Below are positions 1 through 64,000 of a stretch of 64,000 nt of DNA, piece after piece. Positions within the stretch are counted from its first letter, which is position 1, and each line of letters opens with the position of its first letter. Where the stretch lies: the IMG/VR virus record IMGVR_UViG_3300012363_000001, positions 1-64,000 of that record, one strand, 5' to 3'. The DNA comes from a virus. A program made the translations under genes and the position numbers. Under the pieces are notes generated by a model. It ran no database searches. It was given only the letters and a program-made list of their open reading frames with translations, and was not told the DNA's origin.

Positions 1-161
1 CGAATCCGAGTGAGGTCAACGATGAGTTGTTCACCCCCACCTTACAAGTCAACATCTCAGGGCACCTTCCGGCGGCAGGTGCGGGACATCCGACCCTGGG
101 ACCTGGCATATCCGATAAACGACAATATTCCACAGGAGTGTTCCATGATGAAAATTGCTGA
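1..161 (+). CDS. C-terminal fragment of unknown protein (partial)
   Basis: The frame starting at base 3 is open from the left edge to TGA at 159-161 and overlaps the next gene by 17 bases, as is usual for genes here. The readable tail is rich in Gly, Pro and Asp and shows no motif I recognise. It could be the end of a gene that starts outside the window, or simply an open non-coding frame. Confidence 0.35.
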   Translation, partial: NPSEVNDELFTPTLQVNISGHLPAAGAGHPTLGPGISDKRQYSTGVFHDENC

Positions 162-1377
162 CATCACCCCGACTATGAATTGGTGGGAAGCCGGCGTCAT
201 CGTACCCCTCGGTGATGGCTACATGGACCTCAGCTGGGTTGAGCAGGCTCTGGCGCAGCAGGCTCTGGTCGGTGCCCCGGCAAAGATGCGAGTTCAAGTC
301 GAAGGTAATCTCACCGGTCCAGGTTTCGATGAACTTCGCGTGGCCTTTGAAAGCAGACAAGAGCACCATGAAGGCCCCCGGAAGCTAACGCTCATCACCG
401 ATGATATCTCGGTCCGCGGCGGCCAGGAGCTGAGGGTTTTCTACTCTTTTGCCCGTGGCGCCGTGACCCTGATGTTTGACGGCGACATCCACGTGACCGC
501 AGAAGTTGTCACTAACGACCGAGAATACGCAGACCTGTTCATCAACTTCTTCAAAACATATCTCTCCGATGCTCCGCCTCCGGGCCGCGTGCACGTGGTC
601 ATTGAGACCCGGGAGGGTCCTGGCTTCACGTCCATGGGCATCGCCGGCATTCCCCTGGAGCGTGGCAATTACATGCCCCAGACCATCGCCGATTATGACC
701 GGGTTGTGGCTGACATCAGGGCCCGGACGCCGGCCGGCAGAATCGCCATCTTCGACGGACCCCCTGGTACCGGGAAGACGTACCTTATCCGGGGTCTACT
801 GGATGAAATCAAAGACGCCACTTTCGTCATTGTGCCGGCGAACCTGATTGCTCGTCTGGCCCAGCCGGGTACAATCCCGGCCCTGCTCAAGCTCAAGAAG
901 AAGGGAAGTCCAGAAGTCCCGATAGTCTTCATCGTCGAAGACGCTGATGAAGTCCTGGCCCCGCGGGCAGCTGATAACATGGACAGCATCACGAACATGT
1001 TGAACTTCGGCGACGGCATCCTCGGCTCGCTCCTGGACATCCGCATCGTGGCCACGACAAACGCCAAGCGACAGGACCTGGATGAGGCTATCCTCCGCCC
1101 GGGCAGGCTCAGCGTTGTTACCAAGGTCGAGGGCCTAAGCGCTCAGAGAGCTGGGGAGATTTACCACCGCCTGACCGGAAAGAGCCCATTTAGAGACATG
1201 ATAAGTCTCAGCCTCCGTGGCATCATCAGCCCCACGATGTCAGAGCAAAGTATTTTCAAAAATGGCGTCACCCTGGCCGAGGTCTATAGCCTGGCTCGGG
1301 ACGATGGCTGGACGCCACCGGTCATCAAGCGCCACGCAGCCGGATTCAGCATGTCTGAACCGCCCGAGGAGGATTGA
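145..1377 (+). CDS. AAA family ATPase
   Basis: The 410-aa product has a C-terminal AAA module: Walker A GPPGTGKT near residue 205, Walker B IVFIVEDADE near 260, sensor-1 ATTNA near 303 and an RPGRL segment near 318 typical of second-region-of-homology AAA proteins. The first ~190 residues match nothing I recognise and may bind a substrate or partner. I chose the ATG at 145 because AGGAG lies 7 bases before it; an in-frame start at 10 exists but lacks such a site. Such ATPases unfold or remodel proteins or nucleoprotein complexes; the target here is unknown. It is followed directly by the DUF6899-like gene (1-base overlap). Confidence 0.85.
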   Translation: MMKIADITPTMNWWEAGVIVPLGDGYMDLSWVEQALAQQALVGAPAKMRVQVEGNLTGPGFDELRVAFESRQEHHEGPRKLTLITDDISVRGGQELRVFYSFARGAVTLMFDGDIHVTAEVVTNDREYADLFINFFKTYLSDAPPPGRVHVVIETREGPGFTSMGIAGIPLERGNYMPQTIADYDRVVADIRARTPAGRIAIFDGPPGTGKTYLIRGLLDEIKDATFVIVPANLIARLAQPGTIPALLKLKKKGSPEVPIVFIVEDADEVLAPRAADNMDSITNMLNFGDGILGSLLDIRIVATTNAKRQDLDEAILRPGRLSVVTKVEGLSAQRAGEIYHRLTGKSPFRDMISLSLRGIISPTMSEQSIFKNGVTLAEVYSLARDDGWTPPVIKRHAAGFSMSEPPEED

Positions 1378-1691
1378 TGCCTTACGTTGACCAAAAACGA
1401 AGAGCCCGGCTGGACCTTCACATCAGTGAACTGGCGAACCTAATCAAGTACGAAGGCACTGGTCTGGCCTCGCACCAGCGGGAGCATGGCCTCGTCGCCG
1501 GGGACCTGAATTACTCCATCAGCCGGCTGGTGAACGAAATCATGCTCATCCCGACCCGGTACTGGATGATTGCCCTGGTCACCGGGGTCCTGCAGAACGT
1601 CAGCGCAGAGTTCTACCGGGTCGTGGTCGCCCCGTATGAAGAGAAACAGCTGAAGAAGACCGGGAACGTATTTCGCCAGGAAGATTCATGA
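1377..1691 (+). CDS. DUF6899-like phage protein
   Basis: The 104-aa product has GDLNYSISRL in the middle and an EFYRVVVAPYEEKQLKKTGN tail. I recall this arrangement from a small, widespread phage family of unknown function (DUF6899-like). The ATG at 1377 shares its A with the TGA of the ATPase gene, and GAGGAGG just upstream is the ribosome site. The assignment is from memory of the family pattern, not a search. Confidence 0.75.
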   Translation: MPYVDQKRRARLDLHISELANLIKYEGTGLASHQREHGLVAGDLNYSISRLVNEIMLIPTRYWMIALVTGVLQNVSAEFYRVVVAPYEEKQLKKTGNVFRQEDS

Positions 1692-1834
1692 CGAACTATA
1701 AGCTTCTCTGGGTCCTTTGGGGTGTAGTAGCAGTCTTCTGGAGCGGACTAGCGGTATTATGGGTGGTTCGATTTTTCCAGTGGCTACGACGCCTGAAGAC
1801 TGTCACCGTCACCGAAACCCGACACTCGGAGTAG
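1688..1834 (+). CDS. Small single-pass membrane protein
   Basis: This 48-aa product overlaps the previous stop as ATGA. Residues 5-30 are strongly hydrophobic with several Trp, followed by an Arg-rich segment (RRLK) that would face the cytoplasm. There is no family match; it resembles the many one-helix phage membrane proteins. Confidence 0.6.
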   Translation: MTNYKLLWVLWGVVAVFWSGLAVLWVVRFFQWLRRLKTVTVTETRHSE

Positions 1835-1836
1835 CT

Positions 1837-2163
1837 ATGGAAATCCCATTCACCAGATTCGTGCCCCCGCGCGGGCTTCAGATAAGCGTAAGCCATACGA
1901 CAGATTCGCAGGAACTTTTTGACAAGGCCATGGCTGTCATCAAAGCCGGGGGCAGATTCACGGTCGAAAGACTACGTACTGGGCATACAAGTTTTTGTTG
2001 CGAAGCCAAGGCCCATGACGCCGTCGACGACGATGACATCATGGACGTAGCCTGCGAGATTTCGTACAGTCCTGATGAACAAGCGGCGGTTGAAAAAGTG
2101 GTCCAGAACGCGTACAACTACGTGGTACTTAGGCTGGTGTCTTTGGATTTCGACAATGCCTAA
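1837..2163 (+). CDS. Hypothetical protein
   Basis: 108 aa starting at ATG 1837, with GGAG just before it (2 bases after the previous stop). The middle is acidic (VDDDDIMD) and the C-terminal third is predicted helical. I do not recognise the family. Confidence 0.65.
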   Translation: MEIPFTRFVPPRGLQISVSHTTDSQELFDKAMAVIKAGGRFTVERLRTGHTSFCCEAKAHDAVDDDDIMDVACEISYSPDEQAAVEKVVQNAYNYVVLRLVSLDFDNA

Positions 2164-2195
2164 AAGATATTCTTTCAAACCCTTGGTGGACACTA

Positions 2196-2561
2196 ATGGA
2201 AAATGAAATTGTCGTCGAGATTCGGGGCGTAACCGCCAGCGGCAAGTCAACCTTGGTTCAACTCTTCGAGCAGGTCTTGGCGGTGCATGGCATCGAGGTC
2301 GAGGTAACATACTTCGACGCCCGCCCGCCCCCTAGCGAACAGACCTATCGGCTCAAGGCTTTGAGAGAGTCTGGATTGAAGGTTCACATCATCGAAAAGC
2401 AAACCACCAAAGAAGAACACTGTGGCTTTTGGAAGTGCGAAGACTGCCAGCTGCCCCAGGTGCCGGTGGACTTGGTCACTAAAGGGGACCACCATGGTGG
2501 CTTAAAGCGAGTCTGTGTGGACCGAAATGCCTGCCATCAAAGGGAAAAGCTAAACCGATGA
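2196..2561 (+). CDS. Small P-loop NTPase / kinase-like protein
   Basis: The 121-aa product starts with a beta strand and a Walker A motif, GVTASGKST (residues 11-19), as in nucleotide kinases. A Cys/His cluster (CGFWKCEDC) near residue 69 could bind zinc. At 121 aa it is much shorter than a full kinase and no clear Walker B is visible, so it may be a reduced or regulatory P-loop protein. Confidence 0.65.
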   Translation: MENEIVVEIRGVTASGKSTLVQLFEQVLAVHGIEVEVTYFDARPPPSEQTYRLKALRESGLKVHIIEKQTTKEEHCGFWKCEDCQLPQVPVDLVTKGDHHGGLKRVCVDRNACHQREKLNR

Positions 2562-2896
2562 ACACTAAAAACGAAGGACCGTTCATACACTTCCAGAAGC
2601 TGAATAAACCCCTCGGCAGGAAGACTGAAATCTGGAACGTGGACCCCCTGCAGGCCGGTGGTTTCACCCTTGGCCAGGTCAAGTGGTTCGGGGCTTGGCG
2701 CCGGTATGCCTTTTTCCCGAACGCTGGCACGGTCTTCGAGGAAACCTGCCTGCGGCAAATCGCCAACTTCTGCCAACACGAGACCTACGTCTACAAAGAA
2801 AGTAGACCGAACTTGCGTGTTGTCCCCAGCATAGTCGACTCAAATCAGCAAGGAATCCCAGATGAGACTCCTCCTAGCCTTCCTCCTACTGGTTAG
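2558..2896 (+). CDS. Hypothetical protein
   Basis: 112 aa, ATGA overlap with the P-loop gene. Aromatic-rich (WFGAWRRYAFF) with no known motif to my eye. The last ~12 codons overlap the start of the lipoprotein gene at 2862. Confidence 0.65.
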   Translation: MNTKNEGPFIHFQKLNKPLGRKTEIWNVDPLQAGGFTLGQVKWFGAWRRYAFFPNAGTVFEETCLRQIANFCQHETYVYKESRPNLRVVPSIVDSNQQGIPDETPPSLPPTG

Positions 2897-3329
2897 TTGC
2901 GTCCCGACAAAGTACCTCCGGATTAGCCCCTGCGTTAATCTCATCAAATCCGAGTTCCCTATTCCCCAGTCCGCCATCGACTTTGACTTCGACTTGGCCC
3001 GGGAGATTCTGGACCGTCGGCACATCCTGCCCCGAGAGAAGTTCTGTCCAGTATTCTCCGGGGTTAGCATCCACGTCCGAACCGACTATTCGTGGTACGC
3101 CAATACTTCGCGAGGTCCGGTTGTGGCTGTCGGCGCTTATCTGCAGAACAAGATAGAGCTGAACAATACCGGCAGCGCCTTGCTGCACGAGTTGCTCCAT
3201 CACCTGGAAGCGGGGATTTCAACCGACCACGACCATTGGTGGGAAAAGGGATACTACGCCGCGGACCTTGAGTTCGGGACCCGGTACCAGGCCTTCAACT
3301 CACCTCCGAGTGGACCGACTGGGAATTGA
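2862..3329 (+). CDS. Putative lipoprotein with HExxH metallopeptidase motif
   Basis: The 155-aa product starts with a lipoprotein-type signal (hydrophobic run ending LLVSC, lipobox Cys near residue 13), so it would be exported and lipidated in a diderm host. Near residue 108 it carries LLHELLHHLEAG, an HExxH zinc-peptidase core, followed by a His-rich DHDHWW segment. It could act on the cell envelope during infection or as a superinfection factor. Its last 19 bases overlap the tRNA-Ala gene on the other strand. Confidence 0.65.
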   Translation: MRLLLAFLLLVSCVPTKYLRISPCVNLIKSEFPIPQSAIDFDFDLAREILDRRHILPREKFCPVFSGVSIHVRTDYSWYANTSRGPVVAVGAYLQNKIELNNTGSALLHELLHHLEAGISTDHDHWWEKGYYAADLEFGTRYQAFNSPPSGPTGN

Positions 3330-3499
3330 ACCCAGCGCGAATCGCTTGCAAGGCGTTTCTGTACCCCAGTACTCAGCCCAGACACTTTAGATTGCTGCCG
3401 CCAGCAACGGTCGCAGTAAATTCCCCGCGGGAACATCCCAATATAACGCAGTTCACAGAATCTCTTGCCCTGGCATCGCCGACACGGTCTTTTGTACAT
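3254..3499 (-). CDS. Small zinc-ribbon protein whose frame reads through tRNA-Ala
   Basis: 81 codons from ATG 3499. TAAGGAG lies 7 bases before the start, a strong ribosome site. The first 36 residues look like a real zinc ribbon: CRRC and CDRC pairs flanking a basic, aromatic stretch. From about codon 40 on, the same-strand frame is the translation of the tRNA-Ala gene (3311-3379) and ends beyond it at 3254. The tail is therefore probably not a designed protein sequence; either an earlier stop was lost or a tRNA inserted. Confidence 0.5.
   Translation of the reverse strand: MYKRPCRRCQGKRFCELRYIGMFPRGIYCDRCWRQQSKVSGLSTGVQKRLASDSRWVQFPVGPLGGELKAWYRVPNSRSAA
3311..3379 (-). tRNA. tRNA-Ala (anticodon UGC)
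   Basis: The reverse strand folds as a cloverleaf: acceptor GGGCTGA/TCGGTCC with discriminator A, T-arm CTGGG-TTCAATT-CCCAG, anticodon loop CTTGCAA. It has the G3-U70 pair that identifies tRNA-Ala. The D-arm is reduced (3-bp stem, 5-base loop) and the anticodon stem has one mismatch, giving 69 bases. CCA is not encoded. Confidence 0.85.
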
Positions 3500-3530
3500 A
3501 GTCCAACTCCTTAGGTTAGTGAGTTGGACT
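3500..3530 (-). promoter_or_regulatory. Hairpin overlapping the ribosome site of the zinc-ribbon gene
   Basis: A perfect 10-bp inverted repeat (AGTCCAACTC / GAGTTGGACT, 11-base loop) lies immediately before the ATG at 3499. On the minus strand its 3' arm contains the GAG of the TAAGGAG ribosome site, so folding would hide it. It could control translation or be an operator. Confidence 0.55.
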
Positions 3531-3532
3531 AA

Positions 3533-3588
3533 TGTAGATTGATACATCAAAAGGTGGGAAATCTACACTTTACTGGTGTCAATCTACA
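3533..3588. repeat. Inverted repeat upstream of tRNA-Ala unit
   Basis: TGTAGATTGA at 3533-3542 and its exact reverse complement at 3579-3588, with a third partial copy (AATCTACA) at 3560-3567. It lies between tRNA-Pro and the zinc-ribbon gene. It may be a protein-binding site or an RNA-processing hairpin. Confidence 0.5.
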
Positions 3589-3596
3589 ACGGGAAT

Positions 3597-3668
3597 TCTA
3601 GGTGTTGGGACTCGAACCCAAAGCCTCCGGCTTCCGACGCCGGTAGTCTACCATTGACGTACACCTAG
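3597..3668 (-). tRNA. tRNA-Pro (anticodon CGG)
   Basis: A full cloverleaf is readable on the minus strand: acceptor CTAGGTG/CACCTAG, discriminator A, anticodon arm CCGGC-GTCGGAA-GCCGG, T-arm TTGGG-TTCGAGT-CCCAA. The C1-G72 first pair is the usual mark of bacterial tRNA-Pro. It reads codon CCG. A small hairpin (GCGACC/GGTCGC, 3675-3692) lies just upstream. Confidence 0.88.
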
Positions 3669-3739
3669 GGATTGGCGACCGATTATGGTCGCGGACTAGG
3701 GTGCAGCCTTGGAAGACGTGAGTTCATCAGAGAAGAAGA

Positions 3740-4036
3740 TTACTTCCCGTTGATGCACACCGCGATGTCGAGTTGATTATCGCCCTTCTCAACGCAGACC
3801 AACTGCCGTTTCCATTCCTCAGGCGGCAATTGTCTTTTGGCTTCTTCAGAGTACTCCATGCAGATTGGCAAATACTGTTCAAGCGAAATGTGCCGGTGAA
3901 GGTTGAGACTGGACTCGTTGAGCCGGTAGAACTTCCGGCAGGCATCTTCCATGGTGAATTCGTGTCTGGCCGAGGTCTTGTGACAGCCGATGCTGAGGCT
4001 AGCGACGGTCAGTAGCGCCGCGATGAGATTTTTCAT
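3740..4036 (-). CDS. Putative lipoprotein
   Basis: 98 aa with a signal ending LSIGC (lipobox Cys near residue 18). The mature part is charged, contains Cys pairs (ICMEY, LVCVE, AVCIN) that could form disulfides outside the cytoplasm, and has no family I recognise. An AGAGG site precedes the ATG. It is followed on the same strand by tRNA-Pro. Confidence 0.65.
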   Translation of the reverse strand: MKNLIAALLTVASLSIGCHKTSARHEFTMEDACRKFYRLNESSLNLHRHISLEQYLPICMEYSEEAKRQLPPEEWKRQLVCVEKGDNQLDIAVCINGK

Positions 4037-4044
4037 TGGGATTT

Positions 4045-4926
4045 TTACCTCTGTTCCTGTATGTAAAACTTCGGGTCAGATACCCCTGGTCTTGGATTTT
4101 CCTTACAGGTCATTTCCCCGTTCTTGTCCATGCAGGATTTGAATCCGAAAAGCATGCGGAGGAAGTCCATCTTGGCCTCGACCTTCAGGGTCGGAGGAAT
4201 TTCCCGGCTATCAACGGTACCGTCGACGGCCTTGTGGTCAACAGCTTCTTGCCAGGTCAGGAACCATGCCGTCGGGCCAGCTTTGGCGATAATCTGGTCG
4301 ACGCTCAGGTCCATTTTCCGGGCTGCCATTTCCAGGATAGCTCGGTGGGTCTTGGTCAGGTAGTCAGCAATCATCCCCATCTGGGTCGCATTGCCCCGGG
4401 CTCCGCCCGCGGGTTCGTGAATCATGAGCACGGTGCGCTTGGTCATCAATCTCCGGTCACAGGCCTGGAGGATGTAAAATGCCATGGACATGGCCTTGTG
4501 GTCCGCCACACAGACAGTCGGGATGCCGGCATTCTCGATGGCATCAATCATCTTCTCGCCGCTGTCGATGACCCCGCCAAAGCTGTGGATGCGAATCCAG
4601 AGTTCCTTCGTGGTCCCACCCTTTTTGATTTCCTCAATCTTGTCGATGAAGGGACCGGCGGTGCTGTCGTCGATGTCTTCGATTTCCAGGGTGACTTTCT
4701 CCGGGAAGGAGTCATCTTTCTTGGAGGCTTCGTCAAGCTCTTTCTGAGCCTTGGCAGCCTGGCGAGAGGCTTCGTCGGCCTTCTCTTTGGCCTCTTCAAC
4801 CTTTTTCTTGGTCTCTTCGACCTTTTTCTTTTGCTCGGCTGGAGTCGGCTTGGGGGTTTCGGTAGTCGTCTGGGCTAGCGTCGGAAAAGCCAAGAACAGG
4901 GACAGGGCAAAAGCGGCAGCTTTCAT
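4045..4926 (-). CDS. Secreted ClpP/S49-like serine protease with coiled coil
   Basis: 293 aa. A Sec signal peptide (residues 1-19, ending FPTLAQ) is followed by a Lys/Glu-rich coiled coil (about 30-75) and a ClpP-fold domain. The domain shows IRIHSFGG (oxyanion strand), Ser in KAMSMAF as likely nucleophile and His in MIHEPAGG. ClpP relatives are normally cytoplasmic; SppA/S49 and NfeD-type relatives act at the envelope, so export fits a membrane or periplasmic role. The start at 4926 was chosen because the signal peptide begins there and GGAG precedes it; 13 extra codons upstream are open. Confidence 0.8.
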   Translation of the reverse strand: MKAAAFALSLFLAFPTLAQTTTETPKPTPAEQKKKVEETKKKVEEAKEKADEASRQAAKAQKELDEASKKDDSFPEKVTLEIEDIDDSTAGPFIDKIEEIKKGGTTKELWIRIHSFGGVIDSGEKMIDAIENAGIPTVCVADHKAMSMAFYILQACDRRLMTKRTVLMIHEPAGGARGNATQMGMIADYLTKTHRAILEMAARKMDLSVDQIIAKAGPTAWFLTWQEAVDHKAVDGTVDSREIPPTLKVEAKMDFLRMLFGFKSCMDKNGEMTCKENPRPGVSDPKFYIQEQR

Positions 4927-4993
4927 ATTCAGGTGCTCCACCAAAGGGAGTGGTGAAATGACCACATAAATATTAGATTATGTCCGGAACAAA

Positions 4994-5254
4994 TTACTTG
5001 TAGTCGCTGAGGTCCTGGGCCTGGGCCCGGTTGTCGGCGGCAATATCTTCGTCGTAGGTCTTGCCGGTCTTTGAGTCAACCCACTTGTTACTGACGTGCG
5101 CCCCAGCAAAGATGGCGTAGACCGCCATCAGGCCGCCATTGAGGGTCGACAAGCTCACAGCCAGTTCCGGATATCTCTTGGTCAGCAGCCAGCTGGCCAT
5201 CATCATCAGGGCAGTGCCGATGCCAAAAACCAATTTCTCTTCGGTGTATCTCAT
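4994..5254 (-). CDS. Holin-like membrane protein
   Basis: 86 aa with two hydrophobic helices (about 8-25 and 37-53) and a charged C-terminus. Size, topology and its position next to a coiled-coil membrane protein and a secreted protease suggest a lysis or membrane role. No sequence signature proves it is a holin. Confidence 0.6.
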   Translation of the reverse strand: MRYTEEKLVFGIGTALMMMASWLLTKRYPELAVSLSTLNGGLMAVYAIFAGAHVSNKWVDSKTGKTYDEDIAADNRAQAQDLSDYK

Positions 5255-5592
5255 CGGCTGAACCAGTCGACAACTACGGTCCCGAGCTTGGTACTGACAG
5301 CTCCGGCACCGGCAATGAGTAAGGGGACTATGAACTTCTTGAGACCGCGGACCCTCTTCCGGCGTCTCTGCTCCAGGTCTTCGAGGGCTTCAATTCTGGG
5401 GAGATGCTTGCCGACGGCTTCGCCGATGGCTTTTGTCTGGGTGGATATCTCATGGAAACCGTTCTGCAGCTGGGTACCGAGGTTGTCAATCTTGACACCG
5501 TATTCACCAATCTTAACAGCTACTTCCCGTGATGCTTCTTCTACGCGTTGGAGTCGGGTCTCGTGACTGGTCAACAGCTCTGGAAGCTCCAT
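5251..5592 (-). CDS. Coiled-coil protein with C-terminal membrane helix
   Basis: 113 aa: an amphipathic coiled coil over residues 5-80 and one hydrophobic segment (FIVPLLIAGAGAVS) near 88-102. It overlaps the holin-like gene by 4 bases. It may be a spanin- or antiholin-type partner; this is inferred from topology only. A GGAG site precedes the ATG, and a CAATCT element lies 23 bases upstream. Confidence 0.6.
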   Translation of the reverse strand: MELPELLTSHETRLQRVEEASREVAVKIGEYGVKIDNLGTQLQNGFHEISTQTKAIGEAVGKHLPRIEALEDLEQRRRKRVRGLKKFIVPLLIAGAGAVSTKLGTVVVDWFSR

Positions 5593-5614
5593 AGGGTCTC
5601 CTCACCTAGGGAAT

Positions 5615-5620
5615 AGATTG
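5615..5620 (-). promoter_or_regulatory. CAATCT element before 5251-5592
   Basis: On the minus strand AGAGACAATCTATTCC precedes the gene; the same core recurs before other late genes (see findings). Candidate -10-like late promoter element. Confidence 0.4.
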
Positions 5621-5623
5621 TCT

Positions 5624-5710
5624 CTACCAGGGTGAAAAAGAAAAGGGCCACGCCTTTGGAGTAGCCCCGTATATTTTCTCAAGGTGGTCAATAAGGGTGA
5701 CGCCGCCCAT
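5624..5710 (-). CDS. Possible 28-aa peptide
   Basis: ATG at 5710 lies 8 bases after a CAATCT element, as for several larger genes. The peptide (28 codons, Trp/Pro-rich end) has no recognisable feature, and the terminator-like hairpin at 5645-5667 lies within it, so it may not be a gene. Confidence 0.25.
   Translation of the reverse strand: MGGVTLIDHLEKIYGATPKAWPFSFSPW
5645..5667 (-). terminator. Rho-independent terminator-like hairpin
   Basis: Minus strand: 7-bp stem GGGCTAC/GTGGCCC with a 9-base loop, followed by TTTTCTTTTT. It would end transcription coming from 5728-5952 and upstream genes. Confidence 0.55.
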
Positions 5711-5718
5711 GGGGTTGA

Positions 5719-5724
5719 AGATTG
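5719..5724 (-). promoter_or_regulatory. CAATCT element after 5728-5952 stop
   Basis: AGAGACAATCTTCAACCCC on the minus strand, 8 bases before ATG 5710. It shares AGAGACAATCT with the copy at 5615. Confidence 0.35.
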
Positions 5725-5727
5725 TCT

Positions 5728-5952
5728 CTAGTCGTGGTGCCAAAGCTCGTGTCCGTCCAGGGCCTTCCGGACACGATTTTCAATCATCTTCAGAACCCAA
5801 TGGAATAGGACCGGGAAACGTAGTTCTACTTCCGCGCAGGCGTTGCACCGAACCTTGCTTGGATGACGACCTCCTACGTATTCTTCCAGGTCCGCGTTGG
5901 AGTGAAAAGGAATTGCCTCCAGGCAGACTGCACATGGGAACACGAAGCTCAT
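5728..5952 (-). CDS. Small zinc-finger-like protein
   Basis: 74 aa with CAVC near the N-terminus and CNAC near residue 36, a Cys4 arrangement likely to bind zinc; the rest is basic and aromatic. ATGA overlap with the small membrane gene upstream. Function unknown. Confidence 0.6.
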   Translation of the reverse strand: MSFVFPCAVCLEAIPFHSNADLEEYVGGRHPSKVRCNACAEVELRFPVLFHWVLKMIENRVRKALDGHELWHHD

Positions 5953-6083
5953 TTCGTCAAGGTCCTATAAAGCTTTCCGAGATTGAGCCCGACGACGAAG
6001 ACGAAGGCAGTTGCAATCCAGGCAACCCCGAGGATGACGATGATGTCGAAAAGCAATTCGCCGATTTCTGCAAAGCTGCTCAT
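5949..6083 (-). CDS. Small membrane protein (44 aa)
   Basis: The ATG at 6083 has a perfect AAGGAGATGAA ribosome site, and the gene overlaps both neighbours by 4 bases. Residues 11-33 form one hydrophobic helix rich in Ile and Val, with a basic tail. Function unknown; it sits between a homing endonuclease and a zinc protein. Confidence 0.7.
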   Translation of the reverse strand: MSSFAEIGELLFDIIVILGVAWIATAFVFVVGLNLGKLYRTLTK

Positions 6084-6490
6084 TTCATCTCCTTCATGGT
6101 TTTCCAAACCCATTCTCTTTGCTGCTTTATCTCAAGTGAGAGCTTCTTCCTTCTGAGATTCACAGGCCATAAACTTTCATTCTGCAATAGGAAACCGGCT
6201 TCTGCTTTTTTAACAGTCAAATAAGGCAAAAGGCGCTTGAGCGCAGGGAAAAGAGCTTGGCCACGTAATCTCCATTGCCAACCTTGCTTGGTATTTTTGG
6301 TTTTCTGAACTCCAATATTGCCACCGTTGAAGATGACCTGCAACAGCTCAAGTGGGCCACGGCTTAATTGGGAAACTGTAAGAACAGGCACGTGACTGAC
6401 GAAACCATTGCCAAGGCCTCTGCAAACGTGCAAACAGCCTTCACCATCTATGAACCCTGCGGCCCAAGCTAGAGTTAACTTCTTGGTCAT
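6080..6490 (-). CDS. LAGLIDADG-type homing endonuclease
   Basis: 136 aa with a single LAGLIDADG-like motif, AAGFIDGEGCLHV (about residues 10-22), so it would act as a homodimer. The remainder has the strand/helix pattern and basic residues of this family, including the C-terminal YLTVKKAEA segment. It is free-standing, not inside an intron I can see. It probably spreads by cutting allelic sites lacking it. Confidence 0.8.
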   Translation of the reverse strand: MTKKLTLAWAAGFIDGEGCLHVCRGLGNGFVSHVPVLTVSQLSRGPLELLQVIFNGGNIGVQKTKNTKQGWQWRLRGQALFPALKRLLPYLTVKKAEAGFLLQNESLWPVNLRRKKLSLEIKQQREWVWKTMKEMK

Positions 6491-6903
6491 CTGCGAACCT
6501 TAGTTGGATTCTCTTCTTCCCAGATGCTCATGGCTTTGATGGCTTCTTCGGCACTAACGAAGTGATAGACCCCGTCCATGTTAAAAAAGATATTTTCGCG
6601 AAGAGCCCGGCCGACCACGAACGTTGTCTTGCCCCAAGCAAGTGCGAACCCAAGTTCCGAGTACGTGGCACAGCACTTCGGGTCGTTAAGGAGCAGAACC
6701 GCATCGGCTCTCCAGACCCCGTCGAAATCCGCATCAGCGCTACTCTTCAAGAATTCATGGAGAGCTTCGCCGGTAAACTTGAGCTTCTCCACCGGGAACG
6801 TGGTCCAGTCATGGGTGATTTCATGGCCGGCGGCCGCGACCAGAGCCTGGATATGTCGGACCGCGGGGATTTCACCAAAACTTCCAGCAACGTAGACTCT
6901 CAT
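6487..6903 (-). CDS. Nucleoside 2-deoxyribosyltransferase-like protein
   Basis: 138 aa with the family pattern: N-terminal MRVYVAGSF, an IQALVAAAGHEITHDW stretch, RADAVLLLNDP and ELGFALAWGKTTFVVG. These match deoxyribosyltransferase-fold (DUF4406-like) proteins, which exchange or remove bases on deoxyribonucleosides or deoxynucleotides. In phages they fit nucleotide salvage or DNA-base modification. The catalytic Glu is probably in SELGFA. Exact substrate unknown. Confidence 0.75.
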   Translation of the reverse strand: MRVYVAGSFGEIPAVRHIQALVAAAGHEITHDWTTFPVEKLKFTGEALHEFLKSSADADFDGVWRADAVLLLNDPKCCATYSELGFALAWGKTTFVVGRALRENIFFNMDGVYHFVSAEEAIKAMSIWEEENPTKVRR

Positions 6904-7250
6904 TCTTCGCGCTCCAGGGCATCCTGCTTCCGTTGGGACTCGGTCAATTCCTCGGAATAGAAGCGTTTCCGTAGAGCGGTGCGCCGCTTGACCTGTACAC
7001 GGGCGAAATAATCCATCAAGGATTCCAGGACCTCTTCAGCACCGGGTTTGGGTTCCGGGGCACAGAAGGCCTTGAAGAAATCTGTCAAATTGCCGTGTAT
7101 AGTTATTACGTTAGCGTTCCGAAGGGCCGTGATGAAGATTTCTGGATGCGCATTGCCGTGCATCGCCAATTTGTGAACCAAGTTCTCAATCGTAGTCGTC
7201 TGGTTCTTCCTAATGACGGCAATTTTTTCAGCTACACTTTTCTTTTTCAT
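6900..7250 (-). CDS. Hypothetical basic protein
   Basis: 116 aa from ATG 7250 (GGAG nearby). Highly charged at both ends (MKKKS; a C-terminus rich in Arg and Glu), with no known domain. An in-frame start at 7325 exists but would overlap a 16-bp palindrome and lacks a ribosome site. Confidence 0.6.
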   Translation of the reverse strand: MKKKSVAEKIAVIRKNQTTTIENLVHKLAMHGNAHPEIFITALRNANVITIHGNLTDFFKAFCAPEPKPGAEEVLESLMDYFARVQVKRRTALRKRFYSEELTESQRKQDALEREE

Positions 7251-7286
7251 CTTTGCTCCATAGTCGGACGCCCGGAAAAGATGCGG

Positions 7287-7302
7287 TTGGGGATATCCCC
7301 AA
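7287..7302. promoter_or_regulatory. Perfect 16-bp palindrome
   Basis: TTGGGGATATCCCCAA is a perfect 16-bp palindrome in the short gap between 7327-7752 and 6900-7250. Perfect symmetry without a loop suggests a binding site for a dimeric protein rather than an RNA hairpin. Confidence 0.5.
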
Positions 7303-7326
7303 ATGACATGATTGGTACCTATCATA

Positions 7327-7752
7327 TCACGTTTCGCGGATTCTTTTCAGTTCATCAAAGATGGGCTTGGCGTCATCGGCCTGTACTACGCAATTCCACT
7401 CTTCCCGAAGGTACTCTTCCAGCTTTTTCAGGGCTCGGATTTCTTCCACGTACCGAGTCCCGTCTTTCTGAATCCCGGTGACGCTGGCTTGGGTCTCAGC
7501 AAGTTTATTTTTCAGTTCCACAATGCGGTCTTCGAGGATTTCCAGTGTTTTCTTGAAGGCTTGTTGGTCTTCCTGTCTTAATGCTTGCCGGTATGCCGTG
7601 ACCTGTTTGTACCAAAACAGGGTCCTGATAAACCTGGCTACGAGTTTTCCCACCGGCGTTCTGACATAGTATTCGGTAGCACTCAGTTCGCTGCGAAGCT
7701 CTACAAGCTCTTCGTCGGTGAAATTATCGCCTTCAATTTTGGTTTCAGTCAT
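7327..7752 (-). CDS. Coiled-coil protein
   Basis: 141 aa, mostly helical; heptad-like pattern from about residue 62 to 125 with many Glu, Lys and Gln. A YYVRTPVGKLVARFIRTLFW segment in the first third may contact membrane or partner. No family recognised. Confidence 0.65.
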   Translation of the reverse strand: MTETKIEGDNFTDEELVELRSELSATEYYVRTPVGKLVARFIRTLFWYKQVTAYRQALRQEDQQAFKKTLEILEDRIVELKNKLAETQASVTGIQKDGTRYVEEIRALKKLEEYLREEWNCVVQADDAKPIFDELKRIRET

Positions 7753-8116
7753 GACTTTTCGGCACCGGCATCATTTCAGACCAGGCGGCGTCTGCCACCG
7801 AAGCAGCCCGGATGGCTTTCTTCCCGGGCTTGCGGCTGACCCTAACAACCTGGCCAGTCGTCAATGTCTTGACCACCACGCCGGGGTCGTACATGCTCCA
7901 GGAATAGAGCCTGGTGAGTCTACTCTCGTCGTAAATCTGCCGGTAATTATGGTTCCAGCTAACCACCGCGGTCCAGGTCACCGGGTCTACGGTGAAGATT
8001 TCCACCGGCCACTCGCGGATGGTCATCATCCGGGTGTTGCCCATCGTATCCCGGCGCCGGTCGTAGAGAATCATGCCGGGTTTTATTTTTTTGAATTTGA
8101 TGGCCACGGACGGCAT
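7745..8116 (-). CDS. Hypothetical beta-rich protein
   Basis: 123 aa from ATG 8116; short strands (VAIKFKKIKPGMILYD) suggest a beta barrel or SH3-like fold. The ribosome site is weak. It overlaps the next gene by 8 bases. The divergent sigma70-like promoter at 8147 lies behind its start. Confidence 0.55.
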   Translation of the reverse strand: MPSVAIKFKKIKPGMILYDRRRDTMGNTRMMTIREWPVEIFTVDPVTWTAVVSWNHNYRQIYDESRLTRLYSWSMYDPGVVVKTLTTGQVVRVSRKPGKKAIRAASVADAAWSEMMPVPKSHD

Positions 8117-8146
8117 GATACCACAACCGGCGCCGGGGTTCAAGGT

Positions 8147-8174
8147 TTGACGGTTTCGGGCATTCTGGTATACT
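8147..8174 (+). promoter_or_regulatory. Sigma70-like promoter with extended -10 (leaderless type)
   Basis: TTGACG (8147-8152), 16-base spacer, then TGG-TATACT (-10 at 8169-8174). The ATG at 8184 lies 9 bases after the -10, so the transcript would start close to the start codon. It drives the long rightward operon. Confidence 0.7.
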
Positions 8175-8183
8175 CTCGTCACC

Positions 8184-8420
8184 ATGTTCCATGCCTCTAG
8201 CGCGCTCCTTGACGCGCTCCATGTTTCTGAAGAAGTTCGGGCCGCAATTGTTTTTGTTGAAGATTCCGGAGTTGCCTTCGTCTTCCTGTGCTGGGCTCCA
8301 GTAGCGTTCTACGAAGTGATAAAGTTCTTCGTAGAAAGAACCCTGGACCTCGTCAAGCTGGTCCGATGGTCCGGCCGGCAATTCAAGCGCCTTCGGACCT
8401 GGTGGAGGTCTCGAAAATGA
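8184..8420 (+). CDS. Small membrane protein
   Basis: 78 aa with a hydrophobic core (AFVFLCWAPVAFY, about 30-45) and a very basic Trp/Arg tail. It starts 9 bases after a -10 box with no ribosome site, so it may be read from a leaderless transcript. Confidence 0.55.
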   Translation: MFHASSALLDALHVSEEVRAAIVFVEDSGVAFVFLCWAPVAFYEVIKFFVERTLDLVKLVRWSGRQFKRLRTWWRSRK

Positions 8421-8755
8421 TAGACCCTATGTGGGAATATCCTAACTTCTTCAAAGGCAAGAACCGCGAGGAACTGGTAAAGGTCGTTGCCGAGAACCTG
8501 ACTCTTATCCTCGGGAACAATATCAGCTCGGGGGCCTGGCAGCAAAGACGTCCCTTCACCATCAAACCAGAAGACGTTCGACCGTTCTGCAATATCCATT
8601 TCCTCGACCGGGCCGGCGCCATTGTGAACGCCCTCTGCGCAATGGGGATGGCTTGGGACGCTGCCCGCTGGAACCGCGAGCTTACTTCTCACGTGAACAG
8701 GAAAGTGTCGGATGAGAATTTTTACCCCTACAAGCCTGGAAAGCTTCCCCGATGA
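8417..8755 (+). CDS. Hypothetical protein
   Basis: 112 aa; ATGA overlap and a GGAGG site. The mixed alpha/beta sequence shows no known motif. Confidence 0.7.
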   Translation: MIDPMWEYPNFFKGKNREELVKVVAENLTLILGNNISSGAWQQRRPFTIKPEDVRPFCNIHFLDRAGAIVNALCAMGMAWDAARWNRELTSHVNRKVSDENFYPYKPGKLPR

Positions 8756-9012
8756 ACAAACTCAATTGGCGGTACTGTGAATGCGGCTGCCGTTGTCTCT
8801 ACATCAACGTGGGTCGCATCTATTTGTCGGTCTTCGATGACCTCAGAGGCAAATTCGACCTGATGCTTGGCCACGGTCTTATCGGTGAGCGCCTGGGTAC
8901 CTTCCCATCATTCAGGGAAGCTGACAAAATTGCCCACGGAGTACTTTTGACTGAGGCCGACAAGGCCAAGAAGGAACTTGAACGAGGCCTGATTGCGGCC
9001 CTGAGGAACTAA
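8752..9012 (+). CDS. Hypothetical protein with N-terminal Cys cluster
   Basis: 86 aa. CECGCRC near residues 9-15 may bind metal; the C-terminal part is a helical, Lys/Glu-rich segment. Confidence 0.65.
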   Translation: MNKLNWRYCECGCRCLYINVGRIYLSVFDDLRGKFDLMLGHGLIGERLGTFPSFREADKIAHGVLLTEADKAKKELERGLIAALRN

Positions 9013-9015
9013 ACC

Positions 9016-9525
9016 ATGAAAAAAGATATCCCCGACGAAAATCGACTCACGGTCAAGGAAATGGTGGACAACTCCTACGGCTTAGCTCGAACGAAAGGCT
9101 GGTGGCCTGACCTACCGGTGAGCATTTCCGCCGTCGAAAACGTGAAGTTGAAAAACATCCGGATTCTGACAGACCAAAGCATTGGAGTTGATAGCGCCCA
9201 TGTAAAGTTTCTCCTAAGCATTATCGACCGCCAGATACAGCACATCAACGAGTTAAAAGTCCTCGAAAAAATGATGCTCGTGGTCACAGAAGTCGCCGAG
9301 GCTGTTGAGGAGTTCCGAGCCGGTCATGCCCCGAGCCACGAGTACACGTCCACGGACAAGAACGGCATCGAGAAGCCCGAGGGCATCCCGGCTGAGCTTG
9401 CTGACGTCTTGATTCGCATTGGTGACCTGGCTGGCAGATACGGAATTGACCTCGAAAAAGCCGTCAGAGTTAAACACGAATATAATAAAACAAGGTCTTT
9501 CAGACACGGCGGCAAAAAGGCTTGA
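9016..9525 (+). CDS. MazG-like nucleotide pyrophosphohydrolase
   Basis: 169 aa. The C-terminal ~90 residues show the MazG/dUTPase-like all-alpha pattern: EVAEAVEEFR, then ELADVLIRIGDLAGRYG and a KHEYNKTR helix; the Glu/Asp residues would hold Mg2+. Members hydrolyse NTPs or dNTPs to monophosphates. In phages this can lower ppGpp signalling or clean the dNTP pool; the substrate here is unproven. The first 70 residues are unassigned. Confidence 0.8.
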   Translation: MKKDIPDENRLTVKEMVDNSYGLARTKGWWPDLPVSISAVENVKLKNIRILTDQSIGVDSAHVKFLLSIIDRQIQHINELKVLEKMMLVVTEVAEAVEEFRAGHAPSHEYTSTDKNGIEKPEGIPAELADVLIRIGDLAGRYGIDLEKAVRVKHEYNKTRSFRHGGKKA

Positions 9526-9701
9526 AGGCTGAAACCTACCTGCGCGCTATGTGGCTGCCCACTCCTGCGGAAGTGATGGACCGGATACAGGCTTTCGAGC
9601 TTGCTAACTGGGCGCCGATACTCAAGGCGACCGTGGGAGTCGTGGTGGTCTTGGCAATTTTCCTTGCTTCTGGTATTATCGGCAGCGATGATTGGCGGTG
9701 A
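9522..9701 (+). CDS. Small membrane protein
   Basis: 59 aa from TTG 9522 (TTGA overlap with MazG); an internal ATG at 9549 is an alternative start. One hydrophobic helix (GVVVVLAIFLASGII) near residues 39-53. The promoter for the next gene lies within it. Confidence 0.5.
   Translation: MKAETYLRAMWLPTPAEVMDRIQAFELANWAPILKATVGVVVVLAIFLASGIIGSDDWR
9651..9679 (+). promoter_or_regulatory. Extended -10 promoter, leaderless type
   Basis: TTGGCA (9651-9656), 17-base spacer, TGG-TATTAT (-10 at 9674-9679); ATG 9688 follows after 8 bases. Confidence 0.55.
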
Positions 9702-9822
9702 CCCATGGATGGCATGGCTATTGGCTCATTGGGAGCCCTTGGCTAAGACCATCGTAGCGATGACCTCGCTGGTCATGGCTGCATTTTTGCTCGGTTCAGC
9801 AGCAGGAGATATGAGAAAATGA
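9688..9822 (+). CDS. Small membrane protein (44 aa)
   Basis: Almost the whole peptide is hydrophobic, likely two short helices (MAWLLAHW and IVAMTSLVMAAFLLG). It overlaps the previous gene by 14 bases and the next by 4. Confidence 0.55.
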   Translation: MIGGDPWMAWLLAHWEPLAKTIVAMTSLVMAAFLLGSAAGDMRK

Positions 9823-10013
9823 CGAAAGAACAATTTCAACATTTCGCAAGCGAGTGGGCGAACAACCAAGATGTCTCTGTTCGCACGCAGAAGTCTGCTC
9901 AAGAGGTAAGAAAGTTTGACTCAAGGGCGGCTGACCTTTTGACTCAGATTGGTGAAGGCCAGGATGCTCTTGTGAAACACTTCCAGCAGAAGCTTGACCG
10001 GAAACAGAACTAA
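9819..10013 (+). CDS. Hypothetical helical protein
   Basis: 64 aa, ATGA overlap. Gln/Lys/Asp-rich, likely all helical; no motif. Confidence 0.6.
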   Translation: MTKEQFQHFASEWANNQDVSVRTQKSAQEVRKFDSRAADLLTQIGEGQDALVKHFQQKLDRKQN

Positions 10014-10023
10014 GCAAAAGACG

Positions 10024-10389
10024 ATGAGTACAAATTTCGGTCGATTGTTAAAACCTGCACGTGAGCGCCTTTTCCATCTCATGAAGGATTGCTTGTGGCA
10101 CAGCTGGAAAGAAATGGAAACAGTTGCTGGCGTCCGCTATGGTGCTCGTTTGCACGAACTAAAACGGTCTGGATATCAGTTCCACACCATTTCTGATGAC
10201 GAGCCCATTGGTCAAAAATACCGACTCATTTCCACGGACCCCGGCGCTCCTCAAGGAAAACGTGTCAAGGTCCTACTGAAAGAAAAAGACGTTCAACAAT
10301 CTCTTTTGAACAACCTTCTTACTGAAGGCGCGCGAAAAGCACTTCAGGACGGTTTGGGTTCCTTTCAACACAACAAGACCAAGTTATGA
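10024..10389 (+). CDS. Winged-helix-like DNA-binding protein
   Basis: 121 aa. Residues ~25-60 read like the phage helix-turn-helix domain in which a Ser/Trp-containing helix is followed by RYGARLHELKRSGYQF (recognition helix plus wing). It may be a small regulator. The start ATG 10024 lacks a strong ribosome site; upstream codons are open. Confidence 0.55.
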   Translation: MSTNFGRLLKPARERLFHLMKDCLWHSWKEMETVAGVRYGARLHELKRSGYQFHTISDDEPIGQKYRLISTDPGAPQGKRVKVLLKEKDVQQSLLNNLLTEGARKALQDGLGSFQHNKTKL

Positions 10390-10565
10390 TGGAAGAATCC
10401 AAGAGTAGTGAAATGTTTGCAGATGATAGTGGTGACACCATCGTCTGCGAGGAGTGCGGAGAAACCTGTCCGCTGTTCACGGCCTACTGTACTGGTACCA
10501 TTAACCGCCCAGTGATATGGCACTGCGGCCCCATTTGCCCCAAGCAACACAGAAGAGACCAATGA
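10386..10565 (+). CDS. Small Cys-rich zinc-binding protein
   Basis: 59 aa, ATGA overlap. Acidic start, then CEECGETC and later HCGPICPKQH, a ribbon-like metal site. Function unknown. Confidence 0.6.
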   Translation: MMEESKSSEMFADDSGDTIVCEECGETCPLFTAYCTGTINRPVIWHCGPICPKQHRRDQ

Positions 10566-11002
10566 TGTTCGGCCCCATCTGGAAGCTCAAACGTTGGTGG
10601 TGGTACCAGGTGGAGCCCACGCTCTCGGATTTGCGATGGGCAATCAAAGACCGCCTATTCCCGCCCCGGCCCCCGACCTCCGAGGAGAAGGCAAGGTACG
10701 AGGAACAGGCAAAGAAATTGCAACCACTTCTCGACGCCTTGAAAACGTCCGGCTATCTTTTGAAAAGTAGCGCTGAGTGCGAGGGCTCGGCACTTCAAAT
10801 CGAAGACCTCTGTCCAATCATGGAATGTGTCACCTTCCGTTGGGGCGTAGGCAAGTATCTTGGCGAAACCAAGGCTAGTTACCGCGCCCGAGAGGATTTC
10901 TGGCACCGGCACGAATTCTTAAAAATCCCGACCGAAGAAAAACCACCCCGACCGCAGTTCCAATGGTGGATGCGAATCATCCACAGAATCTACGGAGGAT
11001 AG
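10562..11002 (+). CDS. Hypothetical Trp-rich protein
   Basis: 146 aa from ATG 10562, overlapping the previous stop. The N-terminus is basic and Trp-rich (KLKRWWWYQ), suggesting membrane-surface or nucleic-acid contact. No family recognised. Confidence 0.65.
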   Translation: MMFGPIWKLKRWWWYQVEPTLSDLRWAIKDRLFPPRPPTSEEKARYEEQAKKLQPLLDALKTSGYLLKSSAECEGSALQIEDLCPIMECVTFRWGVGKYLGETKASYRAREDFWHRHEFLKIPTEEKPPRPQFQWWMRIIHRIYGG

Positions 11003-11004
11003 CC

Positions 11005-11067
11005 ATGGGCATGACGGGTCACCACCTGACCCATTATACCTGTATCTGGGCGATTTTGTTCTGGTAA
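11005..11067 (+). CDS. Possible 20-aa peptide with strong ribosome site
   Basis: GGAGG lies 6 bases before ATG 11005. The frame runs 20 codons, His/Trp-rich, to TAA 11065-11067, directly followed by a TTG that could start the next gene. It may be a leader or coupling peptide. Confidence 0.35.
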   Translation: MGMTGHHLTHYTCIWAILFW

Positions 11068-11268
11068 TTGGCACCCGTGGTACCGAATTTCCGCAAAAGT
11101 GGGGTTTTTCTAACACCAACTGAACAGAAGAGCATTTTAGTCCGTCGCTGGGACCGCAAGGGTGTGTATTTCATCAGGATTGAGACCGGTGTGGTTACCC
11201 GACGCTGGGATGACCAGGGATGTTTCTTTGTCTATGAACGGGCGCTTGACATCGGCGCCGGAAAATAA
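11068..11268 (+). CDS. Hypothetical protein, uncertain start
   Basis: Up to 66 aa. No ATG is available; TTG 11068 touches the previous stop and GTG 11077 is an alternative. It contains two similar RRWD repeats (VRRWDRKGVYFI and TRRWDDQGCFFV), suggesting a small duplicated beta unit. Confidence 0.5.
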   Translation: MAPVVPNFRKSGVFLTPTEQKSILVRRWDRKGVYFIRIETGVVTRRWDDQGCFFVYERALDIGAGK

Positions 11269-11280
11269 TATTTCTGGGTC

Positions 11281-13218
11281 ATGAGTTACGACCCTACTCT
11301 CCTCTACGCCGCGGTCCAGAGCCTGGCCGGTGTCTGCGACGGCGCCCGGTCCGAAGACGGCATGGGCTTCAACGGCCTGGACACCGGTTTCGGCCGGAAA
11401 ATGGCCTCGATTCCGGTCGAGAAATGGTCCCCGAAGCAATTGGTGGCAGTTCACCGGATGATTCGCAAGTACAGGGGTCAATTGGAGGCCTCTGGCTGCC
11501 TCTACAGCGAGATTCCCGTCCCTCCCCCTCCTCCGGCCCAATCTGAGCCCGTTCGTACCATCAGCTACAAGGATGGCGTTTTTACGGTGGGCTGGGAGCG
11601 CCGCGACAAGCGCTTTGCCGAGCTTCTGGCAGCCGTCAAGGGCATTCCGGGCCGTCGCTGGAATAAAGAAACCCTTTCCTGGACCGTGCCCTACAGCCTG
11701 GTCGCCGTGGAGCCCCTGAACAATCTCTGCCGGAACTTCGAAATCGAGGTCGGCGACGAGGTCATCGACCTCTGGACTCAGTCCCTGGAGTCGACCCAGG
11801 CCGTCATCAAGGCCAGCAGCGCCGCAACGGCCGAACATACGGTCGCGGGCCTGGGTGGCGAGCTTCGACCCTTCCAGAAGGCTGGCGTCGCCTACGCTTC
11901 CCGGCACGAGCGAGTCATCATCGCTGACGAGATGGGCCTCGGGAAGACGGTTCAAGCCCTGGCGACCATCGCCGACACCAACAGCTACCCGGCCGTCATC
12001 GTCTGCCCGAAGAGCCTCAAGCTGAATTGGGCACGCGAGACCTCGAAGTGGTTGCCCGGCAAGAGCATTGAAGTCCTGAACGGCGAGCCCGGGAGCTACA
12101 ACGCGGACGTGACCATCATCCACTACGATGCCCTGATTCGCGGCGAGCACCTGGGGCGCCTGGTGGCGATGAATCCTGCCGCCGTCATCTTCGACGAGGG
12201 CCACCTGCTCAAGAACTACCGGGCCAAGCGGACGGTCGCCAGCAAGAAGCTTGCCCGCAACGTCCGAATCCGGATGATTCTCACCGGCACCCCGTTCCTG
12301 AATCGGCCGGCGGAAATTATCAGCCCCCTGGACATCATCGGTCGCCTAGAGGATGTCGGTGGCTTCAATCAGCTCTGGTACCACCACGCTCACGCGGTCA
12401 AGAACGGCTTCGGGACGGAATTTGGCGAGCCCCGGGACCTGGATGTTCTGAACCGCAACTGCCGGGCCAGCTGCTACATCCGCCGGCTGAAGAAGGATGT
12501 TCTCCCAGAGCTTCCCGCCAAGGTAAAGACCACAGTCGAGATTCAGCTCAGCAATCTCAGCGAGTACCTCAGCGCCGAGGCCAATCTCATCGCCTACCTC
12601 GCCAGGACCGGTGGCAATGTGACAGCTGCGGTCCGGGCTGAGCACCTGGTCAAAATCGAGACCCTGAAACAGTTAGCAGCCCGGGGCAAGATTGAAGGCG
12701 TCCGGGAGTGGGTCGAGAACTTCCTGGAGTCCGGGGAGAAGTTGGTCCTCTTTGCCCATCACCGGGACATCCAAGAACTTCTGGTCAAGACCTTCCCAGG
12801 CTGTGCCTCGGTCCGCGGCGATGACGACGTGGAAGTTCGACAGAACAACGTCGACCGGTTCCAGAATGACCCCACATGCCGGCTCATCGTCTGCAGCCTC
12901 AAGGCTGGCGGAGTCGGAATCACGCTGACGGCAGCCAGCAACGTCGCCTTCGTGGAGCAGGGCTGGAATCCGGCGGATATGCAACAGGCTGAAGACCGGG
13001 TTCACCGCATCGGACAGAAGCAGAGCGTAAACGTGTGGAAGCTGCTGGCGCCCGAGACCATCGACATGGACATCGCGGAACTGATTGCCGCCAAGGCCGT
13101 GGTCGTGGACGCGGCCTCGGACGGCAACAAGGTTGAAGAGACGGTCCAGGTCCTGAATGACCTGATTGAGCGGTTGACCGGTAAGGCGAAGCAGCTTAAG
13201 ATAAGGAAGGCATCATGA
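11281..13218 (+). CDS. SNF2-family (SMARCAL1-like) DNA translocase
   Basis: 645 aa. Residues ~95-140 resemble a HARP-like element (GIPGRRWNKETLSWTVP). The helicase core follows: motif I DEMGLGKT near 219, motif II DEGH near 303, motif III LTGTP near 338, and C-terminal motifs including KAGGVGITLTAAS and DRVHRIGQ near 575. Such enzymes are dsDNA translocases that anneal strands or remodel stalled forks; in phages they are linked to replication and recombination. Start ATG 11281 has only a weak ribosome site. Confidence 0.93.
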   Translation: MSYDPTLLYAAVQSLAGVCDGARSEDGMGFNGLDTGFGRKMASIPVEKWSPKQLVAVHRMIRKYRGQLEASGCLYSEIPVPPPPPAQSEPVRTISYKDGVFTVGWERRDKRFAELLAAVKGIPGRRWNKETLSWTVPYSLVAVEPLNNLCRNFEIEVGDEVIDLWTQSLESTQAVIKASSAATAEHTVAGLGGELRPFQKAGVAYASRHERVIIADEMGLGKTVQALATIADTNSYPAVIVCPKSLKLNWARETSKWLPGKSIEVLNGEPGSYNADVTIIHYDALIRGEHLGRLVAMNPAAVIFDEGHLLKNYRAKRTVASKKLARNVRIRMILTGTPFLNRPAEIISPLDIIGRLEDVGGFNQLWYHHAHAVKNGFGTEFGEPRDLDVLNRNCRASCYIRRLKKDVLPELPAKVKTTVEIQLSNLSEYLSAEANLIAYLARTGGNVTAAVRAEHLVKIETLKQLAARGKIEGVREWVENFLESGEKLVLFAHHRDIQELLVKTFPGCASVRGDDDVEVRQNNVDRFQNDPTCRLIVCSLKAGGVGITLTAASNVAFVEQGWNPADMQQAEDRVHRIGQKQSVNVWKLLAPETIDMDIAELIAAKAVVVDAASDGNKVEETVQVLNDLIERLTGKAKQLKIRKAS

Positions 13219-13388
13219 ATCCATTCAAAGTTGGAGAGAAGGTTTACTGTCACCCCGAAGGTGCTGCCGTGGAAATCACCGCCTTCGGTACTGACACCCG
13301 GGGCGACTACGTGGAAGTCAAGCTTGAACGTGGAATCAGGGTCAGAGTACATCCCGCTAACCTCAGGGAGCTGGACTCCGGGCGGTAG
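13215..13388 (+). CDS. Small SH3/KOW-like protein
   Basis: 57 aa, ATGA overlap with the helicase. NPFKVGEKVYCHPEG and the following strands resemble a small beta-barrel nucleic-acid or protein-binding domain. It may be an accessory to the helicase. Confidence 0.6.
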   Translation: MNPFKVGEKVYCHPEGAAVEITAFGTDTRGDYVEVKLERGIRVRVHPANLRELDSGR

Positions 13389-13393
13389 TTTCT

Positions 13394-13401
13394 GGTACAA
13401 T
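13394..13401 (+). promoter_or_regulatory. Extended -10 box, leaderless type
   Basis: TGG-TACAAT (-10 at 13396-13401) followed after 6 bases by GTG 13408. No good -35 is visible. Confidence 0.45.
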
Positions 13402-13407
13402 ACCGGC

Positions 13408-13500
13408 GTGGACCCAGAAATAAAAGAAACCCTGAAGCAGATTATCGCCGTCACGGCCCTGGTGCTAGCGGTTCTGCTCATCTACGCGGCGCACTCATGA
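13408..13500 (+). CDS. Tiny single-pass membrane protein (30 aa)
   Basis: GTG start 6 bases after a -10 box. The short acidic/basic N-terminus is followed by a helix (IIAVTALVLAVLLIYAA). It overlaps the next gene by 4 bases. Function unknown. Confidence 0.5.
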   Translation: MDPEIKETLKQIIAVTALVLAVLLIYAAHS

Positions 13501-13868
13501 CCAGTCAGCCGCCCTCAGTAGAAATCGAAATCACCCGCGAAGACATTGACAACGGCAGCCCCGGTAAGGGCCTGAACTGCCCAGTCTACTTTGCTGCCAG
13601 CAGAAAACTGCCTAACGTCAGCGTTGGGACCACCGGTGTTGGTTTCAGGTTCTGGGGCATCCAGCGTTGGCGCAAGATGCCCCTGGAAATGGTCTGCTGG
13701 GTTAATCAATTCGACCATGGCTTCGTCCCACTTCCAGTCAAGTTTGAACTCCCTCTCCTGGGACCATCATCTTGGAACATACGGTCATGGGCTGGGGAAA
13801 TTCCAACCGAGCCCAACTCCAAGCGCCACCCCAAAGGTGGTTACCTTAACCCTGAGGAATGGTTCTAA
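13497..13868 (+). CDS. Hypothetical protein
   Basis: 123 aa. The pattern GSPGKGLNCPVYFAASRK near the start is reminiscent of small phage proteins with a beta core, but I cannot name the family. Confidence 0.7.
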   Translation: MTSQPPSVEIEITREDIDNGSPGKGLNCPVYFAASRKLPNVSVGTTGVGFRFWGIQRWRKMPLEMVCWVNQFDHGFVPLPVKFELPLLGPSSWNIRSWAGEIPTEPNSKRHPKGGYLNPEEWF

Positions 13869-14029
13869 TGGACTTCAACGGCCCGAATCCCGACCCGAAC
13901 CTGCCTCAAAAAGAGCTGACCCGCGAGGAAAAGATTGAAGAGGCCGTAATTCTCGGCGGATTCTTCGTATTCGTCTTGATTCTCTGTGGAGTGGTGGCTC
14001 TACTTCCAAAAAATTGGTTCGGGCCATGA
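13868..14029 (+). CDS. Small single-pass membrane protein (53 aa)
   Basis: TAATG overlap with the previous gene. A charged N-terminus is followed by one helix (about 27-45, GGFFVFVLILCGVVALL) and a short exterior tail. Immediately upstream of rtcB. Confidence 0.6.
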   Translation: MDFNGPNPDPNLPQKELTREEKIEEAVILGGFFVFVLILCGVVALLPKNWFGP

Positions 14030-15306
14030 CCGAAGCCAATTTCGACGCCTTCCAGATAACGGCAACACAGCCGGCGATGAAGGTCCCGGTCAAGCACTGG
14101 ACCCGGGGTGTTCTGTTCGAAGCCGAGGCCCAGGAACAGCTCCGGAAGTTGGCTTCGATGCCGTTCATCCACCGGCACCTGGCTGTGATGCCGGACGTGC
14201 ACTCGGGTCGTGGTTCAACCGTGGGTACGGTTATCGCCACCCGTGGTGCTGTCATTCCCGCGGCCGTGGGCGTGGACATTGGCTGCGGGATGATGGCGAT
14301 TCAGCTGCCACTGAAGGCCTCAGACCTCCCGGACAGTCTAGCTGGAATACGTCAGGAGATTGAGCGCCGGGTCCCGCATGGGCGGACAAGCAACGGCCAG
14401 GACGGCGACCGCGGGGCCTGGCACAGTGTCCCGAAGTTGATTCTGAATGGTTTCTGGGACGGGCCTCTGGTTCTCCGGTACCACGACATCGTTACCAAAC
14501 ATCCCCAGATTTTGCACGGCCGTGCCGACAATCACCTGGGCACCCTCGGCACCGGGAACCACTTCATCGAGGTCTGTCTGGACGAAGAGCAGAATGTCTG
14601 GATAATGCTTCACTCCGGAAGCCGCGGGCCGGGAAACAAAATCGGCACCTATTTCATCAACCTGGCCCGGGAAGACATGCGCCGGTGGTTCGTCAATCTG
14701 CCGGACCAGGACCTGGCTTACCTGCCGGAGGATACCGAGCACTTTCAGGACTATTGGGAGGCCGTGACCTGGGCTCAGGACTACGCGTCCTCGAACCGCA
14801 TCATCATGGCCATGGCAGTGGTGAACGTCTTCGCGGAAAAATATCCGGACCGGGTGCACAGAGTCTACAATGGCCTGGACCTGGCTGCTGGTGTCGGGCC
14901 GATGTTCGTCAATTGCCATCACAACTATGTGACTCGCGAACACCATTTTGGGGAGAATGTATTAGTGACACGCAAGGGAGCTGTGAGGGCTCGCGTCGGT
15001 GATTGGGGTATCATTCCCGGGTCCATGGGTTCCAGAAGCTACATCGTCCGGGGCCTGGGTAACAAGGAGTCCTTCCAGAGCTGCAGCCACGGAGCCGGGA
15101 GAATCATGTCCCGGACCCAGGCCCGGAAGACTTTTAGTCTCGAAGACCACGCCCAGGCCACTGCCGGGGTCGAATGCCGGAAGGATGTTGACGTCCTGGA
15201 CGAGACCCCGGGCGCGTATAAGCCCATCGACGCCGTCATGGAAGCCCAGAAAGACCTGGTGGAGGTGGTCCACACGCTAAAGGGAGTTTTGTGCGTCAAA
15301 GGGTAG
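14026..15306 (+). CDS. rtcB: RtcB-type RNA ligase
   Basis: 426 aa, ATGA overlap. Typical RtcB blocks are present: MPDVHSGRGSTVG, AVGVDIGCGM (metal Asp and Cys), GTLGTGNHF, MLHSGSRGPG, CHHNY and SCSHGAGR, whose His residue would take GMP. RtcB joins 2',3'-cyclic phosphate (or 3'-phosphate) and 5'-OH RNA ends using GTP and Mn2+, and so can heal tRNAs cut by anticodon nucleases. The start at 14026 follows operon overlap; four extra codons upstream are open. Confidence 0.95.
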   Translation: MTEANFDAFQITATQPAMKVPVKHWTRGVLFEAEAQEQLRKLASMPFIHRHLAVMPDVHSGRGSTVGTVIATRGAVIPAAVGVDIGCGMMAIQLPLKASDLPDSLAGIRQEIERRVPHGRTSNGQDGDRGAWHSVPKLILNGFWDGPLVLRYHDIVTKHPQILHGRADNHLGTLGTGNHFIEVCLDEEQNVWIMLHSGSRGPGNKIGTYFINLAREDMRRWFVNLPDQDLAYLPEDTEHFQDYWEAVTWAQDYASSNRIIMAMAVVNVFAEKYPDRVHRVYNGLDLAAGVGPMFVNCHHNYVTREHHFGENVLVTRKGAVRARVGDWGIIPGSMGSRSYIVRGLGNKESFQSCSHGAGRIMSRTQARKTFSLEDHAQATAGVECRKDVDVLDETPGAYKPIDAVMEAQKDLVEVVHTLKGVLCVKG

Positions 15307-15359
15307 CACATCATTGCCTGTGTTCGTGGGCGCAATGTCCAAAGAAAGGACCAGCATAA

Positions 15360-15614
15360 ATGGACTTGGCCCTGACTCTCCAGGTGGTGGCTATTCTTAT
15401 TTCCACAACCGTACTTGTGCTCAAGGTCCATGACCGCCATGCCAGCCGGGAAAGCTACGACCTGTTGGTACGGCTGGTCAACGGCTCCGGACAAGAACCA
15501 CTCACGCGCGAAAGCCTGCCAGCAGCTGTGAGAATCCATAGCTTTGTCAAAATCAAAAAAGCCACAGACGGCGACCATTGGATTGAGTTACAAGATAGCA
15601 AGTATAGGGAGTAG
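15360..15614 (+). CDS. Hypothetical protein with N-terminal membrane helix
   Basis: 84 aa. Residues 4-22 form a hydrophobic helix (LTLQVVAILISTTVLVL); the rest is charged and likely cytoplasmic. A 53-base gap separates it from rtcB. Confidence 0.6.
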   Translation: MDLALTLQVVAILISTTVLVLKVHDRHASRESYDLLVRLVNGSGQEPLTRESLPAAVRIHSFVKIKKATDGDHWIELQDSKYRE

Positions 15615-15619
15615 AGACA

Positions 15620-16303
15620 ATGAAAACAGTCGAAAGCGCGTACGTCGATGAATTGCTCAAGGTCGGTCCAGTAGAATCCGTCCGGCTGATTGAAAATCTC
15701 CTCGGGACTTTGGTGGACCTGTCCGGCAAGGATTGTTGGCCGATAGTAGATGCCAAGCTTGCTATTCACGGCTCGTTCCTCCGGACAATACGCTTAAAGG
15801 CCACGGATTCAATATCCAAGGAAGTAGAAGAAGCCGAGTGGCAGCGCATCATGAGAAATTGGCCGCCGGAACGCTTCAGCCCGGACTGGTGCAAGTGGGC
15901 TCGGGAGTACAATCGGGTCTACCTCCACAGTGCCATCTTCGATGACCTGCTCGAAGAAGTGACTCGACTCCGAGTCGACCTTTCCAGGATGGACCATCAC
16001 GGTGCCCTTGCCCCCAATATCGGACTTCCCGGATGGAGTCGGGTTATGTCAATTGAAGAAGTGTTGGGATGGGCCACCGACAGAAACCTGGGCATCGAAT
16101 GCAGCACCGGATACCGCGTCGGAGCTTCGGAGCCGGGCCTCAAACGGGATGAGCTGATTAGGTATTATGGACCCGGACGGTTGATGGTAATCGAGCCTCA
16201 TTCAAAGAACAGTTATCGGGTCTTTCCAAAAAACGGCGCCGGCGAAAGCGATTTCATCTTGGTAAAATTCACCCCCGACGGGGCCGCTATAGAAAAGGAC
16301 TAA
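15620..16303 (+). CDS. Hypothetical protein, paralogue of next gene
   Basis: 227 aa. The N-terminus (VESAYVDELLKVGPVESV) is similar in layout to the start of the next protein (IEDAFIRELNTVGPRVAV), so the pair likely arose by duplication. The C-terminal half carries a beta-rich region with a YYGPGRLMVIEPHS strand. No known family. Confidence 0.7.
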   Translation: MKTVESAYVDELLKVGPVESVRLIENLLGTLVDLSGKDCWPIVDAKLAIHGSFLRTIRLKATDSISKEVEEAEWQRIMRNWPPERFSPDWCKWAREYNRVYLHSAIFDDLLEEVTRLRVDLSRMDHHGALAPNIGLPGWSRVMSIEEVLGWATDRNLGIECSTGYRVGASEPGLKRDELIRYYGPGRLMVIEPHSKNSYRVFPKNGAGESDFILVKFTPDGAAIEKD

Positions 16304-16306
16304 TAA

Positions 16307-16597
16307 ATGGACTTCCAGACAATCGAAGACGCGTTCATCAGAGAGTTGAATACGGTCGGACCACGGGTGGCTGTCTGGCGGTTGACCGGCGTTCTTCTCG
16401 AAGTGACTTTGCACTATGGGGCAGAAGAGAAAGAAAAATCTGACCTTGTCAAAAGGTACGGCGCGCATACTGCCAAAAAAATTAAGTCGGATATCGACCC
16501 AAATCCAGATTTCAAAGTTCTCTTCGATACCAACAAGGCCGTCCGGGACCTCTACGACAACTTCATGAAGTCGCAGGCAGGAGCCAGCAATGGATGA
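16307..16597 (+). CDS. Hypothetical protein, paralogue of previous gene
   Basis: 96 aa. It shares the ELxxVGP pattern and following hydrophobic helix with 15620-16303 but lacks the C-terminal half. Confidence 0.7.
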   Translation: MDFQTIEDAFIRELNTVGPRVAVWRLTGVLLEVTLHYGAEEKEKSDLVKRYGAHTAKKIKSDIDPNPDFKVLFDTNKAVRDLYDNFMKSQAGASNG

Positions 16598-16772
16598 GCT
16601 TCGATATGAGCTTCGAAGTCTTCGACTGGAGAACCAAAGGCTCACCCTAGAGAACGAACGTCTACGAGAGGAATCCAACAAGTTTGCGGCGCTGATGATG
16701 AAAGGCGAAGCGCTCCGGGAGAAGATGATGTTCGAGACCATCGTGGGGACCTGGCTACCCGGAGGGCGGTAA
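16590..16772 (+). CDS. Small coiled-coil protein
   Basis: 60 aa. Leucine-zipper-like heptads (LRSLRLENQRLTLENERLRE) over most of its length. Probably dimerises; partner unknown. Confidence 0.65.
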   Translation: MDELRYELRSLRLENQRLTLENERLREESNKFAALMMKGEALREKMMFETIVGTWLPGGR

Positions 16773-16773
16773 A

Positions 16774-17142
16774 ATGGGAACGGTACCTGCTGAAAAGGGC
16801 GAGGGCAGCCGGGAGGCAAGGCACTATTGCCTGGTCCGCGAAGACCTCGCACCTGAGATGAAGATGGTGATGATAGGCCATGCCGCCGGAGAGTCTGGTG
16901 TCCTTGGCCTGGCTCCTGATTCCAGGACTGCATTCATTGCCCTCCAAGCCGAAGCCGGGCCAATGGAATTATTGGCTACGGCACTTGACAGGCGTGGGAT
17001 TAAGTACGTCAGAATCACCGGTGTCTATGAACCCGAGGTCGGGGCATTGCTGGCACTGGGAATTGAACCCAGTACTGAGGCACGGCTGCGCAAGCTTGTC
17101 TGGCACTTCCGGAAAGCAAGCGCATCCGGAGGGTCAGGCTGA
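16774..17142 (+). CDS. Peptidyl-tRNA hydrolase II-like protein
   Basis: 122 aa. The pattern fits PTH2: REARHYCLVREDLAPEMK (strand 1 and active-site Lys region), GHAAGES, a FIALQAEAGPMELLATALD segment, GIKYVRITG and GALLALGIEP, then a C-terminal helix. PTH2 releases peptides from stalled peptidyl-tRNA. Its place near rtcB and tRNA-related genes suggests translation rescue. Its PTH2 identity is inferred from pattern. An 18-base stretch (17055-17072) is identical to the antisense of the tRNA-Ala T-arm. Confidence 0.65.
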   Translation: MGTVPAEKGEGSREARHYCLVREDLAPEMKMVMIGHAAGESGVLGLAPDSRTAFIALQAEAGPMELLATALDRRGIKYVRITGVYEPEVGALLALGIEPSTEARLRKLVWHFRKASASGGSG

Positions 17143-17263
17143 AAGGCGCACGGGCCGTGGGCGACAATGCCTGGATTGTGAGCGCTTGTTCGGGAGCCGG
17201 CGGGCACTGAAGGTCCACCGGAACTGGCATCGACGCTGGCTTACCGCTTCTCAATGTCCGTGA
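17096..17263 (+). CDS. C2H2 zinc-finger mini-protein
   Basis: The last third of this frame is a classical C2H2 finger: CLDCERLFGSRRALKVHRNWH (C-x2-C-x12-H-x3-H) with basic flanks. No ATG exists; TTG 17096 lies inside the PTH2-like gene (47-base overlap). The motif is unlikely by chance, but the start is unproven; a frameshifted or reinitiated product is also possible. Confidence 0.45.
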   Translation: MSGTSGKQAHPEGQAERRTGRGRQCLDCERLFGSRRALKVHRNWHRRWLTASQCP

Positions 17264-17439
17264 ACAGGTCCGGGCCAAGAGTAAGCCCTAATTCCCCGAG
17301 TCGGTCGTGAAGAAGTTTTGAGGCTGTTTCTTTCAACCGTTTCTTTTCAGCTGTCCTTTGCATCTCATCGAAACCGTTGCTGAAAAAATGGTAGAGCACT
17401 GCCGTAAAAAGCCGATGCTCTATCGTTTTGAAATCACAG

Positions 17440-17468
17440 TTGATTTCCGTTTGGGACTGTGTTAGTAT
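17440..17468 (+). promoter_or_regulatory. Sigma70-like promoter
   Basis: TTGATT (17440-17445), 17-base spacer, TGT-TAGTAT (-10 at 17463-17468). The leader carries AAAGGAG before ATG 17495. Confidence 0.6.
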
Positions 17469-17494
17469 CCTAAAAATCAAAGGAGCCAACTGAA

Positions 17495-18148
17495 ATGGCA
17501 TTCAAAAACAAGAGCGAAGCCGTTGCGATTACCCCTCCCAATCTGTTAACCGCAGCGTTCAAAATCATCGGTACCGCCCCGATGGTTCAGAACAAGTTTT
17601 CTCAACGGGCCCTAGAAGGTATGGCCAAAACTCAAGCGGCAGGCAGTACAGCCAAGAAGGGCAAAAGAGAGGCAAAAGATTTCGACCTTTGCTTCAAAGA
17701 AGCAACCCACTTCTCTGAAGAAGGCTGGGCAGGAATTCCGGCCAGCGCATTTCGGGGAGGGCTGATTTCTACCTGTCGGCTAGTGAATTTCAAAATGACT
17801 CTCGCCAAGCTCAGTATCTTCGTGGTGCCTGATGGCTACGAACGAGACCGGTTCGGGATTCAACCCCTGGTCAAGATTACTAAAGGCGAGCCAATCCGCA
17901 CAGACTTCGCCGTTCGTAATGAGACGGGTGTTGCTGACATCAGACCAAGACCCATGTGGACCGAGGGCTGGGAAGCAAATCCGAAGATTTGTTATGACGC
18001 GGACCAATTCACTTTGACCGACGTGACAAATCTACTTGCACGAATGGGTATGCAGGTCGGTATCGGCGCCGGCCGTCCCGATTCCACAGACTCAGCCGGC
18101 ATGGGTTGGGGCACTTTCAGAATCGCAAAAACAGAGGAGACAAAATGA
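17495..18148 (+). CDS. Conserved phage protein of unknown function
   Basis: 217 aa. I recall the pattern (an APMVQNKFS start region, GWAGIPASAFRGG and GRPDSTDSAGMGWG near the end) from many tailed phages, usually beside the gene that follows here, but no function is known to me. It has its own promoter and a good ribosome site (AAAGGAG), so it is probably well expressed. Confidence 0.75.
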   Translation: MAFKNKSEAVAITPPNLLTAAFKIIGTAPMVQNKFSQRALEGMAKTQAAGSTAKKGKREAKDFDLCFKEATHFSEEGWAGIPASAFRGGLISTCRLVNFKMTLAKLSIFVVPDGYERDRFGIQPLVKITKGEPIRTDFAVRNETGVADIRPRPMWTEGWEANPKICYDADQFTLTDVTNLLARMGMQVGIGAGRPDSTDSAGMGWGTFRIAKTEETK

Positions 18149-18594
18149 ACAAGAAATCGCAAGCCATTGTAGATGAGCTATCTAAGCTCTACGAAAAACA
18201 TGGTGGCCTCAAGCCCGAGGTTGTCGTGGATTGGGCAGAAAGTCATCCTGACAGTGCCCTGCACTCCAGATTCGAGTGGGATGATACTGTTGCCGGTCGC
18301 GAGTACAGACTCTGGCAGGCCCGAGAAATCATCACGGAAGTTCGGGTCACCTACCCTGACGGCAGAGAAGAACAAACCTATGTATCACCAATCGTCTCCC
18401 GTGGAAAGGAAGGATACGTCACACTTGTTAGCGTCTTGAGCAACGCGCAGAAACGGGCGGCATTCCTGGCTCAAGCATTGGAGGAATACGAACGAGCTGG
18501 TGAGAAGTATAAGACTCTGAAGGAACTTGCCGCAATTCGACAGGAAGTAGCAAAGGCACGGAAGTCGTTGCAGTCTCGGAAGTCACAAAAGTAG
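18145..18594 (+). CDS. Conserved phage protein of unknown function
   Basis: 149 aa from ATG 18145 (ATGA overlap, GGAG site). The N-terminal half matches the common companion of the previous gene; the C-terminus is a Lys/Glu-rich helix. The GGC-rich repeat follows right after its stop. Confidence 0.75.
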   Translation: MNKKSQAIVDELSKLYEKHGGLKPEVVVDWAESHPDSALHSRFEWDDTVAGREYRLWQAREIITEVRVTYPDGREEQTYVSPIVSRGKEGYVTLVSVLSNAQKRAAFLAQALEEYERAGEKYKTLKELAAIRQEVAKARKSLQSRKSQK

Positions 18595-18602
18595 TTTTCA
18601 AA

Positions 18603-18852
18603 GCAGGCCGGGCGTGGCGCGGTCGGGTAAGGCATGGCGTGGTCGAGCAGAGCAATGACAAAGCAGGCAGGGCAAGGACTAGCAAAGCAGGCTTGGCCCG
18701 GCTAGGAGCAGCTAGGCTAGGCTGAGCAGGGCAAATCAAAGCAGGCAAGGCAAGGCGCGGCCTGGCTTGGTAGGGCAAAGCAAGGCGAAGCACATCAAAG
18801 CAGGCTAGGCGGAGCAGGGTTCGGTGAGGAGCGGCCCGGCGTGGCCCGGACT
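18603..18852 (+). repeat. GGC-rich period-5 repeat tract
   Basis: About 250 bases in which GGC or GCA/AGC blocks recur mostly every five bases (for example AGGCAAGGCAAGGC, GGCTAGGCTAGGC), with a recurring AAAGCAGGC core. No convincing long reading frame uses it on the plus strand. It lies between the last gene of the operon and a strong terminator, so it would be a 3' untranslated RNA. Confidence 0.75.
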
Positions 18853-18865
18853 TAGCATGGTAAAA

Positions 18866-18901
18866 GAGAAAGGCATTCAAGACTATTTGAATGCCTTTCT
18901 C
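18866..18901. terminator. Strong bidirectional terminator
   Basis: A perfect 15-bp stem (GAGAAAGGCATTCAA / TTGAATGCCTTTCTC, 6-base loop) with A-runs before and T-rich sequence after. It lies between two convergent operons and can end both. Confidence 0.85.
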
Positions 18902-18907
18902 TTAATT

Positions 18908-19381
18908 TTACGGTAAGTCGCTTGCGCCGGTGCCCTCGACGTTGTCCGTGTCCTCGTCGTCAAGTAACAGACCCATCCATGTAACGGTAATCTCTTCCAA
19001 CTGACGGGACGTGACCGTCGTTGAATACCCAGTCGGTCGGAGGCCGTGAATCTTGGCCACGCGTTGGTTCGTCTGGCGGTCAAAGAGAGCCAATTCGCAG
19101 TACTCGTGGCGGATGAGGTCTTGTAGCCGGGGGACTTTCGCGACCCGATGCGGGCCGGCATTCACAACTCTCCAGCCTGTGGCCGTGACTTGAATCGGTT
19201 CCATCGCCGTGTAACCAATTTCCGCGGCGCTGAAGCGACCGAGGATAAAAACTGGCTGCGCGTCGTAGATGAGACTGTACGAGACGTTGTTGAAGATGCC
19301 CACGACTTTGCTGTCCCCGGTATTCGGGTCGACAATCATCAGCTGTGCGCGGGCACCATGTAGGACTTTCGGTGGAGCCAT
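18908..19381 (-). CDS. Tail tube protein
   Basis: 157 aa encoded immediately after the sheath gene on the same strand, the usual order for contractile tails. It is beta-rich with tube-like features (RAQLMIVDPNTGD, VGIFNNVSY, PIQVTATGWRVV). It would form the inner tube through which DNA passes. Assignment rests on neighbour and pattern. Confidence 0.75.
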   Translation of the reverse strand: MAPPKVLHGARAQLMIVDPNTGDSKVVGIFNNVSYSLIYDAQPVFILGRFSAAEIGYTAMEPIQVTATGWRVVNAGPHRVAKVPRLQDLIRHEYCELALFDRQTNQRVAKIHGLRPTGYSTTVTSRQLEEITVTWMGLLLDDEDTDNVEGTGASDLP

Positions 19382-19399
19382 TTTATCTTACCCCTTCAC

Positions 19400-21988
19400 T
19401 TATCTCGTAGGTCCGCTGCTGGAGCCGGCCGATTGATTCACTGGACTGACCAGGAAGCTGATAGGCACGAAGTAGATTGCCGTCGCGAGCTTGATTTCCA
19501 CGTCCACACGGAGAGCCTTGCCGCCGATGATGGCCACGGCTGCGTTCTTGAAACCCTTCGGGGCATCATCGCTGGGGGCAATGAGCTTGAGCCGGAGGAA
19601 GTTCCCCATGATGGCTTCCAGCATAGACAGTGCAATCGGGGCGCTGATATCAGCGACCGACTGGCCGACAATCTGGGCTTCCATCTGTTGAGCAGTGGTC
19701 AGGGCGATGACGTCAGCCGTATACACGGCCTGGATGCTATTGAAGACGAAGTTGTTGTCCTTACCGTAAGTCGTCTGGTCGCTGACCCAAGTAAATCCAC
19801 CGGTAACGGCACGACGGGCAGGAAGCAGACCGTTGTTCAGAGCGTCTTCCATCGCGGTGTCGTCTTTGTCGTTGAAGTCGCCGGCACGGTTCACGAGTCC
19901 GGAGATGTTCAACTGTTTGTTGACGATGGCGAGACGGAATCCAGCGGCTTGCATGCCGGCTGCAACGCAGGCCGTAATCCAGGGCTGGAACTGAGTGATA
20001 TTGCCGGTGCTGGCTGCCACGACCTTCGGGTCCTGGAAGCACATCGCAGCCCGGAAGCTGGCGATGTTTGCCGCCGCGAGCTTCTGGTTCAGGAACGTAT
20101 CTTCCTTGCTGAGGAAGCATTGACGGTTCCGACGCCGTTTCAGCGTGGACATTGTCAGACAGTGAGTATTCGTATACGCGTTAGCCGCGTCGATAGTATA
20201 GGTGCTGGTCGTTTCCGTCAGACCATCGGCAATATCCAGTGTCGCGTCACGGCTGATGAGGGGGACGACGAAGTTTCCGCGGGCCTTCTGGAGGGCGTCG
20301 ATTGCCGCGTTGTAGTTCACGGCCGTGGTTCCACCCTTGGCTCCACCGGCCAAGAAGGTCAGGGCCGTGGGCTGAGGAACGCCGGCAGTCGCCTGCGTCG
20401 GGAAGAGACCCGTGCCGGTCTGCAGTAGGACGCTGTTGTTGTTGATGGCGTTGAAGAACCGGAAGCTGTCAATCTTGATGCGGCCGTTTTGAACACCCTG
20501 GGTCGAGCAGATGCCGAAGGTACCCTGGTCGAGAGCCGTCAGAGCAGCTTGGCCGATGTTCGCACCCGGGGTCGTGAGGACAATCTGTCCGAGGACCGCG
20601 GTACCGACTGCTGCCGTATAACCGGTCTGGGCGTTGATGAACTTCACCAGGTCGTTGATGGTCGGGTAATCCCTGAGGTTGATACTGAAGCCGGCACCGG
20701 TGCCGCCGGTGACCGTGGTGCTGAAGGTTGTGGCAGTAATGGTGACAGTGGCGGTCGTGCCCTTATAGCTCATCAGCAAGGCAATTTCGCCGCCCGCAGT
20801 CAAGGTCTCAAGGACGTTGTCGACCTGACGGCTGCCGGTATAAGTAGCCCGGTATTCGGTCGCAGAGACCAGGTTCTGGGGGCTGAGGGCCTTACTGACC
20901 CAGGTCACAGGCAGTACGCCGAGAGCGAAGGTGCTGCGACTGAGCAGGTCCGTGCCGGTCGTCAGTTCGCTGATTTCCAGAGACTTGCCGATACCGTCGA
21001 CAGGATTTGCAGCCGCGAGGCTGACCGTAACCGGAGCCTTGGCTTGAACATCTGTCGTAGCCACGACAGCAGCCGCAGCCACGTTGACGGGATTGGTAAT
21101 GGTTCCAGGAACCGGGGCCGCAGCACCGGCGTCACTGAGTTTTTGTGCGGTGATGACCGTTGCCGTTGCAGCCGTGACAACGTATGCACCGACGTTTGCG
21201 CTACCGGCCCCGGCGATTACAGAGCCGAGGGGGATAATCATTGTATCGCCGGCCGTCGGGATTACGTCGAAGTTGATGCTCCGGGTGACGGTGACAACCG
21301 TGACACCGGCACCGCCGGGGTTGGCTACAACTGCCAGGGTTCCGGCAGCAGCTGCGAGAATGCCTCTGTCAGCACCGCCGATAGCCGTGATACCGGCAAG
21401 ACCACCGATTGCCGCCACGAAGGCAGCAGGAGAAGTATTCGCAGCCAAGTTACCGCTGGTCAGTGCAGCACCGCCGTTGATACGGACATTGTATGCCGTA
21501 GTCCCGGCGTTCGGAATCCAGGTAAAGGAACCGGTCGTGGGAACAACTTCGGAAGTAGCCGCGGTGACAGTAAAGCTGATGAGGTTCCCGAGCTTGCCGA
21601 AGCTACGGTCAGCCAGGGTCCAAGTCAACGCACCCCAGGTCAGGGCCGTGGCACTGGCTTTGGTACTGGGGTTCGTCTTGACGAGGATGATTCTGGACGG
21701 AGCACCGGTAATCTGCGGGTCGTTCGAGGCCTGAGCAGCGGCACGGAATCCATCAACCAAGTTGCCGCTCTTGTACTTCGCCACCACTGAGGACAGCTGG
21801 TCAGGACCGAAGGCGGAGGTTGTCTCCAGGTCTGTTTCAAGCGTAAAGTCCGGGCCTTGGTCAGCTTCGCCGACGAGCATGATGACGCCGGAGGTCGCAA
21901 GACCACTGGCCGCGGTCTGAACTCGAATAGACGGATAACCGCCTGGGATTATCAGGGTGCCTTGGTCTGTAATAAAGCTTTGTGCCAT
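19400..21988 (-). CDS. Contractile tail sheath protein
   Basis: 862 aa. The N-terminus GTLIIPGGYPSIRVQ and the C-terminal part (ANIASFRAAMCFQDP, a DVEIKLATAIYFVPISF end) fit phage sheath proteins, which assemble around the tube and contract at injection. It is longer than the simplest sheaths; the extra length is in a Thr/Ala/Gly-rich region (about 130-530) that may be surface domains. GGGAGAAATG lies near the start. Confidence 0.85.
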   Translation of the reverse strand: MAQSFITDQGTLIIPGGYPSIRVQTAASGLATSGVIMLVGEADQGPDFTLETDLETTSAFGPDQLSSVVAKYKSGNLVDGFRAAAQASNDPQITGAPSRIILVKTNPSTKASATALTWGALTWTLADRSFGKLGNLISFTVTAATSEVVPTTGSFTWIPNAGTTAYNVRINGGAALTSGNLAANTSPAAFVAAIGGLAGITAIGGADRGILAAAAGTLAVVANPGGAGVTVVTVTRSINFDVIPTAGDTMIIPLGSVIAGAGSANVGAYVVTAATATVITAQKLSDAGAAAPVPGTITNPVNVAAAAVVATTDVQAKAPVTVSLAAANPVDGIGKSLEISELTTGTDLLSRSTFALGVLPVTWVSKALSPQNLVSATEYRATYTGSRQVDNVLETLTAGGEIALLMSYKGTTATVTITATTFSTTVTGGTGAGFSINLRDYPTINDLVKFINAQTGYTAAVGTAVLGQIVLTTPGANIGQAALTALDQGTFGICSTQGVQNGRIKIDSFRFFNAINNNSVLLQTGTGLFPTQATAGVPQPTALTFLAGGAKGGTTAVNYNAAIDALQKARGNFVVPLISRDATLDIADGLTETTSTYTIDAANAYTNTHCLTMSTLKRRRNRQCFLSKEDTFLNQKLAAANIASFRAAMCFQDPKVVAASTGNITQFQPWITACVAAGMQAAGFRLAIVNKQLNISGLVNRAGDFNDKDDTAMEDALNNGLLPARRAVTGGFTWVSDQTTYGKDNNFVFNSIQAVYTADVIALTTAQQMEAQIVGQSVADISAPIALSMLEAIMGNFLRLKLIAPSDDAPKGFKNAAVAIIGGKALRVDVEIKLATAIYFVPISFLVSPVNQSAGSSSGPTR

Positions 21989-22017
21989 GGTCTACATTTC
22001 TCCCAGCATGATAAAGA

Positions 22018-25000
22018 TTAAGGCGCTTTCACCGGACTCTGAACGGCAGGTATTGCTCCGACAGCCCGGGCACGACTTGTAATTCGTGGTGCATTGGCCG
22101 GAGGCGGTGCGTTAAGGTGACTCAAATCCTCAGGTGGCTGAGCCAGGTGACGGTCTTTCATCCGGCCGAAGATTCCTGGTTTATGAGCCGGCATCTCACC
22201 ATGCTTCAGGATTTGCCGACTGCTCTGACTTACTTGACCGGCTGGCCTCATGCCGGTTTGAGCGCTGGGTGCAGCGCCCCCGCCAGCCCCAGCTGCCAGG
22301 GCCTTTTGGACCGGGGGCTTTCTTTGAAGAGCCGGAGGAGTAGTATATGTTTGCTTCGGGGGAAGTTTGAATTCAGAAGCAGGACGAGTCGGTCTCTGTG
22401 CCGGAGCCTCACGTGGAGGAAGAGTTGCCGGACGACCTGTTGGGTCGAGACCGAAATCACCCTTCTGTACAGCACCTGGAGCCGGAGCCGGTTGGGTCGC
22501 AGTCGGTTGCATCGGGCCAACGCCTTGCCTGAAGGGCTTGTTCGGCCGAGAAAAGAGACGAGGACTACTGACGCCTGAACTACCGGACATACCACCGATG
22601 AACTTCTTCATTTCCGCTTCGGACTTCATGGCCATCGGGCCACCGATATTCACGCCACCGGTGTTGACTCTAAGCCCGGGCATGCGCATTCCCCCGGTCT
22701 TTATTCCACCGCCACCAGCCGGCATTCCCCCAGCCTTTGGGGCCGCAGGTTTACTGGCCGAAATGTTAGTAGCTGGATTTTTACCACTCGGTGGCTTAGC
22801 CATCGGGGGTTCGGCTTTTTGTGCCCCGCGGGCATTGATAACGCCTGCCGCGGTGTAATCTCTGGGCATGTTTGGCTTTTCGGCCTTGGGTTCAGTCTTG
22901 CCGACATTCTTCCGGTTGTCGATAATTTTCCCGCCACTGCCAGTTGCGGTATCGCGCTGGTAGAGCCTGGGCTCCGCGTCTTTGGGCAGGACACCTTCTT
23001 TGTCGACCTCGTTGTGCTTGTCGTGGCCCTTCCAACCTTGGAGTTCAGTTTTCTTGGCTTCCTTTGCCCGCTTTGCTTTATCCTCAGCAATAGTTCGTGC
23101 GGCTTGTTCTTTAGACGGGCCGCCCATGACACCTACCATCTCCTTGGGCATCTTGCCGGTCTGCCGGGCGATTCGAAGCTTATGCTCTTCTGGGCTGCTC
23201 GGTCCTTTTTCAGCCATGGCCAGGAATGGCCCCGTGGCTCCGCCTGGTTCCAGTGATGCCGCGGTGCTGGTGATTGGGCTCGCCGGTCCGGTGATGTTTT
23301 TCTTCATCGGCTCGCCAACAGACTTTTCGCTAGCCGCCAGAGTCCCAGAACCGGTCTCAGCCCCCATGGACTCATGAGGACTCGGGCCGGCTTCTGCTTT
23401 CTGAGTATGTGTCCCGGAAAGAATCTCATGAAACTCACGCGGGGTGATGGAATGTTGGCTCTGCAGACGCTTAGGTCCAGCGCCGGTGGCGTAGTGAGTT
23501 CTCACGGAATGAGCAATGCTTTTCAGATACGCTTTCCTGTCCCGGGGTTCTTTCTCAGCCAGAGAAATAGCCTCAGCCTGCATCTGGCCGGTATGAGTAT
23601 CGGTCTGAGCAGTCTTCTTGGTGCGGACACGAATCTCAGGGCTCTCGCCCGAGGACTCGCTGACACTGACACTGACTTCATCTTTGTGATACTCCTCTGA
23701 AGAGTATTCAGCCTTTTTCTTGTCTTTGTTGTACGAAGACCAAGCCACCGCCCAGGGATTGTCGATACCGGGCTTTTGCTTCAGTTTCCGGACTTGTTCC
23801 TCGCGACCCGGGGGAGTCACTTTCTCCAGCTCGGACTTTCTGCCGGCTGCTTCAAGAGCGCCAGGGGGAATATCATCAATGCCGGAACTGACAGCGGTCT
23901 GACCCGGGGTTCTACTCTGCGGGGGGACAGCCTTCTTGAGTTCTCGCTGTCGGAGGTCGACGAGAGACTGTTCCATCTTTGCGATGCGTTCTTGAGTGAA
24001 GCCGAGAAGAATATTTCTCACTTCCTCGGGACTAAAGGTTTTCTCATCGGCCACAGCAGTCTCCTCGTTACTCTTTAAGATTGTGTTCTGCTCGCTTCGA
24101 AGCAGCGGCTTCTTCAGCGTGTCTTCCATGCCCTTGAGCCCAAGACGGACAGCGTGGTCGCGGACCATGTCCAACGCCGTAGCCAAGGGAATCTTGTGGC
24201 TGTGGGGTGTAAAGCCTTCGCCCCCGGGTTCGGTGAATTGTCCCGTCACGGCCCGATGCGCGGCATCGTGCATGACCGTATTCAGCTCCCGGTGGAAGTC
24301 CTCGTCACTCATCGGGACCCCGAGTTGGTTACTGAGTTCTCGCTGCTTGTGAGCCGCCAACCATTCCCAGTGCACGGCCCGGAGAGCTTCCCGGAGGTTT
24401 CGGTGGGTACCGAGCTTGCCGATGCGTCGACCCTCGCCGTAGATTTTATTTAATTCGGGATAGGTCAGAGCGTGACTGAGTTCGTGAATCTGTCGCCAAC
24501 CGCGGTTGTACTCTTCGTCTTTGAAGTCGCCACCACTACCCGGAGTCGGGTCATAAACCATCAGGTGCCCGGTGTTATAATTCTTCCTGGCAAGGTCCGG
24601 TTTCCCGTACCGGCCGCCGGCATAGTAGGTCTGGTAGCCGTGGCGCTTGACTAGGTCTTCAATCTGCGGGAGCTTGCCTTCATATCGGTAGTGTCGGAGA
24701 TTGGTCTGCTGAGCCGGAGTCACCTGACCGTATGGGGCCGCGAACTGATGGTAGGTCGCGCCGCCCGGGGCCATGGCCTGCTCGTTCTCGAAATTCTTCG
24801 GAGCCACAGGAGGTTCTGGTTGGCTCATGTGCGGATGCACTGGGTCGGCTTTACCTAGCGGGTCATTGACCTCCAGGTGATGGTCGGTGTGACCGTCATG
24901 CCAGCTGTATGCGTGCGGGTGAGGCTGAAACTTCGCATGAGCAAAATGCTTTCTGAGGATAGCAACTGCTTCTTCAATGGTGTACTCATCCTTGCGGACA

Positions 25001-25458
25001 CCGGTCTCGACCAGGGGATGAAGTCGGTTCCAATCAAAGTTGATGCGGGCGTACCCTTGGCCGGGGACGTGCGTATAATAGTCATCCGGGTGGTCTTGGA
25101 ACATCTCCACCGGATTCTGAACGTCTTGCGGGTGATACTTGCCCTCGTGGGGACCGTTCGTGTAAATGAGTCGGTGCTGTCCGTCTTGGCTGTGGACTAC
25201 AGACTCCTGGCCGAAAAGCTTGCCCAGGTACCGGAGGAAGTCGGGTTGGATGCCGTGGATGATATACGCGCGCTCAGGTTCCTGGTAGCGACCGTGAGTT
25301 TCCTGGAATTGAAGTCCATGGCGCTTTAATATTTTGCCGAGCGCTTCGTGACCGTGTGGCGCCAGACTCGGGTATAGAGGCTTTTCCGCGGACATGATTC
25401 CGAAGGTTCCGCCGCCGAGCAAAGGCTGAGTCTGAGGCTGGGGCGCAATCGAGTCCAT
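22018..25458 (-). CDS. Large virion-associated polyvalent-type protein with zinc-peptidase motif
   Basis: 1146 aa. An N-terminal segment around residues 25-110 contains LGKLFGQESVVHS, a pattern seen in DUF3293-like domains of phage proteins. Around residue 325 is HELSHAL, an HExxH zinc-peptidase core with nearby Glu and His. From ~460 on the chain is disordered and rich in Lys, Glu, Pro and Gly (GGMPAGGGGIKTGGMRMPG). Genes of this type beside tail genes are thought to encode proteins packaged in the virion and injected. It starts 7 bases after a CAATCT element with no ribosome site. Confidence 0.7.
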   Translation of the reverse strand: MDSIAPQPQTQPLLGGGTFGIMSAEKPLYPSLAPHGHEALGKILKRHGLQFQETHGRYQEPERAYIIHGIQPDFLRYLGKLFGQESVVHSQDGQHRLIYTNGPHEGKYHPQDVQNPVEMFQDHPDDYYTHVPGQGYARINFDWNRLHPLVETGVRKDEYTIEEAVAILRKHFAHAKFQPHPHAYSWHDGHTDHHLEVNDPLGKADPVHPHMSQPEPPVAPKNFENEQAMAPGGATYHQFAAPYGQVTPAQQTNLRHYRYEGKLPQIEDLVKRHGYQTYYAGGRYGKPDLARKNYNTGHLMVYDPTPGSGGDFKDEEYNRGWRQIHELSHALTYPELNKIYGEGRRIGKLGTHRNLREALRAVHWEWLAAHKQRELSNQLGVPMSDEDFHRELNTVMHDAAHRAVTGQFTEPGGEGFTPHSHKIPLATALDMVRDHAVRLGLKGMEDTLKKPLLRSEQNTILKSNEETAVADEKTFSPEEVRNILLGFTQERIAKMEQSLVDLRQRELKKAVPPQSRTPGQTAVSSGIDDIPPGALEAAGRKSELEKVTPPGREEQVRKLKQKPGIDNPWAVAWSSYNKDKKKAEYSSEEYHKDEVSVSVSESSGESPEIRVRTKKTAQTDTHTGQMQAEAISLAEKEPRDRKAYLKSIAHSVRTHYATGAGPKRLQSQHSITPREFHEILSGTHTQKAEAGPSPHESMGAETGSGTLAASEKSVGEPMKKNITGPASPITSTAASLEPGGATGPFLAMAEKGPSSPEEHKLRIARQTGKMPKEMVGVMGGPSKEQAARTIAEDKAKRAKEAKKTELQGWKGHDKHNEVDKEGVLPKDAEPRLYQRDTATGSGGKIIDNRKNVGKTEPKAEKPNMPRDYTAAGVINARGAQKAEPPMAKPPSGKNPATNISASKPAAPKAGGMPAGGGGIKTGGMRMPGLRVNTGGVNIGGPMAMKSEAEMKKFIGGMSGSSGVSSPRLFSRPNKPFRQGVGPMQPTATQPAPAPGAVQKGDFGLDPTGRPATLPPREAPAQRPTRPASEFKLPPKQTYTTPPALQRKPPVQKALAAGAGGGAAPSAQTGMRPAGQVSQSSRQILKHGEMPAHKPGIFGRMKDRHLAQPPEDLSHLNAPPPANAPRITSRARAVGAIPAVQSPVKAP

Positions 25459-25465
25459 GGGTAGA

Positions 25466-25471
25466 AGATTG
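25466..25471 (-). promoter_or_regulatory. CAATCT element before 22018-25458
   Basis: GGCGCAATCTTCTACCC on the minus strand ends at the ATG; 7 bases separate CAATCT from the start codon. Confidence 0.4.
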
Positions 25472-25474
25472 CGC

Positions 25475-26485
25475 CTACTTCTTCGGAGTCAGAGCATCTT
25501 GGTCCATGAACCAAAGCTCAGTATTCGGATTCACGTTCGACGGGCTCTTGCTACCGCCATCGGTCATGATTTCAGGAACCGTGGTGCTGATGCGGAGGTC
25601 GGTGAACTTCGGCCAGAAGTTGCGACAATATCCGGTCACGGTCACGTACCGACTGTAGACGCCCTCATATATTTCGAAATTCGGGTCCCGGGCAAAGTCA
25701 CTGCTGCTGATAGTCGTCCGCTCGAATCCGCGAGCCTCCAGAAAGACTTGCTTGTACCGGAGCAGGATGAAGACCAGGACACTGTGCAACCAGAAAAGAT
25801 ACACGGGCTCGGAACCGGTATGGACTCCGATTCGGTACGTTTCCCTGAAGCTCGAAGACTCCAAGGAGGTAATGAATCCCGGGCGCTCTGTCTTGATAAT
25901 GGCGCCGGTGAAATCTGTCTCAGTCCCAGGAGCTACGCCGAAGGTTCCGTCGTCGTTGACCGTGGTGATTGGAAACGCTTTCCCGAATCTATCCACGATG
26001 AACATATTCGTGGTCAGGGCAAATGGATTGACAACCCCCGGCGGAGCGGTGATGATTCCCGTGGCGGGATTGTAGCCAAGCGGAGTAAAAGGTCCGGCGT
26101 ACGTCGGCCAGCTGCTGTCATTCAACTCGCTGGGGGTATAGTGGACGTCCGAGAGCGTAGATTCGGCTTCGATTTCCTGGCTGCCAACAAGTTGGATGGT
26201 GAGACAATGCCACCGACCTTCTTGCGGGGCCGGGGCCATCTTGACCGGGAATTCATGTTGCAGAATCCACTTCTTGGCCTCGGAAAGTTCCAGCTGTCCG
26301 TATTCCTTGGAAGACAGAGAGTCCTTGGGAAGACCTGCCCAGACATAATCCAGCAACTGGGGATTGGCCCTGATGTCAGCAATAGCCGCAGTCAGGGCCT
26401 TCCGGATGATGATATCACCCTGAAAGATTCCCTGGACTTCAGTGGTACTGAGATTGGGCGCGAGTGGGGTGCTTCCTGGGGCCAT
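25475..26485 (-). CDS. Phage structural protein
   Basis: 336 aa encoded upstream of the 1146-aa protein on the same strand. Mixed alpha/beta with aromatic-rich strands (ETYRIGVHTGSEPVYLFW). I cannot name the component; a neck, tail-terminator or baseplate role is plausible from position. It starts 8 bases after a CAATCT element. Confidence 0.65.
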   Translation of the reverse strand: MAPGSTPLAPNLSTTEVQGIFQGDIIIRKALTAAIADIRANPQLLDYVWAGLPKDSLSSKEYGQLELSEAKKWILQHEFPVKMAPAPQEGRWHCLTIQLVGSQEIEAESTLSDVHYTPSELNDSSWPTYAGPFTPLGYNPATGIITAPPGVVNPFALTTNMFIVDRFGKAFPITTVNDDGTFGVAPGTETDFTGAIIKTERPGFITSLESSSFRETYRIGVHTGSEPVYLFWLHSVLVFILLRYKQVFLEARGFERTTISSSDFARDPNFEIYEGVYSRYVTVTGYCRNFWPKFTDLRISTTVPEIMTDGGSKSPSNVNPNTELWFMDQDALTPKK

Positions 26486-26493
26486 ACACTAGA

Positions 26494-26499
26494 AGATTG
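26494..26499 (-). promoter_or_regulatory. CAATCT element before 25475-26485
   Basis: GAGCAATCTTCTAGTGT on the minus strand, 8 bases before the ATG. Confidence 0.4.
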
Positions 26500-26521
26500 C
26501 TCCCTCGTAGTGGTGTGGATT

Positions 26522-27175
26522 TTATTCTTCTGTGAATATCAGCACCAGGCTTAGGTTTGTGGCTCCAGGGGCTCCGCTGTCTCGAACCAAGATTCCATTT
26601 GAAGTGCCGATGGGTATTACGAGACCCTTGATGCTGCCCCCGAGAGTGAAGTCAACAACTATTGGCGCAAAGGCTGCCGTGATAGTAGCCGGTACAAAAA
26701 AATCAACATCGAAACCAACCCCTTGGTCTAATGTGCCTAGGACCGACGGTAGCGCCCTAAAAATTCCAGAGAAATTTGCGTCACCGTTGTCGTATCTACT
26801 TGGGACAAAGACGCCGCCAACAGAAGCGGTCGTAGTTCTTGTAAAAGATATAGTCCTTATCCCCGCTGTTGTCTGGGTACCAGAGAAATTGATAATTATT
26901 GCCCGTAAAATTGTCTGTTTGGTTGGACCAGATTCAATCACAAACAAATTTGAGGGACTTGTCGTGGAGTTCGTCAATAGACTAGGGGCATATACAGGAG
27001 TAACATTTGTCTGTTTTGTCCGAACCGCGCCGGCCGTGGTCAAGGAAATTGGTTGTATGCTTCCAGGCAGATATACTGGTTCCCTTGTTGAAATCGAGCC
27101 GCCCATCCATGCAACGGTTGAAGGAAATTTGACGCCGGGGGCTTCTGTAAATGATTCTGGTATTGAATCTCGCAT
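26522..27175 (-). CDS. Ser/Thr-rich structural protein
   Basis: 217 aa, rich in Thr, Ser, Val and Gly with alternating strands, as in virion decoration or fibre proteins. Base composition is more A+T-rich than its neighbours, which may mean separate origin. The opposite strand is also open (26532-27197), but composition and adjacency to 25475 favour the minus strand. Confidence 0.6.
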   Translation of the reverse strand: MRDSIPESFTEAPGVKFPSTVAWMGGSISTREPVYLPGSIQPISLTTAGAVRTKQTNVTPVYAPSLLTNSTTSPSNLFVIESGPTKQTILRAIIINFSGTQTTAGIRTISFTRTTTASVGGVFVPSRYDNGDANFSGIFRALPSVLGTLDQGVGFDVDFFVPATITAAFAPIVVDFTLGGSIKGLVIPIGTSNGILVRDSGAPGATNLSLVLIFTEE

Positions 27176-27250
27176 CTCAGCCTGCTATTTCACTTAGAGG
27201 ATTTGTTCATTCCCGCAAAGCATACTGAAAGTATGTATTCACGGCCTCTG

Positions 27251-27259
27251 TGGTAAGAT
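27251..27259 (+). promoter_or_regulatory. Extended -10 box, leaderless type
   Basis: TGG-TAAGAT (-10 at 27254-27259), ATG 27269 after 9 bases. It lies between divergent genes. Confidence 0.45.
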
Positions 27260-27268
27260 TGTTCCCCT

Positions 27269-27592
27269 ATGGAAACACCGCACTCGGAAAAAGAAATGCA
27301 GTTCGCGACCGAAGTTTTATTTAAGCTGGTGACAGACGAAGGCACCAAACTCCGATGGGGAGTCATCCAGCGGGAGAACATGGCGTCAGAGCTACGAGCC
27401 GGGAAGAAGCCGGAAGGATATCGAGCCGATTGGCTTCGGAACACAGCCAGTATCATCATCCAGGTCCTGGGAGCCCAGGCACAGGGATTCAACACCGCCT
27501 ATCCCTACGACCGGATTTCAATCAATGACCTGATGGACGTCCTGCAGACGTCTTACACCCGGCTCAAGAACATCATCACCAAGAACAGTTAA
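27269..27592 (+). CDS. Hypothetical protein
   Basis: 107 aa, alone on the plus strand within the structural region. Helical, ending LLKNIITKN-like; no motif. It starts 9 bases after a -10 box without a ribosome site. Confidence 0.6.
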   Translation: METPHSEKEMQFATEVLFKLVTDEGTKLRWGVIQRENMASELRAGKKPEGYRADWLRNTASIIIQVLGAQAQGFNTAYPYDRISINDLMDVLQTSYTRLKNIITKNS

Positions 27593-28365
27593 AGATTCTT
27601 GACCAGGGAATCGAGGACTTTGTCCTTGATGCGACGTTCCCATTCCTGAAGCGCCCAATCCGCGGTTTCTTCGAAGAAATGTTTTGGCGTCAGGCCCGGA
27701 TGGACCCATTTGCCGCTGCCCTTCTGCTTGCTGCTCACGGTCCGGAAGGTCATGATTGAGCGCTGGACACTGGTCTTTCCGGTCTTGTCCTTAACCGGTT
27801 TCTGATAGACACGGACTCCCTGTAGAAATGGAATCCCGCTCGACCCCTGGCGGACCTGGCCGATGAGCCCCTTACCTTGACCAGGCCCGTGAGCGGTCTT
27901 CATCGGCCCGTGACGGATGTCGAATTTGTGCAGGAGCCCAACCTTGGGATTACCGGCGCTATCCTTTTCAATCTTCCCGTAAGGGATGTTCCGGCGCTTG
28001 AGTTCAGACTTGAGAGTAGCAGTCAGGTCCTGTTGAGCCGGGGTCTGCTGCGACGGACCCTTGTTGTGTTGCATCGGCACAGACAGGTACCGGCTCCCGT
28101 CTTTGGACATCTTGGCCTTTTTACTCTTCAGGAGGTCGTCAATCATCTCCCGGTTGGCAGGAATACCTTCCTCAATCCAGAGAGCACTCGGTTCCAGGGT
28201 TATAAGCCAGGCCCCGTCTTCGACTTGCTCAAATCTCAGGGCGTCGATGTACTTCTGTCTCGTGGAATGGAGCTTGCTCTGTACCTGCTCAAGAAGGTGA
28301 GCGTGGGCTTGTGCACTGAGGTCGCGCATGGCATCGCTGAACACTTCCTGGGCTTTGGGGCGCAA
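27589..28365 (-). CDS. Structural protein (HK97 gp10-like head-tail connection family), start uncertain
   Basis: At least 258 aa. Segments such as ALWIEEGIPANREMIDDLL, DGSRYLSVPMQHNKGPS and GLLHKFDIRHGPM fit a family I associate with large phages and gp10-like tail-completion proteins. The first usual start codon is TTG 28365, but relatives I recall begin earlier; the frame is open upstream, giving an N-terminus like IIYINFDISDILKLGEEL from ATT/ATA codons at 28407-28416, overlapping the previous stop. A non-AUG start is likely. Confidence 0.7.
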   Translation of the reverse strand: MRPKAQEVFSDAMRDLSAQAHAHLLEQVQSKLHSTRQKYIDALRFEQVEDGAWLITLEPSALWIEEGIPANREMIDDLLKSKKAKMSKDGSRYLSVPMQHNKGPSQQTPAQQDLTATLKSELKRRNIPYGKIEKDSAGNPKVGLLHKFDIRHGPMKTAHGPGQGKGLIGQVRQGSSGIPFLQGVRVYQKPVKDKTGKTSVQRSIMTFRTVSSKQKGSGKWVHPGLTPKHFFEETADWALQEWERRIKDKVLDSLVKNL

Positions 28366-28403
28366 TTCTTCCCCGAGCTTGAGAATGTCGGAGATGTCAA
28401 AAT

Positions 28404-28550
28404 TTATGTATATAATGACTGGCCCCGCTTTTCCCGCCGTTTACAGCGCCAGTCTACAGACCAAATAAACGGCACAGCAGCAAGGAGAACGACCATGATA
28501 AAAACTGCCCACAAAAACCCTTTGATGTCTCGCGGCCAACCTTTCCACAC
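28404..28550 (-). CDS. Small single-pass membrane protein (48 aa)
   Basis: GTG 28550 follows CAGGAGAG. One helix (FLWAVFIMVVLLAAVPFIW) and a basic tail (WRCKRREKR). It lies between two structural-region genes. Confidence 0.6.
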   Translation of the reverse strand: MWKGWPRDIKGFLWAVFIMVVLLAAVPFIWSVDWRCKRREKRGQSLYT

Positions 28551-28552
28551 GA

Positions 28553-29962
28553 TTACTCTCCTGATGGATTGCGGCTGGAAGTCGGGGCACCGCCGGGGTC
28601 CATGACAAGACCGGCACGAACGCTGCGCCATTTCTCTTTGCCGGTCTTCGGGTCTTGGACCTTGAGCTTACCGGCATCCTGGCTACCACCAGGCGAGGAA
28701 TCTTTCTGACTACCAACAGGGAGGTTGAGTTCGTGTCGAGTCGGAGCCTTGGGCATCGGAAGTGCAGCTTTCTCGATGTCCTCTTTATCCAGGACCCGGC
28801 TACCTTCCGGCGGTGGATGAGCCGGGTCTAATTCTTCCTTCTGAGTCGGCTGGGCCGCTTGCTGCGGTTGTTCCTTGACAAGTTCCCGGGTCATGGTGAT
28901 GAGCACCTTGACCAGTCCGGAGATGGAATTGTAGAGGTCCGGGTCCTTCTCGCGGATTTCGTTCAGGTTCGGACTCTTAGCCTGGATGTCCTTGAGAATC
29001 TTCACCACCGTAGCTTTAACTTCTGCACGGTCATCGCCGGCATCGTCCTGAACAGCCTGGCTGTCCTGGTCCTGCTGTCCATCAGCCAGAGCCTTCAACT
29101 GGCCAAGGAATCCTTCACCGGCATCGGTCTGCTCCGGTACCGCAGCTTGCTGGGCCTCGGCTGCCTGCTGGGCGACTTGAGCCTCTTCGTGCTCGCCGGA
29201 CATCGTTGGCTTCGCCGGTGCCGCGGGCCTACTGGGGATGTGGCGACCGGGTTCATCGGCCTTGAACAGGTAGCCAAACCGGGGCGGAGCCGGCCGGACC
29301 AGGGGTTGTCCATCGGTGCACAATTCACGGGCGTCGAGAAAATGTTTTTTCCCGTCTTCGGACTTGGCAAGGACAATGTGGTCAGAACCCCACTGACCCT
29401 GGACGTTACTTAGCGGGCCGAGGATTTCATATTTTTGGCCGTCACGAACCGCAGCCATCGGGAATTCCATCTTGGCTAGCTTCTGGATGTCCTCACGGTA
29501 CTGGCGCCTGAACTCAGACTTCTGTTCCGGGGTCAGGTCCTGCCAAGTCTCGGCCTTCGAAAGTTCTGCGGATTCCTCTTCGGTATGGCTGAAGTCTTCC
29601 AGGCCTTCTTCGAAGATAATAATTCTGTCGCCACCCAACTTCCAGGCAAACTTTCGGGCTCTGTCAGCCTCAAAGGGGTTGGTACCGACACCGACACTGA
29701 CTTTCTGGCCGAGGTCGTCGCCGTACTGTTGATGAATGTTCGGAAGCTCCCCAAGATGTGCAGCCTCTATATCGGCCAGGCCCCGACCGGCGCTCAGAAA
29801 AATAATCGAGCCGCCGCGGGCGGCAGACCAGCTAGACCAAATCAGGTTGGAGTGCTCAGCACGCTGATTTAGGTGTCGGATGGCTTCAGCATCGTTCGCC
29901 ATGATGGTAGACTGAAGCTCATCGTGGAATGTATCCGACTCCCAGGAAATGTAGACGTGCAT
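28553..29962 (-). CDS. GGDEF-like nucleotidyl-cyclase domain protein with disordered tail
   Basis: 469 aa. Residues 1-118 follow the GGDEF/cyclase fold order: strand MHVYISWESDTF with an Asp, ARGGSIIFLSAGRG where GGDEF would lie, KVSVGVGTNP, then ADRARKFAWKLGGDRIIIF resembling the last helix and strand. The signature is GGSII, so the second acidic residue is missing and activity is doubtful or altered. Residues ~240-469 are Gln/Pro/Lys-rich and disordered, as in injected virion proteins. ATG 29962 has AGGTGG before it; an earlier in-frame ATG at 30016 overlaps the promoter. Confidence 0.6.
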   Translation of the reverse strand: MHVYISWESDTFHDELQSTIMANDAEAIRHLNQRAEHSNLIWSSWSAARGGSIIFLSAGRGLADIEAAHLGELPNIHQQYGDDLGQKVSVGVGTNPFEADRARKFAWKLGGDRIIIFEEGLEDFSHTEEESAELSKAETWQDLTPEQKSEFRRQYREDIQKLAKMEFPMAAVRDGQKYEILGPLSNVQGQWGSDHIVLAKSEDGKKHFLDARELCTDGQPLVRPAPPRFGYLFKADEPGRHIPSRPAAPAKPTMSGEHEEAQVAQQAAEAQQAAVPEQTDAGEGFLGQLKALADGQQDQDSQAVQDDAGDDRAEVKATVVKILKDIQAKSPNLNEIREKDPDLYNSISGLVKVLITMTRELVKEQPQQAAQPTQKEELDPAHPPPEGSRVLDKEDIEKAALPMPKAPTRHELNLPVGSQKDSSPGGSQDAGKLKVQDPKTGKEKWRSVRAGLVMDPGGAPTSSRNPSGE

Positions 29963-29978
29963 TCGGTTGGCCACCTGT

Positions 29979-29989
29979 GGTATTATACT
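29979..29989. promoter_or_regulatory. Divergent -10 region
   Basis: GTATTATAC reads as TGG-TATTAT rightward and TATAAT leftward, between the genes at 28553-29962 (-) and 30032-30301 (+). A CAATCT copy lies at 29995-30000 on the minus strand. Confidence 0.5.
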
Positions 29990-30031
29990 CTCAAAGATTG
30001 TCGCCAGCCCCGACAATGAAAGGAAACGTCA

Positions 30032-30301
30032 ATGTTCACCATCGCCTACAAGTTCCGCGTGGATACGAAGTTCTCGCAGCAATACAAGGACACCAAGGGA
30101 AACTTCCAGCAATCTTATTGGTTCTCCTTGATTCCCGTCCCCGAGACCCAACAGCAGCGGTGGACCGGATATGGCGCCAGCCGCATCGAGGTCCTGGTTT
30201 CGAAAGAACTCTTTGACGAGACCACACTCAACTCTCTTTTCGAAGCATCCCTGGAGCTGAATTTTGCCACTCCCAAACAAGAATTGGTGGAAGTCCAATG
30301 A
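30032..30301 (+). CDS. Hypothetical protein
   Basis: 89 aa with an AAGGA site. Beta-rich (FTIAYKFRVD, WFSLIPVPE); no family recognised. Confidence 0.65.
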   Translation: MFTIAYKFRVDTKFSQQYKDTKGNFQQSYWFSLIPVPETQQQRWTGYGASRIEVLVSKELFDETTLNSLFEASLELNFATPKQELVEVQ

Positions 30302-30501
30302 ACATTGAATACATTGTTGACAGCAAGCACATCACCGGCGACACCGGAATAAACGTCTTCTCCGTTTCCGTTACTGCTCTCGTTGGTGACCGAATCTTCG
30401 GATTGAAGACGCTGGAAATACCAGTGCTACCTGGGGATTGGGACAAGCTGCAAATTGGAGACCGTTTCGGGGTCACAATCAAGGTGACTCACAAAGTTTA
30501 G
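30298..30501 (+). CDS. Hypothetical protein
   Basis: 67 aa, ATGA overlap; short beta-rich protein ending 8 bases before tRNA-Ile. Confidence 0.65.
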   Translation: MNIEYIVDSKHITGDTGINVFSVSVTALVGDRIFGLKTLEIPVLPGDWDKLQIGDRFGVTIKVTHKV

Positions 30502-30509
30502 AGGGGTTG

Positions 30510-30580
30510 GCTACGGTAGCTCAAGGGCAGAGCCCCGTCTTATAGGTGGGAAGACCGCCGTTCGACTCGGCGCCGTGGCA
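30510..30580 (+). tRNA. tRNA-Ile (anticodon UAU)
   Basis: Acceptor GCTACGG/CCGTGGC, discriminator A; D-arm GCTC-GAGC; anticodon arm CCCGT-CTTATAG-GTGGG; T-arm CGCCG-TTCGACT-CGGCG. It reads the rare codon AUA. CCA is not encoded. Confidence 0.88.
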
Positions 30581-30596
30581 GTAGGAGGAAGTACAA

Positions 30597-30707
30597 ATGA
30601 AAGCAAAGAAAGAAAAATGTTCCTATGCCAATAAGTACCAGGGCAAGCGCGAGCCCCGGTGCGGTTGCAGAACTTGTTGGACGAAATGGATAGGAGAACA
30701 GAAATGA
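30597..30707 (+). CDS. Cys-rich basic mini-protein (36 aa)
   Basis: An excellent ribosome site (AGGAGG, 8 bases before the ATG). Lys/Arg-rich with four Cys, three of them in CGCRTC. Possible metal or nucleic-acid binder. ATGA overlap with the kinase gene. Confidence 0.6.
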   Translation: MKAKKEKCSYANKYQGKREPRCGCRTCWTKWIGEQK

Positions 30708-31620
30708 GTACCCCGATTCTAATTCTCGTTGGACAGGCAGGTAGCGGCAAGGATACAGTCGCCGACTTCCTGGTGAAGGACTACGGAGCCATCAAGTTGA
30801 GTCTCGCCGACCCGATGAAGCGCTTCGCCCAAAAGATTTTTCTTTTTTCCAACGACCAACTCTGGGGACCCAGCGAATCTCGAAACGCTATCCACGAACC
30901 TAGCCTTCAAAACTCAACCGCTTTTTGGCAAGAATCGTATGACCGGTTCCTTAACCATAGACACGATTTCCTTGATGAGATGAATCTTGATGGCCCCAAA
31001 CGGAATAAATTGACCGATTGGTTCTACCTAGTCAGACGTCTAGCTGTTCCAAAAACATTCATAAACGAAGTTGTTGGACTCAGCCCCCGGGTGGCCTTGC
31101 AGACCCTAGGTACGGAGTTTGGTCGAGCCGTGGACAAGAACCTCTGGATACGCTTCGCTCTTCGTGCCGCGGCTGACCTGCTGGAAGGCGGATACGGTTA
31201 CTACCGGGAACGAGGAATCTTTGACTTTGAAGGTATTCTTCCCCCGTCCATGGTCATCATCAGCGACGGGCGATTCAGGAACGAACTCCTTGAAGTCAAA
31301 AGGGTCGGGGGCATGACCGTCAAGATTCAGAACGTCGAAGTTGAGTCGAGGCCGGAAGTCGGGGTCAAAGGCCATGCCAGCGAACAGGAGCAGAAGGGTA
31401 TCCCCGAGACCTGGTTTGATTTCGTCATCAGGAACGACAAGACCCGGGGTCTTGGACAACTAGGAATTTCGGTTGCCGTCCTGGCCGGGAGCCAGAATCC
31501 CAAAGTCATTGGACCTTATATACCGAATGATTTTCATGTTGGCCCAGGCGTCAAAGCTACCGGGAATGTTCTCCTTGGTGAACCTGCACCAGGCGGATTC
31601 TTTGTCGGCAATGCAGGGAA

Positions 31621-31624
<4 letters not shown>
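30704..31624 (+). CDS. Deoxynucleoside monophosphate kinase-like protein
   Basis: 306 aa. GQAGSGKDTVADFL is the P-loop; LADPMKRFAQ, LWGPSESRN and LGTEFGR match the T4 gp1-type dNMP kinase pattern. Such enzymes phosphorylate dNMPs, feeding the dNTP pool with ThyX and MazG. ATG 30704 was chosen for the ATGA overlap. A C-terminal tail of ~50 residues (GPGVKATGNVLLGE) is extra and Gly-rich. Confidence 0.8.
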
Positions 31625-32052
<428 letters not shown>

Positions 32053-32054
<2 letters not shown>

Positions 32055-32313
32055 AGTTGAAATCGTCGCGCCTGACCATCGGTGGTTCAACGGCCATAAG
32101 CGCTCTCTCAATGAGCACGCGCTGCATGTGCGCAGCATCTTCAGGGTCTGTGGAAAAAGTGAAGCCGAGTTCAGACTGACCGAAGTAAAACCATGCGCCG
32201 TTGTCGGTGACTCGAAATTCGCCATTCACCCCACCGGTCATCGGGTCCGGATTCCAGAGAGAAAACCCGCGCGTTTCCTTGACCTCAAACTTGTAGCCTT
32301 TGTATTCGAACAT
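32053..32313 (-). CDS. Hypothetical protein
   Basis: 86 aa from ATG 32313 with GGAG. Beta-rich start (FEYKGYKFEVKETRGF), C-terminal helix. Convergent with tRNA-Thr (2-base overlap). Confidence 0.65.
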
Positions 32314-32314
32314 T

Positions 32315-32596
32315 CTATTTCTCCATTGTACCACGACGAGGCTCGTAAAAATCCGAGCAATATTCATCTGCCGGAGCCGGAATCTTGTTGTCACCACCGT
32401 GCCATGCCACCCAGTACTCGTTCTTGCACTTGTTACCAGGAACTAGAAATTTGCAGTTTGCACAGGAACTGCCGCCTTTGGGCACTCGCATCCCGGCCCG
32501 GTGCTCGGGTGGCAGCTCAAAAGTATCGCCACCGAACTTCCCTTCCAACGTGGCTTTGATTAGGCTCCGAAAATATTTAAGTGTTTCAATTCTCAT
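32315..32596 (-). CDS. Cys4 metal-binding phage protein
   Basis: 93 aa. GGDTFELPPEHRAGMRVPKG, CANCKFL, KCKNEY and DEYCSDFYEP match a small phage family with four conserved Cys (CxxC...C...C), likely binding zinc or an Fe-S cluster. Start 32596 from a moderate ribosome site. Function unknown. Confidence 0.7.
   Translation of the reverse strand: MRIETLKYFRSLIKATLEGKFGGDTFELPPEHRAGMRVPKGGSSCANCKFLVPGNKCKNEYWVAWHGGDNKIPAPADEYCSDFYEPRRGTMEK
32325..32333 (-). promoter_or_regulatory. Extended -10 box before 32053-32313
   Basis: Minus strand TGG-TACAAT followed directly by GGAG and, after 11 bases, the ATG at 32313. Confidence 0.35.
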
Positions 32597-32597
32597 G

Positions 32598-33608
32598 TTA
32601 CCACTTAACACTAAGGGCGTTCACCGCGGCCAGAGCTGTGTTTGTTCCGTCGGCACCGCCGATGCTGTAGATGATTCCGTTCACTTCCATCAGTCGACAG
32701 TTTCTGAGGGCTGCCGGAAGTGGATTCGTAAGGACTCGAAGCTTTGACAACTGTCCCTCCCCTTCGCGATACGCCGTGTCGACACTGGATAAAACCGTGG
32801 CCAGGGGGTTGCCGGCGTTGCCGCCGCCCCAGAAAATCTGGTCGTCTACAACTACGACGCCATGGCGCCAACGGGGGGTACTCATGGCCCCGAGCGAAAC
32901 CCAGGGGTCAAGTTGTCCATTGGCCTGTACGCGTGCACTCCAAATTCCCGCAGAAGCGTTGAAGACACCACCGAATCCGTTGAGGCCACCGGCAAGGTAG
33001 AGATATCCGCCCTTCTCAAAAACTGTCGAGTGGCCAAGGCCAATGTTGCCAGTCGGTAGAGGAGTACTGATGACCTGGAAAGGACCTGGGGACCCGTCGC
33101 TGTAAATCGGGGCACTGTAGATGTTCCCGTTCCCAAAGTTTGCCGGAGCAAAGGTACCGCCGATGATGTAAATCCACCCGTTAGCTACAACCAATCGAGA
33201 GCCGGCAAACTGCTCCGGGAGTTGGACAAAACTCATCTGAGAGATAGAACCGTCACCTTGGATGTTTCCCCAACAGAACCAACTGATGACGCCAGCCCCG
33301 GGGCCGTCGCCGGTGATGATGTAGAGTCTGTCGTTGTAGATGGTAGCACCGCAGTTACCTCGGGCGCCGACCGGAATCTGTCCAGCAACTACTGGCTGGC
33401 CGAGGGTTCCATCTCCGTTGACGGGGGTTCTTTCGATGTCAGCGGTGTAGCCGGCTGTAGTCGGGGTGCCGGTACCTCTGAAGCCGCCGACCTGATAGAT
33501 AGCGTTTGCCTGTCCCGGCCACTGACGGGCCAAAGCCCAGGTCACTGCCCGGGGAGTCGGCAGCGGAGTCAGCTGTTGCCAGTTGTTTTCTGTGAATACG
33601 CTTGCCAT
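32598..33608 (-). CDS. Kelch-repeat beta-propeller, probable tail-associated protein
   Basis: 336 aa with at least five Kelch-like blades (recurring LYIITGDG, IYIIGGTF, YLYLAGGLN, IIYSIGGADG). Kelch propellers in phage structural clusters are often receptor or polysaccharide binding. A good candidate for a fibre or baseplate decoration. Confidence 0.8.
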   Translation of the reverse strand: MASVFTENNWQQLTPLPTPRAVTWALARQWPGQANAIYQVGGFRGTGTPTTAGYTADIERTPVNGDGTLGQPVVAGQIPVGARGNCGATIYNDRLYIITGDGPGAGVISWFCWGNIQGDGSISQMSFVQLPEQFAGSRLVVANGWIYIIGGTFAPANFGNGNIYSAPIYSDGSPGPFQVISTPLPTGNIGLGHSTVFEKGGYLYLAGGLNGFGGVFNASAGIWSARVQANGQLDPWVSLGAMSTPRWRHGVVVVDDQIFWGGGNAGNPLATVLSSVDTAYREGEGQLSKLRVLTNPLPAALRNCRLMEVNGIIYSIGGADGTNTALAAVNALSVKW

Positions 33609-33610
33609 GG

Positions 33611-34015
33611 TTACTCTTTCGGTTCAAAGAGGAACAAGTCCCCTTTGTGTGGGTGAAACTTGTAAAACGTGGCCCGGCCGGGATTCTGCTCAGCGTGGGC
33701 TTGAATCTGCGCCGGTACAGCTGCCATAGGGTCAAGATTAAGAGCCTTCATGTGCAGGTCATAGAGAAGACGATGCTTGTGGGCATGGTTAGGCTCGCCG
33801 GCAGCCTGGGCAATCTTCATGCCCTGGAGATGATGGCCAGCGGCCTTCTCATGGAATTCCTTCCGATAATCCTCATGAGCCTTTCGTTCGGCGTCTTCAC
33901 GCCGGTGGCCGTGCAAGAACTCATGGGCAGCTGCATTGCGCTCCAGGACGTTGGCGTGATGAGGGTCGACTATCGGGCGGCCCAGCCAACGGGGCGGGTT
34001 AATCTTACGTGCCAC
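33611..34015 (-). CDS. His-rich hypothetical protein
   Basis: 134 aa, unusually His-rich (HHANVLE, HAHKHRLLYDLH) and helical; overlaps the next upstream gene. Could be a small virion or scaffold-type protein. No known family. Confidence 0.6.
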   Translation of the reverse strand: MARKINPPRWLGRPIVDPHHANVLERNAAAHEFLHGHRREDAERKAHEDYRKEFHEKAAGHHLQGMKIAQAAGEPNHAHKHRLLYDLHMKALNLDPMAAVPAQIQAHAEQNPGRATFYKFHPHKGDLFLFEPKE

Positions 34016-34874
34016 TGGACTCTCCTCGCAAGGTTTGAATGAGAAGTCTCACTGAATCCTCATCCCATTCCCGGCCCTTGAACTCCAGAACATATCCGTC
34101 GCCAAAGGCCGTGGTGTTGATACTTTTGGCCAGGTCCTGAAGACAGGCGCAGCCGATGAACTTGTCGGCCTTAAATTGCGGCCGGTCGCAGAACTCACAG
34201 AGTCGCCGGGCCTCGGATTTGCCAACTTTGAGGCTAGGGGTCTTCGGGAGCTTGACGGCCCCGGCTTTCTTCGGGAGATTCGATTGGACTTGCTTGGGCT
34301 GCTTTTTCGGGACCTCGGCTGCAATCGGACCCTGTTGCTGGATGGGCTTCGCGGTCTGGCCGGGAAGTTCAGCCTTGCGAGTTGCCCTATTAGCCGTGGC
34401 TAAAATTTTTGAGTCAGTTAGAATTCCTGCTCGGTCCAATCGCAGTCCGGTCTTTGGGAGCTGAGTCTTCCTCAGTTCCCCGGTCACCACGAGAGCATCA
34501 AGAGTTCGGCCAAGCTTGACCAGGTCCAGGTCTCGAAGCTCTTCGCTCAGAGGGGAAGAATCAGCTCCCAGAGCTACTCCAATACCTGCAGCTACCCGGT
34601 AGAGATTAGCGTCCTGGAAGGTATAGGTTTCGTCGTTGACCCTGATAGTGCCGCTGAACCCGGATTCAGATTTTCTGAAAATAACATGGGTTCCGGGGTT
34701 GCCCGGCAGCTCCCCGTCGTGCTCAAAACGGGCGGCGAGACCAAGCCAAGCCAGGATAGCACGGGGGATTATGGCATTGCCAAGAGGCCGGGAACGCTCC
34801 GCGGCCTTGAGTAAGGCAGCAGCGCCATCAGAACCGAGGGTTGCTATCAGAAAGCGATGTTGGCGTGGGTCCAC
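34005..34874 (-). CDS. Virion-region protein with C-terminal zinc motif
   Basis: 289 aa from GTG 34874. Residues 1-130 are globular; ~170-220 a Lys/Pro linker; ~230-289 contain CEFCDRP and GCACLQDLAKS followed by a GREWDEDSV end. I associate this C-terminal unit with proteins encoded next to phage polyvalent proteins. GTG lies 7 bases after a CAATCT element. Confidence 0.6.
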   Translation of the reverse strand: MDPRQHRFLIATLGSDGAAALLKAAERSRPLGNAIIPRAILAWLGLAARFEHDGELPGNPGTHVIFRKSESGFSGTIRVNDETYTFQDANLYRVAAGIGVALGADSSPLSEELRDLDLVKLGRTLDALVVTGELRKTQLPKTGLRLDRAGILTDSKILATANRATRKAELPGQTAKPIQQQGPIAAEVPKKQPKQVQSNLPKKAGAVKLPKTPSLKVGKSEARRLCEFCDRPQFKADKFIGCACLQDLAKSINTTAFGDGYVLEFKGREWDEDSVRLLIQTLRGESSGT

Positions 34875-34881
34875 ACCAAGA

Positions 34882-34887
34882 AGATTG
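34882..34887 (-). promoter_or_regulatory. CAATCT element before 34005-34874
   Basis: GTGGCAATCTTCTTGGT on the minus strand, 7 bases before GTG 34874. Confidence 0.4.
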
Positions 34888-34894
34888 CCACCAA

Positions 34895-35731
34895 TTACTT
34901 GGGACCGAATCCACCTTGGGCAGGCCCGTACATCTGCCGGGCGCTGGTACTGTCTTTGGCCTCATGGTCGTGTTGTTCATTCAAGAACACGAATTCACGG
35001 TGGACCAGGGCTGACTGTGGCATACGAATTATTTTTGATTCCCCGGTCTGCTGGTCGATGTTCATTGCCACCCGGACGTCGTGGAGAATCGGGCCCACGT
35101 AGAAGAACGGCCGGTAGGTGTAGCGGATGGAGCAGACCAGGCCCCGACCGGTCTCAGGGTCAACTCCAGGCCGGTTCTGGCTTTTCCAGACGACCTGGCC
35201 CTGGATGATATCAAAGTCACAGCCGGAAAGATATTCACGACCTTTGGCGTCCACGAGCCGAATCACCTCCACAACCGGGAAGTTCAACCGTTCCTGGCCG
35301 CTCTGGTGCGCAAGGAACAGCTGCCAGTAGATGACCACGACATTGTCCTCGTGGATAAAGAATCTGTCAAAAGGAGCGATATTGACCAGCTTGTTCTCCT
35401 GGTCATCGTAGGTCCGCGGGGCCGTCATGTTGAACGTGGCGTGGTCCATGATACCGACTTCGTCTTGCTGGCTGGTCTTCTGATTCGAGGTCAGCAGGCA
35501 GGTGATGGTGCCAACGTTCTTGTACAGGTACCCGTTGCTACAGCTGACGTGGTCGTGATGAGGTCGGCGGTCATCGTCGAGGTCTGTCATCCCGACCGGA
35601 CACCGCATGGCGATGAAATGGTCGAGCTTTACGCCCTGCGACCGTATCTGAGTGTCGAAAGCATCAGCATCAAACAGAAGTGCCTCAGACGGAATCTCCG
35701 TTTGAATCTGAAACGGTCTTTGTCTGGCCAC
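34895..35731 (-). CDS. Phage structural protein
   Basis: 278 aa from GTG 35731 (frame is open further upstream but overlaps 35740-36057). Contains SNGYLYKNVGTITCLLTSN and a LNFPVVEVIRLVDAKGREYL strand pair. Beta-rich baseplate-type composition; component unknown. Confidence 0.65.
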   Translation of the reverse strand: MARQRPFQIQTEIPSEALLFDADAFDTQIRSQGVKLDHFIAMRCPVGMTDLDDDRRPHHDHVSCSNGYLYKNVGTITCLLTSNQKTSQQDEVGIMDHATFNMTAPRTYDDQENKLVNIAPFDRFFIHEDNVVVIYWQLFLAHQSGQERLNFPVVEVIRLVDAKGREYLSGCDFDIIQGQVVWKSQNRPGVDPETGRGLVCSIRYTYRPFFYVGPILHDVRVAMNIDQQTGESKIIRMPQSALVHREFVFLNEQHDHEAKDSTSARQMYGPAQGGFGPK

Positions 35732-35739
35732 GGCGGGAC

Positions 35740-36057
35740 CTACTTGTTGAGCTGATACAGCTCGTTGCAGCGGTCTGTCAGTTCCTGATACTTGGGAATC
35801 ATTTCGGTAAAATGCGCTGGGTCGACCCAATCAGACTTCGACAACTCGGTCCAGACCACTTCGGGTTCACGGAGCTTGCTGACGTAACGGCAAACAGCCG
35901 CGTGAGGTCCGGTCCCAATCCACTCCGGGGCACCGTTCTTCATGATGACATTCATGTAGAAACCGCCCTTGGTGCGAAAAAGTAGTACAGGTTTCCCATG
36001 CAGGGTCCCGACTTTCTTCGGTTTCCCGTCAAGCTGGCGTTCGTCGATTTCAATCAT
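35740..36057 (-). CDS. Hypothetical protein
   Basis: 105 aa. Beta-rich first half (VGTLHGKPVLLFRTKGGFYM), Trp-rich middle, helical end. GGGGGAG lies before the ATG, and a CAATCT element lies 45 bases upstream. Confidence 0.65.
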   Translation of the reverse strand: MIEIDERQLDGKPKKVGTLHGKPVLLFRTKGGFYMNVIMKNGAPEWIGTGPHAAVCRYVSKLREPEVVWTELSKSDWVDPAHFTEMIPKYQELTDRCNELYQLNK

Positions 36058-36102
36058 CTGCTACTCCCCCGTACAGGATAGACCAGGTTCTCGCAAAGAA
36101 GA

Positions 36103-36108
36103 AGATTG
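36103..36108 (-). promoter_or_regulatory. CAATCT element before 35740-36057
   Basis: GGCAATCTTCTTC on the minus strand; leader of ~40 bases with a ribosome site follows. Confidence 0.35.
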
Positions 36109-36555
36109 CCGCCGCGCTTGACTTCTTTATTTTTGCCTGCTAAAAGGGGTCTCGGAACTGAGGACTGGACGCACAGGGTGAAGCAGAATGAGAAAACTGC
36201 AGACCCTGTCTTTAAGGTCTTTCCGGACGGGTTGACGTCATCGTTCAAGGCCTGGAGCCTTAGCCCCTACAGGGCTGGAGCGGGTTCGATTCCTGCCAGT
36301 GTCCACCCATATTTTTGACATCGTTTTCGGAGGTCGGAGTTTCTGCGAGGAGACTATTACCCAGGCGAAAGCCGCAGGGGGTTGACAGCCCCCGGGAACT
36401 GAATTAACAGCGACCTTTAACATTTTCACCGCCGGCTTCAGCGGGGCACTGGGGTACCGAGTCAGGAATCGTTCGGCTACGGATTGTACAGCTCGCCATC
36501 AGGAAAATACAGTGCTGGCCGGCACTTACGTAGTCTAACCGGTGTTGAGGACTGA
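36109..36555 (+). other. Structured non-coding island
   Basis: About 450 bases with no supported gene but many stable hairpins on the plus strand: ACAGGGT/ACCCTGT with an inner GCAG/CTGC (36173-36209), the tRNA-like domain (36247-36305), a GNRA-capped GGC-GAAA-GCC (36364-36373), GGGGG/CCCCC (36377-36393) and AGTGC/GCACT (36511-36526). It may encode one or more small RNAs. Confidence 0.5.
36247..36305 (+). ncRNA. tRNA-like 3' domain without normal 5' acceptor strand
   Basis: Consecutive arms AAGGC-CTGGA-GCCTT, AGCC-CCTACAG-GGCT and GCGGG-TTCGATT-CCTGC, then CAGTGTCC-A, resemble the D, anticodon and T arms and the 3' acceptor of a tRNA. The sequence directly 5' does not pair with the acceptor. 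A 7/7 partner (GGCACTG, one G-U) lies downstream at 36445-36451, and a bulged partner (GGA-ACTG) upstream at 36154-36160. It could be a tRNA pseudogene, a permuted tRNA, or a tmRNA-like RNA; I cannot decide. Confidence 0.4.
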
Positions 36556-36684
36556 ATGTACACGTTGAAAAAAACAGCCAGAGGTCAGTGGTTCGTGTTG
36601 AAGGGTATTTACTACGTCGGGTTCTTCGACCAAGAACACGAGGCCCAGGCGTTCCTGAACAAGTTGCAGGCTGGTCTGTCATGA
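36556..36684 (+). CDS. Small hypothetical protein (42 aa)
   Basis: GAGG precedes ATG 36556. Basic N-terminus, aromatic strand (YYVGFFD) and a C-terminal helix. ATGA overlap with the next gene. Confidence 0.55.
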   Translation: MYTLKKTARGQWFVLKGIYYVGFFDQEHEAQAFLNKLQAGLS

Positions 36685-36983
36685 CTCCAACCGGCGCCGC
36701 ACTCAAGGAATTGGATTCCATCCGAGACCTTCTCATCGAGGCTCAAATCCTCTATCGATTCGGAGGCTCGCGGGCGTATGAATCAGCTGTGACCGCGGAA
36801 GATACCGCCTGGGTAAAACTCCGGGACCTGGTCCTAGCTCATGCCCCCAAGCCACTGACTCCGGTTGACACCCGCATCATACCGGAGTATGCTCGCAGAG
36901 CTGATGAAGAAGTTTTCCGCCAGGGACAAGTCAAGACCGAAGGCGCCGAGGCCGTGCGAGATTACCTGAGGATGAACACATGA
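36681..36983 (+). CDS. Hypothetical helical protein
   Basis: 100 aa, predicted helical throughout; no motif. Overlaps both neighbours by 4 bases. Confidence 0.65.
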   Translation: MTPTGAALKELDSIRDLLIEAQILYRFGGSRAYESAVTAEDTAWVKLRDLVLAHAPKPLTPVDTRIIPEYARRADEEVFRQGQVKTEGAEAVRDYLRMNT

Positions 36984-37294
36984 GCGAGACACGAGAAAAA
37001 TACGAAGAGTCGGTACTGAAGCTCCGCGACTTGGTTATCGATACCTTGGGCTGGGCCGCGTTCGAAGGTAGCCCCGAAGATGTGACCTTTCTTGCCGAGG
37101 CCCGGAATCGAATCATGGCCATGGTAGCCCGCTGCGATTATACCCTCAGTGAGGTCGAACGGGGGCTTGTCGACGATGGTCGGGTCATCGACGCTATCCG
37201 GATGTTGCGCAGCCGCACCGGAAAAGACCTCAAGGACGCCAAGGCCATGACTGACCGATACCGCATCGCCAAAGGGGAGAAGCCCATCACATGA
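36980..37294 (+). CDS. Ribosomal L7/L12 C-terminal-like protein
   Basis: 104 aa. The C-terminal third (DDGRVIDAIRMLRSRTGKDL then KDAKAMTDRY) follows the L7/L12 C-terminal domain pattern (KI-x-VIK-x-VR-x-x-TGL-x-LKEAK). In the ribosome that domain recruits translation factors. The N-terminal half is helical and not L12-like, so this may be a phage factor that mimics the stalk. Confidence 0.65.
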   Translation: MSETREKYEESVLKLRDLVIDTLGWAAFEGSPEDVTFLAEARNRIMAMVARCDYTLSEVERGLVDDGRVIDAIRMLRSRTGKDLKDAKAMTDRYRIAKGEKPIT

Positions 37295-37635
37295 AATTCA
37301 CAGTCCGAGTCCTAAACCTTGATGAAGTGCCCGACAGCCAGGGCGAAACCTTCGACCCCGCGGGAGTGGAATTGGAAGATGGCCCAGTATGGGTCACGCT
37401 GGGTTTCGACCCCCAGAAGAAAATCGGTTCCGCGACCCTGAAGAAAGTCGAAGGCGGTGTCGACGCTGAAATCGATATCGATGGAGACCTCCCCGAGGGA
37501 ACGTGGACCCCGGCCATTGGTGGACGCACCTTTGGCAAGACCGGCAATGTTCTTACCAAGGTTCTCATCAACAGCATTGGTCTGAGCCCATACCAAAACT
37601 GTGACCACCGCATCCAGCCATTGAGGAAAGCATGA
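37291..37635 (+). CDS. Hypothetical beta-rich protein
   Basis: 114 aa, ATGA overlap. Acidic, strand-rich (DGPVWVTLGFDPQKKIGSA); no family recognised. Confidence 0.65.
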   Translation: MKFTVRVLNLDEVPDSQGETFDPAGVELEDGPVWVTLGFDPQKKIGSATLKKVEGGVDAEIDIDGDLPEGTWTPAIGGRTFGKTGNVLTKVLINSIGLSPYQNCDHRIQPLRKA

Positions 37636-38075
37636 CCGATGCTTCGAAAACCACCTACGCGACCAAGAATCCGTTCAGCGTCAGCAACGATGACGTCTAC
37701 GAGGCCCTTCATCGGATGGGCGGTTGCGGGACTGCAGAAGATGTTATCGTCTACTTCTATGGCAGCGACCTAGTCAGCGTCACCGAGGGCAAGCGCCGAG
37801 CCCAGCCCATCTACCGTGCCCTGAGTGAATTAGCCAAGGCTGGTCGGCTGGACGACAGCGACCAAGTCCTCAATGCCGAGACCAACGCCAAGAACACGGC
37901 ATATCGGATTCCCAATCGCCCCATCAAAGCAAAGGTCGGGAACAGCTACAAGGCCAGGTACGAAGCCTCCTTGGAAGAGAATAAAAAACTCCGGGAACGC
38001 ATCGAATTCCTGGTTACCAAGAACGAGAATCTGGTGGACAAGTTGGCAAGCTTCTTGCTGAAGCCTGGACACTAA
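37632..38075 (+). CDS. Winged-helix-like protein with coiled coil
   Basis: 147 aa. Residues ~20-95 read like a winged helix (VYEALHRMGGCGTAEDVI, then RALSELAKAGRL); the last 40 form a coiled coil. Likely a dimeric DNA-binding regulator. Confidence 0.6.
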   Translation: MTDASKTTYATKNPFSVSNDDVYEALHRMGGCGTAEDVIVYFYGSDLVSVTEGKRRAQPIYRALSELAKAGRLDDSDQVLNAETNAKNTAYRIPNRPIKAKVGNSYKARYEASLEENKKLRERIEFLVTKNENLVDKLASFLLKPGH

Positions 38076-38076
38076 A

Positions 38077-38517
38077 ATGGCCACGCTGACAGCCAAAGAC
38101 ATCAAGACCGGGTACTATTACACCAACAAGAGGAACGAGGTTCTCTATATTGTCTCGTTGACTCTTCTGCCCGGAAATCCTGGCTTGACCAACGCCCAAG
38201 TTGAACTCCAATACCGCATCCTAAAAAACAATACCTGGTCGGAAATCAAAAAGTACAAGTACGATGTCGACGCGGTCTTTGCTATCACTGAGTTCCAAGG
38301 AACCCAGAATGTATTGCCGCCGCTCCCCGGCGGCGCGGGCCGACTCTACAGCAGTGCTCCAGCAGCATCATCCACCCTACCGTCGACTTCAGCCCCTGCC
38401 AAAAAAGTCATCCCGGCAAACGCCAAATCCAAGGTTTGCACGGTCTGCGGTGGTCCAACCAAAATATACGTTGGCCTCTTGGGCGGCGACGCCAACTTCT
38501 GTCCGAAATGTGAATGA
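38077..38517 (+). CDS. Protein with C-terminal zinc ribbon
   Basis: 146 aa: a beta-rich domain (1-75), a Pro/Ser/Ala linker (~85-120) and a CTVCGG...FCPKC zinc ribbon at the end. Function unknown. Confidence 0.65.
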   Translation: MATLTAKDIKTGYYYTNKRNEVLYIVSLTLLPGNPGLTNAQVELQYRILKNNTWSEIKKYKYDVDAVFAITEFQGTQNVLPPLPGGAGRLYSSAPAASSTLPSTSAPAKKVIPANAKSKVCTVCGGPTKIYVGLLGGDANFCPKCE

Positions 38518-38520
38518 ACC

Positions 38521-39171
38521 ATGATTCTGCTCTGGATAATTCTTAGTCTCGTGGGGGTGGCGGCCTTCCTGACCATCCTCATTCTCCAGCTTGGAATAGA
38601 GCGGGTGCTGATGGCCCTGCTCCCGTACTTCGAAATCACCAAAGTCGTGAACGGGGAGAAGGTTGTCTACCTGCGGCGCTTCTTCCTCTGGCGCAACCGC
38701 CACGCTTTGGCAGTCAGTCCGGAAAAGAGATTCCACTTTAATACCAGTTCCGGCCACAGTATCTACCTGCATCACATTCTCCGCAGCGACGACGACCCGG
38801 ACCCGCACGACCATCCGTTCGATTTCACCAGCATCATCCTCCGCGGCGGCTACTTTGACCAAGAATGGGGCTTCGTGCCCCCAAGCGTTGACGGCGGTCC
38901 AGGTAATCGGTACCAGAAGGAAGGCACCCCGGTCTTTCCGGGAGAGATTGTCCGCAGACCAGCTAGCCACATTCATCGGGTGATTCTGTTCTCGAAGGAC
39001 TACGGTTGGGACGCCAACGGTTCCTTTGTGTCTGGTCCACCAACCCCGGCTTGGACCTTGGTTATTACCGGACCGCATTTCCGTCACTGGGGTTTCATTA
39101 AAGAAGACCGCTGGGTCTACTGGCGTGAGTACCTAGGCCTGGGTCCGGACGAAGAATACAAGGTGGATTGA
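38521..39171 (+). CDS. Membrane-anchored cupin-like protein
   Basis: 216 aa. A strong membrane helix (ILLWIILSLVGVAAFLTILI region, residues 2-23) precedes a cupin-type metal site: HHILRSDDDPDPHDHPFDF and a later SHIHRV, with IILRGGY. Phage cupins of the HDHP type exist without known function; the membrane anchor is unusual. Confidence 0.65.
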   Translation: MILLWIILSLVGVAAFLTILILQLGIERVLMALLPYFEITKVVNGEKVVYLRRFFLWRNRHALAVSPEKRFHFNTSSGHSIYLHHILRSDDDPDPHDHPFDFTSIILRGGYFDQEWGFVPPSVDGGPGNRYQKEGTPVFPGEIVRRPASHIHRVILFSKDYGWDANGSFVSGPPTPAWTLVITGPHFRHWGFIKEDRWVYWREYLGLGPDEEYKVD

Positions 39172-39175
39172 CTCT

Positions 39176-39397
39176 ATGACCGTCGGAGAATTGAAAGAGC
39201 GGATTGCCCGAATCCCAGAGACCTTGAATGACAAAAAGGTCTACATCGTCGACATCGTTCACGACGACATCCGCGTTGACGTTTTCGTGCACAGCACGCC
39301 GGCTCGCCTGGGTGGAGAAATCATAAGCCCTAGTTGGGTAGATATCCTCGGCGCGCACAGCGGAGAAGATGTCCCGGGAAGGAAGATTGCATCATGA
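39176..39397 (+). CDS. Hypothetical protein
   Basis: 73 aa; starts MTVGELKERI, a common opening for small phage beta-strand proteins of unknown role. Confidence 0.6.
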   Translation: MTVGELKERIARIPETLNDKKVYIVDIVHDDIRVDVFVHSTPARLGGEIISPSWVDILGAHSGEDVPGRKIAS

Positions 39398-39801
39398 GTC
39401 CTATTTTCATCAAGGCCTTCAAAGCCAAAGTGAAGTGTCCGCAGTGTTCCGCAGACAAGCTGAACGGCTATAGCATCTGCAGCAAGCACTTGCTCAAGGC
39501 AAGATTCCGCTGGCGCCGGTGGTCCAAGAGCCGCTATCACCAAGGTCTCTGCCACAGCTGTGACCAAAGACATATCCCCGGTCAACAGCGGTGCATGCCT
39601 CATACTATCAAAAATCGGAAATATTGTTGGGAGTGGAGTTACAACAAGTACCACGCCCGCAAGCGCGACGGTCTCTGCGTCATGTGCCCGATAGGTGTCG
39701 TCTCGCCAACGGTTGATAGAACCGTGTGGTGCTATTCGCATCGAGAGCAGGCCCGGGAAAAGAACCGCAAGTATCACCGAGCCCATAGTAGGGCAAAATG
39801 A
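39394..39801 (+). CDS. Cys/His-rich triple zinc-knuckle protein
   Basis: 135 aa from ATG 39394. Three similar units: CPQC...CSKH, CHSC...CMPH and CVMC...CYSH, separated by basic aromatic stretches. Each could hold one zinc. Very basic overall, so RNA or DNA binding is likely. Confidence 0.65.
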   Translation: MSPIFIKAFKAKVKCPQCSADKLNGYSICSKHLLKARFRWRRWSKSRYHQGLCHSCDQRHIPGQQRCMPHTIKNRKYCWEWSYNKYHARKRDGLCVMCPIGVVSPTVDRTVWCYSHREQAREKNRKYHRAHSRAK

Positions 39802-39823
39802 AACAACAAGGTTCGGAGCGCAA

Positions 39824-40498
39824 ATGAGCGAGTATCACAAGATAGAAACGCTTTACGAACGGGATGAAAAGACGTTCAAGGTTCGTGTGGGCGAGCTGAA
39901 GAACCGAACCTATTCGTTGCTAAAAACGTGGCATTGGACCGAGAAGATAGACGGTACCAATATCCGTTGCATCTGGAAAGATGGAAAGCTGAGCTTCGGC
40001 GGCAAGACTGACAACGCACAGATACACGCAGACCTCGTAAAGTGGCTCTACGAGAATGTGACGCCAGAAAAAGTCCGAGTTGCATTTCCTCCAGACGAAT
40101 GGGACCGCGAAGGTGGAGGCTTTGAGTACACCGGACTCAAGGATATCGACGTAGTCATTTACGGCGAAGGATACGGAGCAGGAATTCAAAAAGGTGGCGG
40201 GTACTCAACTACCAAGAAGCTGATTGTCTTTGACGTGCTCGTGGACGGCAAGTGGTGGCTCAACTACGAAAACGTTTGCGATGTTGCGGCAAAGCTGGGT
40301 CTGGACGTCGTGCCATCGTTTGGTGAGATGACGCTGGAAGATGCGACCGTGATGGTCTGGAACGGCTTCAAGTCGAAGTGCGCCGTCGATTCAAAGCAAA
40401 TGGCAGAGGGGTTGGTGGGGCGTCCATTAGAGACTCTCTTCGATAAGAAGGGGCATCGTCTCATAACCAAACTCAAGACGAAAGACTTTCCCAAGTGA
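39824..40498 (+). CDS. ATP-dependent RNA ligase (Rnl2-like)
   Basis: 224 aa. Nucleotidyltransferase motif I is TEKIDGTNIR with the lysine at residue 41; motif III-like IDVVIYGEGYG and C-terminal EGLVGRP and ITKLKTKDF (motifs IV and V) follow. It is short (core domain only). Such ligases reseal nicked RNA such as tRNA broken by host anticodon nucleases, and pair logically with RtcB. ATG 39824 chosen over a longer frame; the longer one reads through the previous gene. Confidence 0.85.
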   Translation: MSEYHKIETLYERDEKTFKVRVGELKNRTYSLLKTWHWTEKIDGTNIRCIWKDGKLSFGGKTDNAQIHADLVKWLYENVTPEKVRVAFPPDEWDREGGGFEYTGLKDIDVVIYGEGYGAGIQKGGGYSTTKKLIVFDVLVDGKWWLNYENVCDVAAKLGLDVVPSFGEMTLEDATVMVWNGFKSKCAVDSKQMAEGLVGRPLETLFDKKGHRLITKLKTKDFPK

Positions 40499-40875
40499 GC
40501 ACAAAATACGATATCCGTTGCCTGACCTGCGACCTGGAAGATGGCTCCTTCCGGTACATCAACAATCACGACTCCTCTTACTACGATGTCCCGGGGCTTC
40601 AGGACCTGATTAAGAACGCCGATACCCTAGCTGCGCTTGCCAAGATAGACGATGACGGCCGGGAAATCCTCGAAATAGACCGCAACAAGCTCCAATTCTT
40701 CGCCAATCACCAGGGTCACAAGCTGGCCGTCTACGATGAGTATGGTCATGCTGTCGGTTCCTGCCTGCAGACCAAGAACTGCGAGTACTGCGGTCAGTGG
40801 AACGCTCTGGTCTGCAGCCTGGACGAAAATCACAACGGCAAATGCCAGTTCGTAAAGCCGCACCCACGACCATGA
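40495..40875 (+). CDS. Protein with C-terminal zinc motif
   Basis: 126 aa from GTG 40495 (GTGA overlap). CLTC near the start and CEYCGQWNALVC near the end suggest metal binding. Function unknown. Confidence 0.6.
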   Translation: MSTKYDIRCLTCDLEDGSFRYINNHDSSYYDVPGLQDLIKNADTLAALAKIDDDGREILEIDRNKLQFFANHQGHKLAVYDEYGHAVGSCLQTKNCEYCGQWNALVCSLDENHNGKCQFVKPHPRP

Positions 40876-41153
40876 GTCGGACTTACTTTAACGTCTTCCA
40901 CGAAGGTCAGTTGGTTGGCTTCGGAGTCTACGCGCACGTCTCGGATACCTGGCATCCGGAGATTTTCAAGGACCGAGCGGAGTTTCGAGACAACACCCGG
41001 AACGAACCCTGGGATTGCAAGTGCAACCCGAAGCCGGTAACCAAGGTTCAGATAATCGAAGCAACCAAGTTTGACCCGTACGAGGGCGAAATGCCGGCTT
41101 GCCTCAAGTGCCGTGTATTCACTGGCGACTTGGGTCCAGACGACGGCTACTAG
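40872..41153 (+). CDS. Hypothetical protein
   Basis: 93 aa with CKC and CLKC; ATGA overlap; converges by 4 bases with the giant polyvalent gene. Confidence 0.6.
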   Translation: MSRTYFNVFHEGQLVGFGVYAHVSDTWHPEIFKDRAEFRDNTRNEPWDCKCNPKPVTKVQIIEATKFDPYEGEMPACLKCRVFTGDLGPDDGY

Positions 41154-44100
41154 CGAACCAAGTTCTCCACCGGTTCGGCTTGTCCGGTCAATTCCTCTGC
41201 CGTGGCCTGGTGAGTCGGGTCACCGTACATCCCGGACCAAATCTGATTGATGGCTTCATCAACCGGCATTGAGAGAGCCAAGGTCTTGACCAACTGCAGG
41301 CGCCCAACTTCAGCATCGGGGTTCAGGCCATAGCGCAGCAGTGTTGATTCCAGTTCATGCTCGTTGATACCCTGCAACCAAACCCTCAGGAGGTCTTCGC
41401 TGAAGTGATTGGTCCGGGGCATGACCTTGAAACGCTCTTCTGGATTCAGGAGGTTGAAATTCTTACGTGAGTCCGAATTCCAAATCCGAAGGTAATAGGG
41501 TGTGAAGCTACTCTCGTCGTGGACGGGGTCGAAGCTCTGTCCGGCAAACGCGGAGCCGTGGTCAATGAGCATCAACCGGCTACCCATTTCCTCGTTAGAA
41601 ATCATCAGATTCTGGCTGTGGCGGTCCGGATTCCCGAGCACCCAGTCGAGAACAGCCCACTTGTGCAGACTCCCGTTCCGGAGGTACTTGGTCATGGCCA
41701 TGCGACCCAGGTTCGGGGTCTTACTCCGGGTCTTGTCAAGATTTTTCCAGCCGATGCCCAGGAATTTGATGGCTGCGTATTCTTTGATTACCTTCTGGCC
41801 GTCCTTTTTGTCTTCGACGATAATCAGGTCGGCACTGGGAAGATACTGTTCCAGGTCCCAATTCCGGGCCACGTGGGCGAATGCTGCCTCGCGCTGGGAC
41901 TGGCTGGCGCGTTCTTCCTTGACCCCCTTTGCCGGACTCGGCTTACCGGACCCGGGCTTCAGAAGATAGGTATCGCCACCATGTGGAGCCCAAACCATAA
42001 GGGCGCCTTTACTGTGCTTGCCCTTGAGTTCAAGTTGCTTCACGTTGCCGGCACGGAGAGCTGCTTCAACCTCACGGGCCGTTTTCTCGCCTTCAGGGAC
42101 CGCGGCGACCACGTGCGGGTCGTAGTCCCAAATCTTTTCCTTCTTCCCGAGGTCACGAATCTCCAGCAAACCCTTCAGAGCCTTCAGGTTGGCTTCGTTG
42201 ATTTCCAAGCCATAGGCTGCCAGAGCAGCGGCCTCGATATCGTTGTCGTGAACCCAGAGATAACGACGGAATTCTTCCTCGTTGATTTCTTTGCCTCCGG
42301 ATAGGAATTTTGCTGCGGCCATGACGGCGTCAGCATGTTCGCTGAATCCCATCAGGTCCTGGGCAAGGTCTTCCTTCTCTTCGGGCTTGCCACGCGAAGG
42401 GTCTCGAAGCAGGACCTCGCTGCGCTTGGTCAGGTCGGCACCGTGATGCTTGGCCCAGTCGCGAAGCTCTTCGGTCTTGTTGAGCTTGGGGTCGGCCCAG
42501 ATGTGAGGCCCGATATCTTTGGGCTTCAGAGTCTGGGCGTACCGTTGCATCTGCTGCCAGGCCCGACGGACGTCTTGTACCAACTCCCGACCTTCTTGCT
42601 CATTCAGGCCATGATGCCGATGAACCCCCGCCCGCATCACCGGGTCCTGAAGGTAGTTATGGACGTAGGCCAGGTTTTCCTCGGGCGCTTGCTCCGGGGT
42701 ATACGCATAGCGCTTTGTGGCCATGATTTTATCCAGGGCCTGGCGATGCTTTTCATCCAAGGAACCAATGGTCCGGTCAACTACTTCCCGCATTCCCTTT
42801 TGGCCAATGTTCTGAGAAAGCTGTCCGTAGACGCTGTGTTGAGATTCGTGACCGACATTACCGTGTAAATTCAAATTCGTCTCAGGGTTGACAAAACCAC
42901 CCATGGTCCGCCAATGGCTAGGAGTCGGCGCATCGGGCATCGTGTTGTAAAGCATCGAACCACCGGTTCTGGCAGCCCGAAGATAAGCTTTGACCTGAGC
43001 AGCTGCAGGAGCCTTCTTCCCGGTAAGCCTTGTTGCTTGCAGCAGATATCGATTTTCGCGATGCTTTCTATCTCCCAAAATCATGGGCTGCGTGGGAACT
43101 TGCTTGAGACCAAAATTGGGATAGAGAAGGAAGCCGATGTTCTTCCGCAGCACTTCTTCTCGGAGTCCGGCCGGGGTCTGGGGATGCTCGACAAGCTTCT
43201 GTCGCTGTTCCTCGGTCAGAGCCGGATGCCGGCTGGCCAAGGCCTGAGTCGCTGGGTCCCAGAGCAGAACGTCCAGGTGATGAGCCTGCAGGTCCGGTCG
43301 ACGAGCCAGAGTCTCACGGACCATCGGGTCGTCGTGATACAAGGACTCGGTCAGAAGTTCATCGGTCATCGCCGGGTGAGCAGCAGCCAGGGCTCGAATC
43401 TCTGGGTCTTCATCATGAAGAGCGTGGCGCAAGTGGAACGGCTTTATGCTCTTGTGCTTGAGGGCCAGGCGTCGTTCGAGACGGTCATCATGGTCCAGAA
43501 GGGTCATCAGATGGTCCTGCTCAGACTTCGTAAGCTCGGTCTTTTCCATCAGGTGGCTGATAACCGCTTGACCGAGCTTGGCAGCCATCATCAGGCCGTA
43601 CTTCTGCACATAGGGCTCGGTCTTGATTTGATAGTCGTCAGCGTGCTGAGCAGCACCCAGACCCCAACGCCAACCATAGGCGGCTTTCAGAGGGTCACCG
43701 AGTACTCTCTTGAGGTAGCGCCAATGTCCGCTGGCCACAATGTTGTAAAATTGTGGGTCCTTCATCTTCTCGATGACTTTCTCCGGAGAGTCGAGACCCG
43801 GGAAAAGCTTCTGCAACCGCGGACTGTGCTTATAGGTTTCGTGAGCGGTGACCGGTTTCAGGCCCAGGGCTCCATAGGCCGTATGATACGGACCCCCAGA
43901 ATGTGGCTCATGGTTCGTGTTTCGGCCGAAACCAGATTCCAGGTGAGCGATAGGTTTCAATTCCCGGTCCAGGCCATGCGGAGTCCATTTCTGCTCTACT
44001 TGCTGGACCTGCTGTGCCTGGGGTTGGATTTCTGCACCTGGGACTTGCGCCTGGACCGGAGATGTTGCTAGAGTAGCGGCTGTCAACAAACTCGGCCAGA

Positions 44101-46018
44101 GTGCCTTCTCAAGAACCAATGAATCACGCTCCTGAAAAGAGGGTAGTATACCATCATCCTCGTCCGAGTGTCCAGGTTCGGCATTTTCTTTTTTATTAAA
44201 ATCTAGTTCATCCTTACCAAGCCAAAAATTGGCACCCGCCTGGGTCCGCAGAGAAGATGGCCTAATTGGCTTGTTTGCTGCTTCAGTTGCAAGCTGATAC
44301 ATTCGCCTGGCAATACCCTGTCGTTGATGACGCTCATGAACCCAAACCTGGCTGGCAACAAGATGCTCGTCTGGCGTATGTTCGAAATCTACGGCACCAA
44401 CTTTGTCGTCGCCCGACCGCTTATATTCATCAGGATGAGTCACTGAGACGGTCGTGGTATGGACTTGCCCGGTTCGGTCCTTCAGGTGATGAATTCCGAA
44501 TTGGTAGCCCCTGGCCTCCAGGCCGATATCGGTCGGAGCCACTTCCTGTTTCAGAGCGTATTGATACGGGGCAAAACGCTCATCGAAGGCTTCTGCGGCA
44601 TAATTGTATTGGGACTTTGGCTCAATTCCTAGGCGCTGAAATTCGGCAGCAGTAGGCTTTGATTCTGATGGCCCCATTTTCTCTTCGGGTTCGTACCCCA
44701 TTCCGTGTCTTTCGCTCAGCTTCTGATGGACTCTAGACGCCAGGGTACTATGAGCATCTCCGCTGACGTGCGAGGCACCTAATTTATTTTTCCCATGGGC
44801 CAGGAGAGCCTCGTAGAGAGCCAGGCCGAGGCCCTTGCCCCGATGCTCGTCTCTCAGCCGAGAATGACCGATGTCAATTACACCCGGGTCTACCGGGTCT
44901 TCGTGACCGACGAGGGCTTGAATACCGCCTGCGTATTGGTCACCGTGGAACAACTTAGCTTCTAGCCTGTGTCCAGGGAATCTTCCTTTCAAGTCAGGGT
45001 GCGAGACTCGCGGGGCGTGGTAAACCCTGAGCCGATAGCCGGCTTGTCGATGCTCTGGCTTAAGGACATGGCTATAGTCATGGACGGCGCCCTGGAGCAA
45101 ACCTTGGTCCAATTTCCATGGATTCGAACCACCAGTCAACGAGCGCCATTGCTGGACTTCTTCTGGTTGAAATTTAACTCGTGGCCCGACAGGAATGTCC
45201 TTCAAGGCCTTCTTCACTGGGTCCAGAATTTCGTACGCATTCAGGTGCGTGACACCCCGGGCCTGGGCGGCTGCCAGACGATGGTTGCCGTCGATGACGT
45301 TAAAGCCCTTCCCCGAACGTCGGACGACGATGGGCGGGAGTTGTTCGCCGGCAGCGGCCATGCGACGGTAGAGTCGGAGCCGGTCCTGGTTCACGGGCAT
45401 GTTCATGCCCTGGAGTTGTTCAACGGGGACCTTTATCGGCTGGAGGTCCTGGCCTCGCTGGCTGCCAAAAACTTCCTTCAGGTGTTGTTCGAAGGCATCG
45501 TTCCAGTGCCTACGCTCCGGATTATCAGCCGTCGGGATGGTGATGCCTTCCCGGGACCGCCAATTCTTTTGGGCCTTGCTGAGGCTGGCCTCGATGCCGA
45601 GCCTGACCAGGGTGCAATTAGGCCGGTCTCGGAGGTCGTACTTCTCCGGGATGCCGTCGCTGGCGTCTACCCATTCCCAGTGAGAGCACTCTTCGTCGGG
45701 GTCATGCTTGCCAGTAGGCTCTCCATCAACATCGGCTCGGTAACAGTGCACGACGATGTCATGTCCGCCCTTATGGACAGTATCTTGACCGAGATATTCC
45801 AAGGTCTTGGGCTTGAGGCCAGCTTCCTCGTAAAGTTCCCGGACCGCGGTCCGGCGATGGTCTTCTTCGTTCTCTTCCTTGAGCGTAGCATGGCCGCCCG
45901 GCAGAACCCATTTGCCGGTATCGTCGCGCTTGCCGAGCAGGAGCAAGCCATCGGGGTTGAAGCAGGCCACCGAGGCTACGACGAGGGCCTTCTCGCGTTG
46001 AGACTTGCCCAGTTTCAT
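41150..46018 (-). CDS. Giant polyvalent protein (Nudix, ParB-like, two GNATs, transglycosylase-like, repeats, peptidase, kinase-like)
   Basis: 1622 aa. In order: Nudix hydrolase (1-~140; Nudix box with RELYEEAGL near 60); ParB/sulfiredoxin-like segment (VIDGNHRLAAA near 240); acetyltransferase 1 (RGKGLGLALYEALL near 395); acetyltransferase 2 (RQGIARRMYQLA near 565); lytic-transglycosylase-like domain (AHLESGFGRNT near 690); HEAT/LRV-like repeats (~835-955); HExxH site GHESQHSVYG near 1055; HipA/PI4K-like kinase core (GNPDRHSQNLM near 1465, LIDHGSAF near 1485). Such chains are known as polyvalent proteins of phages, thought to be injected and to counter defences. It lies just downstream of connector-like structural genes on the same strand. 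Confidence 0.85.
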   Translation of the reverse strand: MKLGKSQREKALVVASVACFNPDGLLLLGKRDDTGKWVLPGGHATLKEENEEDHRRTAVRELYEEAGLKPKTLEYLGQDTVHKGGHDIVVHCYRADVDGEPTGKHDPDEECSHWEWVDASDGIPEKYDLRDRPNCTLVRLGIEASLSKAQKNWRSREGITIPTADNPERRHWNDAFEQHLKEVFGSQRGQDLQPIKVPVEQLQGMNMPVNQDRLRLYRRMAAAGEQLPPIVVRRSGKGFNVIDGNHRLAAAQARGVTHLNAYEILDPVKKALKDIPVGPRVKFQPEEVQQWRSLTGGSNPWKLDQGLLQGAVHDYSHVLKPEHRQAGYRLRVYHAPRVSHPDLKGRFPGHRLEAKLFHGDQYAGGIQALVGHEDPVDPGVIDIGHSRLRDEHRGKGLGLALYEALLAHGKNKLGASHVSGDAHSTLASRVHQKLSERHGMGYEPEEKMGPSESKPTAAEFQRLGIEPKSQYNYAAEAFDERFAPYQYALKQEVAPTDIGLEARGYQFGIHHLKDRTGQVHTTTVSVTHPDEYKRSGDDKVGAVDFEHTPDEHLVASQVWVHERHQRQGIARRMYQLATEAANKPIRPSSLRTQAGANFWLGKDELDFNKKENAEPGHSDEDDGILPSFQERDSLVLEKALWPSLLTAATLATSPVQAQVPGAEIQPQAQQVQQVEQKWTPHGLDRELKPIAHLESGFGRNTNHEPHSGGPYHTAYGALGLKPVTAHETYKHSPRLQKLFPGLDSPEKVIEKMKDPQFYNIVASGHWRYLKRVLGDPLKAAYGWRWGLGAAQHADDYQIKTEPYVQKYGLMMAAKLGQAVISHLMEKTELTKSEQDHLMTLLDHDDRLERRLALKHKSIKPFHLRHALHDEDPEIRALAAAHPAMTDELLTESLYHDDPMVRETLARRPDLQAHHLDVLLWDPATQALASRHPALTEEQRQKLVEHPQTPAGLREEVLRKNIGFLLYPNFGLKQVPTQPMILGDRKHRENRYLLQATRLTGKKAPAAAQVKAYLRAARTGGSMLYNTMPDAPTPSHWRTMGGFVNPETNLNLHGNVGHESQHSVYGQLSQNIGQKGMREVVDRTIGSLDEKHRQALDKIMATKRYAYTPEQAPEENLAYVHNYLQDPVMRAGVHRHHGLNEQEGRELVQDVRRAWQQMQRYAQTLKPKDIGPHIWADPKLNKTEELRDWAKHHGADLTKRSEVLLRDPSRGKPEEKEDLAQDLMGFSEHADAVMAAAKFLSGGKEINEEEFRRYLWVHDNDIEAAALAAYGLEINEANLKALKGLLEIRDLGKKEKIWDYDPHVVAAVPEGEKTAREVEAALRAGNVKQLELKGKHSKGALMVWAPHGGDTYLLKPGSGKPSPAKGVKEERASQSQREAAFAHVARNWDLEQYLPSADLIIVEDKKDGQKVIKEYAAIKFLGIGWKNLDKTRSKTPNLGRMAMTKYLRNGSLHKWAVLDWVLGNPDRHSQNLMISNEEMGSRLMLIDHGSAFAGQSFDPVHDESSFTPYYLRIWNSDSRKNFNLLNPEERFKVMPRTNHFSEDLLRVWLQGINEHELESTLLRYGLNPDAEVGRLQLVKTLALSMPVDEAINQIWSGMYGDPTHQATAEELTGQAEPVENLVR

Positions 46019-46020
46019 GA

Positions 46021-46863
46021 TTACACGTGCGAGGAAAAAATCTTGAGACCGTAGGCGGCTTTGAGCTTTTTGACGATGCGGGTCTTCTTTTCTTCGAGTT
46101 CCTTGATACGGACCACAAACATCTGCGGCCCTGGCCCGGACACCGACTGACTCATGGCGTCGATTCCCAGCGAATGGCTGGTGACCCTAAACGTAGCTGC
46201 CAGCTGGCTGAGTACTTCGATGGCCGCGATGGAGCCAATCAATTCATTGACGATGCGGGGCACATTGCCGTCCTTGTAGCCACTCGTGTATTCGAATTGC
46301 CAGTAGGCAGGAATCCAGGCCTTGTTACCCAAGAGAGACAGGAACGCGGCGCCACCGGCCCCCTGGGTCGGGACGAAACCTCCGTTCAGAAAGCTGATGG
46401 TCAACGGGACGATGTTCACCTGGCCACGGATAAGGTATGCGGCCTCAATCCATTCCTGGGGCACGGTGAAGATGTCGATGGCATTCGAGGGCGTGACGCT
46501 GAGCTTGTCAATGCTGGTGATGGGCCTGTGCTCCACCTGGAAGTAGCCAAAGCTCTCGTAGTGGTTGCGGTCAAAAGGATGCTTCTCCCGGCGCTTTACC
46601 GGGAAGATGTCAATCTTGGTTTCCTGTTCCGCAGTTTCCACGGCACCGTCAATGATGTCCGAGAGCATTTCTTCCGTGAAGACTTGGAACTTGCCGGTGA
46701 TGGGGTCCTTGATTCTGGACACCAATGGGATACCAAAGAGAAACCGTTCCCGGAGCTGCTCGGGTTTGAGCATAGGCTCCAGGCGGACCCTGGCTGTGTC
46801 GAGGGCAACCTCAGGAAAGGTTGCTCCCGGACCAACTTTACTGCCTGAGTAGTCCTGGGCCAT
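46021..46863 (-). CDS. Phage structural (connector/neck-type) protein
   Basis: 280 aa. Segments such as ITSIDKLSVTPSNAIDIFTV, NGGFVPTQGAGGAAFL and WQFEYTSGYKDGNVP and a C-terminal helical region resemble head-tail connector or neck proteins of large myoviruses. It lies right after the next upstream structural gene. Confidence 0.7.
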   Translation of the reverse strand: MAQDYSGSKVGPGATFPEVALDTARVRLEPMLKPEQLRERFLFGIPLVSRIKDPITGKFQVFTEEMLSDIIDGAVETAEQETKIDIFPVKRREKHPFDRNHYESFGYFQVEHRPITSIDKLSVTPSNAIDIFTVPQEWIEAAYLIRGQVNIVPLTISFLNGGFVPTQGAGGAAFLSLLGNKAWIPAYWQFEYTSGYKDGNVPRIVNELIGSIAAIEVLSQLAATFRVTSHSLGIDAMSQSVSGPGPQMFVVRIKELEEKKTRIVKKLKAAYGLKIFSSHV

Positions 46864-46871
46864 TGGTCACC

Positions 46872-47282
46872 TTAGATTGTGGTCGTTGACTGAACCCTGA
46901 AGGCATTCTTCAGAACGCCCTGCGTGATGATACCGCCTTGGTTCAGACTGAGTCGAAGGTTGGCGGTCCCGGTACAGAGGTCCGTGGAAAGAACGTTGAA
47001 AGACCAAATACTGGGGTCCAGGGGAAACGGCTGGGTCGCGACCCGGCCTGCAATCTGTTTCAGCTGGTCGAGGGTCTGAAGGGTAACGGTCAGTGTCGAG
47101 CCAACCGCGGGCATAAACCGCCGGCCGGGGGGCACGAAGCCATCCTCTGGGCGGTCCAGCTGGGCGTCAATTAGCTGAAAAAAGACGGTTACCGTGTCCC
47201 CGGAGGTCCATTCGAAGGTATTGGCGTATTCGAATACATTGGCGCTGGCAACATTCTTTAGGGGTCGGGCACTGAGCAGCAT
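46872..47282 (-). CDS. Small structural protein
   Basis: 136 aa, beta-rich (SGDTVTVFFQLID, GSTLTVTLQTLD), probably a virion protein. A GAGGAG site is partly paired in a short hairpin (CTCCTGTAGAGGAG) just before the ATG. Confidence 0.65.
   Translation of the reverse strand: MLLSARPLKNVASANVFEYANTFEWTSGDTVTVFFQLIDAQLDRPEDGFVPPGRRFMPAVGSTLTVTLQTLDQLKQIAGRVATQPFPLDPSIWSFNVLSTDLCTGTANLRLSLNQGGIITQGVLKNAFRVQSTTTI
46874..46879 (-). promoter_or_regulatory. CAATCT element before 46021-46863
   Basis: CCACAATCTAAGGTGACCA on the minus strand, 10 bases before ATG 46863; overlaps the stop codon of the upstream gene and contains the ribosome site. Confidence 0.3.
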
Positions 47283-47304
47283 GAGCTTCTCCTCTACAGG
47301 AGTA

Positions 47305-47310
47305 AGATTG
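47305..47310 (-). promoter_or_regulatory. CAATCT element before 46872-47282
   Basis: GCGACAATCTTACTCCTG on the minus strand, 22 bases before the ATG. Confidence 0.4.
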
Positions 47311-47314
47311 TCGC

Positions 47315-47770
47315 TTAGTGCCCCTCCAGCCTGGTAAAAGCATCAAGGCCAAGAGCAATAAGCTCTTCATCAGACAAATTGCTCTTGGCCTGATTAGCTC
47401 GCCAAGAAATAACACGAACATTACCGTGCACATAGCCGAGGGAATTGTCAACGCGGTCAAGTGATGGGGTGTCATTTCGAAGTCTGCCGGTAATCTTCCC
47501 CAGTTTGATTTGAAATACTGGACAAAATTCAGGAACGACAATTTCTGTTGGAAGAATATCAAATTCCAAGCCTCGCTGCTTTGCACGAAATTTAGCCGCG
47601 TGCCATAGGGCTCTATTCGGATGCTTCATGTACTTGCTTACAAGGTCAGGGTTTCGCTGACGCCAGTCGGTCGTGCGACCGATAGCGCAAGTTATGCAGT
47701 TCCGAGTGCTCTTATACCGGAGCCCAGAATGCCCGCGCTTGCAAGGACCGCCTTGATAAACTTCCGCCAA
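47315..47770 (-). CDS. HNH-type endonuclease
   Basis: 151 aa. N-terminal Cys pairs (CKRGH, CITCAIG) and PSLDRVDNSLGYVHGNVR with ISWRANQAKSN are the hallmark of phage HNH homing-type nucleases. Free-standing between structural and unknown genes. Confidence 0.8.
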   Translation of the reverse strand: MAEVYQGGPCKRGHSGLRYKSTRNCITCAIGRTTDWRQRNPDLVSKYMKHPNRALWHAAKFRAKQRGLEFDILPTEIVVPEFCPVFQIKLGKITGRLRNDTPSLDRVDNSLGYVHGNVRVISWRANQAKSNLSDEELIALGLDAFTRLEGH

Positions 47771-47773
47771 GGG

Positions 47774-47965
47774 CTACTTCTTGCGATTCGACTTATGCCA
47801 ATGGCTGAGGGCGCCGATGAATCCAGACAAGGCAGAAAGAATAAAAATCATGCCCAATGGCCGGAGCCTGGGGACCCTGGATACGACGGTCAGCATGAAA
47901 ACGTTTACGACCACGATGGTTACGGACAACCAATAGCCAACGGTATGGTAGACCTTGTTGTTCAT
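47774..47965 (-). CDS. Small two-helix membrane protein
   Basis: 63 aa from ATG 47965 (GGAAG site). Two hydrophobic helices (WLSVTIVVVNVFMLTVV, LGMIFILSALSGFIGAL) and a basic end. Holin-like size, function unknown. Confidence 0.6.
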   Translation of the reverse strand: MNNKVYHTVGYWLSVTIVVVNVFMLTVVSRVPRLRPLGMIFILSALSGFIGALSHWHKSNRKK

Positions 47966-47981
47966 CTCACTCTTCCGGCAA

Positions 47982-48326
47982 TCAATGGTCCCCGGCTCGG
48001 AGGGCCTGAATCTCTGCCCTGAGTGCCCGGACATAGCTTTGAGTCCGGTCGACCAGATTCAGGAGCCAAGGCACGGTCTCGCGACTCTGGGCCAGGAATG
48101 CAACGTCAGCACCGCTGGGCTTGACTGGCCAATCCTCAACGTGCTTAAACTCAGCAATCAGCATCCCATCTGGGAAACGCATTCTGTAACTGTATTCATC
48201 AATCCACGGCCCGGGGTGGGTTTTGCCTTCCAAGGTCCTGATTCTCTCAAGGTAAGCCTGGTCAGCAAAGAGGTCATGGGTGGCCCCGCAGCTGCAGTGT
48301 CCGTCGTCTACGTCGTGTTCAGTCAA
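47982..48326 (-). CDS. Hypothetical protein
   Basis: 114 aa from TTG 48326, overlapping the previous gene by 8 bases. DGHCSCGATHD near the N-terminus may bind metal; C-terminal half helical. Confidence 0.55.
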   Translation of the reverse strand: MTEHDVDDGHCSCGATHDLFADQAYLERIRTLEGKTHPGPWIDEYSYRMRFPDGMLIAEFKHVEDWPVKPSGADVAFLAQSRETVPWLLNLVDRTQSYVRALRAEIQALRAGDH

Positions 48327-48729
48327 AGATGTCCTGTCCTTCCCAAGCGTGTTTGAACATCTGTACAAAGTGCTTGAGCTTACCCAGAGTGTCGAGCCCC
48401 AAACTCAACAAAACGTTCATGCAGGCATCACAAGATTTCACCCCGACAATCAAGATGCTATCCAGCCCCTGGGCGTCGTAGGAGCCTCCGCACGTCTCGC
48501 AAGTATATCCTATAAAAGGCAACAACTCGTACCGGAAGTATAGGTCATTGACCGTGTCGGCTGCCTCTTCTGCGGTTCGGGCCTTGGCCCAACGACCAGA
48601 CTGACGAAAATTACCGTCGGGGAGATGCTCTCGGTAACTCGCTATGTGCTCGTCACCAAATTTCCAGACCATCGCTCGACCTCCGACCACGAAAACCCAG
48701 TGGGGATACCAAATTTCCTGCCTGTTCAT
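48319..48729 (-). CDS. Protein with zinc-ribbon-like motif
   Basis: 136 aa. CETCGGSYDAQG and CDACM form a ribbon-like pair around residues 75-105. Start overlaps the previous stop. Confidence 0.6.
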   Translation of the reverse strand: MNRQEIWYPHWVFVVGGRAMVWKFGDEHIASYREHLPDGNFRQSGRWAKARTAEEAADTVNDLYFRYELLPFIGYTCETCGGSYDAQGLDSILIVGVKSCDACMNVLLSLGLDTLGKLKHFVQMFKHAWEGQDIFD

Positions 48730-48959
48730 ACATCAGCTTTTTGCTTCAGATTCCTAAGAACCTGCCGTCCGATTTCTTGCTCGCGCTCTGTGGTTGACAT
48801 GAGACCTTGTAGGCTGTTTAGGTCAAGTCCCCGGGCGCTTTTCACTTCAGGGAACTTCTTCAAAAACTCTTCCAAAGTCATCAACATTGATTTGTCCTCA
48901 GCTGGTTCAACCCAGATAGTAGTTCCAGACAAAAAACACCATCCGGGAACGGGTTTCAT
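48726..48959 (-). CDS. Hypothetical protein
   Basis: 77 aa from ATG 48959 (GGAAG site, ATGA overlap); charged helical C-terminus. Confidence 0.6.
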   Translation of the reverse strand: MKPVPGWCFLSGTTIWVEPAEDKSMLMTLEEFLKKFPEVKSARGLDLNSLQGLMSTTEREQEIGRQVLRNLKQKADV

Positions 48960-49396
48960 AAAATCTTCCCGATGGGCTCCATACCTTCGAAAAGCTTCTT
49001 GTTGACAATCTTGATTTGAAGGACCCTGATGACTGTGGGAATCCACTGCATGGAATACGGCGAGGTCTCGACCATCTGGTAGAACTCGACCTGAGGGGCA
49101 GCGTAGAGGGCTCCACCGTTCTCGATTTCCAGACGCTCAGGAGTCGAGTAGTCGATGACCAATTCGGCGCTCACTCTCGGGCCGTCTTGCCAGGTACTGG
49201 CATACCCGATTAGCTTCTCCCCAGAAAAGACCGGTACCGACGGAGCATGCTCGACCTTAGCCCTCAGGGCTTCGCCGGTCAACTGAAAGAGAAGAGCCTT
49301 GGTTCTAAAAAGCTTAGTTTCTTCCTGAGTGAAGACCTTCTCAATAGCTACGACTTCGTCAGATACGGATTCGATGTTCTCGGTATTTTCGCTCAT
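48956..49396 (-). CDS. Hypothetical protein
   Basis: 146 aa from ATG 49396. Acidic start, then an alpha/beta region (RVSAELVIDYSTPERLEIEN). No family recognised. Confidence 0.65.
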   Translation of the reverse strand: MSENTENIESVSDEVVAIEKVFTQEETKLFRTKALLFQLTGEALRAKVEHAPSVPVFSGEKLIGYASTWQDGPRVSAELVIDYSTPERLEIENGGALYAAPQVEFYQMVETSPYSMQWIPTVIRVLQIKIVNKKLFEGMEPIGKIL

Positions 49397-49722
49397 GCTA
49401 GCCCCGGAGCCTGGGTTGGAATCAAACCGCCCTGTACATATTCTACCAAACCCTTCTTCTGAATTAGCTCTGCCAGAAGAATGACCAGGCCACAATACAT
49501 GGGGTCTTCGCGCATCTGCTGCGGCTGGACGTCCTTGAAGTATGCGGGCGCGCATTGATTCAAAAGGGAGAGGCACATGTTGACATCATCGCCTTTGAGA
49601 TATTCGTGGCTCAAACAGACCAGGACTTTGAAATAGTCGTTGTCAGCTACCGACTGAGCCCGACGCATGTCCTGGATAACCAGCAGTTGATGCTCGCACT
49701 TGGCTTTGATTTCAGTGTCCAT
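49393..49722 (-). CDS. Hypothetical helical protein
   Basis: 109 aa, helical with scattered Cys; ATGA overlap with the next gene. No motif. Confidence 0.65.
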   Translation of the reverse strand: MDTEIKAKCEHQLLVIQDMRRAQSVADNDYFKVLVCLSHEYLKGDDVNMCLSLLNQCAPAYFKDVQPQQMREDPMYCGLVILLAELIQKKGLVEYVQGGLIPTQAPGLA

Positions 49723-49944
49723 TTAGTAATCCAGGATGTCATCTTCGGAGTCTTTCTCATCTTCGAAGAATTCATCATCGTATCCGATGTATTGAGGTTC
49801 AGGGTAAAAGTCCTCAGGAGACTCCTCGGCCCGGGTGTTCAAGAGCTTATCTAGCTCTTTGCTGAGGACCTTCTTCTGCGCCGGAGTCGCGGTCTTCATC
49901 TTCTCGGCAATCTCGGCCAGTTTCTTTTTGATGTCGTCGGTCAT
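49723..49944 (-). CDS. Small acidic protein
   Basis: 73 aa: Lys-rich helix (1-38) followed by a very acidic tail (DDEFFEDEKDSEDD). The tail could mimic DNA or bind a basic partner. Confidence 0.6.
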   Translation of the reverse strand: MTDDIKKKLAEIAEKMKTATPAQKKVLSKELDKLLNTRAEESPEDFYPEPQYIGYDDEFFEDEKDSEDDILDY

Positions 49945-50201
49945 TTGCCACCTGCAGCCGGCAGAGGAGGGGCGGGCGGTCGACCAATCTTCAGGAACCG
50001 CTCTCGACTCAAGATTGCCACTTCCTCAAGGTATTGAAGCTCGGGGGTGACACTGAGATAATGCGCATCGCCTTTGTTCAGGTCGTAGTCTGCCAAGGCC
50101 TTGTACAGGTCCACCAGGAAAGTGTCGAGTTCCCGGACCGTTTCCCGGCGGTCCATGGTCATCAGGTCCTGGACCAACGCGTCTCTGATTGTTCCCCTCA
50201 T
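49941..50201 (-). CDS. Hypothetical protein
   Basis: 86 aa from ATG 50201, with GGAGG. Helical; overlaps thyX by 4 bases. Confidence 0.6.
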   Translation of the reverse strand: MRGTIRDALVQDLMTMDRRETVRELDTFLVDLYKALADYDLNKGDAHYLSVTPELQYLEEVAILSRERFLKIGRPPAPPLPAAGGK

Positions 50202-51049
50202 GATATCCTCCGAAGTCCTTCGAAGGACCGGTTTTCGTTGGGAAGGAAATACCGGTACTGCATCCAACCCCGGAAGTTGCCAGAGCCAGTCTCATCATCT
50301 ATCGCGGGCCTGGCTTGGTGTTCGAACGGCGAGACGTGGCCATTGTTTTTCAGCTGGTCATGAAGCTCTATATCTCTACCCAGATTATGGGTTGTCCCGT
50401 CGTGGTTTACAAGCGAAACTCGGGCGCATCGGGCTACACTAACTTTCATGGCATTCGGGAACAGGAGAATACGACGGTCTTCCTCGCTGATATACGGAAG
50501 ATGCCAGTTAATTTCTTCATCGGCCCAGGAGGGTTCGCGAGAGACTGGGGTGCTGGCATTGTGGGCTTCGAGCATAGTATCAGCCAGCACCTTCATTTCC
50601 GGTTGGGCCATTTTGTCTGTTCGCAGAGCGTAAAAGTTTTCCCATTCAGTGCCTGTACAGACAACATGCGCGTTCATCCATAACTCGACTAATCTGTTAC
50701 TGAGTTGCTTATGGATTCCATTGTAGTCGAACCATTCTGCCTCGTGGACAGCATCGTCCCGGAACCGAAGCCAACGCCTGATGGCAATATCTTTGACTCC
50801 GCCGGAAATCTCTTCCTCAGCCAACATGCCCGGTTGATTCTTGCCCCAGAACACCGGCATTGCGGGGTCTTCTCTGACCATCTGCAGTACCTTCTTGACC
50901 GGGATGGCCCGGCTGGAACTTGCATTCCGGCTCAAGGCCCGATGAGTGTTGAACTCAGCCAAGATGAAACGCGGAAACTTCAGCTGAAAGGTCGTCAGCC
51001 GATGGCCATTGGCGATGCTGTCGGCAAGAACTTTGGCTTCAATGGCCAT
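50198..51049 (-). CDS. thyX: FAD-dependent thymidylate synthase ThyX
   Basis: 283 aa. ThyX hallmark FNTHRALSRNASSSRAIP near residue 35-52 and later QARPAIDDETGSGNFRGW and an LPNENRSFEGL end. It makes dTMP from dUMP using methylene-tetrahydrofolate and FADH2/NADPH, with dNMP kinase acting next in the pathway. It lies inside a leftward operon of unknown genes. Confidence 0.93.
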   Translation of the reverse strand: MAIEAKVLADSIANGHRLTTFQLKFPRFILAEFNTHRALSRNASSSRAIPVKKVLQMVREDPAMPVFWGKNQPGMLAEEEISGGVKDIAIRRWLRFRDDAVHEAEWFDYNGIHKQLSNRLVELWMNAHVVCTGTEWENFYALRTDKMAQPEMKVLADTMLEAHNASTPVSREPSWADEEINWHLPYISEEDRRILLFPNAMKVSVARCARVSLVNHDGTTHNLGRDIELHDQLKNNGHVSPFEHQARPAIDDETGSGNFRGWMQYRYFLPNENRSFEGLRRIS

Positions 51050-51052
51050 TGT

Positions 51053-51808
51053 CTACTCACGATTGCGGAAGGAGCCCCCGAAACGATAGCGGCCCAAGAG
51101 GAAAAACCAATTGTAAACCCGAGTCCAAAAACTGACCGGAATAATCTTACCACCGAGCGAAGTCGCAGTCTGTTCCGAGGTCTTGGGCTCAACTTTGAAG
51201 CTGGTAAGCCTGTGATTCTTGTCGACATCGACGATATACGTTCCTGGGTCAATGCGGGCCTGGGCCGAATAGCCCTCAAAAGCAGCAGCGAGTGTATTAG
51301 GAACATCAACCGACCCCCCGCTAACTTCATCGATTTCCGTGGTCATGTGATTTAACCTGGGATAGGCCCCACCACGAAGCTGAGCCGCAAGCTCAACCTC
51401 TTTCTGAAGTTCTGCGTTAATGGCTTCCAGGCGCTTCAGCTCTTCAGAGTGCTTGCCACGTCGGCGCACAAACTTGGCGTAGTTTTTGCCAAGTTTCTCT
51501 CGGAGTAGATTCTCAACGAAAACAAACTCCTGAACATTACCTCGGCCAAGAGCATCGCGAAGACTGACAAGGTACTGAGCATCAATATCACTGAGAGGGC
51601 CTTTTGCTGCCATTCCTTCAAGATTGGCAATTTGGAGCCTAACCCAAGCTGGCGAACCCTCCGCAATGTCACCGGTAAAATCCAGCGGATAGCCTTGCTG
51701 TTGGGCTCGCGCCACGAAATCCTGCACTTCGTCAAAATCCAGTTTCTTCGCTTCTTGCTGTTCCATTTCAATCTCCGGGTCTTCGATGCAGTCGTACTTT
51801 CCAAACAT
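51053..51808 (-). CDS. Hypothetical protein with hydrophobic C-terminus
   Basis: 251 aa: acidic helical first half, then a beta-rich part and a C-terminal Trp/Phe-rich segment (FWTRVYNWFFLLGRY) that could touch a membrane. The ATG at 51808 lies 6 bases after a -10 box; ATG 51766 is an alternative internal start. Confidence 0.65.
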   Translation of the reverse strand: MFGKYDCIEDPEIEMEQQEAKKLDFDEVQDFVARAQQQGYPLDFTGDIAEGSPAWVRLQIANLEGMAAKGPLSDIDAQYLVSLRDALGRGNVQEFVFVENLLREKLGKNYAKFVRRRGKHSEELKRLEAINAELQKEVELAAQLRGGAYPRLNHMTTEIDEVSGGSVDVPNTLAAAFEGYSAQARIDPGTYIVDVDKNHRLTSFKVEPKTSEQTATSLGGKIIPVSFWTRVYNWFFLLGRYRFGGSFRNRE

Positions 51809-51814
51809 GCGCGT

Positions 51815-51823
51815 AGTATATCA
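51815..51823 (-). promoter_or_regulatory. Extended -10 box, leaderless type
   Basis: Minus strand TGA-TATACT, then 6 bases, then ATG 51808. Confidence 0.5.
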
Positions 51824-52243
51824 CAACCTGCGGCCGGCCGTGGACCAAGGCGAGACTCGGTGATAATATTCTTGGAGTTCCTCGGGTGTCATTTCCCTGG
51901 ACATCGTGCAGCCAAGCTTCTCGTCAAAGTACAGCTTCCAGACCATTTCCAAGTCGGGAGCGTTGACGTAAAAATATTCGGCCAAATACGCCTTCCAGCC
52001 CAAAGTTGGCTGCCCGGTTATAAGGACACGCTGATTCCACTGATGCTCGTCGCAGATATACCCCTTCCAACGTGGGCACGGAGACTTGGCGTTGTGGACC
52101 CCGTGGTTGTTGGTACAGTCAAAATAGTCCGTGACCGGGTCGTAGAAAACGCGCTGGTCACATTTCTTGTGGAAGACCTCGGTGCCGGGGTCTGATTTGA
52201 GCTTTTCCAGGTCAATTCCAGTTGCACTCCGGCGCGTGGTCAT
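51821..52243 (-). CDS. Hypothetical Cys/His-containing protein
   Basis: 140 aa. KKCDQRV, FDCTNNHG and PCPRWKGYICDEH could form a zinc site. No family named. Confidence 0.65.
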   Translation of the reverse strand: MTTRRSATGIDLEKLKSDPGTEVFHKKCDQRVFYDPVTDYFDCTNNHGVHNAKSPCPRWKGYICDEHQWNQRVLITGQPTLGWKAYLAEYFYVNAPDLEMVWKLYFDEKLGCTMSREMTPEELQEYYHRVSPWSTAGRRL

Positions 52244-52374
52244 TTTTCAGTCCCCAGAAGATTGGTTACAATCGCACAGAGACGTTTGAAGCCGTCTGGC
52301 AACGCCAGGTGAATGTCGTTGCCTTGAATTTCATGTTTACATCGAGCACAGACACGAATTTCTTTAGTGTCCAT
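52240..52374 (-). CDS. Small zinc-binding protein (44 aa)
   Basis: CARCKHEI near the start, ATGA overlap with the next gene and 11-base overlap with the previous one. No ribosome site of note. Confidence 0.5.
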   Translation of the reverse strand: MDTKEIRVCARCKHEIQGNDIHLALPDGFKRLCAIVTNLLGTEK

Positions 52375-52975
52375 AGTTGAACCCTAGCAGAAAGGTTCGA
52401 GGCTTCCCAAAGATGGGCTTGTACTCGACCTCGGTGTCGTACGAACCGCAGCAGCCGCTGTCCCGGGCGCGCTTATACCTCCGGACTTCCCCATTTTTCT
52501 TTTTGTCCGCCCAGCGCCAGTTGTTATTGCAGTGGTCACCGTGCTCTTTGACAAGGTCACGGAGTTCATCCTGAATCCAGAAATCAATCTTCGGACCATA
52601 CTTCGGGCGTGGAGGATTCTCCAATTGATACTTGGCGCGCATTCGACGGATAGCCTTTGCCGGCATATAAACCACAGTCTTCATCACCGGAACTTGCCGA
52701 GTCCGAGTCGTGGCGTAGTCCCAAGTCGAAGGTATACGCTCTTCCTTGTAATGGTCCAATTCTTGCTCGCGCAGGGGCAACGCTTCAGCATTTGCGCGCC
52801 TGGTGATTTCTGCCCAATAGTTCGGATACAACCTGACATCCCGGTCCAAGTAAATATCTATCTTGTTTATCCACTCATTGAATGGGATTTTCTTTTGCTC
52901 CCAGGTCCTTTGCGGAATCTTCGAACAAGCGTTGGCGTCTTGGTCCCAACGGATTTTGGCTTCAATATCACCCAC
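52364..52975 (-). CDS. Hypothetical basic protein
   Basis: 203 aa, Arg/Lys/Trp-rich, with RDSGCCGSYDTE and a conserved-looking FLLGFNYGH end. Probably nucleic-acid associated; family unknown. Confidence 0.65.
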   Translation of the reverse strand: MGDIEAKIRWDQDANACSKIPQRTWEQKKIPFNEWINKIDIYLDRDVRLYPNYWAEITRRANAEALPLREQELDHYKEERIPSTWDYATTRTRQVPVMKTVVYMPAKAIRRMRAKYQLENPPRPKYGPKIDFWIQDELRDLVKEHGDHCNNNWRWADKKKNGEVRRYKRARDSGCCGSYDTEVEYKPIFGKPRTFLLGFNYGH

Positions 52976-53183
52976 GGTAAGAAGCCTTCAATTGTTCTTG
53001 AGCCACGGTCTCGGCAATTTCCGCCAAGCGCTGAATGACTTTTTTCGTGTTGACGCTATACTCTTCCCAGCGAGCATCCTCACAAAGGATACCATTAAAA
53101 AGCAAAGGACCTGCGTTCTTCTCCAACAATGCCTTCATGGCATCGCGACGAAAAGCATCGAGTCGTTCTTCTGCAGTGGCCAT
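52968..53183 (-). CDS. Hypothetical helical protein
   Basis: 71 aa. The ribosome site GGAG is the 3' arm of a 6-bp hairpin (CTCCTAGCTTAGGAG, 53191-53205), so initiation may be regulated. Confidence 0.6.
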   Translation of the reverse strand: MATAEERLDAFRRDAMKALLEKNAGPLLFNGILCEDARWEEYSVNTKKVIQRLAEIAETVAQEQLKASYRG

Positions 53184-53215
53184 GATAGTCTCCTAAGCTA
53201 GGAGTTTACCACAGT

Positions 53216-53671
53216 CTACGGTTTTACCTCAACCGGTTTTGGCTCTTCCGAGACTTGGTCGTAGTTCACGGCCGCGTGCTTCTTGAAATACAACCGGACC
53301 TTCCGGATGACGGCATCAGAAATATTATTGTCATTGAGAATGTCCCGCCAATCATGCAGCGGAACTTCTCCAAAGCCTTTCGGATTCCGATACCCGAGGA
53401 TGAAAATTGGCGGGTCCGAGTAGATGTGCATTCCCTCGTCCAGAACCGACGGTAGAATTTCCAGGACCCCGTCTTCTTCATCGGTCCTGTGAGTTATCTC
53501 CACGGTGTCCACGACCGCATTGACGTCAGAGCTGCAGTAGCGAACCACTCCCAGATGGTCTTTGAAGGCTCTGAGATTCCGCCGGACGGCAAGAATCTTT
53601 TCAACCCGGGGCAAAATCAGAGCCGCAGTCTCGCGTAGCTCTTTCAAGTGCTCTGTCAGGTCGAGAAACAT
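53216..53671 (-). CDS. Hypothetical protein
   Basis: 151 aa: helical start, alpha/beta middle (SDPPIFILGYRNP). No known motif. AGGGAG precedes the ATG, with a CAATCT element 18 bases upstream. Confidence 0.65.
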   Translation of the reverse strand: MFLDLTEHLKELRETAALILPRVEKILAVRRNLRAFKDHLGVVRYCSSDVNAVVDTVEITHRTDEEDGVLEILPSVLDEGMHIYSDPPIFILGYRNPKGFGEVPLHDWRDILNDNNISDAVIRKVRLYFKKHAAVNYDQVSEEPKPVEVKP

Positions 53672-53680
53672 TCACGCTCC

Positions 53681-54016
53681 CTAAAGGATAGATTGACTCC
53701 CGGGCGAAGCGGAGATTGTGTCAGAGAGCAACTGGACGCCTTTATCTTCCTTGAAACTCATCACGTGTTTTCCGCCGATGTGCACAGCCCAGAACAGAGG
53801 ACACTTACAGTCCGGGCGGTAATGATTGTTGTCGGCAAAATGTCGATGACTGATGTCCTTGAAAAAACGGAACTTCTTCATGGCCTCGCGGGTTTTGTCA
53901 AGTGGGTAGAAGTGAGGTATGCCCTGACCGTCAGCAAATTTCTTGACCTCAGCGCAGGTACACTCACAGTAGAATATACGGTGCCGCGGAGGGCCTATTG
54001 ACAAAAAATATTCCAC
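53681..54016 (-). CDS. Cys/His-containing hypothetical protein
   Basis: 111 aa from GTG 54016. CECTCAE, then HRHFADNNHYRPDCKCP and HIGGKH could bind metal. The frame is open to 54349, but that region is the reverse of 54056-54340, so the short form is preferred; TTG 54004 is another possible start. Confidence 0.55.
   Translation of the reverse strand: MEYFLSIGPPRHRIFYCECTCAEVKKFADGQGIPHFYPLDKTREAMKKFRFFKDISHRHFADNNHYRPDCKCPLFWAVHIGGKHVMSFKEDKGVQLLSDTISASPGSQSIL
53690..53695 (-). promoter_or_regulatory. CAATCT element before 53216-53671
   Basis: GGAGTCAATCTATCCTTTAG on the minus strand, 18 bases before the ATG, inside the 3' end of the upstream gene. Confidence 0.35.
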
Positions 54017-54028
54017 GTTGGATAAAGA
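53998..54028 (+). promoter_or_regulatory. TTGACA-AAAAATATT promoter
   Basis: TTGACA at 53998-54003, then AAAAATATT and GATAAA (17-base spacing) or TAAAGA (19). Precedes 54056-54340. Confidence 0.55.
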
Positions 54029-54055
54029 GTCTACCACAAACGCCTGGAGAGCCAA

Positions 54056-54340
54056 ATGGCAAAGTTGAACGCGCGGGGCAGAACGGAGTTGGTCAGATTG
54101 AGCAAAGTCCGCGAGGACCCCACCGACGACCTCACGAACTGGAGTCGAACCACGGTCGCGCTGATGAGCGATGGTTCTATCCTCCGGAAGCGCGACATCC
54201 GGTTCTCGTCCGATGGCCGCCGGCACAGCTACGGTTGGAAGAAGTTTGGCAAGATGCGGGACGCGGTTGCAGTCCCCGCCGAGGCCCTCCTCAAACAATT
54301 CGTCGACGCCTACCTGAAAGTGGGATATACCCGTGAGTAG
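54056..54340 (+). CDS. Hypothetical protein
   Basis: 94 aa with GGAG site. Basic; RTTVALMSDGSILRKRDIRF has a strand-rich pattern. Unknown family. Confidence 0.65.
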   Translation: MAKLNARGRTELVRLSKVREDPTDDLTNWSRTTVALMSDGSILRKRDIRFSSDGRRHSYGWKKFGKMRDAVAVPAEALLKQFVDAYLKVGYTRE

Positions 54341-54677
54341 CAAAGTCATCTATCTCCATGGAGAGAATCGCCTGGCCGTCACTGTCCATGGTCGAGACCT
54401 ATCCGGCACTGAATTGGCCGAGCTTGTAGACGAGTTCGTGAACAAGGCCAACGAGAGCGACATGAAGGAGTTTGCCGAGCAATTGACGACCCGGACCCAT
54501 CGAACCCTACAGCAGAAGGCGATGAGGTTATTCCTGGTCGCTATTGAGGCCTGGGCTGACATCTTCGAGAAGGGCTCGGGGTGGTACGACCCCCGCAATG
54601 AGGCCACGGTCAAGCTCGCGGCCAAGATTGTGAAGGCGACCGGCGACAAGTACGACCGTTTTCTACCCCTCATCTAA
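54333..54677 (+). CDS. Hypothetical protein
   Basis: 114 aa from GTG 54333 (8-base overlap). Short beta hairpin at the start, then helical. No motif. Confidence 0.65.
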   Translation: MSSKVIYLHGENRLAVTVHGRDLSGTELAELVDEFVNKANESDMKEFAEQLTTRTHRTLQQKAMRLFLVAIEAWADIFEKGSGWYDPRNEATVKLAAKIVKATGDKYDRFLPLI

Positions 54678-54685
54678 GGTCTGAC

Positions 54686-55201
54686 ATGCCCGCTAATCCT
54701 ATGCCAATTGACGACTTCTATCAACAGGGCTCCGGTCGTCTCATCGCACCCGGTCACACGTCAGACATTTTCAACCCACTGACGCTCCCGAAACTCGTGA
54801 CCAGACTCGCGAGGAAAATCCGCCGCCTGCAGGCAACCCACGGAGTCAATACCTTGGCCGGTTGCGGTCAATCCGGACTCATCATCGCCATCCTGGGGTA
54901 CAAGCTCAAGCTCCCGATTCTATCTGTACGCAAGGAAAGGGATGACTCCCACGACAGCCACAGGGTGAACGGATTCGCGTCCGACGGGACCCGTTATCTC
55001 ATCGTGGATGACCTCATCGACACCGGCCGTACAGTCAAGCGCATCTACACCTCCATCAAGAAAACTTCCGCAGACTACGGGGTGACCGACATCAAGCCCG
55101 TTGGAATCCTGCTCTACCACAGCTGCTACGGTAGCCCCTACACCTTGGAACACGACGCGAACTTGAAGCCCGTGGTCCAAGTCCCCACATTCGGCAGTTG
55201 A
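54686..55201 (+). CDS. Phosphoribosyltransferase-like protein
   Basis: 171 aa. YLIVDDLIDTGRTVKRIY is the PRPP-binding signature of type I phosphoribosyltransferases; NTLAGCGQSGLIIAILGYKL is the upstream strand-helix. Probably transfers ribose-phosphate to a base; substrate not readable. Confidence 0.82.
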   Translation: MPANPMPIDDFYQQGSGRLIAPGHTSDIFNPLTLPKLVTRLARKIRRLQATHGVNTLAGCGQSGLIIAILGYKLKLPILSVRKERDDSHDSHRVNGFASDGTRYLIVDDLIDTGRTVKRIYTSIKKTSADYGVTDIKPVGILLYHSCYGSPYTLEHDANLKPVVQVPTFGS

Positions 55202-55226
55202 CAAAAATATTTTCGCTTGCTAAAGA
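55198..55226 (+). promoter_or_regulatory. TTGACA-AAAATATT promoter
   Basis: TTGACA (55198-55203), 17-base spacer beginning AAAATATT, TAAAGA (55221-55226). Followed by AAGGA and ATG 55234. Confidence 0.6.
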
Positions 55227-55233
55227 AGGAACC

Positions 55234-55707
55234 ATGAAAACGAGAGACGTTCCACCACTCAAGGGCATCGTGGCCTTCGCGGAATGGTCATCGAATGATG
55301 ACCTAACGGCGGCAATATGGCCCAAAGTCATCCCATTCCCGGCGCCTATTACCGACGGTCGAGTCCGCTTCGACGTTAGCTGGCACCAGGACGGCACTAT
55401 CAAGAAGCTGGTCGGCTTGGTCATTGAAGTCGCGCGCAACGGCTTGCGAGTCTACGGTCTACGGTATCTGCAAAGACCGCAAATGAGCGGACATGACGTT
55501 GAGGGTCGAGTGAATGTCGGGGGCAAGAACTACCGGGCGTTCACTTCCACCAGAGACTTCCTAGTCGAAGGCCAGCCAGTAACCGCAGCCGTGCTCTACC
55601 TCTGCCGGCCGACGGAGACAGCCAAGGCCCGCAACCAGAGGCTATCCAAGGGAATCGGCAAGCTCATCACGGACCTGAAAAAACTCGAAGCTGAAGGGAC
55701 GGCATAA
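55234..55707 (+). CDS. Hypothetical protein
   Basis: 157 aa from ATG 55234 (AAGGA). Alpha/beta, ending in a Lys-rich helix. No family recognised. Confidence 0.65.
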   Translation: MKTRDVPPLKGIVAFAEWSSNDDLTAAIWPKVIPFPAPITDGRVRFDVSWHQDGTIKKLVGLVIEVARNGLRVYGLRYLQRPQMSGHDVEGRVNVGGKNYRAFTSTRDFLVEGQPVTAAVLYLCRPTETAKARNQRLSKGIGKLITDLKKLEAEGTA

Positions 55708-55710
55708 CCA

Positions 55711-55968
55711 ATGTGGCTGATTAAACAGACGCGGGACGGCGGAGCGTTCATGGTGCTTCGAGAGACCTCGGGCGATGGCTGTACTGAATTCCTGGCTGTC
55801 TTCAAAACTGCGACGGATGCTCAAAGGTTCATTGACGAGAACCAGTATCTACCAGAAGACGAAGTCAGCGTCCTCAAGCGCATGCAGAGCATGTTCCAGA
55901 GCTGGGACAACGGCACCGTCATTAGTCAAGCCAAAGGTACCAGGATTTCTTTTAAGATGGACTTATAG
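55711..55968 (+). CDS. Hypothetical protein
   Basis: 85 aa, small alpha/beta. Its TAG stop lies over the first two bases of tRNA-Met. Confidence 0.65.
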   Translation: MWLIKQTRDGGAFMVLRETSGDGCTEFLAVFKTATDAQRFIDENQYLPEDEVSVLKRMQSMFQSWDNGTVISQAKGTRISFKMDL

Positions 55969-56040
55969 CAGCCGAGTGGAACGGATAACCAACGCGGGCC
56001 TCATAAGCCTGAGATATCGGTTCGACTCCCGGGGCTGCTA
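55967..56040 (+). tRNA. tRNA-Met/Ile2 (anticodon CAU)
   Basis: Acceptor AGCAGCC/GGCTGCT with discriminator A; anticodon arm CGGGC-CTCATAA-GCCTG. The T-loop TTCGACT is normal but its stem has two mismatches (ATCGG/CCCGG), so the tRNA may be weakened. It overlaps the upstream stop codon. Confidence 0.7.
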
Positions 56041-56041
56041 C

Positions 56042-56070
56042 TTGACAAAAATATTATCTTCGGATAAAAC
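56042..56070 (+). promoter_or_regulatory. TTGACA-AAAATATT promoter
   Basis: TTGACA (56042-56047), 17-base spacer beginning AAAATATT, TAAAAC (56065-56070); starts right after tRNA-Met. Confidence 0.6.
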
Positions 56071-56077
56071 CAGAATC

Positions 56078-56350
56078 ATGGCTAAGCGCCTTGCAGTCAC
56101 AGCCGGCGACCTGACCGTCGCCACGCCACAATCCAACGGCGGCTACATCATCTTCCAGGACACTGGCCTCATGGGTCATACCTGGACGTCGGTGGGCTAT
56201 GCCCGGAACCGCGATGAGGTTCTCTACTTCTATCCCAAGGCCACTATCATGGACGTAGAGGAATTCGTCCGGGTCTGCTCCAGACCGAATTGCCTTCGAA
56301 CTGACACCAATCCTGGCCGGCACTGCCCGGAGCACGCGGAGATTCCATGA
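56078..56350 (+). CDS. Hypothetical protein with Cys/His tail
   Basis: 90 aa. Beta-rich body; tail CSRPNCLRTDTNPGRHCPEH may hold a zinc. The ATG is 7 bases after the -10, so it may be leaderless. Confidence 0.6.
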   Translation: MAKRLAVTAGDLTVATPQSNGGYIIFQDTGLMGHTWTSVGYARNRDEVLYFYPKATIMDVEEFVRVCSRPNCLRTDTNPGRHCPEHAEIP

Positions 56351-56544
56351 CCCCAGATGAAGTTCTCGCCAAAATCAAACGCCCTGGCAATTGGAGCCTG
56401 GCAGAAATCATGGAAATGACCGGTGGGTCTCAGATGGAAGTAGACCACGCTTTGAATATGCACTATCGACCGCGGGTCAAGAAAGGCCAAGCCGGTCCCC
56501 GGTGGAGTGCTGAACGCAACTGCCACCTGTACCCATTCGGATAA
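56347..56544 (+). CDS. Small HTH-like protein
   Basis: 65 aa. WSLAEIMEMTGGSQMEVDHA reads like a helix-turn-helix. ATGA overlap. Possibly a small DNA-binding regulator. Confidence 0.5.
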   Translation: MTPDEVLAKIKRPGNWSLAEIMEMTGGSQMEVDHALNMHYRPRVKKGQAGPRWSAERNCHLYPFG

Positions 56545-56549
56545 ACCCC

Positions 56550-56810
56550 ATGAGCTACTCCCCGAAACCCTGGCGCGGCACCGTCGACATCAAGGTTTTC
56601 CTAAACGATAACACCCTCGACTGGCGGCAGACCGCGGTGAAGATTGCCGGCAAATTGGCGGAGAATCCTACCCTCTTCAAGGACACGGACCTTGACCAGG
56701 ACTTCCGCGACCTGGCTGAAGATTCCGAGGCAGATGTCGAAGACTTTGACAAAAAACTCGACGAGTTGTATGATTTCGCAGACTACTACCGAATCTGGCT
56801 GGGGCCATGA
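56550..56810 (+). CDS. Hypothetical acidic protein
   Basis: 86 aa, very acidic C-terminal half (Asp/Glu every 2-3 residues). No family named. Confidence 0.65.
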   Translation: MSYSPKPWRGTVDIKVFLNDNTLDWRQTAVKIAGKLAENPTLFKDTDLDQDFRDLAEDSEADVEDFDKKLDELYDFADYYRIWLGP

Positions 56811-57172
56811 CCGAATTTAAGAAAAAATTGAACCGATTTTTCCGGGACCTCCGCAAGGAGGGCTTCCTGGCTAAACAGAATTGGATGTGTTGCCTCGGCT
56901 GCGGCTTCGAGGCACTGACCGAGGAAGAACTCAGAGACAAGAAGGGTGTCGTCTTCTACCACAAACAGGATAGCGAACGCCTAGAAGACAGCAAGGAAGT
57001 CTACCTGGCGTTCGACGTCGGCCCCGGGGCATCCGGACTGACACAGAAGAACATCGGCCATCTGGTCTACTGTACCGCCAAGAACTTGAATGGCCTTGTA
57101 GTAGAATGGGACGGCAACCCAGACAACCGTATCCGCATCGCGGAAGGTAGGAGCAGTGTAGCATGGGCATAA
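56807..57172 (+). CDS. DUF6891-like protein
   Basis: 121 aa. LAKQNWMCCLGCG followed by KGVVFYHKQD and GLVVEWDG fits the small DUF6891-type family seen in bacteria and phages; function unknown. Confidence 0.65.
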   Translation: MTEFKKKLNRFFRDLRKEGFLAKQNWMCCLGCGFEALTEEELRDKKGVVFYHKQDSERLEDSKEVYLAFDVGPGASGLTQKNIGHLVYCTAKNLNGLVVEWDGNPDNRIRIAEGRSSVAWA

Positions 57173-57411
57173 TTGGACCAAGAACCCTAGACGACCGAGT
57201 GGATGAACTGTTTGAACGCTTGTTTCCCGAATGGAAATCTCAATTCACGTTTAACCAGGTCACAGAAACTCGGGCCTTGATTCGCGAGCACCTTGACTAT
57301 CTGGTCCGGGGTATCATCGGCAAAGTTGAGTCAGAATTCGACAGTTATGAAAGCAGCGGGTATGCCCGCGAGGCCTTGAAGGAAATTCTCTACCATAAGA
57401 AAGGATTCTAG
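57163..57411 (+). CDS. Hypothetical helical protein
   Basis: 82 aa, helical, 10-base overlap with the previous gene; no motif. Confidence 0.6.
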   Translation: MGIIGPRTLDDRVDELFERLFPEWKSQFTFNQVTETRALIREHLDYLVRGIIGKVESEFDSYESSGYAREALKEILYHKKGF

Positions 57412-57761
57412 TGCGCCTTCTTCTCTTCATGCTTCTCTTGTCGGTGGGCGCCTGCGCGGAAGTCGACTCGCCGCCGGTGGACATCGAAGGTCGACCGATG
57501 AGCGAGCGAGAGCTGGCGATAGTCGAGGTCCAACAGCATTTCGCTGACTCAAAGTTCCTGAGGGCAAAAGTCGATTGCATGCCATTCCGTAGTTGGTTTC
57601 TCTGCGGGGCTGTGCTCGAAGACCCCGAAGCCCTCAGATGGGCAATACTCATCACCTACGTTTGCTATCCTTCGTCGCCATGCCAGGGCTACGACGCGCT
57701 GTTCATTCCGAACGAACTCAATCTCGACCCGGTGGCAAGGGCACTGCAGGAGCTACGCTAA
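57411..57761 (+). CDS. Putative lipoprotein
   Basis: 116 aa from GTG 57411. Signal with lipobox SVGAC (Cys near residue 15). Mature part has four Cys (CMPF, FLCG, VCYPSSPCQ), likely disulfide-bonded outside. Third lipoprotein in this window. Confidence 0.65.
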   Translation: MRLLLFMLLLSVGACAEVDSPPVDIEGRPMSERELAIVEVQQHFADSKFLRAKVDCMPFRSWFLCGAVLEDPEALRWAILITYVCYPSSPCQGYDALFIPNELNLDPVARALQELR

Positions 57762-58372
57762 TGGGCATGTTCGATTCATTCCGCTTCGAGACCCCGCGAC
57801 TATGCCGCAACGGGCATGTGATGCGCGAAGAATGGCAGACCAAGGACCTGGACTGCTCGCTGGACAACTACCGCATCATGGCAGACGGTCGAATTCTAGA
57901 GGAGTGCAACACCGCGGACATCGACAACTGCCGTGCTGCTGGTCTTAATCTCGACCCTCCACGACCGCTCGTAGCTACAGATTCTGCGTATTCTGGGACA
58001 GTTCATATCTACCAAAGTTGCGACAAATGTCCTCAGGCAGGTTCCCATTGGGAGAATTTCTGGCTTGACATCCGCGACGGCCGAGTTTTTCGCATGACTA
58101 CTTTTGCTCCCAACGAAGAGCGTGACGACGGGGAGCGGGAAATATTTTTCACTGCTGTTTCTTCCGCCAGGGTCTACCTTCTCCAAGAGAAAGGTTTGGA
58201 TATTTTGGATGATATCGAGATTCTGGGAGTCTTCCAATCGTGGAAAGGCGCCGCGGAATACGCCGAGCACCATGGTGGCGACATGCTCGACTGGGGGAAA
58301 CACTATACCCAAGGCAGATGGGAAGCTATCGACAGAGAATTTGTCATCATCGAAATGGAGTTGAGACCATGA
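57761..58372 (+). CDS. Hypothetical protein with Cys/His sites
   Basis: 203 aa, TAATG overlap. CRNGHVMREEWQ near the start and SCDKCPQAG in the middle look like metal ligands. No family named; overlaps the exonuclease gene by 4 bases. Confidence 0.65.
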   Translation: MGMFDSFRFETPRLCRNGHVMREEWQTKDLDCSLDNYRIMADGRILEECNTADIDNCRAAGLNLDPPRPLVATDSAYSGTVHIYQSCDKCPQAGSHWENFWLDIRDGRVFRMTTFAPNEERDDGEREIFFTAVSSARVYLLQEKGLDILDDIEILGVFQSWKGAAEYAEHHGGDMLDWGKHYTQGRWEAIDREFVIIEMELRP

Positions 58373-58965
58373 GCATCAGACTCGTATGGTTGGACCTTGA
58401 GACTACCGGCCTCGACCCGCAGCGTGACGAGATTCTCGAAATCGCGTCAATCATCACAGACAAGTATTTCCAGGAACAAGACCAGGCTCGCTTCCATAGC
58501 CTAGTGAAGCCAATAACCCATCCGTTTGAAAGCATGACCTTTGCTTCGCACCTGACCACCGGACTCTACCAAGAGGCTGTTGAATTTGGATTCAGCATCG
58601 GCGCAGTTCTCGGCGACCTGGAGGGCTTCTTCCGCAAGCAGTTGGCCTACAACGATGACATCTACCTCGCCGGGAACAATCCTCATTTCGACAAGAGCTT
58701 TCTACCAGCGGACCTGTTCAGACGGTTCTCGTATCGGCACCTGAACATGTCGGTCTTCAAAGCCTTTTCAGACCTTGGCCATATCCAGACGTTCTATCCC
58801 AGCACCGGCAGTACCAAGCACCGGGCCATGGGTGACTTGGAACACAGTATCGCACACGCCAAGTTCATCATGGACAATTACCTGGCCAAGGGCAAAGACT
58901 GGAAGCCACCGTTCGGAAATACCATAAAACCAAGCACTTGCGGCGAAGACCCTTCGCATCCTTGA
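58369..58965 (+). CDS. Oligoribonuclease-like DEDDh exonuclease
   Basis: 198 aa. Exo I WLDLETTGLDP, Exo II NNPHFDKSF and Exo III HRAMGDLEHSI give the DEDDh set. It resembles oligoribonuclease (orn), which degrades 2-5 nt RNAs and dinucleotides including pGpG from cyclic-di-GMP, so it could also counter nucleotide signalling. Confidence 0.85.
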   Translation: MSIRLVWLDLETTGLDPQRDEILEIASIITDKYFQEQDQARFHSLVKPITHPFESMTFASHLTTGLYQEAVEFGFSIGAVLGDLEGFFRKQLAYNDDIYLAGNNPHFDKSFLPADLFRRFSYRHLNMSVFKAFSDLGHIQTFYPSTGSTKHRAMGDLEHSIAHAKFIMDNYLAKGKDWKPPFGNTIKPSTCGEDPSHP

Positions 58966-58991
58966 CAAGTTAAAGAAGACTGAGCTAAGGT
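58962..58991 (+). promoter_or_regulatory. TTGACA promoter before DUF932 gene
   Basis: TTGACA (58962-58967), 18-base spacer, TAAGGT (58986-58991); AAGGA lies before ATG 59030. Confidence 0.55.
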
Positions 58992-59029
58992 CAACTCAAC
59001 CTCAATCCAGAGGCCAAGGAACAGACACA

Positions 59030-59995
59030 ATGAATCGAATCCCCGGCATCGACGTTTCGGAAGCAAAGACCTCGTCTGATGCGCTGGCAATCGCCAAACT
59101 CAACTGGGAAGTAGCCACCGTACCTCTGTTCACGGCCTCGAACGGACCCGTGACCAGCCACAAGGCTATTATCCGGGTCAACGACGGCAAGCCTCTCGGG
59201 GTCGTAGGCAAAAACTACTCCCTCGTCCAGAACGCGGACATGTTTAGCGTCGCCGACGTTCTAGCCCGCGACGAAGGCGTCAAGTTCGCCCGCGCCGGCA
59301 GCTTCGAAGATGGAAAGAAGATTTACCTGAGCCTTCAACTCCCAGGCGAAATCCGCCTTGGCAATGATGTAACCCGGAAGTACCTCACGCTCTTCAACAG
59401 TCATGACGGAACCTCGGCTCTGTCTGGACTCATCAACGCCATCCGGTTGTTCTGCACCAACCAGCTGCCGAATCTTCTACATAGCGGCTTCCTGCGGACA
59501 AACTCCTCGGACCGAGTGAGCATCCGCCACACCGGAGGCATGGACGAGAAACTCGACGTAGCCCGACAGACCCTTGGTCAGGCCATGGGCTTTTACAGGG
59601 CCTATGAACGAGTCGCCAATCGTCTCTACGAGACCCGATTCAGTGCTGGCAACATGCTGGCCCTGACCAAGATGCTCTTCCCTGTCGGCCCTGGTGTCGC
59701 TGAGATTCCGACCCGGACGGTCAACAATCGCCTGACGCTCCTGGACCTATTTGAAAACGGCGCCGGCCACGAGGAAACCCGTATCCAGGGCACCGCCTGG
59801 GCAGCGCTGAACGCGGTTGCTGAATACGTGGACCACAAGCGCACGACCCGCGTCCGTCGAGGCAATCCGAACACGGTCGACGAGCAACGAACCGCAAGCG
59901 CCTGGTTCGGCACCGGTGCCCTGATGAAGCGTCACGCCTTCGACTTCATCACGTCCACGACGGGAATCGACGTCAAGCAAGTTGTCCTGAACTAA
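59030..59995 (+). CDS. DUF932 (phage/plasmid-like) protein
   Basis: 321 aa. SHKAIIRVNDGKPLGVVGKNY, a GKKIYLSLQLPGEI strand and TLFNSHDGTSALSGLINAIR with NQLPN match the DUF932 / phage-plasmid-like protein family, common near recombination or plasmid genes. Function is not established; some relatives sit with ssDNA or recombination proteins. Confidence 0.88.
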   Translation: MNRIPGIDVSEAKTSSDALAIAKLNWEVATVPLFTASNGPVTSHKAIIRVNDGKPLGVVGKNYSLVQNADMFSVADVLARDEGVKFARAGSFEDGKKIYLSLQLPGEIRLGNDVTRKYLTLFNSHDGTSALSGLINAIRLFCTNQLPNLLHSGFLRTNSSDRVSIRHTGGMDEKLDVARQTLGQAMGFYRAYERVANRLYETRFSAGNMLALTKMLFPVGPGVAEIPTRTVNNRLTLLDLFENGAGHEETRIQGTAWAALNAVAEYVDHKRTTRVRRGNPNTVDEQRTASAWFGTGALMKRHAFDFITSTTGIDVKQVVLN

Positions 59996-60168
59996 TGGCC
60001 TACAAGGTCCGATGGGGATGGGGTGTGTTTTTCAAGCACCCCACCACCGGCAGGTCGACCTCGATTGTCTTCCCCAGGATGGAAGATGCCGAGGAAGTCC
60101 AGGCCATACTTGACAATCCCACCCCGGAAGGAATAGAGAGGATGCTGCGAAAATGGAAGCTCCACTGA
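59995..60168 (+). CDS. Small hypothetical protein (57 aa)
   Basis: TAATG overlap with DUF932. Trp-rich start (VRWGWGVFF), helical end with Arg/Lys. Stops inside the next gene (16-base overlap). Confidence 0.65.
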   Translation: MAYKVRWGWGVFFKHPTTGRSTSIVFPRMEDAEEVQAILDNPTPEGIERMLRKWKLH

Positions 60169-60443
60169 CACCGGAAATGCTGGCCAATGCATCGGATGAG
60201 GTCCTCGACCAAGCTGCAGCCAAAGTCAAAGCTGAACGTCAAACCAAAGAGAAGGCCAAGCGCCGCACCGCGCGAAGGATGTCCCGAACCCAGCAACGAG
60301 TTGCTGCAAAGAAGCTCGGTCACAAGCTCGGTCACAATAACGTCAGGTGCAAGCGATGCCTGGGTGACAAGACAGTATTCTCCGGGACCTGCGCTCCGGC
60401 AATCCGTTCCTCGACTGGCCTCAGGGCCAAGAAGCAGGCCTAG
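60153..60443 (+). CDS. Basic hypothetical protein
   Basis: 96 aa, Lys/Arg/Ala-rich helix, then a Cys pair region (RCKRCLGD). Likely nucleic-acid binding. Confidence 0.6.
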   Translation: MEAPLTPEMLANASDEVLDQAAAKVKAERQTKEKAKRRTARRMSRTQQRVAAKKLGHKLGHNNVRCKRCLGDKTVFSGTCAPAIRSSTGLRAKKQA

Positions 60444-60445
60444 CC

Positions 60446-60658
60446 ATGGATACAGGGAAAATACATCAGCTCCTCGACGAAGTGGAACACGAGCTTGGGT
60501 CTAATTACAACGGCGTCGGAGGAAACCGCTGGGCTCTGGCCAAGATGATGAAGCTTACCGCCGAGCTACGCTGGGAACTCAAGGACTACTACCATCGCAG
60601 CGGCACCACAATCAGCGGTACCAGACCCCCACCTTCAGGAGTCCCACAGTCTCCATGA
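60446..60658 (+). CDS. Hypothetical protein
   Basis: 70 aa, helical with a Pro-rich end; no motif. Confidence 0.6.
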   Translation: MDTGKIHQLLDEVEHELGSNYNGVGGNRWALAKMMKLTAELRWELKDYYHRSGTTISGTRPPPSGVPQSP

Positions 60659-60834
60659 AAATCTACGTCACGTATCACGTCGAAGGACAGGGCCTGACCC
60701 CTGACGGAGAGCCTAAGAAGTTCGAGTCAGGTCCATACGACAACTGGTCAGAAGCTGCGTACCAGCGGCGGGATATCGAGGGCTACGAAGGAGTTTACGG
60801 AGTAGACTACCGGTACGAGGAGGACTTATTTTGA
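60655..60834 (+). CDS. Small hypothetical protein (59 aa)
   Basis: ATGA overlap. Tyr-rich alternating strands (KIYVTYHVEG, DYRYEED). No family named. Confidence 0.6.
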   Translation: MKIYVTYHVEGQGLTPDGEPKKFESGPYDNWSEAAYQRRDIEGYEGVYGVDYRYEEDLF

Positions 60835-61283
60835 AACCCACTGGCTATCTCACCACCCGGGAACAAGCCACCGCCTATGCTGCGGAGTTGTGTCAGAATC
60901 TAGGCCCGGGCTGGGAATCCCATGTCTTCGAAAATCTGGGCTGGCACTACTGTGCCCTCCTCAAGGGCCTGACCGTTGTACCAGGTCACTGTCTTGATAA
61001 GACGAAGCCGGCGGAATGGTTTACCGCATTCCTGGGCGACGGGAAATATCCCGGCAGCGGCACCTGGGCTGAGTCTGGTGACACCCCGCAAGAAGCGGTT
61101 CAAAACGTCCGCAACAAGGCCAGGAAGTTCATCAGCGAGAGACAGAAGCTCCTCTTCGACGCCGAAATGGCTCTCGGGGTGAGCCTGGGCATCAGCCAGC
61201 TGCAGGACCTTATCAGAAGTGACCCCAGCCCGAAGAAAACAAAGACCCTAAAGAAAGCCAAGAGATACCTCAAACGCAAATGA
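60831..61283 (+). CDS. Hypothetical protein
   Basis: 150 aa from TTG 60831 (TTGA overlap, GAGGAGG upstream). Alpha/beta with a long basic C-terminal tail (KKTKTLKKAKRYLKRK). Confidence 0.65.
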   Translation: MKPTGYLTTREQATAYAAELCQNLGPGWESHVFENLGWHYCALLKGLTVVPGHCLDKTKPAEWFTAFLGDGKYPGSGTWAESGDTPQEAVQNVRNKARKFISERQKLLFDAEMALGVSLGISQLQDLIRSDPSPKKTKTLKKAKRYLKRK

Positions 61284-61474
61284 GCGAGACCAAAAAACAA
61301 TATGAGCTGCGAATCAGCAGACAAGCTATAGCCCTGAGAGAAGCCGCAAGAAACTGGACGAATGCTCCTCTTCCAACGCGCGACGACCCTAAAGATAGAG
61401 TAGGTCTTCGTTTCTGGCGGAGATTGGCCAAAGCTGCTATCATCTACGCCCGAATGGCAAAGGAAACAAAATGA
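61280..61474 (+). CDS. Small basic hypothetical protein
   Basis: 64 aa, ATGA overlap on both sides; helical and Arg/Lys-rich. Confidence 0.6.
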   Translation: MSETKKQYELRISRQAIALREAARNWTNAPLPTRDDPKDRVGLRFWRRLAKAAIIYARMAKETK

Positions 61475-61869
61475 GACCCGACCTAATTGAATCAGCCCGA
61501 CGGTCCATTGCCCTGGGCCGACGACTCATCATCAAAGACGGATGGACAAGAAGAACTCTCCAGGACCTGTCCGGCAAGCGGTGTATTGGCGGAGCGCTCA
61601 TGGGCATTGAAATCCGCCCCCACCTCAAACGTAAAGAGTTTTCTAAACACTGGGAAATACCTTCGCAAGACATCGCAAGCCTTTTTATAAAAGAAGTCAT
61701 TGTGGACACTCTTACCGCTACCGAAAAGCAGGAGTTAGAGACCATTATACCTTGGCAATTCATGGTCGAGTGGAACAACCGAGTAGCCAAATCCACCTGG
61801 GATGTAGTGACTGTTCTTTCAAGAGCCGAGAACCTGGCAGTGAAGGAACTGGAGAAACAAAATGGCTGA
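61471..61869 (+). CDS. DUF6197-like protein
   Basis: 132 aa. WTRRTLQDLSGKRCIGGALM and a later FMVEWNNRVAKSTWDVV pattern resemble DUF6197-type small proteins. Tentative. Confidence 0.55.
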   Translation: MRPDLIESARRSIALGRRLIIKDGWTRRTLQDLSGKRCIGGALMGIEIRPHLKRKEFSKHWEIPSQDIASLFIKEVIVDTLTATEKQELETIIPWQFMVEWNNRVAKSTWDVVTVLSRAENLAVKELEKQNG

Positions 61870-62098
61870 CGCAAAGACGGGAGCAAACAAAGGCAGCAAG
61901 ACCCCCATCGTCAGCGGCGGTGGAACTCTTGCTCGGATGGCGGGCCGGAAGACCAACAAGGGCACCGGGAAACCCCGCGGACTCCGGACCCATCGGCTGC
62001 CGTGTGCACATTTTATTATGATGGCCACCAGTCAGCGACCGACCGAAGGCGTCTGCCCTACCTGCAAGAAGGATTATCTGGTACAATCGCCGTCATGA
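61862..62098 (+). CDS. Basic protein with C-terminal zinc motif
   Basis: 78 aa: Lys/Gly-rich disordered start, then CAHF...CPTCKKDY. Contains the -10 box of the next gene. Confidence 0.6.
   Translation: MADAKTGANKGSKTPIVSGGGTLARMAGRKTNKGTGKPRGLRTHRLPCAHFIMMATSQRPTEGVCPTCKKDYLVQSPS
62079..62087 (+). promoter_or_regulatory. Extended -10 box, leaderless type
   Basis: TGG-TACAAT (-10 at 62082-62087), ATG 62095 after 7 bases. Confidence 0.5.
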
Positions 62099-62472
62099 TG
62101 CGTCTATTTAGGAGCTTCAACGCGGAATGCGACCGGCTCATCAGAGAAGGCGCCAAAGAAATCCAAGACGAACTGGACGAGGAAGAGCGCCGGCGCGGCT
62201 ATTGGAAGGATGGGGTGCTCATCAAACCCGAGCCCAAAGTAGAAGTCCCCTGGCTTTGCCGGTTGGGATTTCATCTCTGGGTAATCTACACCATTGGCCC
62301 GGACAATCCGGACTATAAGTTCAGGCGCCCTTACACCCGGCGTCGACACTGCGAACGTTGTCACCAGGTAGAGTATTCGGGACGCGGCGCTTATCTCCAG
62401 GCCTGGGATGACAACAACTGGCGCCTGGAAGAGAACCACCCCGACCATCCCTGGCGCAAGACATCACGATGA
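62095..62472 (+). CDS. Hypothetical protein with Cys/His site
   Basis: 125 aa. CRLGFH and RHCERCHQVEY suggest a zinc site; Trp-rich C-terminus. Probably leaderless; a second ATG follows at 62098. Confidence 0.6.
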   Translation: MMRLFRSFNAECDRLIREGAKEIQDELDEEERRRGYWKDGVLIKPEPKVEVPWLCRLGFHLWVIYTIGPDNPDYKFRRPYTRRRHCERCHQVEYSGRGAYLQAWDDNNWRLEENHPDHPWRKTSR

Positions 62473-62603
62473 AAGCCAAGTACGGACCAATCTGCAGGGT
62501 CTGGTGGCATCGGGTCGTGCTCTGGGTTGGGGGCCTCGGGACTTTGGCATATTTCATCCTCGATCGGGTCTTGCACTTTTTCGGCATCTGCATCGGGTTC
62601 TGA
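62469..62603 (+). CDS. Small membrane protein (44 aa)
   Basis: ATGA overlap. Helix VVLWVGGLGTLAYFIL and a second hydrophobic end. Function unknown. Confidence 0.55.
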   Translation: MKAKYGPICRVWWHRVVLWVGGLGTLAYFILDRVLHFFGICIGF

Positions 62604-62605
62604 CC

Positions 62606-62671
62606 ATGCTCTTCTGGAAAGACGTCCAAGCAGGACACTACCACCAAGGCCGCGATGGGAAGCTGACATGA
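62606..62671 (+). CDS. Possible 21-aa peptide
   Basis: ATG 62606 is 2 bases after the previous stop; the frame ends with an ATGA overlap into the next gene, like real genes here. Too short to judge. Confidence 0.35.
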   Translation: MLFWKDVQAGHYHQGRDGKLT

Positions 62672-62955
62672 AAGCCAGAGCCATCATCGAAATCGTCCGA
62701 GACGAAGACGGTGACATCTACGACCTTAACCCGGTCAACCCTGAGATGCATTTAACCTTCCGTCGACTCCTCAATGGCCCGTACGCCTATGAACAGGTCA
62801 TCACCGAGGGCATGGGCGCGCACTGGGACTTGAACACTGAGGCCCCCGATGCCGAGACCCTGGACAGCAACCCCGAACTCCACGGCAAAATTTGCCACAG
62901 CATGAAGTTCAGGGAAAACCAACTGCTAGTCCTGGAGTTGATTTCAGACCCCTGA
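62668..62955 (+). CDS. Hypothetical acidic protein
   Basis: 95 aa, beta-rich start (KARAIIEIVRDEDGD); no motif. Last gene of the rightward operon. Confidence 0.65.
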   Translation: MKARAIIEIVRDEDGDIYDLNPVNPEMHLTFRRLLNGPYAYEQVITEGMGAHWDLNTEAPDAETLDSNPELHGKICHSMKFRENQLLVLELISDP

Positions 62956-63019
62956 GCATCTTCATCCGGCCGGCGAAATCCACGAGCACATGCCCATGAC
63001 ACGCATGGGGGTCGCACCA

Positions 63020-63241
63020 TCAACCCAGGACCTTGTCAATCAGTTCCCCGAGGTCGGCCACAAGATGAGACTGCTGGGGGAACCACTCACGATACCGGGC
63101 CACGGCTTCCTCACGGGTAGCGACCCGGAACTGAGCTAAGGTGCCGGACTTGTGGCTGAAGGGATTGCCCCATTTTGAGGGCCTGCCGATGTAGACGTCA
63201 AATTTATCCCGCTTGCAGTGGACAACTCTGGGGGAGGACAT
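63020..63241 (-). CDS. DUF4326 protein
   Basis: 73 aa. VVHCKRDKFDVYIGRPSKWG followed by NPF and ATREEAVARYREW is the DUF4326 pattern (common in phages; function unknown). Confidence 0.8.
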   Translation of the reverse strand: MSSPRVVHCKRDKFDVYIGRPSKWGNPFSHKSGTLAQFRVATREEAVARYREWFPQQSHLVADLGELIDKVLG

Positions 63242-63513
63242 AAGACACTCTCGTAGTTCTTCATTGCCTGGAGAAGACGACTGTTAACCTGCGGCGGACG
63301 CTTTATCAACTTGATGACAAACTCACTCTCCAGACGACTCAGAACCCCACGGGCCTGGCGTTCGTACTTGCGGGCACGTTCTGCGGCCCAGACAGCAACA
63401 TCGAAGGCACCTTCCTGGACGATTATACGATAGGACCGAAGACAGAGGCCGCATATGACGCCTGCCGGCGCCGGACGCGAATTACAGATTCGACACTGAC
63501 GTACGCGCTTCAC
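63136..63513 (-). CDS. Zinc-finger protein overlapping DUF4326 gene
   Basis: 125 aa from GTG 63513 (GGAAG site). CRICNSRPAPAG and CGLC form a zinc site; then a basic helix. Its last ~35 codons overlap the DUF4326 gene in another frame, far more than usual here, and encode low-complexity Ser/Thr/Pro sequence, so the stop may have been lost. Confidence 0.55.
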   Translation of the reverse strand: MKRVRQCRICNSRPAPAGVICGLCLRSYRIIVQEGAFDVAVWAAERARKYERQARGVLSRLESEFVIKLIKRPPQVNSRLLQAMKNYESVLCPPPELSTASGINLTSTSAGPQNGAIPSATSPAP

Positions 63514-63531
63514 GAGAAATCTTCCATCGAG

Positions 63532-63735
63532 TCATCGGGCGCGAACGCCAAACCGATACCAGAGGTACACAGCTCGTCCCCAAAGGTTCGACCGCTCCTG
63601 GCCAATGACCTGCCAGCAATCGCAACAAAAGTTCACCTGGTGGTTTACCGGCGTTGGATACTCAGGGTCAGGGTCAGCGCGTTGCTCGTCAAAGTTGATG
63701 AGCTTCCGCATCTGATGCTCATGCTTGCAGCCCAT
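63532..63735 (-). CDS. Small Cys/His-containing protein
   Basis: 67 aa. MGCKHEHQM and FCCDCWQ may bind zinc. 1-base overlap with the upstream gene. Confidence 0.6.
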   Translation of the reverse strand: MGCKHEHQMRKLINFDEQRADPDPEYPTPVNHQVNFCCDCWQVIGQERSNLWGRAVYLWYRFGVRAR

Positions 63736-64000
63736 TACGCAGACTCGCCGGTCTTGAGAACGCCCTTAAAGGAATCGGCCAAGTCCTTCAGAGTCTGCCC
63801 GCTCGTGGACATTGGACAGAAATCATAACAGACTTCTCCAATCGAACCTTCACGTCTGACGGTGACGTCATTGGCATTGGCGATGGCAGTAGCCAGGTAT
63901 TCTTCCTCTGCCGGTACATGCACAAAGCACAGATACGCGTAGCCGTAAACCGGCTCCCCGGTCCATTTCAGGTCCTGGTAACCACCGAAGATGATGGCCT
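63735..64000 (-). CDS. Hypothetical protein, partial at right edge
   Basis: The frame is open to the window end; 87 C-terminal residues are visible, including LKWTGEPVYGYAYLCFVHVP and a Cys pair (VCYDFCP). The real start lies outside. GTG 63923 is possible but the upstream frame also looks coding. Confidence 0.6.
   Translation of the reverse strand, partial: AIIFGGYQDLKWTGEPVYGYAYLCFVHVPAEEEYLATAIANANDVTVRREGSIGEVCYDFCPMSTSGQTLKDLADSFKGVLKTGESA

Follow-up and report, generated by a model that had tools for sequence, protein, structure and literature searches.

The window analysed here, the whole 64,000-nucleotide stretch (bases 1-64000 of the 164,871-bp virus record G000), encodes a 1622-aa protein in which seven or more modules, catalytic or binding, share one chain. 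With a probability of about 0.7, we read it as a virion-cargo polyvalent effector of an Mx1-related phage, which would travel inside the head and be ejected together with the DNA, its modules acting separately on the host. Established at the level of sequence are the ORF, the module identities except that of the glycosidase, the genomic slot, the permutation of modules, and the fusions of the same module families to the head protease and MuF. An earlier note on this DNA had called the product a phage polyvalent protein, and the enzyme types named there, the glycosidase excepted, were present, in support of that reading.

The uninterrupted frame described in that note, which named no strand, was recovered at exactly the same coordinates and lies on the minus strand (Table 1); the gene is single-copy in the virus record. 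Frame 0 contained no stop over the whole length, whereas the two other frames contained 5-12 stops per 600 nt. Twenty shuffles of the window gave stop-to-stop frames of 285 codons at most. An assembly error joining separate genes had been named beforehand as what could undo the reading, and a frameshift could produce the same artefact. The content of the ORF is indeed found in two adjacent genes, split at a module border, in Mx1 and in the related contigs L005, L015, L016, L024 and L027. However, the independent contigs L004 and L014 carry a comparable long fusion in a single ORF, with L004 aligning over ~980 aa, and the frame here is open throughout while its two alternatives are closed. An artefact was given next to no probability and was excluded, to the extent that sequence allows, because the same kind of fusion occurs in two independent contigs.

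The modules follow in the order Nudix, ParB-like, GNAT1, GNAT2, Ala-rich stretch, lysozyme/transglycosylase-like, LRV/HEAT-like, HExxH, and helical plus kinase. Iyer et al. (2017) placed the number of unrelated globular catalytic or binding domains at 2-15 per polyvalent polypeptide. Here the Nudix, ParB, two GNAT and kinase modules were found by profile, with Pfam cut-offs exceeded by the Nudix, GNAT and kinase modules, and the peptidase and repeats by conservation or structure model, which supports the domain list proposed earlier apart from the transglycosylase. The two structure models, one of the middle and one of the C-terminal part, were moderately confident overall (pLDDT values 68 and 62), with low-confidence linkers.

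Table 1. Coordinates of the polyvalent gene, its modules, neighbouring genes and carriers of the ~32-aa head-protein motif. Positions are those of the window unless a contig is named.
Feature	Position	Strand	Basis or remark
Polyvalent gene, whole ORF	41150..46018	-	ATG at 46018
Nudix module (aa 12-135), Nudix box with 4-aa loop insertion	45614..45985	-	Pfam PF00293, module HMM
ParB/Srx-like module (aa 145-269), DGNHR motif	45212..45586	-	PHROG 1033, Foldseek
GNAT1 module (aa 305-492), RGKGLG	44543..45106	-	Pfam, Mx1 homology, module HMM
GNAT2 module (aa 500-615), QRQGIA	44174..44521	-	Pfam Acetyltransf_1/_7 at 537-582
Ala-rich hydrophobic, signal-peptide-like segment (aa 634-662)	44033..44119	-	precedes SLT-like module
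Lysozyme/transglycosylase-like (SLT-like) module (aa 671-812), LES-x-FG	43583..44008	-	6-member alignment, fold match
LRV/HEAT-like helical repeats (aa 834-958)	43145..43519	-	structure model, Pfam LRV in relative
Predicted zinc metallopeptidase module (aa 1028-1200)	42419..42937	-	HESQH 1057-1061 + EE 1113-1114
C-terminal helical + PI4K/HipA-type kinase module (aa 1220-1594)	41237..42361	-	Pfam PF00454, Foldseek
Head-tail connector-like gene, 280 aa	46021..46863	-	PHROG head-tail adaptor E 0.011; PHROG 772 E 2e-27
Conserved 136-aa gene upstream of connector	46872..47282	-	order kept in relatives
Two conserved genes, Mx1 WNM70335/70336 homologs	34895..36054	-	follow polyvalent/kinase genes in relatives
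~32-aa motif carrier	L008:8344-9747	-	
~32-aa motif carrier	L008:13206-17054	-	
~32-aa motif carriers in Mx1 L002, L035, L036, L040			

The Nudix module matched Pfam PF00293 at E 8.9e-17 over aa 13-125 and was 53% identical to Mx1 A 926-1032. Tested against the consensus Gx5Ex7REUxEExGU, its Nudix box kept the R-E-x-x-E-E core intact and had 4 extra residues in the first loop; the first spacer exceeds 5 residues here and is canonical in L004, L014, L005A, L015A and L016A. The ParB-like module matched PHROG 1033 (E 6.6e-6), retained DGNHR and was 37% identical to Mx1 A 1255-1443, and a Foldseek search with the middle model returned Myxococcus xanthus ParB 7bnk (probability 1.00, E 6.5e-3). Both GNAT modules carry [RQ]xxGx[GA]; Pfam recognized GNAT at E 7.9e-11, the middle model matched a tandem GNAT (Foldseek, E 5e-4), and GNAT2 was homologous to L014 298-418. 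The Nudix box, the ParB-like segment and the two GNAT-type segments that had been proposed from the letters were thus borne out. The same note had suggested that the protein may act on several host defences or on NAD/ADP-ribose signals. ART-PolyVal occurs in three relatives, and because Mx1 and L027 join it with Nudix in the same protein, ADP-ribose chemistry is plausible for the polyvalent family. No ART-PolyVal domain was found in the genome of this phage, so a NAD/ADP-ribose role is one option among NDP-X substrates for this Nudix.

The motif LES-x-FG, its Glu included, was invariant in all six aligned copies of the SLT-like module, the motif order was lysozyme-like, and a goose-lysozyme-like BFVD fold match was obtained with the whole model (E 2.6e-3). 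The module had no match to Pfam, PHROG or PDB sequence profiles, and its hhalign comparison with Slt70, MltC and T7 gp16 was non-significant, with a score equal to the best of 20 column shuffles. The transglycosylase-like domain claimed earlier therefore stands on motif order and one fold match, and failed in all sequence profiles; a glycosidase identity is plausible and is the weakest of the module names. All 10 fused copies that were compared have a hydrophobic stretch like the Ala-rich segment N-terminal of the module, with Kyte-Doolittle maxima of 1.2-2.1 over 17 residues. A stand-alone lysozyme-like module of 157 aa with a hydrophobic N-terminus was also seen on an 85-kb contig (L028:5941-6414); no recognisable lysis cassette was found around it by eye.

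The helical repeats were modelled with a pLDDT of 83-95 over aa ~836-935. They fell below the Pfam threshold here, and Pfam LRV was matched at E 0.0087 in the relative L005B; the confident model supports the HEAT/LRV-like assignment although Pfam was sub-threshold. In the following module the H, E and H of the HExxH site and the downstream EE pair were invariant in five aligned sequences with a lowest identity of 18%. This supports both the site noted earlier and a predicted metallopeptidase; the module had no profile match and no PDB sequence match, and the fold was of low confidence there in the model.

The terminal module matched Pfam PF00454 (PI3/PI4-kinase) over the cut-off at E 1.6e-8, and the C-terminal model matched PI4KII-alpha (Foldseek E 1.6e-4, probability 1.00, TM-score 0.53-0.56 on the target). 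The ATP Lys (LLKP, 1352), the D-x(4)-N motif (GNPDRHSQN, 1462) and the metal-binding Asp (IDHG, 1485) were all present, in agreement with the HipA/PI4K-like kinase core read from the letters. The module was present in 11 loci. No relatives were found among 84,980 bacterial and archaeal genomes at the sensitivity used, and therefore no host or prophage source was found for it. Extra PI3/PI4-type kinases beside the terminal one were seen in gene A of two loci: two in L016 (L016:3497-7531), and one together with a DUF3626 domain in L015 (L015:5174-7732).

The polyvalent gene sits in the late head/tail cluster, between head and tail-sheath genes, and the same holds in relatives. The connector-like gene lies directly upstream, its stop 2 bases before the polyvalent start codon. 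Mx1, L004, L014, L005, L015, L016, L024, L027, L029, L030 and L031 all have homologs of the connector and the 136-aa gene ahead of the polyvalent gene, and the WNM70335/70336-type pair follows it in nine of those loci (the contigs of L029 and L031 end earlier). L017 had neither the upstream homologs nor the two follower genes. In the window, a plus-strand gene block at about 36588-41153 parts the polyvalent gene from the WNM70335/70336 homologs, whereas in Mx1, L004 and L005 these tail genes follow directly without such a block. An RNA-ligase-like ORF (39695-40498) was recognized by eye within the block. Elsewhere on the minus strand, a 487-aa tail-region protein (28553-30016) gave a sub-threshold match to minimal CRISPR polymerase (mCpol, E 2e-4), as did its Mx1 homolog. 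A 1146-aa protein (22018-25458, minus strand) shares ~145 aa of homology with an Mx1 protein that gave a SAM-lyase-like match below threshold; it is possibly the product of another module-bearing virion gene.

Mx1 was the only named phage matching. Counting it, about a dozen related contigs either fill this slot with a polyvalent gene of one or two ORFs or share the terminal kinase. The whole-protein scan and the two-sequence kinase scan of viral contigs gave no matches, but four-sequence kinase and SLT alignments used as queries did recover relatives; module-wise IMG/VR scans added L004, L014, L005, L015, L016, L017, L024, L027, L029, L030, L031, L006 and L028. L030 and L031 look like one locus in two contigs and were counted once. 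Eleven loci were complete enough for comparison (this phage, Mx1, L004, L014, L005, L015, L016, L017, L024, L027 and L030). The kinase was last in all 11 and Nudix was first in 8, the exceptions being Mx1, L017 and L030. The Nudix-to-kinase frame is a single ORF in three (this phage, L004 and L014); L017 also has a single ORF, without Nudix, and the remaining complete loci have two adjacent genes cut at module borders. The comparison of domain order that had been suggested earlier thus showed a constant kinase end and a variable middle. The order with Nudix first and kinase last had been thought unusual, and this did not hold, because it is the commonest frame in the phage group.

Variation lay in the middle, where modules change order, are exchanged for others or fall into separate neighbouring genes; some relatives lack whole modules. 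The polyvalent genes of L004 and L014 are ~80% identical in DNA; nevertheless a ~97-aa block (76% DNA identity) stands on opposite sides of the SLT-like module in the two, and where one has GNAT1 the other has GNAT2. A block moved at ~80% identity indicates a recent in-frame rearrangement rather than ancient divergence. Shuffling as such is known, since domain mosaicism of polyvalent proteins has been reported for Helicobacter elements (PMC5512222).

A recurrent L-x-K-[STAG]-E linker was also seen at module borders in this protein (W), Mx1, L004, L005, L014, L024 and L027. In these related rows, L-x-K-[STAG]-[EDQ] occurred 23 times in inter-module gaps against 2.9 expected from gap shuffles, and its enrichment relative to the modules was weak (Fisher p 0.049). 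It may be a processing site or a recombination hinge; the processing hypothesis was not relied on, because of the weak enrichment against modules, the post hoc choice of the motif and the relatedness of the rows.

The adjoining connector and tail genes, together with the lysozyme-like module, the peptidase-like module and the helical repeats, would suit a mainly structural or assembly protein, associated with the neck or tail in the manner of a tail lysozyme or tape-measure enzyme, whose modules are mostly degenerate or morphogenetic. This was considered quite improbable: the predicted catalytic residues of the Nudix, GNAT, ParB, peptidase and kinase modules are conserved, and size and module content are too variable for a fixed structural part.

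The case for virion cargo draws on the recurrence of the module families in head proteins. In this phage the head-maturation protease is encoded as part of a ~1280-aa polyprotein (gene at about 77,206-81,054 of G000, minus strand). Near its C-terminus the head-protease polyprotein carries a kinase of the same superfamily in seven of eight genomes and a GGDEF cyclase-like domain in the eighth. Inside the polyprotein, G005 has the same ParB module (i-E 5e-30) and L006 the same SLT-like module. Each insert has the protease domain on one side and a ~32-aa motif, KA[LM]EAGNYN..PStL..GsALQ.ED (weak in L006), on the other; the major capsid protein has this motif at its N-terminus, the polyprotein in its interior. 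In G003, a MuF homolog is fused with an ART-PolyVal domain in a 1442-aa protein (L038:8184-12512, minus strand). This recurrence argues for head packaging and ejection; head cargo is the simplest reading of the module families, because their carriers act in or around the prohead. Injection with the DNA, as the earlier note had suggested, is likewise favoured by the context of late head/tail cluster, connector neighbour and fusions of related modules to the head protease and MuF.

The ~32-aa motif is possibly a processing or targeting site. Its ALE resembles the A-x-E sites of the prohead protease in the giant phage SPN3US, where cleavage of the ejection protein gp47 at one such site has been inferred (PMC5694885), but several of the copies in the present phages depart from A-x-E. 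The motif is absent from the polyvalent protein itself. A 161-aa plus-strand protein encoded outside the structural cluster (10517-11002) also has the capsid N-terminal motif in weak form (GSALQIEDLCPIM; HMM E 0.004).

As virion cargo, the protein would be produced late, along with head and tail proteins, from the fixed slot beside the connector, loaded into the head and then ejected with the DNA, and its modules would act separately, whether during entry or once in the cell. The lysozyme-like module would act on the cell wall and ParB on DNA, the GNATs and kinase would modify host proteins, Nudix would hydrolyse NDP-X signals or caps, and the metallopeptidase would process the protein itself or a host target. 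The slot would serve as a cassette holder in which N-terminal and middle modules are exchanged and reordered in frame from phage to phage, the kinase block keeping the last position. More tentatively, enzyme cassettes may circulate in frame among capsid-associated genes, the injected arsenal being changed by exchange and the cargo loaded by prohead assembly. Their sites would be the connector-side slot, the head-protease polyprotein (between the protease and the capsid-like processing motif), the kinase tail and, once, MuF with ART.

A polyvalent protein could instead stay unpackaged, being made late in the cell to modify host proteins, block superinfection or aid assembly and lysis from within. 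The existence of the lysozyme-like module as a separate protein in another phage would agree with this, and no packaging signal was found in the polyvalent protein; but relatives of its modules are built into the head-maturation protease and MuF, which end up inside proheads or heads, and the gene keeps its place between connector and tail genes, so that we regard an unpackaged protein as unlikely. The injected-toolkit role of polyvalent proteins has been predicted from sequence, with few direct tests. This family is a tractable case: Mx1 can be grown on a standard laboratory host (M. xanthus DK1050), the slot is fixed, and the permutations reveal exchangeable modules against a constant kinase. 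The modules recurring in head protease and MuF give a concrete, testable ground for packaging, and the PI4K/HipA-like kinase is pointed to as the constant effector of the phage group.

Among known systems, the closest is Mx1 (OR576727.2), an isolate with a contractile tail and a genome of 169.6 kb (PMC10720576). Its WNM70333.1 ('NUDIX hydrolase') and WNM70334.1 ('kinase') occupy the same slot after the connector and share the Nudix, ParB, GNAT, SLT-like and terminal kinase modules at 35-53% identity. They differ in being two genes with the order YunG-GNAT1-ART-Nudix-SLT-ParB, then kinase, in having ART-PolyVal and a YunG-like module, and in lacking the LRV repeats and the HExxH module. In Tunturiibacter phage Tunturi_5, the large polyvalent gene gp321 (XOB77764.1; L007:9784-13872) lies one small ORF downstream of a head-tail connector that had no detectable relation to the one here. 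Its modules differ (SprT-like peptidase, 2H/Acb1-like phosphoesterase, ART-PolyVal repeats and GNAT), and it is annotated MutT/NUDIX, yet no Nudix match was found in the domain search. The head-packaged Nudix/ART effectors of myoviruses (PMC9503650) and T4 Alt have Nudix or ART fused to or beside head proteins and are proposed to be injected, fusion of Nudix to MuF, portal or a capsid-processing peptidase being taken as packaging evidence (PMC9503650). Those proteins typically carry one or few effectors, whereas at least seven permuted modules are joined here.

Phage polyvalent proteins typically lie near late virion genes and are predicted to be injected (PMC5512222), and the gene described here has the connector as neighbour between head and tail-sheath genes. 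The proteins of Iyer et al. (2017) likewise combine many unrelated domains in one large protein near late genes, with peptidase, GNAT, kinase, ParB and lysozyme domains among their usual parts. Of their signature domains, predicted ParB and HExxH peptidase-like modules are found in this protein and ART-PolyVal in its homologs in Mx1 and L027. Their kinase is of the Ser/Thr/Tyr type without a C-lobe, whereas a PI4K/HipA-type kinase is fixed at the C-terminus here, and 'HipA' does not occur in the text of PMC5512222. Beyond Iyer et al., the predicted proteins of this phage group demonstrate the sharing of modules with the head protease. The protein thus represents a new family within a known kind, the phage polyvalent proteins.
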